Positions 1 through 64,000 of a stretch of 64,000 bases of DNA are shown here, piece by piece. The translations under genes were made by a program, and so were the position numbers. Below the pieces are notes generated by a model that was given only the letters and a program-made list of their open reading frames with translations, did no database searches and was not told the DNA's origin. Every line of letters starts with the position of its first letter. Within the stretch, counting starts at the first letter, position 1. The DNA is from Erodium maritimum. Taxonomy: Eukaryota > Streptophyta > Magnoliopsida > Geraniales > Geraniaceae. The DNA is taken from assembly GCA_963921825.1 (NCBI GenBank), contig OY997589.1, forward strand, positions 744,001-808,000, read 5' to 3'.

Positions 1-41
1 ACTGGAATTTCAATTAAACAAACATGTATGTATATATATAC

Positions 42-232
42 CTTGCATTCATGCTCTCTGAAGAAGAACCCATTTCAGAGCAGCTAATGACCAACCTTCC
101 ACGACGCCTCCGGTGACCAATCACCGAACAAACACGGTGGGTTCTTAGATAACCCAAGGAAGAAGATGAAAAATTTGAAGAACAAGCGGCGGAGGAGGAG
201 ATTATGGGAGAGGAGGAGGTGGAGATTGCCAT
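42..232 (-). CDS. First coding exon of a probable chloroplast-targeted protein (partial)
   Basis: The exon reads on the minus strand from an ATG at 232 to a clean donor (CAAG then GTATAT) at 42/41, giving 63 codons plus two bases. The peptide is rich in Ser, Ala and Arg, nearly free of acidic residues, and opens MAISTSSSPIISSSAACSSN. It has an arginine cluster (HRRRRGR) about 40 residues in, followed by VISCSE. This is the composition of a chloroplast transit peptide ending near the Cys. The remaining exons lie left of the window, so the mature protein cannot be named. The sequence upstream to about 340 is purine-rich and would be the leader. I am confident of an exon here, but not of its function. 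Confidence 0.55.
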
Positions 233-467
233 CGGAGGCTGTGACTGAACCTAATTAAATACGAGAACAGAGAAGAAGAATTGGTTGAGTTCCCGCCGCC
301 GAGACTTTTGTTCGAGCTCTAGAGTGAGCTCTGATATTTTTCTGTGTTCTTCTCCGAAGAGATAATTCTAATATCTTATATATATTTAAATAATATAAAA
401 TAAAAATATGCTTTATTTTTACTGTTTTATTTCTTTATTTTATTTTGAAGTCCTTGATTGTGGCTTA

Positions 468-1227
468 GAGCATCTACAGTGGTGGACGGTGAGCTGACGG
501 CGAGGTGCGGGTGTGGAAGAGACGGTGAGCTGGCGGAGAATAGTTTTTTCAGCACTGGTGGGGAAAGTAGCTGTTAAGCTCCACGCCAGCATTTATCGTT
601 GGCGTGGAGAGCTAGTCCACCTAGTTGACCGCGTTGACCGTTGGACCTGCACACCCTGGCGACATGTGGAAGGCACTGGCAGCAACAAAAATCAAAATTT
701 TCCTTCTTTTCAATAAAAATTATGTTTGTCATTATTATTTTAATTTTACTGTCAACGGCTCCCCGCCGATAAAAAAAATGCCCATCGCAGATTACTGGCA
801 TTTACCGCAGGCGGTGAACTGGCGGGGAGACAAAAAACTATTATTTTAGTTCCCACCGTCAGCAACTCCCCGCCAGCACTGGTGGGGAAAGTAGCTGTTA
901 AGCTCCACGCCAGCATTTATCGTTGGCGTGGAGAGCTAGTCCACCTAGTTGACCGCGTTGACCGTTGGACCTGCACACCCTGGCGACATGTGGAAGGCGC
1001 TGGCAGCAACAAAAATCAAAATTTTCCTTCTTTTCAATAAAAATTATGTTTGTCATTATTATTTTAATTTTACTGTCAACGGCTCCCCGCCGATAAAAAA
1101 AATGCCCATCGCAGATTACTGGCATTTACCGCAGGCGGTGAACTGGCGGGGAGACAAAAAACTATTATTTTAGTTCCCACCGTCAGCAACTCCCCGCCAG
1201 CAACGGACAGTGGCGTTGTGGATGCTG
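468..1227. mobile_element. Tourist-like (PIF/Harbinger) MITE with internal duplication
   Basis: The element is bounded by TTA on both sides (465-467 and 1228-1230). Its ends are imperfect inverted repeats: GAGCATCTACAGTGG on the left, and CAGCATCCACAACGC reading inward from the right. A TTA target and this terminal sequence are typical of Harbinger-type MITEs. A related 242-bp element lies at 55442-55683. The interior is GC-rich with repeated CCCCGCC/GGCGGGG blocks and codes for nothing recognisable. It lies 230 bp upstream of the partial gene at 42-232. Confidence 0.7.
552..1199. repeat. Two near-identical tandem copies of a 324-bp unit
   Basis: Positions 552-875 and 876-1199 align without gaps and differ at only a few bases, for example the A/G inside the CACTGGC/CGCTGGC stretch. 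The unit is internal to the MITE at 468-1227 and includes most of its body. Near-identity implies a recent duplication after insertion. The ORFs that open in each copy are identical by duplication and look non-coding. Confidence 0.9.
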
Positions 1228-1230
1228 TTA

Positions 1231-1790
1231 TAGTTAATTTTCAGAAAAAGACAGGTCTTTCTTGAAAATCCCAATATTATCGTCAACAAATTTTGTTATT
1301 TTCAAAATTAAATAAAGTCTCGGAAAAATATGAGAACAAAAGTCACATACAAACATGAAATGAAAATCGACATTTATCCATTGATCGAAATGGTATTTAC
1401 CCCAACAGACATGTAGGTTTACCCTCAGTGTAAAAAAATGTATTTTTGAGACATTGATTTTTTTTTTTCAAGTTTCTTCTGGGATATTTATAATGAAATA
1501 TTTTAAACTCTGTCTTTTTATTACATTTTATATCTATTTTTTTGATATAATGATTTGAATTTAGAATTTAGAAATAGAAAAACAATCCCTCCTATTTTTT
1601 CTATATATGGTATAAATTTGAATTTCGAAATATTTTGAAATAAATTTACAGTGTAATAAAAACAATCACTTCATGACATTCTTTTTTGTAATAATCTTAA
1701 AAAGGGGACATAACTTACAAAAAAATTAATACCTCATAATATTTGTTTAGCAATGATCTCTAAATTAATTTATTTCCCGCGTTGCATGAT
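1231..1790. other. AT-rich intergenic DNA, nothing recognised
   Basis: This is AT-rich sequence with short homopolymers. I see no ORF, splice pattern or terminal repeats that support a feature. Confidence 0.6.
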
Positions 1791-1814
1791 GTAGGAATGG
1801 AACGGTTGTGACTA

Positions 1815-2775
1815 TCACGAGGCCCATATCTCCAGCAAAGGCTTATGGCCCATCAGGTCTGGGCCCGAACCATTCCACAGGCCGTGACTATCACAAGGCC
1901 TTATCCCCAACTTCGCACAACACGTGCCATCAAATAGTAGGGGTAAAGACAAGGTTCAAAAAGTCGCTAGACGCTAGTCGGGCGGCTAGGTCGTACGAGG
2001 ATTAATCGGGGACTAGACGGGGATTAATCGTGGATTAATCGGATTTGTATTTTTTTATTTTTAATAGATATATTATTATATATAGAAATAAAATATGAAT
2101 TTCATTATATTAAAATGGTAAAAAATATCTAAAATACTTAAAAAAAATCACACCAAACAACTCAGAAGCACAACACCTAATATCACCAACACCATAACCA
2201 TCTAATTATTTTTAATTGAATCAGTATACTACGCAAAATTGTTGTAATCGCCTAGTCGGCTAGGCGGGTCGGCTAGGCGTAGGCGGGCGCCTAGGCGGCG
2301 TCCAGTCGGGATTTTTAGAACACTGGGTAAAGACATTTCCGTGCTGTGGAAAAAGGTGAAAGTGGTAAGTCCATACTGTGGCGACCTTTATGTTCAAGTC
2401 CTGTCAGAAAACGACCTTTAATTTCCAAAAAAATGACGAAATTTGTTAAAGGTGACGCTGGCATTTACAAAAAGGCCATTTATTTTTTGAAAATAAATAA
2501 AAGTCATTGGTAAGACTTGAAAATGAAAAAAAATGTCACTGGTAGGACTTGCATACAAAGATGGTTCCAGTACGTACGTGCGAAAAAGATCATTTTACAG
2601 TATGGAAATGGGGTTTACCCCAAATCATATCGGGAATAAGTTAGAAAGGAGCTTTGGGGCACGATCTCTAACCAACTTGTTCTTACCATAGAACAAATTA
2701 AAGTTCGTATCTTTGTACTTATAAACAACCCCAACCTTCTCGGACTCTTGAATCTTCGAGTTTGTCAAACAACAA
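1815..2775 (-). pseudogene. Broken 3' end of a WD40 gene (copy of the gene at 13371-16052)
   Basis: Three blocks match the 3' part of the intact WD40 gene in order and orientation. About 1815-1880 matches the codons around the C-terminal VIVTAGWDG repeat (compare 13433-13500). About 1900-1937 matches the start of the last exon and its acceptor (compare 13830-13862). About 2650-2775 matches the preceding intron and exon 6 (compare 13885-14000). The coding part between blocks one and two is deleted, and a hAT-type MITE (1950-2325) plus about 300 bp of unrelated DNA separates blocks two and three. No reading frame survives. Its position just left of a receptor kinase fragment suggests the receptor and WD40 genes were duplicated as one block. 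Confidence 0.75.
1950..2325. mobile_element. hAT-type MITE inside the WD40 pseudogene
   Basis: The direct repeat GGTAAAGA flanks the element at 1942-1949 and 2326-2333, the 8-bp duplication typical of hAT elements. The ends read CAAGGTTCAAAAAGTCG and, inverted from the right, CAGTGTTCTAAAAATCC. Sub-terminal GC-rich CTAGGCGG/CTAGTCGG motifs recur at both ends around an AT-rich centre. There is no coding capacity. Confidence 0.8.
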
Positions 2776-2884
2776 ATTGTGGCCCGGTCGTCTACATAAT
2801 CCGAGTTTAAAGTTATGGCAATGTCTGTGTTGAGTTCAAATAGTTACCCAATGTGTCTCGTGAGCTGGGGGGTCACATTTGTAG

Positions 2885-3322
2885 GTGTCTCCATCGGATT
2901 AGGATTATTGGGCATCTTCTCGCTATGTTATTTCTTACACAAACGTATCAAGAAACGAAAAGAGGTGAGGAAGAAGAGGAACTTCTTCATCAAAAATGGA
3001 GGCCTCTTGTTGAGGGAACGGTTACCAGCAAGCAGAAGCACCAACGAGCTGAAACTCTTCACGGCGGAGGAGCTTAAGATAGCCACGGACGGCTACAGCC
3101 AGCGCCGGTTTCTGGAGTGCGGAGGTCCAGGAATGTGTATAAGGGAATTCTCCCAGACAGAACCGTGGTGGTTGTCAAGAGATCGAACAAGGCTATGGAC
3201 TTAACATTCATCAACGAGGTAGCCACCCTATTGCAAATTAACCACTGAAACGTGGTCAGGCTCCTAGCTCATGTTTGGACACGGAGCTCCCCTTGCTCAT
3301 CTATGAGTTCATCCCCAAAAAG
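2885..3322 (+). pseudogene. Receptor-kinase fragment 1 (WAK-type kinase exon, broken)
   Basis: After an acceptor-like TTTGTAG the sequence encodes a transmembrane segment, the basic KKR stop-transfer and the juxtamembrane motif FFIKNGGLLL shared with the intact receptors. It continues to the start of the glycine loop. A one-base deletion near 3124 then shifts the frame, part of the N-lobe is missing near 3200, and an in-frame TGA lies at about 3246. Similarity stops near 3322, inside the hinge region, where a transposon-derived repeat begins. No catalytic loop is present, so this cannot encode a kinase. Confidence 0.85.
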
Positions 3323-3512
3323 TTATCAAATCGTAGAGTTTATAGTTACATTCGATTTGATATCTTACGGGCTTAAATCGGAGTTCATATGAAAAAGGTA
3401 TGGTCATTTAGATCTGCATTGTACGTATTTTGCACGTGAGTATAGTTTTCATTTATTTTTCCATCGCATTTAGCAATGATTGATGACATACCCTAAATTA
3501 TATTCTTATATC
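3323..3512 (+). repeat. Truncated copy of the hAT-type MITE at 4473-4731
   Basis: The sequence from about 3323 to 3512 matches the body and right end of the 4473-4731 element (shared blocks GATTTGATATCTTACG and GACATACCCTAAATT) but lacks the left terminus. It marks the point where kinase fragment 1 is cut off. The next 400 bp (to about 3920) hold no gene. Around 3690-3830 the DNA resembles 25940-26320, so it may be old duplicated flank. Confidence 0.6.
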
Positions 3513-3924
3513 GCTTTTTTATTTGATCGTCTCCCTCATATCTGGTGTGGTAACGTTGGTATTGTTTATCTCTCCATTAATCCAACTTTCCAGGCTCGAA
3601 CGCATCATATCGAGATTGATTTTCATTTTGCATGTGCATATTCATCAATTTACTATTTTTGACTTGGATGAAGGCTACACATGGTCTTATTCTCAAATCC
3701 GCTCTTTCCTCTAAATCATTCATATTCCAATCCCAAAATGGATTCGATTAACAAAAAATTCATTAGCAACTTAACAAACTCCATTTACAAACGAGAGAAA
3801 AAACGATATTGAAACTAATTAACATCATCATCATCAATGATCCTATTTTACGTGTAAAAACAAGGGTTTGAAAAAACAATACAACCTCGTACAAGTCTTA
3901 AACAAGGGTTTGATGAGATATTGT

Positions 3925-4063
3925 AAATGGTTAGAGAAATACAAGACAAGTAAGTGATACGAGATTCTTGCTTTCACACAATGTAATTAGTCTATATTGA
4001 TGATTATAAAAGCCATGTAGGTCTTGACTACAATACACATTCTCTTATTCTCAAATTGCTTAG
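3925..4063 (+). promoter_or_regulatory. Duplicated promoter-like block, copy 1
   Basis: About 140 bp here is repeated almost unchanged at 5113-5262. It includes TATAAAAG at 4005-4012 and ends with CTCTTATTCTCAAATTG just before receptor pseudogene 2. Both copies lie upstream of decayed LysM exons in the same orientation, so I infer the ancestral receptor promoter. The intact genes do not carry an obvious copy. Confidence 0.45.
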
Positions 4064-4079
4064 AGATCGTGCCCCAAAC

Positions 4080-5043
4080 TAATTAACATTCTCCTACGAC
4101 TCCCCTCGTGCAATCGCCAATCTGTTGGCATCGAATGCCTCTGCGATTGCATCCGCCAATCAGGTTTAGGGGGAATCACACAAATTCCCCCCGGAAACGT
4201 TGGTGATCGTGCATGTTTCTTGTTCGGGTTGGGGCATCCACTACAAGCACTACGCGTCATACGCCTCTCAGAAGGGTGATAACTGCACCAACATCGTCGA
4301 AGACACGTACCAAAAGCAAATAGAGTGCGATGATCTCGAAGGCTCAAATGGGAACTTATTCAGTAGGTGAACTCTTGTCCTCTTCTTATAACTCATGCTT
4401 CCTTGTCTGTAATAATTGTTACACTAGAAAACAGAAAAAGCTTTTATTTGTGTTTAAATTATATATTATAAGCAGTGGCGGATTCAAAAGGCTATAGGGT
4501 ATGCCATGGCATACCCTTGTTCAAAAAAGTTATATAAAATCATAGAGCTCTCAGTTATCTTCGATTTGATATCTTACGGACCTAAATCGAAGTTCGTATG
4601 AAAAACTTATGATCATTTTAAGATCTGTATTGCATGTAGTCTGCATGTGCGTGTAGTTTGCATTTATTTTTCTATCACATTTAGTAATAGTCGATGACAT
4701 ACCCTAAATTGTATTCTTGGATCCGCCTCTGATTGTAGGTGTCTCCATCAGGTTAGGATTATTGGGCATCTTCTCGATATGTTATTTCTTACATAAACGT
4801 ATCAAGAAACGAAGAGAGGTGAGGAAGAAGAGGAACTTCTTCATAAAAAATGGAGGCCTCTTGTTGAGGGAACGGTTAGCAGCAAGCAGAAGCACCAACG
4901 AGCAGAAACACTTCACGGCGGAGGAGCTTAAGCTAGCCACGGACGACTACAGCCAACGTCGGTTTCTAGAGCGCGGAGGCTCCGGGAATGTGTACAAGGA
5001 AATTCTACCAGACGGAACCGTGGTGGTTGTATGTGAATCATGA
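4080..5043 (+). pseudogene. Receptor pseudogene 2 (LysM fragment, MITE, truncated WAK-type kinase exon)
   Basis: At 4090-4375 the LysM ectodomain is recognisable: AIANLLAS, PPETLVIV, then SCSGWG where the intact gene has the CxC motif SCSCWG. An in-frame TAG lies before the PPET segment, and the rest of the ectodomain is missing. A hAT-type MITE (4473-4731) follows, inserted at the intron/exon boundary. The kinase exon resumes at 4739 behind ATTGTAG with transmembrane, juxtamembrane FIKNGGLLL and glycine-loop sequence, then stops at about 5035 in VVVV without reaching the catalytic Lys. The gene is dead; the order ectodomain-intron-kinase exon is the same as in the intact copies. Confidence 0.85.
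4473..4731. mobile_element. hAT-type MITE in receptor pseudogene 2
   Basis: The ends are CAGTGGCGGATTC and, inverted, CAGAGGCGGATCC. Flanks ATTATAAG (4465-4472) and ATTGTAGG (4732-4739) agree at 6 of 8 bases, consistent with an old 8-bp target duplication. Relatives occur at 6496-6775 (opposite orientation) and 3323-3512 (truncated). The element at 31587-31810 shares the CAGTGGCGGA terminus. Confidence 0.7.
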
Positions 5044-5112
5044 TTAATCACCCTTGATTCTAATTACAAGATTATATGTGAATCATGATTAATTTATTTC
5101 CTTATTAGTAGA

Positions 5113-5262
5113 TAAGATATTGTAAATGGTTAGAGAAATACAAGACAAATAAGTGATAGAAGATTCTCACTTTCACACCATGTAATTAGCCTATATCGAT
5201 GGATATAAAGCCATGTAGGTCTTGACTACACTACACATTCTCTTATTCTCAAATTGTTTCCT
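5113..5262 (+). promoter_or_regulatory. Duplicated promoter-like block, copy 2
   Basis: This is the second copy of the block at 3925-4063, with ATATAAAG in place of TATAAAAG. It lies about 300 bp upstream of the signal-peptide ATG of receptor pseudogene 3. The gap from 5263 to 5567 holds only a CTT microsatellite. Confidence 0.45.
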
Positions 5263-5481
5263 CTACAAGTGTGATTATTGAAAAATTGAATGTCATGAAT
5301 TGAAGTGGCTAGCTAATATGTTTAATTTGATGATGATTGAAGAAAGATCGATAGTAGCTAGCTAGTTGTTTATGTGTGGAAACAAGTGTTTGAAGAAAGA
5401 AAAGAAGCTAGTACAAGTCTTAAACTTGCCATTTATGGTTTCAATAACCAAATAACCTTGTACTAGCAAGTAACTTCATAG

Positions 5482-5545
5482 CTTCTTCTTCTTCTTCTTC
5501 TTCTTCTTCTTCTTCTTCTTCTTCTTCTTCTTCTTCTTCTTCTTC
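5482..5545. repeat. (CTT)n microsatellite
   Basis: About 21 uninterrupted CTT triplets. Translated on the minus strand they give a glutamate run inside a spurious ORF. Confidence 0.95.
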
Positions 5546-5567
5546 CAATAGTAGTAGCCATAGGTTA

Positions 5568-7038
5568 ATGGCTTCATTTTCTTCTATGTGCTCTCTTCTT
5601 CTTCTTGTCATTTTTCTTAATGATCCATCACTAGCCATAGGTTGTTTTTGTCGTCCCGATGAAATGAAGACGTGTGAGTCCTATATCACCTTCCGGGCCT
5701 GTCCTTCCTACGATTCTTCTGGTTCAATTGTGGATCTGTTGGCGTGAAATGCCTCGTCTATTGCATCCACCAATGGGGTGCCGGAGTCACACAAATTCCC
5801 CTTGGAAACGATGGTGATCGTGCCGACATCTTGCTCGTGTTGGGGCCACGTCTACAAGCATCACGCCCCCTACACCTCCCGGGAGTGTGATACATGCACC
5901 AAGATCGTTGAACACACGTACTAGAAACAATTATATCTCTCTGATCTTGTCGCCTCAAATGGGAACTAATTCACATTCCGTTCAGGCCGTCCAAAAGTTT
6001 TTGATGTTGAGAAAAACGTAATGGTGCCTCTCAATTGTGCTTGTCTGAGCCTCGAGCAAGCGGCGAGCAAGGTTACTTACTTGGTTGCTTACTAGTTCGG
6101 TTGAGAGTGTCGTGATCTTACGTGGGATTACATTGCACGACAATTCGATGTCACTTCGGATAGCTTGCACCAAGCTAACAAATGGTGAGGAGCGGCGATG
6201 TTTTTCGCTTAAAAACGTTGGTGATAGTGCCAGCTTCTTGTTCGTGTTGGGGCCACGTCTACAGGCATCATGCCCCTACATCTCTCGGAATGGTGACAAC
6301 TGCACCAAGATACCATACCGAAAACATATAGATTGCTATGATCTTGTTGGCTCGAATGAGAACTATTTCACATTTCGTGTCTGTGGCCGGTGAGAAGATG
6401 TTGATGTTGGGTTAAACATAATGGTTCATCTGGACTGTGTTTGTTCGAGCTTTTTGTAAGCGGCATACAATGTTACCTCCTTGCTGGTTAGTTGGTAGGA
6501 GCGGATCTAGGAATATAATTTAGGGTATATCATTGACCATTGTGAAATGTGCTAGAAAAATAAATGAAAAATACACTCACATGCAAACTGCATGCAAATC
6601 ACGTGCAAATTACGTGCAATTCAGATCTTAAAATGGTCAGAAGTTTCTCATAGGAACTCTGATTTAAGCTCGTAAGATATCAAATTGAAGATAACTGAAA
6701 ACTCTACGACTACATCTAAATTTCTTGGACAAGAGTATGTCATGGAGTATCCTTACCCCTCTGAATTTTCACATATTAGTTGGGATTATTGTTATCTTAC
6801 ATGGGATTACATTGCACGTCAATTCGGTGTCAGTTCAGATGGCTTACGATGCGCTAACAAACAGAGAGGGAGGGACGATGTTTTTGACGGGGGCACGCAC
6901 ACGTATCTCCTGGTTCCTCTGCAAGACACAAACAGTTCGGACATCAAAAAGAAGTTTGCATGCACACCATTATCGTCACGACTGGCATCGTTGATTGCAC
7001 CACCCGCTCCTTCAATCAAATTGGTTACCATACTAGGT
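5568..7038 (+). pseudogene. Receptor pseudogene 3 (LysM ectodomain exon, partly duplicated, MITE-interrupted)
   Basis: An ATG at 5568 opens a convincing signal peptide (MASFSSMCSLLLLVIFLNDP), followed by the LysM ectodomain start CESYITFR. Stops appear almost at once, for example after VDLLA. About 5810-6200 carries degraded LysM1-LysM3 sequence, and about 6205-6485 repeats the CSCWG-to-CACPS section, so two exon copies were fused or one was duplicated internally. A MITE (6496-6775) interrupts the second copy. After it comes LysM3 and the exon end LVTILG with a donor (CTAG then GTGCGT) near 7038. No kinase exon follows. Repeated stops and shifts make it non-functional. Confidence 0.85.
6496..6775. 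mobile_element. hAT-type MITE in receptor pseudogene 3
   Basis: It has a perfect 8-bp target duplication, TTAGTTGG, at 6488-6495 and 6776-6783, inside LysM3 coding sequence. The left end TAGGAGCGGATCTAG and the interior match the inverted element at 4473-4731. The right terminus is diverged. Confidence 0.85.
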
Positions 7039-7049
7039 GCGTATAATTC

Positions 7050-7262
7050 AGTAGGGGTGTAAACGGACCGAGTACCATGTCTGTTGGACATTTAAGAACC
7101 CTGTTCGGATCATACGTGTCCATAATTTTCCTGTCCGGATCATACGTGTCCATAATTTTCCTGTCCGGACCTTGTCTGGATGAAGTTTAAAATCCTGGGT
7201 TTTAGGCCTTTCGGGTACGGACTGGTTCCAGATTTTACCCAAACATGGGCACACCCTCATAA
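7050..7262. repeat. Small MITE-like element with a 30-bp direct repeat
   Basis: The segment starts TAGGGGTGTAAACGG and ends GGGCACACCCTCA, a short terminal inversion common to plant MITEs. Inside, a 30-bp unit beginning CGGATCATACGTG is repeated exactly at 7106 and 7136. No clear target duplication was seen. Confidence 0.5.
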
Positions 7263-7324
7263 AAAAATGGTAGGGACCGGATCGGGAAAGAAAATAAAAA
7301 TATTTTTTAAAAAAAAACTAAAAT

Positions 7325-8525
7325 AAGACTTCTTTTTTTGAAACGACAATTATTTATTGAAAGGCACCCATCCTATAAGCTATAGGACAGGACAAGGGCT
7401 AGGCCCTCAGATACAACCCCGAGCACCGGCAACTGTTCGACCTCAACCCAGAACTCCACTCAGGGAGCAATCCCAAACAACTCCATACAGAGAGCAAACC
7501 CGACAACTCCACGCATGGAGCAGACCCAACAACTCCACACAGGGAGCAAACCCTAACAATACAAGGAGACCACACAAGACGAGGCTCAAACAAACCAAAC
7601 CCTCACAGGGGAAAACAAAGAAGCCAAAAATTGGGGTTTCTCTACCCATATTTATCCACCATTAAGATCAAACAAAATGGAGGTCTAAAACCCAAATTTA
7701 CCTACCATGAAGCACAAATAAGAAACAAAAACAAAAAACTCCACCCTCTTCCAACTTCAAAGACTAGTTTAATGCAACTCCCCTGTCCAAAAAAAACCCC
7801 AAACAGGGGTATTGCAAAAGTCGGGGCCAACACCAACGGCCAAGACATTAACCACACATCTACTTAAACTATCAATTGCCCAGGGCAACTAGGCCCCATG
7901 TCATCACCGGAAGCCAACCCCATCCGACGATTCCGACCACAACGGTAATCGGGGGCACAAATAATCAAAAGAAAAGTAGAGTGGCAGAAAGGGAGAAGAT
8001 TACCGAGCCAGGAAGAGGAAGAGAGGAACCATACCAGACAAGTCTTAAGGTTGAGGCCGACTCCACCGCGAACCCGGAAACCACCGCAACCCAGAGCTCC
8101 TCCCAGCAGCACCTCAGCGACTCCAAAGCACGACTAGCACACGTGAGCAGAAAGCTCCTCCTCTTAGCGACACCAAACAGTCCCCTAAATCCAAACCCGA
8201 GGACGCCGAGAAGAGCCAGCTTGAGGCCAACACCACCAGAGGCCTAAAGAGTTCCAAATCTTAGCTCTAGGGGCTAGATCTGGAAGAACCTAGAAGGAAA
8301 CCTTAGTCGGAGCTCTTCAGGCGACTCCCCCTTCGACCGACAAGATGAACTTCACCATGGCTGCACCGATCTGCTCCGAGGATGAAGGAGGGTCAGATCT
8401 AAGTCTGAGCGACTAGATCTGAGAAGGAAGGGGGTTTAATCGAAATCTGAGATCAAATAAGAGAGGGGAGGAGAGTAAGAGAGGGGCTTCGAGACTGGGC
8501 AAGCAAAAGGGGAAAATAAATATTA
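7325..8525 (-). mobile_element. Retroposon (LINE-type 3' end), minus orientation
   Basis: Read on the minus strand the segment ends TTTCAATAAATAATTGTCG followed by a short A-run, the usual 3' end of plant LINE-derived copies. The body is GC-rich with tandem-like CAACTCCACGC/GGGAGCA phrases and has no reverse transcriptase that I can read. The right boundary near 8525 is approximate. Sequence from 8640 to 8870 may be another degraded retroposon. Confidence 0.5.
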
Positions 8526-9095
8526 TATATATTAATGTAATTAACCACCGTGATCAAATCATATCTATTATATTGATTTTGATTTCATTACCTTCCCCAA
8601 AAAACAAAACTAGATACAAAATAAAAACAAGTACATGAAACAAAACAACAAAACTCCTTAGTAACCAACGACAGTCATGACACAATCGACAACTCAAACC
8701 TCAGCAATACGAGCTCATCGAGAGATCTCATTAGCGAACCAGCACCCAGACAACAACATCAAACACTGCTCATTTCTCCCGAGAAAAACCCGACCCAGGC
8801 CAACACCAAAAACCGATCCAATGAAGAGTCAGGAACCAGCAACCCAAATCCCATCACCTTTCTAATTCTTGACTTAGAGAAAGGGGTGTGTAAGATAAGT
8901 CTTTGAAGTAGAACCAAGTCTTATCATCTCATTTATGTAGTTGGTTGGAAGGACTTAAATTTTCCAATTCAATCTATTTCCCGGAAATTTGGTGTTGGAC
9001 TATTCCACAACTATTGTAGCATCCCTTTAGCAATCCAAGAACTTATTATTTATGATTTTTTGATGTTCATACCGATCATTATTACCAATCTTCCA
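8526..9095 (+). promoter_or_regulatory. Upstream region of receptor copy A
   Basis: The last 200 bp before the gene share blocks with the region upstream of copy B on the other strand: CAAGTCTTATC, TTCC(C/T)GGAAA(T/A)TT, CAAGAACTTAT and GATGTTCATA. In copy B the ATG of GATGTTCATA lies outside the reading frame of the protein, which is why I start copy A at 9096 rather than at the equivalent ATG (9063). Confidence 0.5.
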
Positions 9096-12079
9096 ATGGC
9101 TGAGGCCCACTATTCAGCTTATCAACGCTTTGTTGTTCTTCTTATTTTTGTGTTCGAGTTCCATACTCATCAATCACTCGGCCAACAACACTACCATGGC
9201 AACGGTTCCGATCCTGACGGTAAGCACTCACGGTATACCTGTACCGGCCCTCCGTGCCAGTCCTATGTCACCTTTCGGTCTCGCCCGCCGTATGATTCGC
9301 CTCTTGCAATCGCCAATCTGTTGGCATCCGAAGGCTCGGCCATTGCATCCACTAATCAAGTTCATGTGGAAACGTACAATTTTCCACCCGAAACGTTGGT
9401 GGTAGTGCCAGTTTCTTGTTCCTGTTGGGGTAACACCTACGTGCATAACACCCCCTACACTCCCCAGGAGGGAGACAGCTACTACCTTATAGCCTACTAC
9501 ATGTACCAAGGTCTTACGTCGAACCAGAGGATCGCTCGCACCAATGAATTCTACGTCGAATTCACCGACAACCTTACTGTTGGGTCGAATATTGTGGTTC
9601 CGGTGAGTTGTGCTTGTCCGAGCCTTGATCAAGCGGCGAACAATGTTAGTTCCCTGCTCGTTTATGTGGTTACATGGGACGATACATTGGATTCCATTGC
9701 ACGTCGATTCAATGTCAGTTCGGATAGCGTGTCCAACGCTAACAATTTGACAGGCGGCCGTATTTACCCGAACACGCCTCTCCTGGTTCCTCTGCAAAAC
9801 ATAAGTTGTTTGGACAGCCAGAGGAACTTTTCTTGCATACCACCGTCACCGTTTGCACCACCCGCTCATTCAGGCAAATTCGTTATCATATTAGGTATGT
9901 TTAAAGTTTCTCAAATATTTTCTACAGTCTCCTGTTTTTTTAGCGAAAGGTGCAATGTTATAACTTTTAGAATTGATTACATTATTGTGTATCGAGGAAT
10001 ATGCTACTCGATTACGAAAGGTCAGCATGAATGAACAATGATTCACTGAGTCTTTTCATATCAGAACCGTCACAGACGGTATTTTGATGTCCCACGAGCA
10101 AAGACAAATGACGAGGGGTGGGGGGTGGGTGGGACGGGGTACCGGAACTCAGAGAGCTCAACAATGGTGATGGTGGGAGGCAAAGCACCGTCTAGGGACC
10201 CCTCCCAGGACCAGTCCTTGATGCTCCCCTCCTTAGAGAATTCCTCGATTCTCTGTTCGACACACATTGATCCTGCAAAGACAAACTAAAAAAAGACCAT
10301 TTCGATTAGCCAGATTCATAATCGTGAAAGGGGTCGATGCAGTTGCAGCGGTGGAGGCCAGGGAGAAGGACGCGCCGGCTGCGGCTGTAAGTCCGACGAC
10401 GGCGACTTCAGAGGCGACTCTAGAAATGGCGGCGGCATCCGAGACGGAGGTGGCATCAGAAGCAGCGACGACAATAGGGACGACGACGGCTTCAAGGATG
10501 GCGACGGCAGCATCAGGGACGACTGTTGTAGAGACGGAAACCCCCGGGGGCGGTGGATTCAGGGGTGCTTCAGGGGCGGTGACGGCGACTACAGAGGCGT
10601 CGGCGGCTTCATGCGGCTTGAAGGTTGGTTGAAGCCGAGGTGATCCAGACGACACCCATCGGTATTGCAAAGGGGGAACCGAACATGGTCACTAACCTTT
10701 TATATGATTTTGTGAGTTGATCGTAAATCATTTATATGCCTTTTAACGGTGATCAATAGTTTAGAATAATTTGTTGTTCGTCATGTAAAGCTCCTAACTC
10801 ACATATAGATTCCCTTGTGGATCCCTAACACATTCCAATGCGTGCTTTAACTTGATTTTACTATGTCATTATTGTCTTCATAGGACTCTCCATTGGCATA
10901 GGATTTGTCTGCTTGTTCTTCATCTGCTACTTCTCATATCACCACATCAAGAAACGAAGACACAGGATCAACAAACAGAACCTGTTCATCAAAAACGGAG
11001 GTCTCTTGTTACAGAAACGATTAGCATCGAGCAGAAGCACCGACAACCTTAAACTCTTCACATCAGAGGAGCTCGAGAGAGCAACAGACAACTACAACAA
11101 GAGCCGGTTTCTGGGTCACGGAGGCTACGGGAATGTCTACAAAGGAATGTTACTCGACGGAACCATAGTCGCTGTCAAGAGATCGAAAACGATGGACAAA
11201 ACCCGAATCGAGCAATTCATTAACGAAGTAGTCATCTTGTCACAAATCAATCACCGAAACGTAGTCAAGCTACTAGGTTCTTGTCTGGAGACAGAGCTCC
11301 CCTTGCTTGTCTACGAGTTCATCCCCAAAGGATCTCTCTCCGACCGCATCCATGTGTCCGAACCCAAATCCTCGTACCTTTCGTGGAGTTTAAGGTTCAG
11401 GATTGCTTGTGAAGTGGCCGGAGCAGTTGCTTATATGCATTCTGCAGCTTCGATCCCGATCTTTCATCGCGACATCAAGTCATCGAACATACTTCTCGAC
11501 GACAACTACAAAGCAAAAGTGTCTGATTTCGGGACATCAAGATCAGTCCCGTTCGATAAAACGCACTTAACGACCGCAGTGCAAGGCACGTTCGGGTACT
11601 TGGATCCTGAGTACTTCCAATCGGGCCAGTTCACAGACAAGAGCGACGTGTACAGTTTTGGGGTTGTGCTCGTAGAGCTTCTCACCGGGCAAAAACCCAA
11701 CTCTGGCGACGAAAATGGTAACGTTGTGTCTCGATTCGTTTCGTTGGTCAATGAGGGGAGGTTGGAGGAGATTTTGGATGCTCGGATCGCCGGAGAAGTG
11801 AGTAAGAAAGAGGTCGTTGTGATCGGGAAGCTCGTAAAGAGATGTTTGAGGCTCAACGGTAAGAAGAGACCGTCGATGAAAGAGGTAGCGATGGGACTTG
11901 AAAATTTGAGGAAGTCTCAAAATTGCTTAGACATTTGTGAGGAGCATGAAGTGTTGGTGAGTGAAGATATGTCTGTTTATGACTCTGAGGATGAAAATGA
12001 TGAAATGAAGAACACTTTTGAGGGAGGAAGTTTTGCCGGCATTTCATTAGATATGGACTCCATCTATCCTAGAGACTAG
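9096..12079 (+). CDS. Receptor copy A: LysM ectodomain fused to a WAK-type kinase
   Basis: Two exons, 9096-9894 and 10884-12079, joined in phase 1 (TTAG/GTATGT ... CATAG/GACTC), encode 664 residues. Residues 1-30 are a signal peptide. Residues 49-233 form a LYK4/LYK5-like ectodomain with three LysM units separated by CxC pairs (C108/C110 and C172/C174); the third unit is about 188-233. Exon 2 opens with the transmembrane helix (about 268-288), then KKRRHR and FIKNGGLLL, the juxtamembrane signature of wall-associated kinases. The kinase keeps its essential residues: glycine loop 344-352, Lys365, Glu381, HRD Asp463 and DFG Asp481. It reads as WAK family, not LYK. By family knowledge LysM ectodomains of this type bind chitin-like glycans at the plasma membrane; the joint function is inference. 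An ATG at 9063 would add 11 residues. The intron holds a repeat insertion (10040-10675). Confidence 0.9.
10040..10675 (-). mobile_element. GC-rich repeat insertion in the intron of receptor copy A
   Basis: On the minus strand the part at 10050-10240 matches the plus-strand segment 32098-32310 closely, with shared phrases GGACTGGTCCTGGGAGGGGT and GACGGTTCTGATATGAAAAG. The remainder is GC-rich and has open frames on both strands by composition only. I infer a retroposon-derived insertion of unknown class. It leaves the splice sites of the host intron intact. Confidence 0.55.
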
Positions 12080-12229
12080 TGTATAGGATTTCAAGTAGAA
12101 TACAAATGTTTCATTAATTTGTTTGTTTATCAAAGAGAAATAAATGTATTAACGAAATAACCGTATACAAAACCCTAAAAAATAAGCATGGTCAAAAACA
12201 GAAAAAATAAAATAAAAATATAAAACTAA

Positions 12230-12612
12230 AGAAACACACTCATATGCTGCTGTAGTGGGGACTAAGAACAATCTTGGTTGAAGACCGTCTTTTTTCGTGC
12301 GCTTCATGGTGGTAGAATCTGGGTTTTGACCTTACTTGTTTTTTATTTGTTTCTTGCCCTCTTTAGTTGTCTTTGGGTTTTAGTCCTTCAGGTTTTGGTT
12401 TGTTCCGTGTAGGAACTGTTGTTGGTTGGATTTGCTAAAGATCGGTTGTTGGTTGGGTCCGTGTAGGATCGATTGTTCTGTGTGGGGTTGGTAGTTTTGG
12501 TTGAGGCTGAGATGTGTTCAGTCGTTCCTTGTTGGTTGTTTTGTTGTGTTCTTTTCCCTCAAAATGGGTTTTAATTTAAATTTTCTTTGCTGGTCAATAA
12601 AAAAATGGCTTT
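12230..12612 (+). mobile_element. Retroposon 3' fragment
   Basis: The sequence is GT-rich, repeats GGTTGTTGGTTGG-type phrases, and ends CTGGTCAATAAAAAAA, the 3' signature of plant LINE-derived copies. It starts about 150 bp beyond the stop codon of receptor copy A. The following 750 bp to the WD40 stop include an Arg/Lys-rich open frame (12689-13036) that I do not regard as a gene. Confidence 0.5.
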
Positions 12613-13370
12613 AATCTCTCAATTGGACCTATGGAGCAAACCCCTTGACGCTCAGTAAACCTCAGTACAATATGAGTAGTACTCTCTCATGTACTCCCAT
12701 TTATCAATGATGAGGAGAATCCTTAAGACGCGGGCCGCGGGGTCGAAGAGAGCTCGGACAGAGGTCTGGACGACGATGAGGGGCTCGTATGGCGAACGGC
12801 TGCAGAGCAGGCTGTGGCGAAGCAAAGGTCAGGACTCTAGGAAGGTGAAAGATGGTGAGCATCCCGTGAAAGCTAGTTCAGACGTAGCCGAAGAAAAAGA
12901 CGAAAGCAGGTGGAGAAGGAGGCAAGACAATAGGAGGAGGAAGGAGAACCGACGACCTTCAAAAAGAAAGAAGTCGCCGGTGAAAAGGGGAGGAAGAAGG
13001 AGGCTGCTTGAGAGAGAAAGTAGGGTTTTACTTTAACCTTTGGATATAATCACCATTTGCATTTTATGTATATGCTTCCGGAACTAAACGTTTTAGAACC
13101 GCTAATGAACAACCTTCCACGATACCTGGCATAAAATAACTATTTTACTTGGTATAAACAAAACTTGTTTGTATTTCACTTTTATCTTTAACCTATTATT
13201 CACAACAGTCCCATAAAAAAAAGATCTAAAGCTCCATAGCATGGTTTCCTCAGGAAACACCAATTGGTAGCCGACAACATGAACAAAAACGAAGCACTAA
13301 AAAAAACTCTAAAACTCTTCGGACAGCTCGAAATGTGAGTGTCCGAACAAGTTTTAGGCCGCGTCGGGCT

Positions 13371-16052
13371 TTAGAGCCTGACGGGCAAGCCATAGTTGTG
13401 GAAAGTCCGGATCTTCCCGTCCCATCCGGCCGTTACTATCACAAGGCCCCATGTCTCCGGAAAAACCTTATGGCCCATCAAATCTCGGCCCGATCCATCC
13501 CAAGACGGAAGTTCCTCCTCGGGCCAAGTCGCCGAGCCTCTGCATGGCCCGTCGAACCAATTCCCGAGCGAAAATCGCTCGGCGTCCCTGGCCCGAGAGG
13601 CGCCCTCCCGAGGGCCGCCACCGCCCGGGCTCCTCGAACCCGTCCCCGACCAGGGCACCGCCAGGGAGGCGCCTTCGGACAGGAAATGTTCGCAGGAACG
13701 AACCGACCCTCGTTTACGCTTCGAGGGCGAGACAGAGGAACCGTCGTGGTTCCAAACGTAAACGCGCGAATCCTCCCCGACCGAGACGACGTGCTTCCCC
13801 GTCGACGTGAACGTGGCCGATACCTGACTCCCCGACTTCGCACAACCTGTGCCGTCAAATCATTACAGGATTCAGTTAAGGAGCTTTCGGGTACGATCTC
13901 TAACCAACTCGTTCTTATCGTAGAACGAACTAAAGTCCATACCTTTGTACTTACGAACAACCTCAGCCTTCTCAAACAAACGAATCTTCGAGTCGTCAGA
14001 CGTGATCATCACTCTTCGAGATTCGTCATGGGAAAACTGCAAGTGCCAAAACCAACAATGTCAACAAAACAGTGTTATAGAGCAAACATCTTAGGCATCA
14101 AATGAGATTCAAATTATTCGATACCTGAATTCCCGTGATTCTGCTCGATGTTCTCTTCCTACCGGCAACATTGACTCGTGTATCGAGCTGAATCTCCGAC
14201 CCTGCGCAAACCAAACAACCGATCAAGAACTGGAAACTCTCAGAATCAGGAACATTGAGATTAGGAGAAGACAAGAACGTACCTGAAGCATCATAGAAGC
14301 GGCACGTTCCTTCTATGGATCCAACTACAAAACCCTGCGTTCATTAAGGAAAGATAGATGATTACCAAACATGGATTGAATTTCTGGCGTAGAGGATCAA
14401 AAGACTGTTATATCATTTTCAGCTAAGAATGATTACAATTAGCTATAATTGCAACAACAACAACAACAAAAAAGCATCCTAATTGTAAATTGTAGCCCTC
14501 ATCTCTGATAATTGCATAAATGTGTCCTAAACTAGCATTTTTGTTGTACTTAGTATAAAATTATTCTTAAATGACGATTTTACCCTTGAAATTTTAAATC
14601 TAAAAATAATAAATTAAAAAACAAAAAATACAGTACTTTCATCTCCCTTCATTTTCTTCCTTTTTCTATTTCCAGTGAAATAGAATTAAGAAATGTGAAA
14701 ATTCAAGATTTTTTGTTTTTTACTTGCTATTTTTGAAGGGTAAAATTGTTATTCTGAAACAAATTTATACAAAGTGTAATAAAAGGCGAGTTCAGGACAA
14801 GTAAAAATGAGAATTTGTTTCAAAGATGAGGGCTATAACTTGTAAAAAGTAAATACGTCAGGGTACTTTTTTGCAACTATCCCTTAGAATTATACCTTTC
14901 CATCAGGCTGATAACATATAGCTGTTATAATGTAGCTTGCATCAGTCCAATCCACAACTCGCTTCTCGGGTATGCTCCAAATCCGAACTATTCCATCAAT
15001 GGAGCCAGTTATGAATAGATTTTCATCGACTGGATGGAACTGAATACATGTCACTGATTTCACAAGAAAAGACATAAGTATGCAACAATCGAATCATAAT
15101 CATAATCTTTATGAGCATAATTACCATAATTATTGTGATGGAAGACATGTAAACATTCATCACAGCCCATTGGCCAAAGTCGCACAGTTTGATCCTTGGA
15201 AGATGAAAGGAGACTCTGCATCCGAAAACACGATTTAGTTTTTTTTTTTTTTAAATAGGGAAGCAATGGTAATGTAAAGTTTTGGCTACTTTGACTTACA
15301 TTGGAACCGGACCAAGTAAGCTCCAAGACATCGCTGGTATGGCCATGAAGCTCCTGCAATGGCTTCTCCTCCAGACAAAAAACCTTATCCGGAATCACAA
15401 CCGAGGAAGAACATAGGTTGCTGTAGGAACCGGGTTCATTGGAAAAATCAAAATCTCGATGACAGGCATTTGTTGACTTGACTTGCCAAATACGGACTAC
15501 TCCATCTTCACCACCACTCGCTAAGTACTTCCCATCCGGGCTAAACTTCATGGTTCTGATCAAGCCTTTATGGGCTTGAAGTTCTTGGCCCGTGTAGAGC
15601 GCGGTGAGCTCCTTGACCCTCTTGCTATTGTGCTTCACCTCCGTTCTTCCAAACCTTGATTTTGATGTTTCAAGACCCGGTTTTGATGATTTGGGCCTTC
15701 TCCCTTTTGTTTTGAAGCTTAGGCGCTTCCACCAACTCTTCCCTTCCTTGTCGTTAACACGAAGAACATCACATTCTTCAACTAATGTATTGGCTTCAGT
15801 ACTCGCTTCACTTCTACAACATGTTACATCTTCTTCCTCCTCAGACAACCCTAGAGAGCTTGGTTCAGCTCCACTATGCTCCATGATCCTGTTAAGTTCA
15901 TTGGCCTGAAATTCACACACCGATTCACCAGACATTACCTCTTCCTCTGCTACATCAGACTCCTCAGACGACAAACAATCCTTGGAATCGAAGAATACGT
16001 CGTGTTCTCTATGATCACAGCTTGGCATTGCTTGTTCTCTAAACCAACACAT
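13371..16052 (-). CDS. WD40-repeat protein (plant WDR44-like)
   Basis: Seven exons on the minus strand join in frame with GT-AG borders: 16052-15300, 15215-15125, 15053-14896, 14334-14283, 14201-14125, 14036-13943 and 13846-13371, giving 566 residues. I use the ATG at 16052 ([12 protein letters not shown]); an in-frame extension upstream has no ATG. The first 150 residues are acidic and low-complexity (EESDVAEEE). WD repeats then begin at [20 protein letters not shown] and run through [61 protein letters not shown] and [13 protein letters not shown]. The last repeat is [12 protein letters not shown], ending YGLPVRL. Such proteins act as scaffolds; the specific partner is unknown. The gene converges with receptor copy A, and its broken duplicate lies at 1815-2775. 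Exon 7 is markedly GC-rich compared with the others. Confidence 0.9.
14440..14885. mobile_element. Long-inverted-repeat MITE in WD40 intron 3
   Basis: The right end, read inward, begins AGGGATAGTTGCAAAAAAGT. The left end carries the matching CTATAATTGCAA, expanded by a CAA microsatellite. Arms continue as TAGCCCTCATCT in inverted orientation, with ACGATTTTACCC sub-terminal. The same family occurs at 60791-61415, 61446-61560, 61951-62352 and 63121-63449. It makes up most of intron 3 (14335-14895). Confidence 0.75.
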
Positions 16053-17120
16053 ACCTATTCCATCAATCACTACTACTCCCTAACACTCCTTATAAACCGA
16101 AAAAACCGAACAATTCAGCAGGACAAGGTTTGAGCTTCACTACCTAAATTGGTGCAAAAACAATGGTTTATTTCTTCATCAGCAGATGGTAATGCCAAAA
16201 CTGAATATATAATCAACAAAAGCAAGGCCAAGTACTAGGAATCAACACCAAAACCTTAAACACCACCAATGACCTGTCCTAAAACTAGATTAAACAATGA
16301 TTAACAGTTCCCTAAGACCTGGAAACGGTACAAGAATCTAACACAAGGGAACAAAATTAAAAAAAATACCCAAAAATCAGAGCTTCGATGGTTTCAACAA
16401 CAACAATATAATAACAATTACCTCATCGGTTTCAACGCGAAGCAACGAGAATTCAACAAAACCAGCACCGACCCTCCATTGATTGTGGCTTCTGCAACAC
16501 CTCGGAGCTCGATTTCAATCCCGATTCCACACCAAACCCAAAACCCTCCAAGTTCTCTGCACCGAACCCATCAACGATTAAGAGATTGGACCACCATTTG
16601 CAGAGATTGAGAGAGATTGGCGGAGAAAGGAAAGGTGGGTATGAGGTCGGAATCGAAGAGGATTGAGCTATAAGTCTCGTGACAGTCAAAACCGCTAATC
16701 AAGCCCACAAAGCACAAAACCCAGAAGAGCCGAGACTCGAGAGAGAGAGAGTGACGAGTCAAAATGTAGTGGCACACAGTAATGGAGAGAGTCGCGAATC
16801 GGAGATTTTTGTAGCGGTCTCGAGATCTGGGTTTTGGGGAGAGATCTGACCTCTCTTCCGAAGGCGCACGAACGACAAGCCACGAGCGGCGAGGCCCGAG
16901 AAACAAGACGCTAGACCTTGAGCTAGTAGCTATGGCTTCTCTAGATTGTGCTTTTGTGTTCTGTAAATCAAAGAGACAGGCAATAAATATGTGAAAGTGA
17001 TGTTGATGATTTGGGATGATAATGTTGGGATTAAGAAACTGAATTAAGTTTTTGATTCTCTTGGTAAATTGAGAAATCAAAATACCCAATTTTGATTGTG
17101 ATTTTAATTCTAATCTCAAC
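16053..17120 (-). promoter_or_regulatory. Leader and promoter region of the WD40 gene
   Basis: Upstream of the start codon the minus strand carries purine/pyrimidine-biased DNA (GAGAGAGAGAG and CTCTC runs around 16730-16760). Possible leader splice signals lie near 16430. No TATA box stands out. ORFs in this region look accidental. Confidence 0.35.
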
Positions 17121-17408
17121 TGAAGCTACTAGCTAATCAAATCATACTTTGAAATATGATTCTACATTAAACTTAAAATGCAAGCAATGTTCAAAGTCAC
17201 ACATATAATATCTCTCTTCTATGATGTGTTTCCAAATGTAGAAAAGTCTTGTTTGAGTGACATAATGTGTGTGTTGTTATAAATGTGAATATTGATTTAT
17301 TAACACCGAATGTCCGATTTGATAATTTAAGAATGAAATGTATGTGTGACGTGATTATCTCGCATTCGAGTAATGTTGATTCTGAAAACGATACATATAT
17401 TATATTTA

Positions 17409-17663
17409 GACCACCGACAATGGGATAAGACCGTCTAATTAGACAAAAATTAGGGTAAAGGTGGGTCGAATCAACCCACCTGCGTATCATTTAATATCTT
17501 TTTAAATTATCAGTTGTTACGTGGCGATTCTCTATTGGAGAATCGGAGATTAGACCCGAATAGACGGTCAACGAATCTCTAGACTCCCTATGCGATCGAA
17601 GCCCAAAAAATTACAGATTCGACGCCCCTATTCCACGAGCAAAAAAAACTACTGTGGGTGGTC
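17409..17663. mobile_element. Tourist-like (Harbinger) MITE
   Basis: It is flanked by TTA (17406-17408 and 17664-17666). The terminal repeats are GACCACCGACAATGGG and, inverted from the right end, GACCACCCACAGTAGT. It is 255 bp and non-coding. Confidence 0.75.
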
Positions 17664-18071
17664 TTATGGTTATTTGGTGAATCGGTATTGATTTGTACGA
17701 TCGAACTAAGACGATTGATTATTTAAACTAAAACCGATACATAATGTTAGGCCAACTTTTTTACGGTGTATGAATTGTGAATTGATCATGTACATATTGG
17801 ATAATCAGATTATTAATGTATTTCGATACGATTACATCTAATTATTCGATAGACCTAATCATATCTAATGAGTGGAGTTGAGAAATCAATTATTGGAAAC
17901 CCAATATTTAGACCCAGTTGAGCAAACAAACTTAAATGACATGATAAGATATTAAAAACCCAATTGGTTGAATTAATTGAGCTCAACATACCCATTGACC
18001 AAACTCTAGATGTTCATTCCAATTCAAATAAATGAGAATCACTACATGTTTTGGGGAAGAAAATAATGTAC

Positions 18072-18195
18072 CTTGACAATGATTAATGGAATAGAGGCAT
18101 AGAGCAAGAAGAAGAACAATAATTAAGGACACTAATAGATGAATTAAATGAGACTCATCAGCATTGTTAGTGCATTGAGAGTTCTCCAAAGCCAT
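18072..18195 (-). CDS. Candidate first exon of a small membrane protein
   Basis: An ATG at 18195 opens a 41-codon stretch ending at a donor (CAAG then GTACAT). It has a polar N-terminus (MALENSQCTNNADESH) and then one strong hydrophobic segment (LLVSLIIVLLLALCLYSI). That is the shape of a small single-pass membrane or signal-anchored protein. No convincing downstream exon was found, and the frame continues only to 17983 if unspliced. It could be chance. Confidence 0.25.
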
Positions 18196-18586
18196 TAATA
18201 GTTAAGAATCAGTCTCTCAATAATAGGTTCAGAGTCAAGACGTAGAGCATCTCTAATTATAAGTGGATCGGTGGCAAATAGGTGTTGACGGAGCCAAAAC
18301 ATCAACGAAAATGAACAAAACGCCGGTGGATAGGTTATGGTGGTAAGCTAACAGACGGTTGGATCCGTCGACGACTATAAAAAGTGAAGAAAAAAGTTTG
18401 TTTTATTCTGTTCCGCCCCTCCATTTCAGATTTAGCCTTGTGGGTGAGTTTTCTTTTCCAGTTGGTTAATAACTTTGAGCCTCCTTCTTTTAGCCAACAA
18501 CTTTGTTAAGGATTAAAAATGTTCTTACGAATAGAAAAAAACGAAAAGACAAGAAATCGGGATAGCTGAATCAAATAAAGAAATAG

Positions 18587-18840
18587 GGGAAACCATGGTT
18601 CCTAATCCCGTTTGACCTTTGTTTTCCCGATCCTAACTTGGGTTTACCTTTGTTTGCATTTCCCAACTATCATCTTTCATTTTTTTTTTGCAAAAAGTAT
18701 CATTTACCGTTTATTTTGACGATTTCGTTAATTTTTTGGAAAAAATGAAAAGGTGATAGTTGGGAAATGCAAACAAAGGTAAACTCAGGTTATGATCGGG
18801 AAAACAAAGGTAAAAAGAGGTTTGGAACCATGGTTACCCC
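18587..18840. mobile_element. Foldback MITE with arms of about 100 bp
   Basis: The left arm GGGGAAACCATGGTTCC and the right arm GGAACCATGGTTACCCC are complementary. Pairing extends through ACCTTTGTTTGCATTTCCCA and its complement. Flanks AAAGAAATA and CAAAAAATA agree at 7 of 9 positions, suggesting a Mutator-like 9-bp duplication. Confidence 0.75.
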
Positions 18841-20045
18841 CAAAAAATATCAAACATTCAATTGAAATAGAAATCCGACAGAAAATTAAAAAGATGTTCG
18901 ATGTCAAAATCGGTTTGAGAATGGAACAATCAAAACAATCGGTCTGACAGCGAAATTTTTTTTATGGGTTTGATTAACCATTAGGGTGCTCACTCATATT
19001 TACACTACACATAACAAATTCCATTATAATATGAAATGAAAATTAATTTTATTTTTAAAATAAAACAGAGCAAAGAGGGACACACTCTGTTTCTTCTCAT
19101 TGGGTTTTGTGTGGGTTTTTTTTGTGCCTACAAAGAAGCAAACATTTTGATTACAATGGAAATGAAAAAGCTAAAGCACACTCTGAGGCTCTTTCTCTGG
19201 TGGCCTCTCCTTGTCATGGTCTTTTTTGGGAGTTGGGTTTCATCTAAAACTTAATTTTTCTGTTTGTTTCTCGAGAAAATAAACGAGAAAACAGAATCCG
19301 GGTTTTCTGGGTTTATGTTAATGGAGGACACTAATCCAAACAGACATCGGATTCTGGGTTCTGTTTATATTTCTATCTTTTTATAGCTGAAACTATAGCA
19401 TTTTCTAGTGTTTCCATTTTTGTGCACCTACAGCTTTCAATTCTCACCTGTTTTGCCAAAAATCTTAGTTTGATGTTGGATAGGTTTTGATTGTAAAATA
19501 AATATAAAAATAAATTCTAAACTTTATATATTTTTTAATCTAAATTATTCATTTTTTGGCGATTCAACGGTCGAGAATGATTTCTAATTTTCATTTGCAA
19601 ACTATCATTTGAGAGTAATATCTATTGTAAACTTATATTTAAATATAACTAATAAGTCGTCTGAACAGCTATATAAAATGAGCTCAACGATATTTTAATG
19701 AGTTTTTTAATGATACAAATAAGTTTAAGGTGCAATCCATGTTATCGTTAAGCTCACTGATATAAAGACTCGAATGAATTTGTGGTTTGTATTTTAAATA
19801 TGAGTTTCATCGGATTGTGCGAGCATACTGAAGTATAGACCCCTCTTATGAACAAACTAAGAACACATCTGGATGATTTAATCAATACTATTAATCGTCT
19901 CTTATTTTTAACGAGGGGTTTTATTATAAAATATAAAATAAAGTCCTAATTATTCTCTTTTTTTATTCTTGGTTTACATTATAAAGGAAAGATTTTACAT
20001 AAAAATCATTATACACATAATTATTATTTGTATAGTCACTTAGGA

Positions 20046-20368
20046 TGTTGACGTGTGAGTCCTACATTGAAAATACGTGGATAAATTGATTATTTGATGC
20101 TTCTACTCATTAGTACGATTTTTTGGGTTGGATTGAGCTTTGATATGGTATCAGAGTTGGTTTCTACGGTTTGTTTGCCACCTCCACCCTGCGGTCTCCA
20201 ATCCATTTGTGGATGTTCAATCCTGCGATGACCCACGTGTAGATATCAAGCCCCACACGTGAAGAGTGTGTTAAAGTGTGAGTCCTACATCAAAAATATT
20301 TGGATAAATTGACCCTTTGATGCCTCTACCTATTAATTCAAACTTTTGACTTGGGTCGGACTTTAACA
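20046..20368 (+). mobile_element. TRIM retrotransposon, 323 bp
   Basis: Two 100-bp terminal repeats (20046-20145 and 20269-20368) start TGTTGACGTGTGAGTC and TGTTAAAGTGTGAGTC. The right one ends AACA. Directly after the left repeat comes TGGTATCAGAG (20146-20156), the initiator-tRNA-Met primer site of plant LTR elements. The interior is only 123 bp. Flanking bases do not form a clear target duplication. The terminal repeat matches the inner LTR of the element at 44961-45496. Confidence 0.8.
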
Positions 20369-21521
20369 CTCATGAGTAGAATAAATCTAAATTACTAAAA
20401 CTAATCTTAAAGCACAAGTCATTAGTTGATACAATCAAATTAGAGAAACATATATATTATCGATATTTGATTATCCGATAATTATAACTCGATTGATTAT
20501 GAAAGAAATGTGTTTAAAGACATTGCATGAGTAAAGTCTAAGACCTAACTTTGGGTTTGGGGCAAAATGGTCCCTCTTTTCTGCAAATATGCTTTTGGGC
20601 CCAAAACACAAACTGCAAAGGAGAACTTAAGGGCACTGACCCTTTGGAGGGACATGTCACTTTAATTGACTAGTGGGGAGACGCTGACGTGTCGACCCGT
20701 GAGTGGCTGCAGCCTAAGTTTGGGTCCACACAAAAGAGATGCATAGAAACACAAGCCATGCAGAGACTTAAATGTGGATCTGTGGAGTGAGCATTGCACA
20801 CGCTAGATGCTTAATTTTAGCCACAAGGTTATTGTCCCCCACAAATCACATGTCACTTTATAAAGTGCTTGTGTTACATCAAAATTTTGTCACACAAAAT
20901 ATACTACATCTTACGATATTTTATAACTTTTCGTTTAATTTATAATCGAATCCATTGCTCGGATGAAGAACATATGTCGGATCGGATCGCTAAAAAATAC
21001 TACAAGAGAATGTAAAGGTGGATCTTTTGGCCTCAAAAGATTGGTGGATTGACCCCACAACCACTCATGGATAAGTACTCACCAGCACCGACCAAAGAAG
21101 CAAATCACACTCTACGACGTCACGGGTGATGAAGGAGAAGCATTTATTCCCGACTCAATTATTGAGTCGAGAATGAATGTAATTCGGTCAACCATATTCA
21201 TTCCCGACCCGTAGGTAGGTAAGTCGGGAATGATGAGTCGGGAATGAATCCACAATATTTAACTGAATCGGAAATGAAACTTTCTTGTGTAGTGCATATG
21301 AGACTCCTGGGTAACCTGGTGATTGCCCTTTGTTGAATTCTTGCGAGAAAAACTCGTGGATTGGTAACCTCGGTGCCTGGAAACACCGTTCTGTTATACT
21401 CCAACCAGACATACCGCACACCCAATAATCTGTTTGACGGTCAATCCTTCTGTAAGCGATGAGAACCCGAAACAGAAGACCAGGTCGATCGAAATAGACT
21501 ATTTTCGTCGTTTCCTAAACA
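20369..21521. other. Intergenic region downstream of receptor copy B
   Basis: No gene is recognised. At 21130-21290 the motif GGGAATGA/TCATTCCC recurs in both orientations and ends CTTGTGTAGTG, which resembles a CACTA-type transposon terminus without a partner. About 21300-21425 has a short minus-strand open frame of unknown origin, beginning right at that end. Confidence 0.4.
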
Positions 21522-24422
21522 TCAGTCTCTGGGATAGATCGAATCCATGTTCAACGACACACAAGCTAAACTCTCATCCACAAACCCGAGCTTCATTTCA
21601 CAATCCTCATCCTCAGAGTCCAACCCAGACTCATCATCTTCTCCAAACAAAGCTTCATGATCTTTACAAACATCTAAACAAGCTTGAGACTTCACCAAGT
21701 TCTCAAGCTCAATCTCCACCTCCTTAATGGAAGGTCTCCTCTTCCCATTCAACCTCAGACACCTCTTCACAAGCTTCCCGATCACAACCACCTCTCTCTT
21801 GCTCACTTCTCCGGCGATCCGGGCATCCAAAACCTCCTCCACCCTCTCCTCATTGACCAACGAAACGAAACGGGACACAATGTTACCGTTTTCATTGCCG
21901 GAGATGGGTTTTTCTCCGGTGAGTAGCTCTACAAGCACGACCCCGAAACTGTACACGTCGCTCTTATCCGTGAACTGTCCCGACCGGGCGTACTCAGGAT
22001 CCAAGTACCCGAATGTGCCTTGAACTCCGGTAGTTAAGTGTGTTTTATCTACCGGGACAGACCTGGACGTCCCGAAATCAGACACTTTTGCACTGTACTT
22101 TTGGTCGAGAAGAATGTTCGATGACTTGATGTCTCGATGGAAGATCGGGATCGAAGCAGCTGAGTGCATGTATGCAACAGCTCCGGCGACTTCACAGGCA
22201 ATCTTGAACCTTAAACTCCACGAAAGACACGAGGATTCGGGTTCGGACACATGGATGAGGTCAAAGAGAGATCCATTGGGTATGAACTCGTAGACTAGCA
22301 ACGGGAGCTCTGTCTCCAGACAAGAACCTAAGAGCTTGACCACGTTTCGATGATTGATCTGAGACAAGATGGCTACCTCGTTGATGAATTGCTCGATTCG
22401 GGTTTTGTCCATAGTTTTTGATCTCTTGACAGCGACTATGGTTCCGTCGAGGAGCATTCCTTTGTAGACATTCCCGTAGCCTCCCTGACCCAGAAACCTG
22501 CTCTTGCTGTAGTTGTCTGTGGCTCTCTCAAGCTCCTCTGCTGTGAAGAGTTTAAGGTTGTCGGTGCTTCTGCTCGATGCTAATCGTTTCTGTAACAAGA
22601 GGCCTCCGTTTTTGATGAAGAGGTTCTGTTTCTTGATCATGTGTCTTCGTTTCATGATGTGTCGGTATAGGAAGTAGCAGATGAAGAACAAGCACACGAA
22701 TCCTACGCCGATGCAAAGACCTGGTAAAATCAGGCAAGAACTTGTTATTGAGACGAATATAGATTGAAATTTGTCAGCAAATATGAACATGTTGAAAAAC
22801 TATTTCGAGGAACATAAACAAACCTAGTATGGTAACCTTTTCGTAAAAACCTAGGGATGGCTAATAGAGAAATGTGCATATTTAAGTGTAGCTGAGTGAG
22901 ATTATCCCTTACAGAAAAGAACATAGATCGAATTTTGTCAGCAAATATGACTCTCGACGTAAACTCTCAGCAAGACAAGAACTCGATAAATTTCAACACG
23001 TTCAATAACTATTCAAGGATCATAGACAAATCTAGTACGGTAATCAGGCAAGAAAATGTTACAGAAATTAACATAGATCGAAATTTGTCAGCAAATATGA
23101 CTCTTAACGTAAATTATCAGCAAGACAAGAACTCAATACACTTCAGCATGTTCAATAACTATTCAAGGATCATAGACAAACCTAGTAAGTATGGTAATCA
23201 GGCAAGAAAATGTTACAGAAATGAACATAGATCGAAATTTGTCAGCAAATATGACTCTCAACACAAACTCTAAGCAAGACAAGAACTCGATAAACTTCAA
23301 CATGTTCAATAACAATTCAAGGATCATAGACAAACGTAGTATGGTAATCAGGCAAGAACGTGTTACAGAAAATGAACATAGATCGAAATTTGTCAGCAAA
23401 TATGACTCTTAATGTAAGCTCGGTGACTTCAAATGTTCAATGACTATTCAAGGATCATAGACAAACCTAGTATGGTAATCAGGCAAGAACACGTTATAGA
23501 AACGAACATAGATCAAAGTTAGTCAGAAAATATGATTCTTAACCTTGAATCTCAGCAAGACAAGAACTCGATAAACTTCAACAAATTAAAGAACTATCTT
23601 ACAAAACATAGACGAACCTAGAATGGTAACCAATTTGGCAGAAGGAGCAGGAGGAGACGGCTTGCACAAGAAACTCCTCTGGTTTTCAGAACAACTCGTA
23701 TCTTGCAGAGGAACCAGGAGAGGAGAGAACGGGTAAATAACATCGTTCTCCGTCAAATTATTCGCTTTAAACAAGCTATCCAAGCTAACACCAAATCGAT
23801 TTCCAATGGCATAAAGCGTATCACCCCAAACAATCATATAAACCAGCAACGAACTAACCTTGTCCTTGGCTTGCTCATAGCTTGGACAAGCACAAGTCAC
23901 AGGCACCATAATCATTGAGCCGGCTAGAAAAGTCCCACCTAAGGTACCGCCTCCATTGATGAAGTAATCGTTCGTGCCAGCAACGGTTTGACAAGCAGTG
24001 AGGCCTTGGTAGGTTTCATTGGCGATCATGAAGTAGGACTGGTTCATCTGGATTGTGTAAGGGGCGTTGTGGAAGTATGTATTGCCCCAACATGAGCAAG
24101 AAACTGGAACCGTGACTAATGTTTCGGGTGGGAAGGTGTAGGACTTTGACGGGGCTTTGTTGGTGGATGCAATCAACGAAGCTTCTGAGGCCATGAGATC
24201 GGCGATTGAAAGAGGAGAATCGTAGGGTGGTCGAGATCGAAAGGTGAGGTAGGATTGGCATGACTTTTGAGGGCCGTTACAAGTGTAGCCCCGGTATTGG
24301 TCCTCGGAACTGTTACAGTTTAGAGCTTTGTTTCCTCGGTATTGTTGTTGGCTTAGCGATGGATGAAACTGAAACTGCAAAATCAGAAGAACAAAGCATA
24401 GCTGCAGCTGCAACATCCCCAT
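21522..24422 (-). CDS. Receptor copy B: LysM ectodomain fused to a WAK-type kinase
   Basis: Two minus-strand exons, 24422-23618 and 22720-21522, joined in phase 1 (CTAG/GTTCGT ... ACCAG/GTCTT), encode 667 residues. The start MGMLQLQLCFVLLI is the first ATG in frame and opens a signal peptide ending near SLSQQQ. The ectodomain has SCSCWG and TCACPS motifs bracketing the LysM units, and a third LysM at VYMIVWGDTLYAIGNRFGV. Exon 2 carries a transmembrane helix, FIKNGGLLLQKRL, GQGGYGNVYKG, VAVKRSK, HRDIKSSN and SDFGTSRS, all intact. Its kinase is very close to copy A's; the ectodomain is more diverged, including an extra FINGGGTLGG stretch. It converges with copy A on the WD40 gene. Its intron holds about six copies of a 150-bp repeat. 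An active membrane kinase is expected; the ligand is unknown. Confidence 0.9.
22725..23617 (-). repeat. About six tandem 150-bp repeats filling the intron of receptor copy B
   Basis: The phrase AGAT(C/T)GAA(A/T)TTTGTCAGC recurs near 22760, 22925, 23075, 23229 and 23380, with a diverged copy at 23510. Spacings are 165, 150, 154, 151 and 130 bp. Every unit also carries, on the gene strand, a near copy of the true 5' splice site: ACCATACTAGGTTTGTC against the functional ACCATTCTAGGTTCGTC. The array therefore seems to have grown from the exon-1/intron junction. Confidence 0.9.
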
Positions 24423-26904
24423 AAACGTGTTGTAAACCAAATCAAATTAGCAGATTAGGCTAATAATCAAGAGCAGACTCAGTCAATATGAACATCACTC
24501 AGATGATTTGCCATAGGATCATAGATAAGACTTGGAAGGGCTAAATAAGTTCTTGATTGAAAATGAAAGGTATAATGATGCCAGACAAATTTTCCAGGAA
24601 AATTCATTAAAAAATCATAATCTTGTAATACATGGAAGACTTATCGGTTAAACAAAGTTATCGTTGACTTGGTTTAAAGACTTGATCAAGTCTTGATTAA
24701 TATCGATACATTATCATATGACAGTAGCTTTCCTGTACATACAACATCTTATTACTTTAAGATGTACCTTTACTATTTCAAATCTCACAAAGCTTTTTGT
24801 GTTAACAAATTTCATAAATGAATTACTGAAATGCACTCGAGGAGATAAAAGACTTGGATCAACACAAGTTAGTAATTTACTTCTATCAAAGAAGGCCTTT
24901 TTTAAGAACAACTCAATAAAACACTAAGTGCTAAATTCAATGAAACCATTGAATTTCCTTGTTTCCATGTTCACATTTTTGTCTCTAAGACTTTTTAAAT
25001 GGCATAGAATGTGTACACACATATAGAAACACAAGATATTTGCCTACACAATTAAAATAATTTATACAAGAATGATTAAAAAAACATAACATATTTGATG
25101 TTATGAGCCCATGAGCTCCAATAGAAATATTGCAATTACATACTACCTTGTTCCAAAAACAAGGTTTAAAAAAAAACTAAACTAAAAACTAGTAGAGTTA
25201 TGTTAAATTTTCCTATCATGTCCTCATATGGGAGTCCAATAGAACCATTATTTCAATCAATCTAAACAAAAAGATCAGATGATATTGTTCATTTGACACA
25301 ACATGGTACTCTCCATAGAATAAATAATGACACTAGCCACTAAAACAACTGTCAATTTGCAACCTCTATCCCCAATCCCACCTACAAATATCTGTATATT
25401 ATTACTCCACATATTATCAGCCACAAACATGATCTAATGCACAAAAAAGGCCCATTATATATTTTTTTAAATGAATAAATAAGATACCCATAAAAGTTCA
25501 AAAAAGAATGAGAACCAAAAAAAGTGTACTAGAGGGGACCCCCAAGTGCTCAAGGAACCATCCCCTCCAGCTTTCTATTTCCATTTTGCAAAGAAACAGA
25601 AATACCGAAGGACTTTATCTACTTGTGCTCTAGCTCTATGTTTTTGGTTTTTAGTAGATTAGTTTTTTTTTTTCTGAAAAAAGAGAGCTTTTCTTTATCT
25701 AGCATTCTCCGGGGCCTCTCCCCCTTTCTAGTTTCTATGTATGCCACAGAGATTGCACTGGTCAAACTAATCTTCCCCGTCTTTAACATATTTCTTTTTC
25801 GGATTTTTGATTCCACCCCTTTCCTTTACTTTGCGCAACCAAACAATTTTCAGTTCAAATCTTTCACTAAACAAAAAACGTTTTACAGTCAGCAAAGCAA
25901 CTATTTCAGTATTTGCGGCACTCTTGTCTCCTCTTGTTCTTATTCTCAAATTTGTTCTTTCCTCTAAGTCTAATCATTCAAATTCCAAACCCATCATGGA
26001 TTCGATTAGTCAAAGTCCCAACCTTCACTCCATTGACTCTAAGCCCTTCCCCGTGATTTTCCCATCTGGGTCTTTTTCTATAATCATGTTCATCACTAAG
26101 CAAAACCTGATAGAAACATCACAATATCCATATCCTAATTCTAAACCATCACCATGTCTATTTCGTGGGTTCCACTCAACAAAACCCATCTCTGTATTTT
26201 TCTTGTGCTGTTGTGCATCAATTGAACAGCCTAATAGTGTTTCAAGTCAATAACTATCTCAACAAAGCAACGTAACAAAATCTATTTACAAATGAGAGAA
26301 AGAAACAAAACCGAAACTATACATCATCATAAATGGCCATACCTGTTTTCGCAGTAATGCCCGAAAATCCCAAATGCAGATCCTTCCATCTACTCCTATT
26401 AGGTAGCTTCCCCTGTCATCTTCTTGGTTTCTTCTGGCACTTCAAATCTCGCAAATCGGAAAGTCAATCACAGAAATTCAAATTTGTGAATCAGCATTCA
26501 AAGGATAGATCCATTACTAGAGTACAAACAAATAGAAACAACCGAAATTGGGAGAATTTTTCAAGGAATTCATACCAGTCAACCATACCAGACCAGACCC
26601 AGAAACGGTAATAATAGCAATTTGCGCTTGTGGCACAAATTCATGTTCAGTTCAATATTTACCGATCAAAAGCCCAATCCTTGCCACAACCATAAGATTG
26701 TTCCTCTCATGATCACAGTCCAATTGAATTGAAGCAAGAACAATTTAAGCAGCAAATAAAACTAGAACGAGCTCAAATGAATTTTCCTCTTTTGTTGTAA
26801 TATATTTGCTAACAAAATTTCTTTGATTTACAAAGCTTTTTTTTGCTTTGGCCTCTTTGAATGTGAATCCAAATTGCAAAAAAAGGCTTGATTTGCAACT
26901 GAAC
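24423..26904. other. Intergenic region between receptor copy B and the U-box gene
   Basis: The first 250 bp (24423-24700) are the promoter side of receptor copy B and share short blocks with copy A. The rest is AT-rich. About 25940-26320 resembles 3690-3830. A minus-strand stretch at 26345-26445 ends in a donor-like CAG/GTATGG and reads YLIGVDGRICIWDF in one frame, but no partner exon was found. Other ORFs here look accidental. Confidence 0.4.
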
Positions 26905-28149
26905 TCAGAAAGGCATGATATGGGTAGTCTTAGTGTCATAGCTTGAGAGACAAGGCTTAGAACTAACTCTAAAGATCTTGAGCAAATCGCCGGACATATG
27001 CTTCACCGGCGCCGAGCAATTGCTCTGCATCAGGAGCAGTATCTTCGTCAACCCATTGTTCTTCGCCACCGCCTCCTGACACTTCTGGTCTCTGGCCAAG
27101 TAGCAAACGCTCCACAGCACCGTCACAGCGTGCTGCGTCGCCGCCGCAGAGACCTTCAGAAGCTTCTGGACGATCGCCGGAACGCAAGCCCAGTCCTCCG
27201 ATATCGCCGACCGGCCTTCTTTGCACGCGGAGGCGAGTTCGAGAAGCTTCAGCACCTTCTCGGTTACGGAAACAGTCGAATTCGAGTCCGGCGAGAGCAA
27301 TTTCGACAACGATTTGATCAATCCGAGATCGACTAGCTTGATTCTCGTCCGCCTCGGCATTGAGATTGCGACGAGGCACGACAAGCTTGCTTCGATGAGT
27401 TTCTGATCGTTCTCGAGGCTGATTAGCTTCAGCAATTCCGGTAACAGGCCGTCTTTCTCAGCTATCAGGTGCTTCGATTCGGCGTCGATTGCGATCGATT
27501 CCAAAACCCTAGCGGTTGAGACTCTCGATTCCGAGCTTCCTTGTTGCAGCACCAGGAGCATTGACGACAAGCAATCGCGGTCGCTCTTCAGCATCAAGCT
27601 CACCAGACGATCACGATCCTCGACCGCGTCGCGAATCGAGTCCACCACCGCCACGGCCTGCTCGAGGAGGCTCACGCTCTTACACACGGCGGCGCCGTCG
27701 ACATTGCCGATGAAATCAACCAGAAGCGCCAAAAACCCATCGATTCCCGCGAGAAACTTCCCGTTCCCCTCCGATTCCCGCGCGAACGAGACGATCTTCG
27801 CCAGAGAATCCAAACACCCCTCGCTCCTCCCGTCCAGATCCCTCACCAGACTCGCCACCTGGTCCGGCGACGGGACGGGCGAGTCCGGCGAGTCGACTCG
27901 GCGGCGGGAGACCGACTCGGCCCAGATCCGGATCAACCGCTGGAGCGTCCGGTTGGGGACGACCTCCTTGGTCTGGAGGACCTGCATGGTGGCGGGGCAG
28001 GTGTTGTTGCCGCCGTCGAGCCACCGCTGGATGCTGGCGCGGTCGTAGGTGACGCCGGTGCAGAGGCTCACCGGCGATTTCATGACGTCGAGCGAGATCG
28101 GGCACCGGAAGAAGCTCGGGACCGTAATGTACAGCTCGTCCCTCACCAT
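26905..28149 (-). CDS. PUB27: U-box E3 ubiquitin ligase with ARM repeats (PUB27/PUB28-like)
   Basis: A single exon of 414 residues starts at the ATG at 28149. The N-terminal U-box (about 9-83) contains FFRCPISLDVMKSPVSL, GVTYDRASIQRWLDGGNN and CPATMQ, the E2-binding fold shared by plant PUB proteins. An ARM-repeat region follows, for example ESKHLIAEKDGLLPELLKLI and HAVTVLWSVCYLARD. The C-terminus SYDTKTTHIMPF is the conserved end of the PUB27/PUB28 group, so the protein is full length. These ligases transfer ubiquitin from an E2 to substrates in the cytosol, and relatives act in stress and immune signalling; the substrate here is unknown. The CDS is very GC-rich at its 5' half compared with its surroundings. 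The leader at 28150-28240 is pyrimidine-rich on the gene strand. Assignment to PUB27 rather than PUB28 is tentative. Confidence 0.9.
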   Translation of the reverse strand: MVRDELYITVPSFFRCPISLDVMKSPVSLCTGVTYDRASIQRWLDGGNNTCPATMQVLQTKEVVPNRTLQRLIRIWAESVSRRRVDSPDSPVPSPDQVASLVRDLDGRSEGCLDSLAKIVSFARESEGNGKFLAGIDGFLALLVDFIGNVDGAAVCKSVSLLEQAVAVVDSIRDAVEDRDRLVSLMLKSDRDCLSSMLLVLQQGSSESRVSTARVLESIAIDAESKHLIAEKDGLLPELLKLISLENDQKLIEASLSCLVAISMPRRTRIKLVDLGLIKSLSKLLSPDSNSTVSVTEKVLKLLELASACKEGRSAISEDWACVPAIVQKLLKVSAAATQHAVTVLWSVCYLARDQKCQEAVAKNNGLTKILLLMQSNCSAPVKHMSGDLLKIFRVSSKPCLSSYDTKTTHIMPF

Positions 28150-28689
28150 TGTTGAGCTTGAGATTCTGTTTGGGAGAAAAGAAAATGGAGCCGAGAAAGT
28201 GGAGGAAAATAAGTTGGTGTTTGGGTGGGTTTAAAGAGAGGAAGAGAGAGAAAAAAGTCAAAGGATCGGTGACGTCACCCATTTTACTTTTTAATAAGAT
28301 CTATGAAATTTTAAATTATTAAAAAATAAATATTCTTCCGACTTTTAGTCAAATGTGTGGAAGATTTTCGTACGTTCCTTTACTCAGGGTTCAGCTTGGA
28401 GGGTTTGGTTCAGTGTTACGCTCTTACCGTAGTAAGCTTTCGTGAAACGTTCCCTGACCGTTAGATTAGTTTCAGAGGCCGTAATGAGTGGCCAGAAGGA
28501 AATCGACGGTTGAATGGGAGCCGGATATTCGGAGTTACTCAAGGCCATGATTAGTTTTAATTTTCTAATATTTAATTTTTCTAACGTTAAGAGTGGTAAG
28601 TTATTTTCATTTTGAATTGTAATAGTGATGAGGAAAGACAAAATCTAACCGAAACTATTTTTAAAAAATAACTAATGAGTCAATATATC

Positions 28690-29030
28690 ATGGGACATAT
28701 GTGAAACAAACGTAAGATCAATGGAACAGTTGTTGACGTCCGAGAGTAATAGTTTGAGAAGCACGGTAACTAGGGACTGAGATGGCTCAATTGGATTACG
28801 TATCATCTTGAGGAACCAGTTGATGTCGTCCACCCTTCGATGATAATGATGGTTAATAGAAACGTAAGAGTGTTGATTCCCAATCTGATTGGAGAATGTA
28901 GCGTCGGTACTTGGTGGTATCGATGTCACCCTATAGGAGATAAAGGGGAGTACTTGTGAACCCATGATCGATCCCTCGATGTTTCATTGGTAAAGGTGAG
29001 GGTACATGTCACCCCTCGCCGTTTTTCCAA
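28690..29030 (-). repeat. Fragment of the 29802-31155 retroposon family
   Basis: On the minus strand 28770-28930 matches 30090-30280 in the complete element (SIPPST(D/G)A and FNQIGNQ can be read in both). It continues to the CACCCCTCGCCGTT block at 29008-29022. The 3' end is not preserved. Downstream to 29790 no gene is seen. Confidence 0.55.
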
Positions 29031-29801
29031 GTGCCCATTCGGATTGTATAGAGCCCTCTGATTTTGTGACATCACATGCACTCCACACAACCCTAACACT
29101 TGGAGTGAAGGTGGGACACAACCCTAGCCACTTATGGTGGGTACTCAGGAATCCTCAACGTGACCGTCCCCTCAAGGATTCCATATTGTTCCCTCCCCAG
29201 TTGTCAGCCTCTGATCCTCTCCAATAGACGTCTTGCCATCGATGGCGGCCCTTCGCCACGTAACCAACCTATCGTGGCCGGTCACGATGATAAAACCCCA
29301 AACCCCGATCGCGGTGACACTAATTTAATTGTTATTTTTAAGAGTTAAATAATTATTTTGAAATGAATTTATAAATTACAAAATTTTATATAAAGAATTA
29401 TCCAATTTAAGTATCATATAACTAATTTAATCTTTTGTTATATCTATAGTTTCAACTACATATTGAACTATAAATACCTCCAATACAAAATAAGATTGAT
29501 TAAATTATGATTTGCACCAAACTCAAAACCTCTTGATTGGTTTGATTTCATAGTATTGTGCACAAGTGATTCTTTTTAGGATGAAATTAACACTTTCTTG
29601 GTCTAAGAAATATATGGAATGTTGGAATCATATACAATTGTTTTTTTAGGATCTCACAAATTAACGTGAAAATTTACAAAGGTCATAGATAGGGATCTTA
29701 AATTATTGTCCAGAACCATTGTTCTTCGAGATTACATATATTAAAATTTACATGTTAATCATAGATTTTAAAAATAATTACTTTAAACATCTCGATACGT
29801 T

Positions 29802-31155
29802 TTTTTTTATTGAGGAAGACCGATCATATATTATAATTGAAAAATGCGTACAAGACAGAAATACTGAAATGCAACAAAGTGAACTAACAATAGCACTGAA
29901 AGTAAACTTACTCTATAGAGATCAAGGGTAGTCTGGAGGAGGATATTGCGACAGCGTCTTTCGATCACCGATACAACGACTTCAAACCGATTGGCACGGG
30001 CCGAGCAGGCCCAGTGTTGAGAATTCCGATTGGACATAAATCGACTCTGAGGTTCGCTCCAGTAGAATACTGAGACCTTAGAGTGACGTCCCGGACAGTC
30101 CTGTAACCAGGAACTGAAATGGCTCAGATGGACTTTGCATTCTCCCGAGGAACCAGCAGACGTCGTCCCCCCTCGGATGATAATGAGGGCCTTTAAAAAC
30201 GTATAATCGTTGGTTCCCGATCTGATTGAAGAATGCCGCGCCGGTACTTGGTGGAATCGATGCCACCCTACGTCCAGTGAGGCGGTATTACCGACAAACC
30301 CCCCACTAGACCACGAAGGATTCATTGACCTAGGCGAGGGAGCGTTCCGCCCCTCGCCGTTTGTGGTGTTCCTTCATTTTCCGGGTCCCGGACTAGCCCT
30401 GATCCCCGACCCGGGACCCTGTCCATGTCCACTCCGTCACCCAGGGTGCACTCAACTTGGGTCCGCCCAGCCCCGACCCGAACCAACCCAGGTGTCTCCA
30501 CAGCCCAACCAGTTGAGTCCCCGACCCGACCCCCTCGACCCGATCCGCTTGGGCCTGACCCGGTCCTAACAAACCGGACCCGACCCACACCGGGTTCCTC
30601 CTCAGCCCATGATCCGTCCGGCTCGGCCCGACCAGCCCTGCCCGCTCCATCACCCAGGCCCATCACGGCCCAGGCCCATTGTCCCGGAACCCTATCTCCC
30701 TTCCCCTGCAGCGCCGCCACCCTCACCGTCCATCCGCCCGACTCAACCAGCGCGACCACCGGCGAACTCGACCACGACGGTGGCCACGGTTCACGGACAG
30801 CCCTGCACTCCCCCGCCGTGTCCGTGTCCCTGTTCGTCCGTCCCTTCGGTTCCCCGTGACCCCGAGCCCTGGCCTAAGACCACATGTCCACGCCGCCTTC
30901 ATCCTGGATTGGCCATGGCGAGAACAAGCTCACTGGTGACCTATCCTTCGGCTGCGTCTCCGCCGCCGTCCTCAGCCCCCCTTTCGGGCTGCTCGGTTCC
31001 CAACGTACTATCACGCCGAGAACCCCTCTTCCATCAGACAAAACAACCTTGAATTGCGCCATTAATTTTGCCAATTCAAGGAAGGAATTGCAAAACTCTC
31101 GCCTCCCTTTGTTTAGGGTTTAGAGAGATGCGGCTGTGCGCACTTCCATTACTTC
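29802..31155 (-). mobile_element. Complete 1.35-kb retroposon with 14-bp target duplication
   Basis: The element is flanked by exact direct repeats CATCTCGATACGTT at 29788-29801 and 31156-31169. Its minus-strand 3' end is an A-run (T-run from 29802) preceded by TTCCTCAAT. Poly(A) plus a long target duplication show insertion by target-primed reverse transcription, so both ends are defined. It lacks any reverse transcriptase. Near its 5' end a minus-strand ATG at about 31061 opens MAQFKVVLSDGRGV, then a GC-rich Pro/Arg-coding body follows. Related copies lie at 41298-42345 and 49596-50560, and a fragment at 28690-29030. I infer a non-autonomous LINE derivative. Confidence 0.75.
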
Positions 31156-31586
31156 CATCTCGATACGTTGAGATCCAAAAATGAATATAAATTTTTTAAA
31201 TTCGGATGGTAATATTCCGAACAAAATAATGAAGTCCAAATTGAAGACATATTGGTGCAACAGTTAAAAAATCCGAAAATATATCAGTGTCTGAATCTAA
31301 CAACGCCTTAGTATATTTCGGATCGAAACGGGTTTCGGAGCAAAACTCATCGCTTTGCCATGATGTACGATGTTTTTTTGGCCATATGAGATTATTTGGA
31401 GGGGCAAAATTTACTTTAAGAGTCCGGGAGGGAACCCTGATTCACGTATATATCCTCCCAATACAATGATGCAGTTCAAGTTTGGTCGCTTCGTCTCCAT
31501 ATGCAGCGTTTCAGCACTATCTTGAGCAGGATTTTGAGTTCTGTCTTCCAACACCCCACCTTTCCTTCCTACATATATGACGAGTT

Positions 31587-31810
31587 CAGTGGCGGAGCGA
31601 TCTTTTTCAATGAGGGGGAGCACCGGAATTTTTCAGTGACAGTACGTGACTGTAAAAAAAAATTGAGGAGGGGCACAACTACGAAATTAGAAGAAATTAA
31701 GGGGTATTTTTGAAGAAAAAAATCGAAAACATGTAAAAGTATTTCGAAAAAAATTGAGGGGGGGGGGGGGGGGGGGGCACGTCCCTAGGCCCCATGTGGC
31801 TCCGCCACTG
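31587..31810. mobile_element. hAT-type MITE with a 20-G homopolymer
   Basis: The 8-bp duplication GACGAGTT is perfect at 31579-31586 and 31811-31818. The termini are CAGTGGCGGAGC and its inverse. Inside, positions 31758-31777 are an uninterrupted run of 20 G. The target lies in retroposon-like DNA related to 34130-34760. Confidence 0.85.
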
Positions 31811-32097
31811 GACGAGTTCAATGTCGTTTTCAATGGTTATTTTTTTGAAAAGAACTGAGAACAAAGTTGTTTGTTGGTTTGTTAGGGAAGCGCGTTCTAT
31901 TCTTGTTTTTTAGTGCTCAATACTTTTTTCCTGACGTACTCTAATATATCGTTAAACTCTGATAATTAATAAAATTCGCACATTCCAGTAAAAAACTAAC
32001 AAAAAGTGTTATAAAGAAATGAATATATCACGATATTTTTGTACAATCATTCTTACCTCTTTTTCTCTCTCTTTAATTGGACATAATCCTACATTAG

Positions 32098-32310
32098 GGA
32101 GGTGAGCATCGAGGACTGGTCCTGGGAGGGGTCCCTAGATGATGCTTTGTCTCCCACCATCACTATTACTGTCGAGGTCTCTGATCTCTCCGGTACCCCG
32201 TTCCCCCCACCCATATTCTGTCATTGCCCATTGGGCACCAATTCCTGCCCGTGGGACATCAAAATACCGTATGTGACGGTTCTGATATGAAAAGTCTCAG
32301 AAAGTAATGA
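32098..32310 (+). repeat. Copy of the repeat found in the intron of receptor copy A
   Basis: This matches 10050-10240 in inverted orientation, including GGACTGGTCCTGGGAGGGGT and GACGGTTCTGATATGAAAAG. It is flanked by AT-rich DNA without a gene. Confidence 0.65.
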
Positions 32311-32780
32311 AATCTCGAACCCAACAATATAATCAATTCTAAAAGTAATGAAATATGCACATTTCGTTCAAAATAAATAATATTTGTTTTCTTCTTTATT
32401 GTATGTATACGAATTTATGTGAGTTGATTTGTCACATGAAGTCCAATTCGGTGGACTTGCACCAAACCATACTGATTTTCAAAGTCAAACTTATAACATC
32501 TCGAACCCAAATTGGGTGCAACAACTCGTTAGAAGACTCACATGCTCTGTCCATTCCTCGCATTCTTCTTTGATTGATCCATGATTTTGACCCCCTTTCA
32601 CTTTATATAATTCTCCTATTGATCACACTTATCTTATTTGATGGCTTCTTGTTTAATTTGTTTTTTTCTTCTTCTTATATCATGTTTGAAAATTAATTCA
32701 ATTGTGAAAGATGTCATTAGTAAAAATAAGTCACATGATAACTTCTTACAAATAAATAATCAAAATGGATGCGTACTTGT

Positions 32781-33512
32781 AGGGTTACCCTGACTCAAAG
32801 CGCTCTGTCCACTTTTCTGGTTACTCTTGACGGGTTTACCTATGGATAGGTTCCAATCTACCCTTTTATGGGTTTTATTTTTTTTGCAGCCGGTCTACCT
32901 CCGCAGATCGGCGCCCATCGTTCAATCTGTTTCACAGCCTCTCCCTCGTCTCGCGCTACCGTTCATGCGTCGCCGGACCGGTCCCGTCCTCGAGCCAGTA
33001 GCCACCGTGGCCCCCCTGCCGTTCTCCGAAATACGGGCTCCACGTGCCGTCTTCCATCTGCAGCGGCCTCCCGTCCCAGGGTCACCCCTCGCCGGCATGA
33101 GTCCGCTCCCTCGATGGATCTGGGATCCGGGAGGAGGGACGGTAGGTTGGGACCTATTTCACCGGCACTCGAAATCGAGACTCTCAACCCCGAACAATCT
33201 TTTGCAGCAGGGAGGTCTCGGGGAATCCGCACTAAAGGTTGATTCTCTAGAAGGTTTCACTGTTTTAGGTCGAATAATCTTATGGTTAAATAAGTTTAGG
33301 ACTTTGGTTTATTATTTTTTTGTAACGTTGGATCGAGGAACTCGTGAGTTTGGATCTGCGAGACACAGCAGATTATATGTATGGAACCATGTGCGCCTGA
33401 CGGGCTACGGTATTTGGGACAGAAATCTGGTATCCGGGACTGTTATGTTCCTTTTTGTAAGCTTGATATGATATCGTAATACAATACATTTTTCCCGTTT
33501 CAAAAAAAAAAA
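32781..33512 (+). mobile_element. Retroposon copy ending in poly(A)
   Basis: The plus-strand 3' end is CCCGTTTCAAAAAAAAAA at 33497-33513. The body opens with a GC-rich section (32890-33240) that translates in more than one frame without recognisable domains. It then has a GT-rich tail with ACGGGCTACGGTATTTGGGA. The left boundary is approximate. This is LINE-derived by its end structure only. Confidence 0.5.
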
Positions 33513-34129
33513 CTTGTGAACTCGATCAGAACAATTTAAAAATTATAGAGTAAGTAGATATAAAAAAAAGTTAAAGGACTAAACATGATAATTTAGATAG
33601 TTAGAGGACTAATTGAAATGAAAAAAAAATCATCAATTATATCTTTGCATAGTGGATTTTTTTTTTCTTCAATATCATCATTGACCCTCATAATATCCAA
33701 TAATCACCCTCGTGCATGTGTTAATTATCTATCATTTAACAACATTGGTAATCATTATTAGAGGACAATATTGGAATATAAAACAAGTTTCATATGAGGT
33801 AAATCATAAGGAAATAGATATCTTTCTACAAAAATATCCAATAAAATCCCTCGTGCATGTATTAATTATTTTCATTAATATAATTATCATATATAATATA
33901 ATCACTACCATGTGCAATGATTTATGCACGGGACCTCAACTTTACACACACTTCCTCTTTTAATCAGTAGTATCGAGTATTGAATATGCATTTATCAGAG
34001 AAATTCAAAGTAAATAAATTTTCAACTTGAGCTTTTTGATTACTAGTCTCAGATAGTCAACTTAAACACGTGATTAAGATATTATTTAATAAATAACGAT
34101 GTTCTCTGCTAGGGTTTTTGTGCCATCAG

Positions 34130-34760
34130 TATACACGGTTGATGCTCTCCAAACTCTTCGACTTAACTCACGGTCTATGGTCGGTCGTCTTTTTAGGATT
34201 TTCTTTGTGCGGTCATTAGTCACTACGTTGTTGGCTCCCCCAACATCAACAACGTGTCTTTGATCTGTCTTCGGCCCCCTCTGTAATCTTGATGGTTGTT
34301 GCTTAAGTCTCCTCGACATCAGTCGCCATCCCGACTCGGATCCCATCTTCTGAGCAGTCCCGCCACCTCTATAATCGTCATTGAAGCCGCCATCTGTGTA
34401 TCCCCTCCTTGGCCTCCACTCAGGCCTCTTTCTCGATCTCTATCCCGGTTCTGGGTCAAAATGATCGACTGATTTTGTTTTACTTTATCTGTTTTGTTTC
34501 ATTTCTGCAAGGTTAATTATTAGTGAGCGAAGATTCAGGGCTTCTACCCAAAGATTCAGGGACTTTTACCAAGAGGGATCTGTGAATCACATCTAACATC
34601 GTTGCTCTCCTCCCGTTGAAACTGGTAACAGATTCAGGTTCGGTTGCACTCTATAAAGTATGCAGCGTTTAGGTAACACCTTGAGGAGTATTCATTGGTT
34701 TCGTCTTAGCTTACTTTCCGTTCGTCTGTATGATTTTTTTCACACCGTTTATGAAGGTTC
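34130..34760 (+). repeat. Dispersed retroposon-like repeat, copy 1
   Basis: It shares with 36060-36600 the ordered phrases CGACTGATTTTGTTTTACTT / CGATTGAGTCTGTTTTACTT, AGATTCAGGGACTTTTAC and GTTCGGTCGCACTC-like blocks. A diverged piece also lies at 31395-31570. GC-rich 5' parts give accidental ORFs in both copies. Whether they once encoded a LINE ORF1 is unclear. Confidence 0.5.
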
Positions 34761-35629
34761 AATTATTCTAGAATTTTTTGTAAAAATATTTTTTGGGGCT
34801 TAATACAATATAATGACTCTCTTTTATTATTAACGAAATCTCGGTATCTTTTAATCAACAAAGAAGAAGAATATATTGTTTACTTATTCTTGGGCTTCAA
34901 ATAGGATAAAACAAGGTATTTTGGATTATTTGTGGGCTTGGGCTAAATCATACTTGTAAGGGCCATAATCTAGGCCTGTTAGACTAACTCTATATTCTAA
35001 GACCCATTTCTTCCTCTCTCTTTCCAACAAATATTTTAGTCCATGTAGATTCGTTTATGTAATTTTGAAAATATTTGTTTGAATAAAATTTGTATGTATT
35101 TTTTTCGGTTGTTTTTTATTATGAACTTTTCTATTTAATAACACTGTTATTAATGGATGATTTCGAATTTGAAATAGCCTGACATTTTGAGTAGGACAAT
35201 GATTTAGATAACGATTTGAAAAAGAAACAGTAAAATTAGGTGACTACATACATAAATTTTCACTCAATAGCTATATTTGATAGTCATTTTAGTACAAAGG
35301 GGTCCACTTTTAATGAGTGAATTATAAAATTTTCACCTACTGAAACTGAATCGGTAATACTTGATTCGTTGAATTGGAAATGGAGAAAATATACTGACAT
35401 TTTTAATCGTTCATGAAGTTCAACCTAGTTAATTCATCTTTTTTTTTGGAGGTCTTTATTCCTCTAGGGTTTGTAGAGACGAAGTTCCCAACGTGTTGAA
35501 TATGGCTTTTGGGATTTTACTACAATAATTTTCATAAAATGATAGCACTTTCATTATTTTCTATTAATATATCAATATAAATCAGGTATCAACAATATGC
35601 AAAAGTACACTATTCAAACAAAAATAAGT

Positions 35630-36015
35630 TTATGCATTCTTGTGGCTACCAATTAGTTAATTAATTGTTTTGATTGCAACCTAATATATTTCCTTGTGTT
35701 TATGCATTTTTGTGGCTATTGATTAAAGTTATGTTATCCCCATTCCCCAGTAAGCTAAATCTTTGGATAAATCTTCAATTGTGCATTAAACAAAACTTGA
35801 ATTGAAATGGAGCTATATTTTCAATTTTAATACAAGCTTCCATTAGTGTAATATGTGTGTATAAAGGTGTTGTATATGGAGGATATTGTAAATATATTGG
35901 GGAAATACAAAATAAAGAAAAGGAGGTTTGTGCCTTTACAATCAGTATAATATGAAAATAAAAAAAAGGAATCTATGGAGATATATAACAATTAACAAGT
36001 CTAGTAGGAAGAACC
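35630..36015 (-). repeat. Orphan copy of the ATL upstream block
   Basis: About 380 bp here matches, in the same order and orientation, blocks upstream of the three ATL genes at 39985-40265, 44400-44565 and 48300-48630. Shared phrases include TTGTGGATATCAATTAAAG, CTTCAATTG(A/T)G(T/C)(G)TTAAA, GGAGGATATTGTAA(A)TATATTGG and GTCTAGTAGGA. No ATL coding sequence lies on its downstream (lower-coordinate) side. The DNA there is the repeat at 34130-34760 and AT-rich sequence. Confidence 0.65.
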
Positions 36016-36059
36016 AAGATCAATGAGTTCTGTTAGGGATTTCTTGAAATCGTTAGTGA

Positions 36060-36600
36060 AAGTAGTCGCTCCTTATAAATGGTGTCGATTATCTCGGCAC
36101 AGATCCGGTCCTTTTGTTTCGTCTCAATGACGACGATCTTCCTTATCATTGCTCCTGAATTAATGCTGTCTTTTTGTCCTCGATCCCCCGGGTCTTCAAT
36201 TACCATCTTCGGTGCATTCTCCGTCCTCACCATCATTGTTTTCCGATCCACCCCCGTCGTCTCTGAAGCCACAACCGGCGCGTTCATCTCATTTGCCTCC
36301 ACCGATGCCCCCTCCTCGACCTCTCTCTTTATTCTAGATCAGACTAATCGATTGAGTCTGTTTTACTTAATCTGTTTTCTATTTTGGAGGGTCACTAACT
36401 AGTGAGTAGAGATTCAGGGACTTTTACTGGGAGGAGACTCTGATTCACGCATATCCTCTTGTTACTACTAACGAGTTCAAGTTCGGTCGCACTCCTCACA
36501 ACGAAAAGAGTCATTGAAAACCATGGATCAAACAACGTTTAGACACCACTTTGAGTAGTTCTCCTCGGTTTATTAGCTTAAATTTATATAATCTTTTTCA
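36060..36600 (+). repeat. Dispersed retroposon-like repeat, copy 2
   Basis: This is the partner of 34130-34760, with the shared phrase AGATTCAGGGACTTTTAC and similar GC-rich to GT-rich layout. The plus-strand open frame at 36079-36402 is not supported as a gene. Confidence 0.5.
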
Positions 36601-38352
36601 AAACGAGAGACTAACTCTTGAGTTTGTTAAAAGATATGTGAACAAAGCTTGTTATCTCATTCTATGTCTGTTTTTCATTGGTCAGATGATCTTTTTCTTT
36701 TAATCTATCACTTTTCTAAAAAAACAAGTATAATTGAAGGGATGGATTACGTTGTTCTTTTTGTTAAGTGGTATAAAAAGTGGGTGTTTAAAGGGATAAC
36801 AACAACAAACTACCTTAAGTATATGTATTATCCACATTTTTAATCTAGTCTATTTTTTTTATTACAATCGTTTACTGACCCATTTTAGAATATTCTTTTA
36901 ATCCGGAATGTGGATGATACAGTATAGTAGTAATTTGATTAAAAAGTTAACAATTAACTATGATGAAAAGATAACAATGGTGTAAAAGTATAGACAATAC
37001 ATAAAATAGTTTTTCGCATGTAATAATATACAAGATAGTTTTTATCAATTAACCTTGTTTTTTTTAAATTACCCAATAAATAAGAATACGATACATGAAA
37101 GAAAAATCTAATTGTTCAAACAAACGATGTATTCGAGAGTTCACCTAATCACTAAATACTTTTTGACGTCTAAATATGAAAATTTTGTAATTTAACGCAA
37201 AAACGATTCATATAGCATCTCAACAGTAGCAAGGATTTTACCGACACGTAGGGAAGTGCAATTGTGTGAATCAATATGTTTAATAACATAAAGATTGATA
37301 ATGAAGATCGATTTTGATTAGTTTTTTTTAAAGATCCATTTTGATTCTTACCAATGAAATTATTCAATTATTACTTTTTATTCATTTTTTGTTGGTAATA
37401 GATATTATTTTTAATAAAAAGCATTATATTTTAATTGCAACAAAACAGTAACGGGATTGGATCCGGAAAAGATGTGAAGTAGAAGGGAGTGTTTGTGCAA
37501 CAAAACAATGTGTACTTTCGATGCTTTTCGGATGGTTTAAGGAAGCTTCCTCCAAGTTCCATACCATTTTTTTAATCATCCTCCGATCAATTTATATAAT
37601 AGTTGAAAGTAAAAGTACTCATTTTATTCAATGATTTTTGAAATATAAGTTTAAGTATACATAAGTTTTGGATACATATTCATTTAGAATACAAATCCAT
37701 AATCTATTATAAATTTTCAACCGTGAAACCCAAATTAAGAAAATTATGAGTTATTGGGTCGATTGAATGACTTATATCGACTCTTAATAAGAATCATAAT
37801 GAAGTATCCATAAATACAAAGTCATCCATTTTGAATATTATTAGGTTCTATGTATATGTTCAATGAGATGATTAATTTTATTAATTTATCTAAAACATAT
37901 ATGCATTTGATCAAGTGGAGTTTGTTACGGTTTTGTTAGATCCAATGAGACGCTAGTAAGAAAACTGATTATTTACGAAGAAGACGAGCCCATGGTCTAT
38001 CCGACTGTCATCGGTCCCATCCTCAATTGTCATCGGATTACTCCCGAGTCAAGTAGCATCACCCAACCAGTACTTGACGACCCCGCTCCCGGATAACGAC
38101 ATGCTTTTAAGCAATCTAGTATACCTTAGTCGAGACGTGGATGGTCATGTGCTCCGCGACTTTTATGATAGTCTAGTCGGAGATGACATGCTATTTTTCT
38201 ATTGAGTTTGGAGACGGGTCTTGACTTATCTATGCCCTCGCTTATTTAAATTATATTTTTTTTATTTGTATGGTTCCGACAGTAACTCAAATCCTTTTGT
38301 CTCATCCTGTCTATGTACTAAAACAATAATTATATTACACTTATGCACATAC
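36601..38352. other. AT-rich intergenic DNA
   Basis: No coding pattern is seen. About 37975-38180 is a GC-richer island with CATCGG/CCGATG phrases that resembles degraded repeat DNA. The ATL gene at 38353 ends at the right edge. Confidence 0.5.
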
Positions 38353-38958
38353 TCAACTCGTTTCATTGTAATTACAAATATACCCTTCCGGTCGAACCGG
38401 CAAAATGACGATAACGACCGGAACATCTTCCAAGACCGCCGGGACCGGCGGGCGACTAAACGACACCGTTCCGGCGATCTTCTCGCTCGTTTCCACGAGG
38501 CAGCTCCTGCACGTGGGGCACGTGGAGTGCGCGCCGAGCCACTTGTCGATGCACCGGACGTGGAAGCCGTGGTGGCACTTCGGCAGCAGCCGGAGCCGCT
38601 CACCGGCGGCGAACTCCGACAGGCATATCACGCACTCGGTGCCCAATCCGGGGAGCTCCTTCTCCGGCGAGTATCTCACCACCGCAAAGGCCTTCACCGC
38701 TTTTCGCCTCAACCCGGTCTTGACGGCGGCGGCGCCGCCGCCGGAGCGGTCGGAGAGAAGGGCGGAGCAACACCGGATAATGGAGTTGATTCCGAGAGAG
38801 CATATGAGAGCACATACCAGCACGGAGAGGACCATAACTACATTCTTGTCGGCACCACCGCCGTTGGCGGCGGCCGGAGGATACGCGGCGGCGGAGAGGG
38901 TGGTGGTGGTGTGAAGAAGCAATCTTCTTGAGTAGAAATCTCCCACTAGATAATACAT
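38353..38958 (-). CDS. ATL-type RING-H2 E3 ubiquitin ligase, copy 1
   Basis: An intronless gene of 201 residues starts [16 protein letters not shown]. One transmembrane helix lies at about 40-62, then the basic [10 protein letters not shown] segment that precedes the RING in the ATL72-ATL80 subgroup. The RING-H2 is at 109-150: ECVICL, then [12 protein letters not shown] with the conserved Pro, IDKW with the conserved Trp, and CPTC. All eight zinc ligands are present. The tail ends [13 protein letters not shown], shared by all three copies. ATL proteins are membrane-anchored ligases, often rapidly induced by elicitors. It is the left member of a same-strand trio at about 4-kb spacing. The upstream TATA/telo-box is at 39035-39050. 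Confidence 0.92.
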
Positions 38959-39034
38959 TGTTAGTATAGCTAAGTTGATGATTAAATTTTTTTTCTTCTA
39001 AGAGTTGATTTGATCATTTTGGAAATGTTAATTA

Positions 39035-39050
39035 TTTTAGGGTTTATATA
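39035..39050 (-). promoter_or_regulatory. TATA box fused to a telo-box, ATL copy 1
   Basis: On the gene strand the sequence is TATATAAACCCTAAAA, in which a TATA box runs directly into AAACCCTAAA. It ends 77 bp upstream of the ATG. The same 16-bp word stands upstream of copy 2, and a near copy upstream of copy 3. Confidence 0.7.
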
Positions 39051-39489
39051 GAGGAAGTTTCAAAAAAATAATGTATCTCTTTAATAAATTAAATAAACAA
39101 CTAAATTAACATTTTATATTTGATTGATTAGTATCTAATAAAAGTACCAATTAAACCATTTTATATTTATTTTTTTACCAATGTGTGGACTTCCACTTAA
39201 GTTGGTTTATAGTTTAATGGATGTTGTGATCAAAAGATGGCTCATTCACAATTGTTCTCAACTCTTTGGACCCACTTTTCTAACCTGAATCTTCCTAGAC
39301 CACATGACCATGTCAAGTGGCAGTTTACTATATTTGAATAAACTAAGGAATGTTTTCTCAAAAAAAAAAAACATGTTATTAACTATCATTCATACCCTCC
39401 ATCTATCATATTTGAGTCTTACATCGAAAAAAAAAATTAATTCTTAATTTTATTTAAGATGATATTAGTATTTATACTGAGTTAGAAAA

Positions 39490-39700
39490 CTATTATGGAG
39501 AGCACATCGGCGGCTAGGGTTCTTCTTTCCCATCATCGCCGTTGTTTGAGTTGTTGGCTTGTTCCGGTGACTTTATTGGCTACTCTTCTCGGCCTTGTGG
39601 TGACGATGACAGTTAACGATAAGGGGCCTGCTCTGTCCCAGTTTCCGCTAGTCTGGATTCGCTTTATCAGTGAACACCAATATTTAATTTAAAAAAAATA
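39490..39700 (+). repeat. Possible retroposon fragment
   Basis: A short GC-richer island with an open frame (GAGAGCACATCGGCGGCTAG start) stands in AT-rich DNA. It resembles the 5' end of LINE-derived inserts but has no matching end sequence. Low certainty. Confidence 0.25.
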
Positions 39701-39984
39701 TTTCTTTCCATTTGATCAATCTTGAAGAGCATCATAACGATATGTCGAAAACAAGAAAGATATTTAGAAAATTTCACTTATTGTATTAGGTTTTTAGATT
39801 GGATCAAATCTTTAACACAAACTATGTTAATTCCATTTTAATACTAGTTATGATTCTTATGGTTTATCAGTGTTGGACAAGTCACTTGATTTACTCTCTC
39901 ATGTGTTTTTTAAAGTGATAAAAGAACACAACCAAGTGTTTAAATTTGTGAATTGGATTCAATATGGTTCCCAAAAGGGAGGTT

Positions 39985-40265
39985 CATTAACTAATAGATT
40001 TCTATAGGTTTATGCATTCTTGTGGATATCAATTAAAGCTGTGAACAAGACAGATCTTCGGAAAAATCTGCAATTGAGTGTTAAAAGAACATTTGATTGG
40101 ATGGAGTTATATTATTAGTTGGAATTTTTAACGTATATGTAAAGGAGTTGTGTAGTGATATTGTAAATATATGGGGAATAAATAAATAAAAACTTTTGCT
40201 TTTTTGATTAAATGTAATTTGAATATGCAAAAAGATCCAAAGAGATATATTGCCTAGTAGGATAC
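39985..40265 (-). repeat. Conserved upstream block, ATL copy 1
   Basis: This lies about 1.0-1.3 kb upstream of ATL copy 1 and matches 35630-36015, 44400-44565 and 48300-48630. It contains CTTGTGGATATCAATTAAAG and GATATTGTAAATATATGGGG. It was co-duplicated with the genes; a distal regulatory role is possible but unproved. Confidence 0.6.
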
Positions 40266-40312
40266 TTGTTTTGTAATACTTTTGTTAAGAGATGATATTT
40301 ATCATAGTAAAC

Positions 40313-41110
40313 ATTTTTTTTGTTGTTGTTGAGGAAATCGGAATATTCTTGGATTTTATAAATTACTCGGTGAAGATATACAAACGACTTTTTACAACTT
40401 ACAATCGTTGATTGTACAAACACAACAGTAAATATTACAGACTCCAAACGAGCTAGACCATAATATTGTCGACTCTTAATCGAAACATGCAACGCAATAT
40501 ATTGCGCCCAGAACGTGCAACCATACCGAGCACGCCAAAAGTGCAACAAAGTGCACACCTTAAGTGCCACATAACGGGCACACCAAAGTACAACCGGTGC
40601 ACACAAACGTGCAACCGACGCACACCAAGCTACAACAAGTCCAGTTATTTGGCCCGAAAAGGCCAAAACCAAAACCTAACAAAAAAAACTAGAAACGAGA
40701 CCATATCTCCTGGGATCCAACCACGCTGACCATCTCAGTATTTATCCATCTGACTTTGATCACCGGTATCCGAAGAACAACGCCGGAGAAACGAAGACTC
40801 ACACATAACACTTGAACTCTTCTTCCGTAACGTCCCTCCCACACTCGGATTATAGATATGAGGTTGCCTCAACGGACTTTCTGGCCTAAACCGTGAAATA
40901 CAGGTCAACGAAGAGACTAAAGGAGCCGAAACTGGAAGAGGAGAAAAAAAAGGCATGTGACGAACGGACGAGAACCGAGTAACCATGACCAACAAAATAG
41001 AACCTCCGAGATAAGATGGAGAAAACGAAAAAGTTGACCTCCACCGAAAACAACTGAGACAGAGCCCCAACCATTACCTACGAAGCAAAAATCAAAAGAG
41101 GAGAGAGAGG
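40313..41110 (-). mobile_element. Retroposon, minus orientation
   Basis: The T-run and TTGTTGTTGTTGAGGAAATC at 40313-40340 are the complement of a plant LINE-type 3' end. The body has repeated GTGCA(A/C)C phrases (CGTGCAACC, AGTGCAACA) around 40500-40620. No reverse transcriptase is readable. Confidence 0.45.
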
Positions 41111-41297
41111 GGCTGCTATAATTTTGTGTTTGATGCGTACTAAAAGAGGGGAGGTACTCAGAGGAGGCTATGGCTAATATGATTCATCGGTTTTGTGTTT
41201 GCTGCGTTGATTGTTGACAATTGAGAGAAGTGTAATAAAACTTTGTTAAAGTGCGTCTCTTACTGATAACATGATTCGAAATAACGTTGTGTGTGTG

Positions 41298-42345
41298 TTT
41301 TTTTAGTAGAAATGGAGATATTATTAAAACTTTAAGATGTTCGCAAAACTGCTAACACCAGAAAACCAAAGTAAGCTACATTAGAAATGAAAGACAAGAA
41401 CTGAAATGTAAATTTTGCTCTTAGACATAGGGGCAGTCGGAGGGGAGAACTGCGGTAACATCCATAGACACCGATACAACATAATCCAACCATAAGGCAC
41501 TGATCGAGCAGACCAAGTGTAGATTTTGCAGTGGTGGACCGATACCTCCCCCGGGAAGCTAGCGTGCGTCGTCCTCCCTTGACTGATACTGGTAGGGCTC
41601 CTAAACGCGGGTGTGCTGACCCCGAACTGGTAGGGGAGAACCTTGTCGACTTTTGGTGGAACTGTTGCCACCTTACGTCTAGGGAGGCGGTGTAGCCGAC
41701 CGACCCCTCCCTAGACCCCGTTGGAATCACTCCACGAGGCAAGGGTGCTTGAAGCCCCTCGTCGCTGTTGTGTATGATGCACCATCCCCCATCGGCTCCC
41801 CACAGGTGCAAGAGTCTGTCGATAATTGGGTCGGACCCGAGCCATAACCTGCCCCGAGACCTTTACCCGTCCCGTTCAGGGCAACCCGATGAGACTTGCC
41901 CCGGCCCGCGACCCATTGACTTTGCTTCGGGTCACCAGACCTGAGTCCATCTGCCCGTAACCCGTTCCTGGCCCCACGACCAATACCCGACCCACCCTCA
42001 CGCGATATAGTCCACCGCCCAGCTACACTCGGTCCAATCCCATCACGCAGGCCCCACACAGGCCCAGTCCAATCTTTACGCGCGTCCACCAGAAGCCCAC
42101 AACCCACGGCCCGTGGCAGTGCCTAGTCCAAAGAAACCTTAGTCTCCGCTGGCTCCTTATACTTTCTTCGCCGCCACGCCATCTTCTTCAGCGACTCCTC
42201 CGTCACCGGGTTTGAATCCGATGAGATGACGAGGAATAGTAAATCATCACCCTCCTTCACCGGTTCCTCTTCCGTGTCGATGACCTCTGATCCCAGTCCC
42301 GTGTTCCAGCGAAACACCACCTCATTCCAACATAGGTTGTCTTAG
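41298..42345 (-). mobile_element. Retroposon related to 29802-31155
   Basis: The minus-strand 3' end is marked by TTTTTTTAG at 41301-41309. The region 41410-41720 matches 49730-50010 closely (GACTGATACTGGTAGGGCTC, ACGTC(T/C)AGGGAGGCGGTG) and 30100-30290 more distantly. On the minus strand an open frame reads MGCGLLVDAR, paralleled by MGRGLLADAR in the 49596-50560 copy. This resembles the segment after the zinc knuckle in plant LINE ORF1, an assignment I cannot verify here. Confidence 0.6.
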
Positions 42346-42665
42346 ACCTAGACCAAAACCTAAAATAAATTTCATCACATACTTTGTGAGTCAGAGGCTC
42401 GATGTTCTCTAGGATATTCTCGGCCAACCGACTATTTTATTAACATCGGTTCAAGAAATATTTGTTTGCTTTATTATTTTACACCGAAACACAAACAATT
42501 ATTTTCTCATATAAAGAACAAAATGTAGTTGTAACTTAACACAATAATTTAAATATTTGTTTGATTTAATAATTCAAACAAAACTTGAAAGTCATGTTAC
42601 CGAAAGATCAATTAGTATTTATAGGGTTTTGATCCATTAATCAAAGAATACACACACTCTAATAT

Positions 42666-43277
42666 TCATACACACACCTCACTTGTTTCAACATAATTAC
42701 GGATATACCCTTCCGGTTCAACCGGCAAAATGACAATAACGACCGGAACTTCTTCTACCGCCACCGGAACCGCCGGCCGGCCAGAAGACGCCGTTCCGGC
42801 GATCTTCTCGCACGTTTCCACGAGGCACCCCCTGCACGTGGGGCACGTGGAGTGCCCGCCGAGCCACTTGTCGATGCACCGGACGTGGAAGCCGTGGTGG
42901 CACTTCGGCAGCAGCCGGAGGCGCTCGCCGGCGGCGAACTCCGACAGGCATATCACGCACTCGGCGCCCAACCCGGGAAGCTCCACCTCCGGCGCGTACC
43001 TAACAGTCGCGAAGGCCTTGACCGCTTTCCGCCTCAACCCGGCGGCGGCGGCGCCGCCTGGTTGGCCGGAGAGACGGGCGGAGCACCGCAACGTGCACCG
43101 GATGAAGGAGTTGATTCCGAGACAGCATATGAGGGCGCATAGTAGCACGGAGAGGATCATGAGGACGTTCGAGTCGGTGTCCATGTCGCCGCCGTTGGGG
43201 GACGGGGCGGCGGCGGCCGGAGGTGACGTGGCGGCGGAGAAGGTGGTGGTGTGGAGAAGTAATCTTCTTGTAGACAT
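42666..43277 (-). CDS. ATL-type RING-H2 E3 ubiquitin ligase, copy 2
   Basis: Intronless, 203 residues, beginning [15 protein letters not shown]. The transmembrane helix is at about 38-58, [15 protein letters not shown] comes before the RING, and the RING-H2 starts at Cys107/Cys110 with [16 protein letters not shown] and CPTC intact. The C-terminal P(V)[13 protein letters not shown] tail matches copies 1 and 3. It is very close to copy 1 through the RING, more variable in the Ala/Pro-rich N-terminus. The coding sequence is GC-rich in AT-rich surroundings. Its TATA/telo-box lies at 43330-43345. By family, an ER or plasma-membrane ubiquitin ligase. Confidence 0.92.
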
Positions 43278-43329
43278 TTTTAGTGGCTAAGTAATTGGTG
43301 ATTGATATTTTTTTTGGAATTGATAGTTA

Positions 43330-43345
43330 TTTTAGGGTTTATATA
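43330..43345 (-). promoter_or_regulatory. TATA box fused to a telo-box, ATL copy 2
   Basis: The 16-bp word is the same as at ATL copy 1 (TATATAAACCCTAAAA on the gene strand). Its end is 53 bp upstream of the ATG, leaving a leader of roughly 30 bases. Confidence 0.7.
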
Positions 43346-43599
43346 GAAGTGTTAAAAAGGATTGTGTTAATAAAATAATTTCACCAGAAAAAAAAAGTGG
43401 GATTGGGTTAAAATAAATATAATATTTTTATGTCTTTTTCTTTACCTAATTAATTTAAACAATTAATCAACACTTTAGGTTTGTTTGACTAGTGGAAAAC
43501 AAAAGTACTAATAACAAAATATATGCAAGATATTTTCTCCCAAAAAAATTATATAGATTTTTTCCAAATGTATGGAACCTCCGCTGAAACTGTTTGGGA

Positions 43600-43858
43600 G
43601 GTACATTTTTTTAGTACTTTAATGTACTGGTAACGTTTTGGACAAAATTTTGGTCAATTTTACGTCATTTTGATGATTTGTGACCAATTCACAAGGAGTA
43701 TTAAATGTTCTGTTATAAATACATAAAGAGTATTAAATGATATGTGACCAATTCATAAATGGTACCAAATGACAATTACCAAAACGGAAGGACTGTTATT
43801 GAACGTTACAAAAGGTATGTCACCAATAGAAAAAGGGTACAAAAAGTAATTAACCTTG
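43600..43858. mobile_element. MITE related to 59590-59865
   Basis: Both segments run from a TTTAGTACTTT(A/G)AT..ACTGGTAACG-like end through ATTTTGATGATTTGTGA to a right end with CAAAAAGTA(A/T). They share CAAAACGGAAGGACTG / CAAAACAGAAGGACTG. Short inverted ends (GTAAC ... GTTAC) are present. The class is not determined. Confidence 0.55.
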
Positions 43859-44399
43859 GATACATCCATGGACATTGTAACTAAGTAACATATTTGTCAA
43901 AAACGTCTTGTCTGGTGTTCACGACTTTAAGGTGTTATTTTATAAATAACCGGAATTAGAGTCTTGCCTTTTCTTCTTCAAAATTATCTATTTTATTCCA
44001 GATATATGCTTCTTCTACTAAATATATGCTTCTTCTTCTTCTTCTTCAAACAATCGATAAAAAGGATTTAAAAAATTCAGTTGAGATCCTCGTTTTATCT
44101 GTAATCGTCTCCTTCGACCGGTTTCCCTTGTGAATAGTGTCACCAATCACAATCTTGCATAAAAGATTAAGATATTTAGAAGCTTTGGATTAGTTTTTTT
44201 TTTTTGTAGAGTTGGATAATTCCATTTTAATACTACCAACTACGGTTGTCATCAGTACTAAGCACTTTTACCAGATTTATGCTTTTATGTGTTATTTTAA
44301 GTGATAAAAGAACACAACCAAGTGATTTTATTTTTGATTTGGATCCTAAGATGGTCTCGAAAGTGGGGCAAATTAGGATTATTATTAATTAATCGTTGA

Positions 44400-44565
44400 G
44401 AGGCAAGTTGCTTTTGATTGCAATCTTAAGGTTTATGTATGCTTGTGGATATCAATTAAAGACATATTGTCCTGGGAGTTATGTGCTTTGTTGATTAGAT
44501 GTAATATGAAAAGGAAAAACAGATCAAGCAAGATATATTGTCTAGTAGGATAACATATGGGATGT
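44400..44565 (-). repeat. Conserved upstream block, ATL copy 2
   Basis: This lies about 1.1 kb upstream of ATL copy 2. It carries CTTGTGGATATCAATTAAAG, AAGATATATTG and GTCTAGTAGGATAAC as in the other blocks, with part of the middle deleted. Confidence 0.55.
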
Positions 44566-44960
44566 TTAAAGGATCTTAAGTTCGATTTTTTGCAAGACAA
44601 TAATTGTATTTAGTGCATGTATAATTACGTTTGTTAGAATTGTTTCTACGCATTATATTGCGTCGTTTTTGGTTTATGTGAAGTTTGTCTATAACTAATT
44701 ATCTCGTGCGTCTAAATATTAGTATATATATCGTCACATTGATATATATAATATATGGAACAATTATTATTCTACACAAATAATAGAAAAGGTGATATTC
44801 ATTAAATTTAATTTTTGGAAATAAATAGTTATGTAATTATCTCTTGATCTTTTGAGTAAGGGTATTTAAAAATCCTCTTAAGCTCTTCGAGAACACTCAC
44901 CCCCCAAATCCCTAGCCGTCGTTGACGGTTTTTATGGTTTTGGTAAAGGAGGTTGTCGAT

Positions 44961-45496
44961 TGTTGAAGTGTGAACCCACATCGGGAAAATATAAGAATAA
45001 TAAGCTACTTATAAAGGTTAGGGTCACACCCAACTAATAAGGTTGACCTTTTAGTTGTGGAAGCTCGATCCGATGTAAGTGACCCAGATTTACATGGTAT
45101 CAGAGCTAGGTTCGGCCTAACGCCAGTTTGTATGAGTCCCACATCGAAAGTGTGTGGATAAATTGACCCATTGATATACATCTTGATGTCTCCACCCATC
45201 AGTTCGAACTTTTGGGTTGGATAGGGCTTTAACATGGTATCAGAGCATGGTTCGGCCCACGGCCCGTTTTTCACCTCCACTCTGTGGTCTCCGGTACATA
45301 TGCAGATGTCCAGTCCTGTTATGGCCCACGTGTAGATGTCCAATCCTATACGTGAGGGGGAGTGTTGAAGTATGAACCCACATCGGGAAAATATAAGAAT
45401 AATAAGCTATTTATAAAGGCTAGGGTCACACTCAATTAATAAGGTTGACCTTTTAGTTGTGGAAGCTCGACCCAATATAAGTGGCCCAAATTTACA
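44961..45496 (+). mobile_element. TRIM retrotransposon with a second LTR nested inside
   Basis: The 134-bp terminal repeats (44961-45094 and 45363-45496) begin TGTTGAAGT and end TTTACA, flanked by the perfect 5-bp duplication TCGAT (44956-44960 and 45497-45501). TGGTATCAGAGC (45095-45106) is the initiator-tRNA-Met primer site, and GTGAGGGGGAG just before the right repeat is the polypurine tract. Between them, from about 45129 to 45235, lies a second LTR-like unit (GTATGAGTCCCACATCG to TTTAACA) followed by its own TGGTATCAGAGC. That inner unit matches the LTR of the TRIM at 20046-20368. It has no coding capacity. Confidence 0.92.
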
Positions 45497-45501
45497 TCGA
45501 T

Positions 45502-45960
45502 GAAGCTCTTTTTTTTCCTGTACTAAGCCCCTCTCTCAGCAGTCGCCTTCGCTTGCACAATCACTGTAACTTTCCCCTGTCCGAGCACAACCGCCGTCGT
45601 CCTTGTCGTGTCCCTCTACCGTTGTCGGATCTACGCTTCAATCGGGCGACCCGCAGGTGGTCAATCTCCTCATCGTCATCGAACGAGGTAACACAAAGTC
45701 GAAAAGAATAATGAACCCTCGGGTTTATTCACGAACCGACCTCCACAGTTTATCCACTTGAAAAAGATTTTGGAGCGATACAGTCTGTGGAGTTGGGATC
45801 TGGGACCTACTCATCATGACTCGATACCAACATTGCTTGGCCTTCCCGAGAAAAAAATGTTGTTCAATACCGATGTTACTGTGTTAATTTGATTAATGTA
45901 ATCAACTAACTAGGTTATGATTAGTTTTTGAACGATACATTCATACACTAAGTTCTGGGT
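45502..45960 (+). other. Repeat-like DNA beside ATL copy 3
   Basis: The TRIM sits inside a longer GC-richer stretch (about 44890-45850). Flanks joined across the TRIM read through a CTAGCCGTCGTTGACGG segment and a short open frame (45530-45711). This looks like the host retroposon body rather than a gene. Confidence 0.35.
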
Positions 45961-45976
45961 GTTATCCTAATATTTA

Positions 45977-46603
45977 TTATAACGGTTCACTTGTTTCAGA
46001 GTAATTACAAATATACCCTTCCGGTCCAACCGGCGAAACAATGACAACCACACTAGACTCTTCCACTGCCACCGGAACCTCCGTCCGGCTAACCGCCGGC
46101 GGAGGCAACGCTGTCCCAACGATCTTCTCGCACGTGCCCACGAGGCAGTCTCTGCACGTGGGGCACGTGGAGTGCGCGGCGAGCCACCTGTCAATGCACC
46201 GGACGTGGAAGCCGTGGTGACACTTCGGGAGCAGCCGGAGCCGCTCGCCAGCGGCGTACTCCGACAAGCATATCACACACTCACTTCCCAATCCCGGAAT
46301 AAGCCTCATCATCTCCGGCGAGTATCTAACCGTAGCAAACGCCTTCACCGCTTTCCGCCTCAACCCGCCGCTGACGGCGGCGGCGCCGCCGTCGGAGGAG
46401 GAGCACCACCGTAATGTGCAAGAACGGATTAATGAGTTGACCCCGAGAGCACATAGCACCACGAAAAGGATGAAAACAACATAGGTGTCGACGGCGGCGG
46501 CGGGGTCCGTGACGGCGGCGGACGGCGGAGATGCGGCGGCGGGGTGAAGGAGGAATCTCCTTGAGTGGAAATCTCCGGCGAGATGAGAAATAGAAGTGGA
46601 CAT
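45977..46603 (-). CDS. ATL-type RING-H2 E3 ubiquitin ligase, copy 3
   Basis: Intronless. I start at the ATG at 46603 (MSTSISHLAGDFHSRR), giving 208 residues. Two earlier in-frame codons do not fit: the ATG at 46645 lies inside the TATA/telo-box region and so upstream of any transcription start it would direct. The helix is about 41-58. [16 protein letters not shown] precedes the RING-H2 ([26 protein letters not shown]), all intact. The tail [13 protein letters not shown] matches the other copies. It is the most diverged of the three, with extra residues MMRLI before PGLGSE and a Tyr for Phe after CLSE. Confidence 0.9.
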   Translation of the reverse strand: MSTSISHLAGDFHSRRFLLHPAAASPPSAAVTDPAAAVDTYVVFILFVVLCALGVNSLIRSCTLRWCSSSDGGAAAVSGGLRRKAVKAFATVRYSPEMMRLIPGLGSECVICLSEYAAGERLRLLPKCHHGFHVRCIDRWLAAHSTCPTCRDCLVGTCEKIVGTALPPPAVSRTEVPVAVEESSVVVIVSPVGPEGYICNYSETSEPL

Positions 46604-46647
46604 TTTTTTTTGGAGTGTTTGGTTGATCTTTTTGGAAATGTTCATTG

Positions 46648-46663
46648 TTTTAGGGTTTATGTA
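46648..46663 (-). promoter_or_regulatory. TATA/telo-box, ATL copy 3 (diverged)
   Basis: The gene strand reads TACATAAACCCTAAAA: the telo-box is intact but the TATA box has changed from TATATAAA to TACATAAA. It ends 45 bp upstream of the chosen ATG. Confidence 0.6.
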
Positions 46664-47350
46664 GAGAGGTGTTTCCAAAATGGTTGATTTTTTTTTAGGG
46701 TTTTAATATAATAATGTGATGATAAAAAGAGTGGGGTTTAATTAAAAAATTATATATAATACTTTTCATCACTTTTTCTTCTAACAAAATTAATTTAAAC
46801 AATTAATTGGCTTAGTGGAACACTAACAAAAATACTAATCTATGTCAAAGATCCAAAAGAAAAGTACTAATCAGACAAAAAAAATAAGGTCATCTAGTTA
46901 TGATAACCACATGTTTAATTTATTCAGTCATGATATTTACAGATAGATTTTGTAACAAATAAAACATATAATATGCATCTTGTTATATAAAGAGCTTTAA
47001 TACAATTTCTTTGCTGATCAAAAAAATATATTCACTGTTTATCGATATTTGGAAGCTATTGTTTTTACTTTGTTTTGGTTCTCTCGAGGCAGTTTTCGTG
47101 AGTTCTATCACTCTCGGGTTTTATTTAACGAAAAACGAAAGCCCGAAAAGTTTAAAACCTAATTCATAAAGAGTTTAGTTGAATATATTTTGTTATAATT
47201 TTCGTTCCCTGTAATGATTTAAGAAATACTAATATTTATTTGGGGGATAATATGGAGAATCTGTATACCATACATGCAAGTGTAATGAAAATTAGATCTC
47301 TATGTATTTGGAATCTCCACTGACTTCTTTTATAACATGTGATCAATATA

Positions 47351-47840
47351 TCAATGTTTATAGTTAAATATCGAAACTTACATTTAAATATTGGTCACGA
47401 TTAATACACTACCCTATGTTTCAAAATGACATATGCACTATCTTAAGTATTGGTCACGCGATTTTGTTAGTAAAAATAGACGGAATATTTCATTCCGTTA
47501 GTCATATGACCTCAAGTGTCATATAATAGATGGTAAAATGACATTTGTTCCCCTTAAGTATCTGACCTCTATACATTTTATAAGGAACAATAACGAGGGT
47601 TCAATGGTAATGTTCCTTATCAAATGTATAGAGGTCAAATAATTAAAGGAAAACGTCATTTTACCATCCATTATATGACACTTGAGGTCATATGACTAAC
47701 GAAATGGAATATTCCGTCCATTTTTACTAACAAAATCGAGTGACCAATACTTAAGGTAGTGCATTTGTCATTTTGAAACGTTGGGTAGCGTAGTGTTCGT
47801 GAACAATACTTAATAGCAAGTTTCGATATTTAACCCCAAT
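47351..47840. mobile_element. Foldback element with arms of about 230 bp
   Basis: The left half from CAATGTTTATAGTTAAATAT pairs with the right half ending ATATTTAACCCCAATG. Pairing runs through TAAGTATTGGTCAC, TTTCATTCCGTTAGTCATAT, CTCAAGTGTCATATAATAGA and GACCTCTATACATTT with few mismatches. The centre, near 47600, is a short loop. Transcribed, it would make a long near-perfect hairpin. Confidence 0.85.
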
Positions 47841-47872
47841 GTTTATGTCATATGACATATGTTTGATTTAAG

Positions 47873-48228
47873 GGTTATTTTCATCTCACTACCCTAACTA
47901 TATTTTGTGGCACCTCACTACTCTAAAATGCATTTTTTTTCACTTTCATACCCGCCGTCAATTTGCCATCCATTTTTGGATGAAAACACTTAAAAATTCC
48001 ATAATAGTCCTCACTAACAATCAAATTTTCAAAAGCGTGTCGTTGGTTTTAAAAAATTTTATTAAAAAAAACAGTTTTTAATTTTTAATGTCACAAAAAA
48101 TACATTCTAGGATAGTGAGGTGCCACAAAAATGCATTTTAGGGTAGTGAGGTGTCATAAAAAATAGTTAGAACAGTAAAATGAAAAAAAACCACATAGTA
48201 AGAATAGTGATATGAAAATATCCCTTGA
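47873..48228. mobile_element. MITE with inverted termini
   Basis: The left end GGGTTATTTTCATCTCACTA pairs with the right end (inverted: AGGGATATTTTCATATCACT). Sub-terminal GGTAGTGAGGTG and CACCTCACTACTC are also inverted. The interior is AT-rich and non-coding. It lies right next to the large foldback. Confidence 0.7.
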
Positions 48229-48299
48229 TTCAATTACATAGAACAATTTATATGTATGTGTTATTTTCATATTTAAGAGCCATATGATTATGATGTTAA

Positions 48300-48630
48300 T
48301 AAGCTTTGAGCCTTGAGATGCAAGTTGTTTTGGTTGCAATCCAATAGATCTCCATGGATTTATGCATATATGTGGATATGAATTAAAGTTATGTTATCTC
48401 AACAAGCTAGATCTTTGGAGGAATCTTCAATTGAGTGTTAAAAGTGAATCTATACTTTGGAAGATTTTTCTCAACCAAGTCTCTCCATTGGTGTAATATG
48501 TGTGTACATAGATAACATGGAAGTGTTAATTAATGAGTGTATGGAGGATATTGTAATATATTGGAAATTGAAAAGAAACAAAAAGTGGATAATTATATGT
48601 GCTTTTTGAATATATGTGGTCTAGTAGGAT
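48300..48630 (-). repeat. Conserved upstream block, ATL copy 3
   Basis: About 1.7-2.0 kb upstream of ATL copy 3, this is the best-preserved partner of 35630-36015, with GTTATGTTATC, CTTCAATTGAGTGTTAAAAG, GTGTAATATGTGTGTA and GGAGGATATTGTAATATATT. The two MITEs at 47351-48228 lie between it and the gene. Beyond, to 49500, I see only unclassified repeat-like DNA, GC-richer at 49080-49500. Confidence 0.6.
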
Positions 48631-49595
48631 TAGAGAGGATGAGGTGTTTTTTCTTCCTATATACTTTTTGTTGTTTTAATTAAAAGTGAAGTTATTGTAT
48701 CACTACTTGGTTTGATTATATTTTAAACTACTTGATAATTTGAGTTTTAACTTTTAACATTGTAATAAACCTTCTATTCACACTTGTATAGGCCAGAGGT
48801 AATTGTAAACAAATGCTTGAAATATTTAATTTGTATGAGTTGTAGTCCTTTTTTTTTCAATGATCGATAAAACGAATCACCTATCATTAGTCACACAAAA
48901 CTTGCATACAAACAAATGAGACGAATCTTTAAAACAAATAATATAGTTTGAGATCGATGTCCAAGTCACATAACACATACCTATTTGACATCATAGATAG
49001 CAAAGGAACATTACGTCGCTGAGAATCTAATTATGCCCATAAATAAATATAAGATACTAGAGTTCTAAATATTCCTCATGCATGATGGTCTTGTTTCACT
49101 GAAACACTTTGGGATGCCCTATCTTATGCAGGGTGACAGTGGTATAATCTGGTCGGCGTCAACACAAGACAATCCTCCAACCACTTTCTTATACCGCTTC
49201 GACTATCTCATTCCTCTTAGCGAGACTACTAAGTAGACCTCGCCCGAGCATTAGGAATCTTTATCTCCAGGCCTTCTTTCTTGTGATAAAATGGGTGGTT
49301 AGGAATTAGGATCATCCTCACCGTTACCATCGATCGAAACCACTCTCATCATGCCTTGGGCTTTGAGCATGCCGATATGCATCAGATCAAACAAAGGATG
49401 GTCCATTGCCCGATTGTGAAAAGGCGGCGACGACCCATCATATCATTCTCAAAACCCTAAAAGCTTTAATATGTGAGGAGAAGATGCATGATCCGATCGA
49501 TGAGTGCTTATAAGGACAAACAATCGGTAAGGACAGAGGCAGAGTAACCGAGAAGAAGAGGGGAAAGAGGAGAAAAAGATCGACAAAAAGAAACT

Positions 49596-50560
49596 ACAAT
49601 GAAAGATATTATAACTTTAAGATGTTCGTAACTGCCAACACTTGAGTACAGAAAAGAAACTACAATAGAATTGAAAAAACAAGAACTGAATATTAAATGT
49701 ACTCTTGGACATAGAGGTTGATTGGACGGGAGAACTGCGGTAGCATTCGTGGACACCGATACAGCATAAGCCAACCAAAGGGGCACTGATCGAGTAGATC
49801 TAGTGTGAATCTTTGTAGATGTGGACCAATAACTCTCCCGGGATGTCAGCGTGCGTCGTCCTCCCTTGACTGATACTGGTAGGGCTCCTAAACGCGGGAT
49901 TGCTGACCCCGAACTGGAAGGAGAGAATCTTGCTGGCTTTTGGTGGAACCATTGTCACCGTACGTCCAGGGAGGCGGTGCAGCCGACCGACCCCTCCCTG
50001 GACCCCTGATGACTCATTCTTGGAGGCGAGGGTGCTTGTAACCCCCCGCCGCTACGTGTGATGCTCTGTCCGAGCCGGTAGAATCCTCTGATTCCTCCGC
50101 CTCTGCTTTTCTTTTCAGGCCCGAATCCAGAATTGCATGAGAATGAGACGGCCTTGTCGGGAAATTTGGTTGACCCGCACCCATCGGGTATGACCCGAAC
50201 CGATTGGGAAAACCGGGTGGAAATGTCCTCGAGTTGAGCCCGGAATCAGACCAAACTGGGTGGCCAGCCCCCGGCCCACCACGGCCAGCCCCCGGCCCGC
50301 TACGCTCAGCTCCGGAGTTGGGCCGAGCCAACAGATCCGCCCGCGACCCCCGCTCCTTCCCGTCCAGGTCCCCTGACGACTCCTCTGGGCCTGGGTTCAT
50401 CACCGACCCAAACCCCCAGACCCATCTCGCATCTGCCAAGAGTCCACGGCCCACACACTACGCGTGCCTCTCCACCGAAACCCTACCCGATTCTATTCCC
50501 GACCTTCTTCTCCACGTCAACGGCGCCGTTAATCATATTCAAAGTGAATTCGATTTGTTA
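49596..50560 (-). mobile_element. Retroposon related to 41298-42345
   Basis: Its 3' half (49730-50010) is nearly the same as 41440-41720. The minus-strand 3' end reads AGTTACGAACATCTTAAAGT in both. Its 5' half encodes on the minus strand a Gly/Pro/Arg-rich frame starting MGRGLLADAR and ending GGYKHPRLQE (50454-50014). No reverse transcriptase is present. It ends about 400 bp before the ATG13 leader. Confidence 0.6.
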
Positions 50561-50954
50561 TCCATAATCTTCCTTGTTACCCTTAGATATCTATTGTTTT
50601 GCTACGGGAGCCCATTGGATATATCAAGAGTATACAACTACTAGGCCCATGGGCCTACTTTCCTCACTCGGCCTACAATACCTCATCGTGCTTAACCCCA
50701 CGGCCCACATCGCATATCAAATCCATGTCATGCAGACGTGGCACGATAAGGGTGAGTCACGTGTCTGTTTCTAAGCGGCGAACCCGACCCGAATGACCCG
50801 AAACTTCGTTGGGGAAGGAGGAGAAGCGAAAATCACTAGCGGAAGCAGAAATGAAAACGATTTCAAATTTCTAGGAACACAGATAAAAGCAAAAAGCTCT
50901 CTCGATCGCCGTCGGTGATCGGCGGACGATTCGACTCAGTGACACCCATTAGCG

Positions 50955-51423
50955 GTGAGTCAAGCAACACCTATCTCTGACTCTCTCTATCAATCTCCTT
51001 TGCAGTAGTCGAGTTTCACTGTTCTTCTTACTGATTTTCCGTTTCTACTTCCGTATTTGCATATGGGTTGTTCGATTTCTGCTAAATTTTGTTGTTTTTT
51101 TTAATCTCGATCGTTCAAATAGTCAAAAATAATGAAACCCATTTGGCTGAACTGGCGATTTTTGATGAACAAGGACTGGGTAGTGTGTGTGCATGTATGT
51201 TGTTGGTTCTGAATATAGAAATTGATGTGCAAATTAACTCACTGTGGCATGATGGTAAATTTTCAATCGTTTCCATTTTTGTTTTTTGGCTTAATCATTA
51301 CTGTGTTAGTGAGTTTGTTCTGATTGAACTGCTAATTCAGGCTATGGTTATGGTAGCTTTTGGTTTCATATTTTCATTACCTTTCTGAGCTCTCTTTTAT
51401 TTTTGTGTGTCTGTTTTTGGCAG
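50955..51423 (+). other. Leader intron of the ATG13 gene
   Basis: The donor AGCG/GTGAGT and the acceptor TTTTTGGCAG fit a 469-bp intron in the 5' untranslated region. Sequence upstream (about 50860-50954) would be the first leader exon. A long T-rich polypyrimidine context near the acceptor supports it. Confidence 0.55.
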
Positions 51424-51519
51424 TGAATTGAATTTGGCCATTTGGGTTGGTGGATTTAGAAGGGTTTGATTATATTTTCCTTTGGAGGGTTTGTGGTGAT
51501 TTGTGTGGTTTAGGGAAAT

Positions 51520-53401
51520 ATGAAGAACTGCCATGGAAATACTCACTCAGAACTAGCTAAAATGGAACAAATAGTTACTGAGTTCTTTGCTAAGAGTCTC
51601 CACATAATACTCGAATCAAGGACCCTGTGTGATCAAGGTTCGTCTTCTTCATGCTCCTCACCCTCATCTCCATCGATTGTGAGGCCAAGAGATAAGTGGT
51701 TCAACCTGGCCCTTCGAGAGTGCCCTGCAGCTCTAGAGAATTTCGATCTTTGGCGTGAGAGCAATTTTGAACCATTGGTGGTTGATGTTGTTCTAGTCCC
51801 GAGGCCTCTCGATTCCTTCTCCTCCCAAAAGGGTCTTGTTAGGAACTTGTCATTGCAAGAGCGATACCCAAATTGTTGGAGCTCTGATCAAGAAGATTTA
51901 GGGTGTGATGTGAAGAGGGAAAAGATTATAGAGAGATGGGTAGTGCAATATGAGAGCCGAAAGGGTAAGGGGAAGAGAAAGTCAAGTAATAATCCCTTGC
52001 ACGTGTTATACAAGAAATCAACATTGCTTTTGAGGTCTCTATACACAACCATGAGGATGTTACCTGCATATAAAATATTTCGTGGCCTCAATTCCTGTAG
52101 CCAAATTCAGCCATTTACTCTTGCTCACCGAGTTTCTTCTTACGTTGAGCCATTTACTCGTAGAGAAGAGGCTGAAATGGAGTTCTTCAGGTTTAACCCT
52201 GTAGATACTTCTTGTGGTAGGCTTTGCCTTTCTGTGTTGTATCGGGCATCAGTTTCTGATGTGATCTCAAAACCATTGAGCCCGATGTCACCACAGTTGA
52301 TACATGATTATGTTGGAAGCCCATTGGCTGACCGGTTGAAGAGGTTCCCCTCGCTCCCCGTGTCACGGGGCTCCACGTCGTCTTTGCCATTTTCAAGACG
52401 TCACAGTTGGAGTTATGATCAATATAGAGCATCGCCTCCACCTGAAACATCTCTCCCACATAAGAAGAGTACAAATATTGATGAGTATTGTCCTTCTCCT
52501 AACTACACCCCATCTCAGTCTCCTTCACCACCAATCCAAGGTCTGAAGAGCCATCAAACTCGGGATCTTTTAGGTTCTGCAAATGCTCATGTTAAGATCC
52601 TTGAAGATAAACCTGCTAATTCCTCGGCCCCTTCCAAGCAAAATTTGCACCCTTCACCGGCTTCCAAAGTTGCTAAACCTGTTGAAAAGGTACTATAAGT
52701 CTATAACTTGATGGCTTTTCCGTTCTGCATTTGTCTGTTATGTTTATAATTTCTTTTGTTCTGCTGTAGTTATCTTCCATTGGGAAAGATGAAGCTAAGG
52801 AATCGTCCAAGAACCTACCACCGATTCCACTTTCCAGAAGCTGTAGTCAATCTTTACCCGATGATCTTGATGAACCCGACTTTGCGTGTGCATTTGATGT
52901 AGAATATGATATAATGGATCCAGGTAGCAGGTAATTTATCAAATTAGTCAACTGGTTCGGTCCATTGCTAAAAAGTACCGAATTTTTCTTGACTGGTTTG
53001 AAAATTTTAACCAATTATTTTGTTTATGGTTACATGCTAGACCCGAATCATGTCATCAGAAAGGCCATCTATTCGATCCCCTCGAGCCTGGAGGGTTTTT
53101 TCCAATCAGAAAATCTCAAGACGCAGCTGTTGGCGCTCTGGTTCATATGTTGAAGAAAGCACCACCTCTTCGCCAAGAGAACTCATGTTCAATAAATATG
53201 TCTCAAGGTGCTAACAAGACCTCTAAGGCACAGCCAATTCAAAATGCTGATTCGTTAAAGACAACTGCTGATGCATTGGAGGAGCTTCGCAGTTACAGAG
53301 ACATGAAAATCATGTTGCTTCAACAAGGAGACAAGTTACCTGGGAAAGAAGAACATGGTGATAAGTCCGATACATTGACTGGTGAAGCTTCTGTGATATG
53401 A
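51520..53401 (+). CDS. ATG13: Autophagy-related protein 13 (ATG13)
   Basis: Three exons, 51520-52689, 52770-52930 and 53041-53401, with in-frame GT-AG joins, encode 563 residues. The start MKNCHGNTHSELAKMEQIV is the first ATG after the leader intron. Residues about 15-240 match the plant ATG13 HORMA domain: VTEFFAKSLHIILESR, DKWFNLALRECPAALEN, VDVVLVPRP and ERWVVQYE. The rest is a Ser/Pro-rich disordered tail with PLSPMSPQLIHDYVGSPLA, DEPDFACAFDVEYDIMD and a final EELRSYRDMKIMLLQQGDK helix. In plants ATG13 bridges ATG1 kinase to the autophagy initiation complex and is controlled by TOR phosphorylation; the Ser/Pro tail fits that. The second in-frame Met (MEQIV) is an alternative start. A 3'-UTR intron is likely at 53429-53986. 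Confidence 0.93.
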
Positions 53402-53428
53402 GCACTAAACCCTTTTGCACATACATAG

Positions 53429-53986
53429 GTAAGATGGTTTAATATGTCGTTTTCTGCAATTGATCCTATGATTGTTCAATTTATGTTATGTATATACACA
53501 TGAAAGGGTCACATGTTGAACTGGTATTAGATAGTTACTTAGAGTCAAGGGGTAATTTCACGAACACACTCAGTTTGACCTTTGTTTCTCAAACACTGAC
53601 TGTGAAGGTGAGGGTTTATCAGTAACATGCTGTCACCTTTTGATATGTGTGTGAAACCACTGAAAAAGTGGTTTTGCACCTAAAGACCCGGGTTTTCAGG
53701 TGCGAAACCTGCTTTTTCAGTGTTTTTTTTATGAACAACAAAAGGTGACAATGTGTTACTGATAACCTTTACGGCTTGACCCTTAGTTTAGTTTTTTTTA
53801 GTTGAAGGTTAAAGTGGGCATGTATATAATGTTTTCCCTAGTCAATGATTTCATATTAGGCAATTTGTTCTTGTGGGTATTTTTTGGGATCTCATTTCTG
53901 CATATGTTTTAAACAGTCATTGTGTTCTTGTGAAGTTTTGTGTTGCTTTCATGTTAATATTCGATATTGACTTCATTTTCTTGCAG
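53429..53986 (+). other. Probable 3'-UTR intron of ATG13 carrying an inverted repeat
   Basis: 28 bases after the stop codon a donor (CATAG/GTAAGATGG) pairs with an acceptor (TTTTCTTGCAG) at 53986. Inside, 53597-53640 and 53741-53785 are inverted copies (TATCAGTAACA...TGTCACCTTTT). The centre holds a smaller palindrome from CACTGAAAAAGTGG to CCTGCTTTTTCAGTG, so it is a MITE-like insertion. Without transcript data the intron is an inference. Confidence 0.5.
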
Positions 53987-54110
53987 TTGCATGTTAATAT
54001 CACTAGCGAGTTCGATGTTAGCTAAAAGTTTGGAGGAAGAGAAGGATGGATTATTGTGCATATTAGGTAACATGTGAAGATGCAAATTTTAGTTTTTTGG
54101 TACACTCTTT

Positions 54111-55441
54111 GTACTTTCTCTTGATTTCACCCACTTGTGAACTGTGAGAATTTCTGTTTGGTTGTCAAGAATGTGGAGGAAAATTTGAAAGAAAAGGTTG
54201 TGGATCCATTAATGAGTGGGGTTTAGTTGGGTCATACTGGTGTGGTTGAGTTTAATTTTCACTAATTGCTCATTATGACACTTTTGTCCCAAATCTCAAG
54301 CCCTTCCTTTCTCCTTGGTTGTACAATTTATTGTGCATTTCTATTCTCTTTATTTCTATAGATATCACTATTGATATCAAATCTCAAATTGTTCATGATT
54401 GTGCTTAGGTGATTTGAATTTCCATTTAGAAAACTCGATATGGGTCGGGTTTGGGCAAAAATACCCGTTCTGTATCCGGTATATAATTTTTTTCTTCAGA
54501 AATCCGTCTTCATTCTGGTAACTAAAATTTTCAAACATGGTCCAAACTTTGCACCCACTTCCACCACTAATACCCTTGATTGTGAGATCTTTGGCTCTTT
54601 TTCATTTAATTTTAATTGTCTTCACCTGGTGTTGGTTTACATTTTCATTTCCCACCAAGTAAATTCAAAAGATAGGATACAATAATTGGTTGTGGTGATT
54701 CACATTTTTCAAAAAAGTGAGTGGTAGTCATTTTTCATGCAATTTTTATATCATCATCATCATCATCGTAATTTGAATTTCGATTATCAGACAAACTGAT
54801 AATTTAATTTTCGATCGTCAGATAAATCGATAATTTTTAACAGAGTTTGTTGTTTTTAAAGTCAATTGGCTTGACCAAGTTACAAGTATGGTTGGTACAC
54901 AAGCCAATGCCCATTTTTACAGCAATATAGTTGTTACCACATATGTACCATAATGAACACACCCTAAGCCTTTGCTTATAATCTACTTCTCAATTCTCTC
55001 CTTCCATGATCATCATCACATTATTGATACTACCAATTCAATTATCTAATATAATAAATATATTTGTGATAATTGTTTAATAAGATCTCCTTTAAATATA
55101 TATTAAAATATAAATATATATCGGGTGTAAGACATATTGAGATATTATCAACCCGATTTTAATTAAAAGTATTATCACTTTATCGATCTATTTCATTTAG
55201 ATTGAAGGTATTGAGTTCCTAGAGATTGTAAGTATTTGACAAATTCACATCTACCGTTATTAAAAAGAATAATTTTATCTCGATACTCTAAAATATTTCG
55301 ATTTTTAAATCACATTTTCCTTTGTAAAATTTTTCCTTGCTATTCTAGTGTTTTGAAAATTTCAAGTTATTCATTCCTGTCCAATGTTGTGAAACGTTTA
55401 GTGTAGAATAATAATTTGAAAATCAAAATGTTTGAGGGTTA
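54111..55441. other. Intergenic region between ATG13 and actin
   Basis: AT-rich DNA with a CATCAT microsatellite at 54752-54766 and the inverted phrases TTTCGATTATCAGACAAACT / TTTCGATCGTCAGATAAATC. No gene is recognised. Confidence 0.5.
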
Positions 55442-55683
55442 GGGCATCCACAGTGGTTGGCGGGAAGCAATCGTCGGCGATGAGCTGGCTGGGAGCTCCA
55501 CGCCTCTTATCACCGCCGGCTGGGAACAAAATGTAAACAAAAATGACTACCATAAACACTTTAACCATCTAGCATTGTAGGGTACTGGCTGAAAGAACTG
55601 ACTGTAAGCCAACAAAAAATAAATTTTTATTCTTCCCGCCAGTGTCTCCTCGTCAGCAACCAACTGTATAACTATGGATGCCC
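55442..55683. mobile_element. Tourist-like MITE upstream of actin
   Basis: TTA stands on both sides (55439-55441 and 55684-55686). The ends are GGGCATCCACAGTGGTTGG and, inverted, GGGCATCCATAGTTATAC. It is related to the element at 468-1227 and ends about 310 bp upstream of the actin TATA box. Confidence 0.85.
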
Positions 55684-55993
55684 TTACCTACTATAATTAC
55701 CCTTCAATAAAACAATGACTATAATATTCCAGAACATTCCAAACAAGACCCGGTCCGAGCGGGTCGGGTGTGCACGAACGTAACCGCGTGACATTGAAAG
55801 AGTCAAGATCCAACGGCTGAGAAAAAAGATATAAAAAAGAGGAAAATGTCGATCGCAAGGCTGGCATTGCCCAAAGGCTGTCAAATCCAGGTCATCCTAT
55901 CCTCTCTCTCGTGGTCGAAATGATTCTCTTTAATTTCTCCTTTTTTTTTTAATTTCACTTTCATTTCATTTGCATTTCAAAATCTCCCTTTCA

Positions 55994-56003
55994 TATATAT
56001 AAA
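55994..56003 (+). promoter_or_regulatory. TATA box of the actin gene
   Basis: TATATATAAA stands in a pyrimidine-rich tract, followed by CTTCTCTTCC about 25 bases on, a plausible transcription start near 56025-56035. The leader exon then runs to 56131. Confidence 0.65.
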
Positions 56004-56131
56004 GCCTTTTCTTCGGCCTTCTCTTCCTAGTCTCTCGTTTTCGTTGCTCAGTGCTCGAAGACTCAGCCTTGTCGAAGCTCAGGGACAAGCTCTCTTCGTC
56101 TCCTACACTCTGCTTCACTTCGTCGATCGAG

Positions 56132-56887
56132 GTATGTTCAGTAGATTTTGATCTGTGTTTCGATGCGATTCGTTGCTTGTTTCGTGATTTTTTTTGCTGG
56201 ATCGGCGATTCGATTCGAGGTTTTGAGCTGTGGATCTGTTTTGATATGTGTGTGTGGTTTTGTGGATTAGATCTGGATTTGGTATTGTGTAGCTAATTAA
56301 ATTTTGGCGGTTTGTATTGGTTTTTTTAGTAGATTTCGGTTTTGGAGTTGGTTGAGGCTTTGAGTTTTGGTATGATCGGTTGATTTTGGAGTCTGATCTG
56401 TTCTCTTTGTTTCTGGATCTGTGTGTGTGATTTGTTCTGCTCTTAGATCTGTGGGATGATGAAGTGTGTGCATATGTGTTAGTCTGATGTGGTTTTGAGT
56501 TGTAGATGTGATTATGAACTGAATCATTGTGATTTTAGTGTATGGATTGAGCTGATTAGCTTCGGGAGCTTAGGTACTTGAACAAATTGTGGTTGCATTG
56601 ATATGGTTTGGAGTTTTTGTTAATGTCATAATCTGATGATATAATGCTTAGAGATGTTTTTTTGAGTTAATAATTGACTGTACTAGATGTTATTCTACAA
56701 ATCATATGTTGATGTCTTTGTGGGGTTTCTCTATATAATAAGTGAGAATGAAAAGTATACGATGGGAAGTTTTGTGATTATAAGTTGTTGCGAGATAGCA
56801 AGTGATAGTAGGATGTCTAATTCAGTGACTAGTAGTTTGCTTCTATTTGTTAGATTTATAATTCATGTGTTTTTGATTTACATGCAG
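56132..56887 (+). other. Leader intron of the actin gene
   Basis: The donor CGAG/GTATGT and acceptor TTTACATGCAG bracket a 756-bp T-rich intron ending 11 bases before the ATG. A long first intron in the leader is the usual structure of plant actin genes, where it raises expression. Confidence 0.75.
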
Positions 56888-56898
56888 GCTTGTGAAAA

Positions 56899-58952
<2,054 letters not shown>

Positions 58953-60050
58953 GTTTCACAAGTCCTATGGTGGCAAATTCGTTTTCCATTTAGTTGGCTT
59001 TTTGTGTCGTGTCATGTGAACTTAGCTGGGGATCACGCCCGAAGGTGAAATTGTTTCGTGAAGACGTGATTGGTTTGAAAATTTATATTCAGTCCCTCAG
59101 CGTTCGACTATGGTTTTAGTAGGATGTTTGTAGGAGAGTGCCTGTGATGCTTTTTCGCTTACTTTGGTTTCGTATTTGAAGTTCATTTTCTTGAGAACAT
59201 TTTAATGTTAATAGTTATTGTATGAGTAATTTGATTTTAGAGTCAATTTGGGGTCTTATTTGGACTCGATTTCCCATCGAAAGAATTACATCTATAAGTC
59301 TTGATTGAAAGATTTGGAGTTTTGATTTCCTAAGAACCGTCTACTTATCTATTTTATTTGACTGGGATGTGAATATGTGATTAAGCATTTTGTAGACGTT
59401 CACTTTTTTTATTAACTATAAATGATCATGTTATTATGTTGGTTATGTATAAATGATCTGCAAAAACATTAGGTCAAGCATTTTGCAACATATAATTGGT
59501 CTGTAACATAAAAAATTTTCAGTATAAAATTTTGCTATCATGGGAAGGTTTTGAATCTATGGCCTGTAAATAACAATGTTTAATTATCTTTAGTATCTTT
59601 TCCTATTGGTAACCCTTTTAGTACTTTGATATATTGCTAACGATTTGAACAAAATTTTGATCAAGTTTACGTTATTTTGATGATTTGTGATCAGTTCATG
59701 AAGGGTATCAAAAATTCTGTTATCAATACGGGGTATTAAATGATTTGTAACAAATTCATAAAAATATTAAATGATAGTTACCAAAACAGAAGGACTGATA
59801 CAGAACGTTACAAAATACGGGATACAAAAAGTATGTTAACAATAAAAAATGGACACAAAAAAAAATTAACTCTTAATTTTTTTATAGTTTTTGTTTCTGT
59901 GTAATCCTATGTGTATGTGAAGTTCAACAATAGAGCTCCAAATACACATCAAAGAAGAAGCTCATATCCATCTCTAAAACTGAAACTAACAAATCACTCA
60001 AACTCTCGTTTGTATCTTCAACCATTCCCAACAAAAATCTTTTGAAGAAC
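58953..60050. other. Actin 3' region and intergenic DNA
   Basis: The actin 3' untranslated region probably runs to about 59250. At 59590-59865 lies a copy of the MITE at 43600-43858 (shared GTTACCAAAACAGAAGGACTG region). No gene is recognised. Confidence 0.5.
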
Positions 60051-63000
60051 TCAACCTCCATTCTTCATATCTTCTTCTTCTTCAGACTGACTCCAATCTT
60101 CTTCTTCTTCAGACTGACTCCAATCTTCTAGTTCTGCATCATGACTTTGATCTTCTTCTTCTTCTCCAGAGACTTCAACTAGCCTCCCGCGAACCCATTT
60201 CTTCGTTTTTCCAACCGATCGAGGAGGAAGACGAATGTCCTCTTCAAACGCTCCATTCAATGACAAACCCTTCTCAAACACAGCACTCCAATCCGATTCC
60301 AACTCACCCGGTTCCTTCACCGGAGCTGCACCTAATTGCTTCACTAGCTCCTCCACATTGAGTTGGGGCAGACTATTGCGCCTACGAGACATCGCAGTCG
60401 ACACAAACTCCTCCTCGTCGTTCAATATGATGTCCTGCACAGAAACCTTACCATAACCGCGATTCTCGCCCTGGCTCGGGATGCCATTTATGTTTCTTTC
60501 CTCTTCATGGTTCACAAGCTCATCCTTAATTTCCTCAAACTTGCTACCCAAGGCATCTGGAGGTTCGGTTTGTCCTGTCTCCAAGGCTTCGAGTGACTGG
60601 ATAGCTTTAGCTATTAGCTTTCGGGTCTCCAAGAGAGCTTCCAGTGCAATGGGACTCGACTCTGCTGCAAGCTCGAGGGCTTTAGAGGCCTTCTGAGCTT
60701 CAGCAATCGATAGCCTGCAAGATATCAGATGACAGGACCGGTTACACCAGTGACTTTTTCACCAACATCAAGGACTAGAAAATTAATCCGAGGGGTAATT
60801 GCAAAAAAAGTACCCTGATGTATGTATTGACTTTTTGGAAGTTGTAGCCCTCTTTTGTGATAATATAAAGTGCCTTGAACTCGTCTTTTTGCTACACTTT
60901 GTTTAAAACAACGATTTTACCCTTTTGAAATCTAGAAATAATAAGGAAAACAAAATTTTCATCTCCCTTAGTTTTCTTCCTCTTTGTACGGTTAAAAGAG
61001 ATGAAATTTCTAGATTTATTTAAATTTAAATTTTCAATGGTAAGATCGTCATTTTAGAACAAATGAGTAATTACGTTTAGCTACACCTAACTATCACTGA
61101 TTATCACTTAGCTACACCTAACTGTTTTTTGTTTGAGAGATACCCTATCTTTCAGACGAAAAAAAAGTGTAAAAACTAACGAATTATAGTAAAGTGTAAA
61201 AATTTGATAGTTAGGGTACGTACGAATTTTTTTTTTTGGTGTAACTAAGTGATAATCGATGATAGTTAGGCATAGCGAAACATGATTATCCCTAGAACAA
61301 ACTTACACAAAGCACAACAAGAAGATAGGTTCATTACCCTTTTTTTTGCAATTAACATAGAAGAGGGCTACAACTTGCAAAAAGTCAATACCTGAGGTTA
61401 CTTTTTTGCATTTATGAACAACAGTCATAACTGTCAATACCTTAGAATATATGGATAATTGCACAAAAGAACCCCGAGGTATTCATTTCTTGCAATTTGT
61501 AGAGTCTTCTTCCTTGGTAATTACATAAAAATACCCTGAACTTGTCATAGAGAAGCTCTCTAGATTTATTGTTTTCTATATATATATATGCGTGGATGAA
61601 CAAACTAACCTCACTTGTGCAATGGCTTCAGCTTGCCTGGACTCTAAAGCCGCCCTTTGAGCTCGGATATTCTTTATCATCTCCAACTTGGTTCTTACTA
61701 AAGGATCCTTATATTGTGGTCCGCGTCTCTTTGGTTTCTCGGGTTGGGGTTTCGGTTCTCTTACAAAATAGATTTGAGTCTCAAAAGCCTTCTTCTTCGG
61801 ACGGCTTTGTCTAGGGGACTGTGTACTAGTATTGCTTCTCTGTTTTCTCCTGGGCTTTCTCTCTGATGCACCATGATAGTTATGAAGGCCAGTGAGGACT
61901 CGCTCACGATATGCCTAGAGGGAGACAAAAACATAAATTATGAACAACAAAGCCATAACTGTAAAAAAGTATCCTGAGATATTCATTTTGCAATTTGTAG
62001 CCCTCTTCTTTGGTAATTACTGAACTTGTCTTTTTGATGCAATTTGTATAAATTGTTTTAAAATGACGATTTTATCCTTGAAAATTTGAAATTTAAAAAA
62101 TAATAATTAAACAACAAAAAAATCCAAATTTTCATATCCCTAAAATTTCCTACTCTTTGTACGGTACAAAAGGAAGAAAATTAGGGGATCTAGAAATTCG
62201 GATGTTTTTACTTTTTATTTTATAAATCTAAGTTGTAAGGATAAAATCGTCATTTTTATACAATTGGCGACAAAAAAAACAAATTCAGGCTATATTTTTG
62301 CAATTATCCCAAAAACTGAATACCTCAGGTACTTTTTTTTGCCATTATCCTAGAATATAAGACTATAATAATAACAAAGCTGACTTCGATGTGCCACTGA
62401 TTACTATGCACTTACAGGATCGGCCCACTTGGCAGCAATAGCTTCAGCGATTTTCCTTTTTTGCTCAGGGGATTTTGGTGCGCTCTGGCATCTTTTAGCC
62501 TTGACGATTTTCTTTTGCTCGAGAGTCTCCAACCACTGCATATGAAGCTGTTCGTCTAGAATCTGGAACGAATCCCACTGCAATTCTTCCTCGCCCTCAC
62601 AGCCTGTTCTAGAAGCTTCCGCAATCAAATTCTGCCACTCATAATGGCAAATTTCCTGTATAACGCGCTTCTCGCGACGCTTTATATATGTCCTACGAAC
62701 ACTAGCCCCGATTTTCTCCTTCGTCTCGTCACTGTACAACCGTCACAAAAGGGCGAAATGAAATTAGGGGACTGCCTTACTTTTAATGGGTCTTTGCAGC
62801 GTAGCCTCCGTCTTTTATCATTTTGTCGAAGTTACGATTTTTTCCCTTAATGAAATCCAGATCGAGTTGATTTTTCCCAGATTGGGACTTAAGTTAGGCC
62901 CAGATCTGCAAAACGCTTGTCCCGATCTGTGTTTTCATTAAGGGTAAAATCAAGTTTTCATTAAAAAGAATATTGTTTTATATAAAAAATGTTTTAATGA

Positions 63001-64000
63001 AGGCTTGTTGCAAATGTGTTAAAAAAAGTCTATTTTTTAATTACCTCTTCTTAGTGTGCATTAAAGAAGCAAAGGAAGAGGGACCTTGAGATTTGTTTTC
63101 AACTTAATGGCTACTCCATAGAGATAGTCGCAAAAACATACCTTAAACTTGCCTTTTCGTTGCAATTTGCGTAAATTCGTCTCAAAAAGACAATTTTACC
63201 TTTACAAGTTTAAATTTCAAAAGGTAACAAGTAAAAAACAAAAACGTAATATTCACTTTTCTTAATTTTCTCTCTTTTGGCATACAAAAAGGAAGAAATA
63301 TAAGGGACATGAAAATACTGGATTTTTGTTTTTGTTTTTTAGTTATTACTTTTTAAAGGGTATAATTGCCATTCTGAAACAAATTTACACAAAGTGCAAC
63401 AAAAAGGAAAGTTTATGACAATCATGGTACTTTTTTGCAATTATCCCTACTCCATAAGCCAGATTGAGTTATACATGATATGCACTATATTAACATTAGA
63501 AGCGAAGGAGCTAATTTTTAAAGAGCAAAATCCTTAAAAGAAGATTGGAGTGGTGTAATACTCACCTCTGAGCATGTCCAAGTTCAACTAGCTTCATTTT
63601 TATCTGCATAATCGAATTTGTAGTGAGAATAACCAATTTCTATGTAAACAAGACAAGACAGCACATGGAAAAAAACCTAAGGTCACTATACACACGAGAA
63701 CGCTTAAAAGTTGTTCTTACATTACATCACCTTAGGATCCTGCATTGCAATCTTCGTTCTCTCTCTGATCAGCCTACGGGTTTCTGCACATGATGTACAT
63801 ACGTTTTAACTACAGATGCACGATAACTACAACGATACAAGCAAAGGTTCGAGACAAACAATCTTACCGGGACTGTGCTTCCTTCCCATATTCCAAGGCA
63901 TTTTTCCTTTATTTGCTTTAGAAATCCTCTTCCGCCTCAATCGTTCTTTCTCATCCACTTCTGTCGATCCCTCGTTTGCAGACTCGATTTCCGTGTCTGT
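60051..64000 (-). CDS. NUMOD3-motif protein, 3' six exons (5' end beyond window)
   Basis: Exons on the minus strand, all joining in frame: 64000(continues)-63868, 63783-63731, 63603-63566, 62731-62416, 61914-61610 and 60714-60051, about 502 residues in the window. The first visible exon encodes RRKRISKANKGKMPWNMGRK followed by HSPETRRLIRERT, a NUMOD3-type nuclease-associated DNA-binding motif, which repeats after the third exon as SDETKEKIGASVRRTY. Next come CHYEWQNLIAEASRTG and RKIAEAIAAKWADP, a basic linker, a coiled-coil-like Ala/Glu stretch (EAQKASKALELAAES) and an acidic tail with a duplicated DWSQSEEEED. This matches an uncharacterised plant family that I recall as annotated 'muscle M-line assembly protein'; binding to nucleic acid is inference. 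Three introns hold MITEs of one family. Confidence 0.8.
60791..61415. mobile_element. Long-inverted-repeat MITE in the intron 60715-61609
   Basis: The ends AGGGGTAATTGCAAAAAAAG and (inverted) ATAAATGCAAAAAAGTAACC, with arms carrying AGTTGTAGCCCTCTT, identify the family of 14440-14885. It has been split by a second element at 61064-61292. A shorter piece of the same family follows at 61446-61560. Confidence 0.75.
61064..61292. mobile_element. Mutator-like MITE nested in another MITE
   Basis: It is flanked by the 9-bp repeat TAGAACAAA (61055-61063 and 61293-61301). Termini TGAGTAATTACGTTTAGCTA and, inverted, GGGATAATCATGTTTCGCTA continue into matching CCTAACTATCA arms. A 9-bp duplication with long inverted repeats is Mutator-type. 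Confidence 0.8.
61951..62352. mobile_element. Long-inverted-repeat MITE in the intron 61915-62415
   Basis: This is the same family as 14440-14885: left CTGTAAAAAAGTATCCTGAG, then TTGTAGCCCTCTTC and ACGATTTTATCC, with the inverse TACTTTTTTTTGCCATTATC at the right. It occupies most of the intron. Confidence 0.7.
63121..63449. mobile_element. Long-inverted-repeat MITE in the intron 62732-63565
   Basis: The right end inverted is AGGGATAATTGCAAAAAAGT, the left AGAGATAGTCGCAAAAACAT. Sub-terminal TTGCAATTTGCGTAAATT and its inverse are present. Same family as 14440-14885. Confidence 0.75.

Follow-up and report, generated by a model that had tools for sequence, protein, structure and literature searches.

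Two genes in the 64-kb window (the whole stretch of Erodium maritimum DNA that was analysed), here called A and B, are by their sequences members of a described LysM-RLK family, known as Group III, LysM-III or LYRIV. Taken as a whole, we consider it very likely that they have Group III identity, that their family arose by a fusion within an EGF exon, and that they encode a glycan-sensing receptor with an active WAK-type kinase. Such a protein would be a plasma-membrane receptor whose LysM triplet, judging from related families, would bind a GlcNAc-containing glycan, with a chitin-type oligomer as the first guess, and it may sense the glycan alone or with a LYK/CERK1-type partner. Its own active WAK-type kinase would signal directly, unlike LYK5-type pseudokinases, which rely on the kinase of a partner. 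The window gene itself falls in a known family; worth following are the EGF-exon join, the wider taxonomic range and a probable second fusion.

Gene model and domains of gene A

Gene A was modelled from the window sequence on the forward strand. Its spliced open reading frame joins 9096-9894 to 10884-12079, starts with an ATG at 9096, ends with a stop codon at 12079 and encodes 664 aa without an internal stop. The splice sites were consensus-like (donor TAG/GTATGT, acceptor TTCATAG/G, with the slash at the exon-intron border), and the single intron was in phase 1. The signal peptide and the transmembrane helix were assigned by eye.

9096-9894, + strand: exon 1, with a signal-peptide-like start, LysM1-3, two CxC motifs and the linker; its last base opens a Gly codon (phase 1)
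9255-9425, + strand: LysM1 (Pfam LysM1_NFP_LYK, residues 54-110, E 2.6e-27)
9438-9605, + strand: LysM2 (Pfam LysM2_CERK1_LYK3_4_5, residues 115-170, E 1.2e-11)
9654-9794, + strand: LysM3 (Pfam LysM3_LYK4_5, residues 187-233, E 6.2e-18)
9795-9893, + strand: linker and first helix residues; two of the four Cys of the half-EGF are left, followed by a Pro-rich stretch
9895-10883, + strand: phase-1 intron upstream of the transmembrane helix, with place and phase as in the WAK genes of this genome
10884-12079, + strand: exon 2, encoding the transmembrane helix, a juxtamembrane motif of the WAK type, the kinase and an acidic tail up to the stop
11093-11887, + strand: protein kinase domain with intact catalytic residues (Pfam Pkinase, residues 337-601, E 2.3e-48)

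An earlier note on this DNA had read exon 1 as a LYK4/LYK5-like triple-LysM ectodomain containing both CxC motifs, and exon 2 as a transmembrane/kinase unit. Both readings held: the LysM1-3 models matched, the CxC motifs (CSC and CAC) lie within exon 1, and exon 2 contains FIKNGGLLL, SEELERATDN and HRDIKSSNILL. Gene A is confirmed as a gene predicted to encode one receptor, composed of a LYK4/5-type LysM triplet, a helix and a WAK-type kinase. At E 0.001, neither gene A nor gene B was matched by the GUB_WAK_bind or EGF models of Pfam, and no Rfam model matched at gathering cut-offs anywhere in the window.

An intact paralogue and degraded copies

A repeat search of the window identified gene B, an intact inverted paralogue of gene A (24422-21522, - strand) with two exons and a product of 667 aa, together with several degraded members of the gene A family.

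23618-24422, - strand: gene B exon 1, 58% identical to A across 257 aligned ectodomain residues
22721-23617, - strand: gene B intron, phase 1, at the same position as in A, without BLAST similarity to the A intron
21522-22720, - strand: gene B exon 2, encoding the transmembrane helix and the kinase, with 85% identity to A across 398 residues
2872-3343, + strand: degraded helix/kinase-start fragment of the gene A family
4059-5043, + strand: degraded copy with a LysM fragment (4059-4349) and a helix/kinase-start fragment (4729-5043)
5586-7056, + strand: degraded LysM-exon fragments (5586-6203, 6203-6495 and 6775-7056)

The phase-1 intron that had been placed between ectodomain and helix in gene A recurs in the same layout in gene B, and the two introns showed no mutual similarity by BLAST. 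Pairwise Nei-Gojobori estimates, made without a significance test, gave a dN/dS of 0.25 for the ectodomains, where dS was near saturation (1.22), and 0.17 for the exon-2 products (dS 0.50), with 0.12 for the kinase alone. The shared layout of A and B is not a chance arrangement, because B retains the exon/intron structure despite the dissimilar introns and because dN/dS is low. Among the degraded fragments, the one at 6775-7056 has retained the exon-end sequence, with a GT at the place of the donor.

The divergence within this cluster bears on the predicted function. Products that have lost GlcNAc-glycan sensing, and that either recognize another ligand or are sliding towards pseudogenes like their neighbours, would fit an ectodomain that changes fast, shows lower conservation than the exon-2 product (58% vs 85% identity) and has lost its EGF half, as well as the degraded copies adjoining gene A. 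We regard such a loss as unlikely, given the ectodomain dN/dS of 0.25 and the retention of the CxC motifs and three LysM matches in both A and B.

Across the genome (763 Mb), A and B were the best two kinase matches, and the next full-length kinase matches had at most 65% identity (135 of 2116 candidates scored). A partial match at L024 reached 68% over residues 1-176; it had no LysM match within 3.5 kb and looks WAK-like.

Catalytic residues and phylogeny of the kinase

The kinase of gene A is predicted to be active-looking. All 12 catalytic positions checked were intact in A and B and in all 18 other Group III rows, in line with the earlier note, by which the kinase keeps Lys, Glu, HRD and DFG. 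The same note had called LYK4/LYK5 kinases degenerate and of a different family, and the alignment agrees: the Gly loop was broken and DFG was NFG in all nine LYK5 rows, and the HRD Asp was replaced by Asn in eight of them. The median identity of the gene A kinase was 72% to the 18 Group III rows and 63% to 17 WAKs, compared with 35% to the nine LYK5s and 37% to CERK1.

In a kinase tree of 51 rows, Group III formed one clade of 20 rows including A and B (99/92), placed among the WAKs; A and B sat in an unresolved fork within it. The fork that sets WAK and Group III together apart from the outgroups was weak (73/89). The approximately unbiased (AU) tests rejected grouping Group III with LYK5 (p 0.001) and with CERK1/9gb9 (p 0.002), while the broadest constraint, holding Group III together with all LYK and LYK5 rows, gave a p-AU of 0.083 and was not rejected. 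With that qualification, the kinase phylogeny proposed as a check places the gene A kinase among the WAKs and not in the LYK clade.

Placement in the Group III / LYRIV family

Searches with the whole protein returned a LysM1 match together with a kinase in 97 of the best 120 of at least 7363 homologues under the cut-off. In an ectodomain tree of 41 rows, Group III again formed one clade (20 rows, 100/97) that contained A and B and stood apart from LYK5. Taken with the kinase tree, this indicates that the two halves of the protein have different ancestries; by their sequences, each half of Group III looks like it had a single origin. The Lotus japonicus LysM-type receptor kinase P0104, which we infer to be LjLYS20 or LjLYS21, fell inside the Group III clade in both trees.

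The earlier note had proposed the LysM and WAK-kinase combination as new. This part did not stand, since the combination has already been described as Group III / LYRIV and both trees place A and B there. Buendia et al. (PMC6207691) list MtLYR5, MtLYR6, LjLYS20 and PpLYR5 under LYRIV and, with reference to Arrighi et al. 2006, place its kinases near the WAK subfamily. Richards and Rose (PMC6625017) ascribe to Group III a two-exon gene structure and a kinase with classical residues, and report a chimeric origin that Arrighi (2006) and Lohmann proposed. Gene A has a LysM triplet with the CxC spacing, related to Group II, and a WAK-like kinase outside the LYK/LYR families, with classical catalytic residues, encoded in two exons.

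Like A and B, the Group III / LYRIV members (MtLYR5, MtLYR6, LjLYS20, LjLYS21 and PpLYR5) combine a LysM triplet of the LYK4/5 kind with the kinase of another RLK family, have intact catalytic residues and two exons, and share one clade with them in both trees; they differ in that most relatives retain a half-EGF linker that is mostly lost in A and B. LYK4/LYK5-type receptors (LYR / Group II) share the ectodomain layout, the CxC motifs and the Pfam LysM models, but, unlike gene A, have a degenerate kinase of the LysM-RLK family (NFG and broken Gly loop in 9/9 rows), and the EGF half was present in none of their 102 linkers. WAK/WAKL proteins share the transmembrane-juxtamembrane-kinase exon, the NGG motif and the phase-1 intron before the helix, and the gene A kinase falls in the WAK clade, but where WAKs have a GUB_WAK_bind/EGF ectodomain, A and B have the LysM triplet.

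A half-EGF linker between LysM3 and the helix

The linkers were taken from 97 proteins classed as Group III (A and B counted), of which 10 had no linker, leaving 87, or 85 without A and B; this classing left two real Group III members (P0049 and P0115) among 25 others. The LYK5-type sample comprised 120 proteins, 18 of them without a linker. The pattern C.{4,9}C.C.{6,16}C occurred in 71 of the 87 Group III linkers (A and B counted) and in 0 of the 102 LYK5-type linkers. The consensus of 12 hand-picked Group III linkers, SCxxNPxxFFCxCPNGYLxDGxxxGLxC, can be set beside that of the second half of nine WAK EGF domains, CxNTPGSYxCSCxxGYxGDGxxxxGC. Ten WAK EGF domains had been excised for this set, and P0002, which has no CxC, was dropped.

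Profile comparison against the nine WAK EGFs gave probabilities of 97.5% for the 12 linkers and 97.1% (E 6.8e-11) for the 85 linkers, and 0.02% for the LYK5 linkers. Against an independent set of five EGFs from the WAKs of this genome, the 85 linkers reached 90.0% and the LYK5 linkers 0.0%. Pfam scans of the 12 linkers returned EGF-type families, the first member being below curated cut-offs.

Shuffled controls depended on the treatment of gaps. The best of 40 column shuffles reached 46.7% against the nine-WAK set and 99.9% against the this-genome set, and with the full gapped alignment each of four settings gave 12 of 400 shuffles scoring higher than the real alignment; in one case a full-alignment shuffle scored 132 on 3 aligned columns, an apparent gap-column artefact of hhalign. 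With gap-rich columns excluded, the real alignment scored 46.5 (97.4%, nine-WAK set) and 28.2 (92.0%, this-genome set), and none of 400 full and none of 400 Cys-fixed shuffles reached the real score with either EGF set. The best shuffle scores were then 21.2 and 20.5 for full and 28.0 and 23.2 for Cys-fixed shuffling, the Cys-fixed shuffle scoring 28.0 (real 46.5) still having a probability of 91.2%.

Single linkers are weak evidence for the EGF half. More than 5 bits against the WAK EGF model were obtained by 50 of 87 linkers, by 34 of the 1740 shuffles and, with Cys fixed, by 127 of 1740; the top Cys-fixed shuffle (26.8 bits) exceeded the best real linker (26.5 bits), and 39 of the 85 scored linkers outscored every one of the 20 Cys-fixed shuffles made from them. 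The gene A linker scored 2.2 bits and the gene B linker gave no score, the CxC...C part being lost in both. Neither PMC6625017 nor PMC6207691 uses a word starting with EGF in its main text, and no paper among the literature matches listed contained both 'group III LysM' and 'EGF-like'.

The intron and the origin of the join

Besides A and B, 23 kinase loci of the same genome were read, of which 22 were distinct (L025 repeats L003); 13 were compared in the splice table. Seven of these 13 WAK-like loci (L003, L005, L006, L008, L010, L013 and L014) had both phase-1 sites where A and B have them. In these seven, a Gly codon is split by the intron: its first base closes the EGF-type exon (G/GT donor), and the rest of the codon opens the next exon (AG/G acceptor), followed by the helix. 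The opening of gene B exon 2 is GTCTTTGC, that of the L005 WAK exon GTCTTAGC. For L009 and L012 the comparison covered the donor side (G/GT), and for L011 (AG/G), L019 (AG/G) and L004 (AG/C) the acceptor side; L007 reads through without an intron. The loci outside the splice table were L015-L018 and L020-L024, four of these nine having no kinase frame longer than 250 aa.

Since the EGF half matches WAK EGFs and the WAK genes share the phase-1 intron, the intron is probably the WAK donor's own and the join probably lies further upstream, within that donor's EGF exon, as read from relatives known here as proteins only. In a core-eudicot ancestor, a LYK4/5-type gene would have contributed its 5' part, up to and including LysM3, in place of that of a WAK gene. 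The break would have fallen inside the EGF exon of the WAK, and the WAK's helix and kinase, together with the intron that precedes them, would have been carried along whole. Most descendants would have retained the EGF half, and genes A and B would have lost most of it.

The earlier note had suggested that exon shuffling at the phase-1 intron spliced a LysM exon to a WAK transmembrane-kinase exon, which is probably wrong. The intron does separate ectodomain from helix in A and B, and the LysM-encoding parts of LysM-RLK genes are nearly intronless according to the main text of PMC6207691; however, most relatives, seen as proteins only, have a WAK-EGF-like half between LysM3 and the helix, as the pattern counts show. 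Moreover, the EGF of this genome's WAK genes lies on the exon directly upstream of the equivalent intron, so WAK exonic sequence is expected on the LysM side of the intron. A join at the intron is therefore quite improbable to us. That the gene model wrongly merged a gene for a LysM receptor-like protein with an adjoining WAK fragment is barely credible: the model was built from the genomic sequence and the unspliced frame of exon 1 continues to a stop at 10034, but paralogue B has the same two exons around an unrelated intron, 97 of the best 120 homologues carry LysM1 and kinase in one protein, and the published Group III family is two-exon (PMC6625017, main text).

Taxonomic range of Group III

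Group III was found only in rosids according to the main text of PMC6625017. In both of our trees, the Group III clade included proteins from Bertholletia (P0107; Ericales, asterids), Nepenthes (P0047; Caryophyllales) and Liquidambar (P0252; Saxifragales). Group III is not limited to rosids and also occurs in Ericales, Caryophyllales and Saxifragales. The Nepenthes and Bertholletia proteins were the first branches of the clade in the kinase tree and grouped together in the ectodomain tree. From the non-rosid members in both trees, we infer that the Group III fusion predates the split of the core eudicots.

A probable second fusion in Macadamia and Protea

A search with the Bertholletia ectodomain returned, among the best 120 of 761 matches, a Macadamia protein (P0250) of 913 aa with LysM1-3, a Pro-rich linker, GUB_WAK_bind, a WAK domain and a kinase; its match to an EGF model was weak (E 0.02) and lay between the last two. 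Like A and B, it joins a LYK5-like LysM triplet to a WAK-type kinase, but it retains the Pro-rich linker and the WAK ectodomain, and its kinase grouped not with Group III but with two Kingdonia WAKs (100/92). A partial relative from Protea (P0263) runs from LysM to GUB_WAK and WAK without a kinase and has a linker of the same kind; its N-terminus is retrotransposon-like, which suggests a poor gene model.

The sequences point to P0250 as a probable second, separate LysM-WAK fusion. As an intermediate of the Group III fusion it is disfavoured, the grouping of its kinase with Group III being rejected (p-AU 0.0034); the ectodomains of P0250 and P0263 grouped with the LYK5s in the free tree, and holding them with Group III was not rejected (p-AU 0.21). 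P0250 could possibly be a wrongly joined annotation, but the junction is common to two genera and no LYK5 helix or kinase lies between the parts. The word macadamia was absent from the literature-search matches listed. We lean slightly towards LysM-to-WAK fusions having arisen at least twice, which would comprise an EGF-exon break before the core eudicots and then, in Proteaceae, a LYK5-like triplet with a Pro-rich linker placed before a complete WAK. If true, plants would repeatedly have connected glycan sensing of the LYK5 type to the output of an autonomous wall kinase.

Significance and database naming

Receptors of the LYK5 type are glycan binders with degenerate kinases. A family that swaps this dead kinase for a live WAK kinase would be a natural experiment on the output required by a chitin-type sensor. 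The EGF remnant and the shared intron would give this kinase swap a concrete history, and the Macadamia and Protea proteins would offer a second, differently built example for comparison. In public databases, many of the best 120 homologues go by no other name than 'wall-associated receptor kinase-like', so surveys of WAK genes and of LysM genes may both miscount Group III.

Divergence and introns of the receptor genes

In the juxtamembrane residues 290–349, the LysM-WAK chimeric receptor gene (gene A) and its inverted intact paralogue (gene B) had 0.08–0.11 synonymous differences per site, compared with 0.43–0.80 in the ectodomain windows and values reaching 0.67 in the tail. This drop in synonymous divergence looks like gene conversion.

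Stretch of low synonymous divergence per site:
10952–11131 (gene A) versus 22652–22473 (gene B)

The introns of both genes contained repeats. Inside the gene B intron lay a tandem array with four copies of a unit of ~150 nt, and a stretch of the gene A intron had an inverted copy 22 kb away with 90% identity, which is perhaps a mobile element.

Repeats associated with the introns:
22909–23652, tandem ~150-nt repeats, gene B intron
10163–10235 (gene A intron) and 32095–32167, inverted repeat pair

The phase-1 intron before the helix, present in gene A, gene B and several WAK genes of this genome, was absent from the WAK gene L007, in which the EGF and kinase parts were read through in a single frame. 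This is a clean intron loss.

Unusual LysM proteins

Among the matches listed, four plant proteins were unusual. P0243 (Colocasia) showed in its sequence a LYK5-like kinase preceded by two LysM triplets, while P0121 (Juglans) and P0241 and P0242 (Ziziphus) had LysM models without a kinase model in the match listing.

Neighbouring genes and repeats

An intact U-box and ARM-repeat protein, which is a PUB-type ubiquitin ligase of plants, was encoded near gene B. Three open frames, alike among themselves, showed a RING-H2-like Cys/His pattern and presumably resemble a tandem ATL-type family.

Neighbouring genes:
26905–28230, minus, U-box + ARM-repeat protein
38353–38997, 42666–43286 and 45977–46702, minus, RING-H2-like open frames (Cys/His pattern)

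Two identical direct 300-nt copies (550–849 and 874–1173) had starts 324 nt apart. Another direct repeat (2646–2761 and 13878–13993) showed 83% identity, and its second copy was adjoined by open frames that appeared WD40-like by eye; a neighbour of these frames (15060–16079, minus) had a WD40 match in Pfam.
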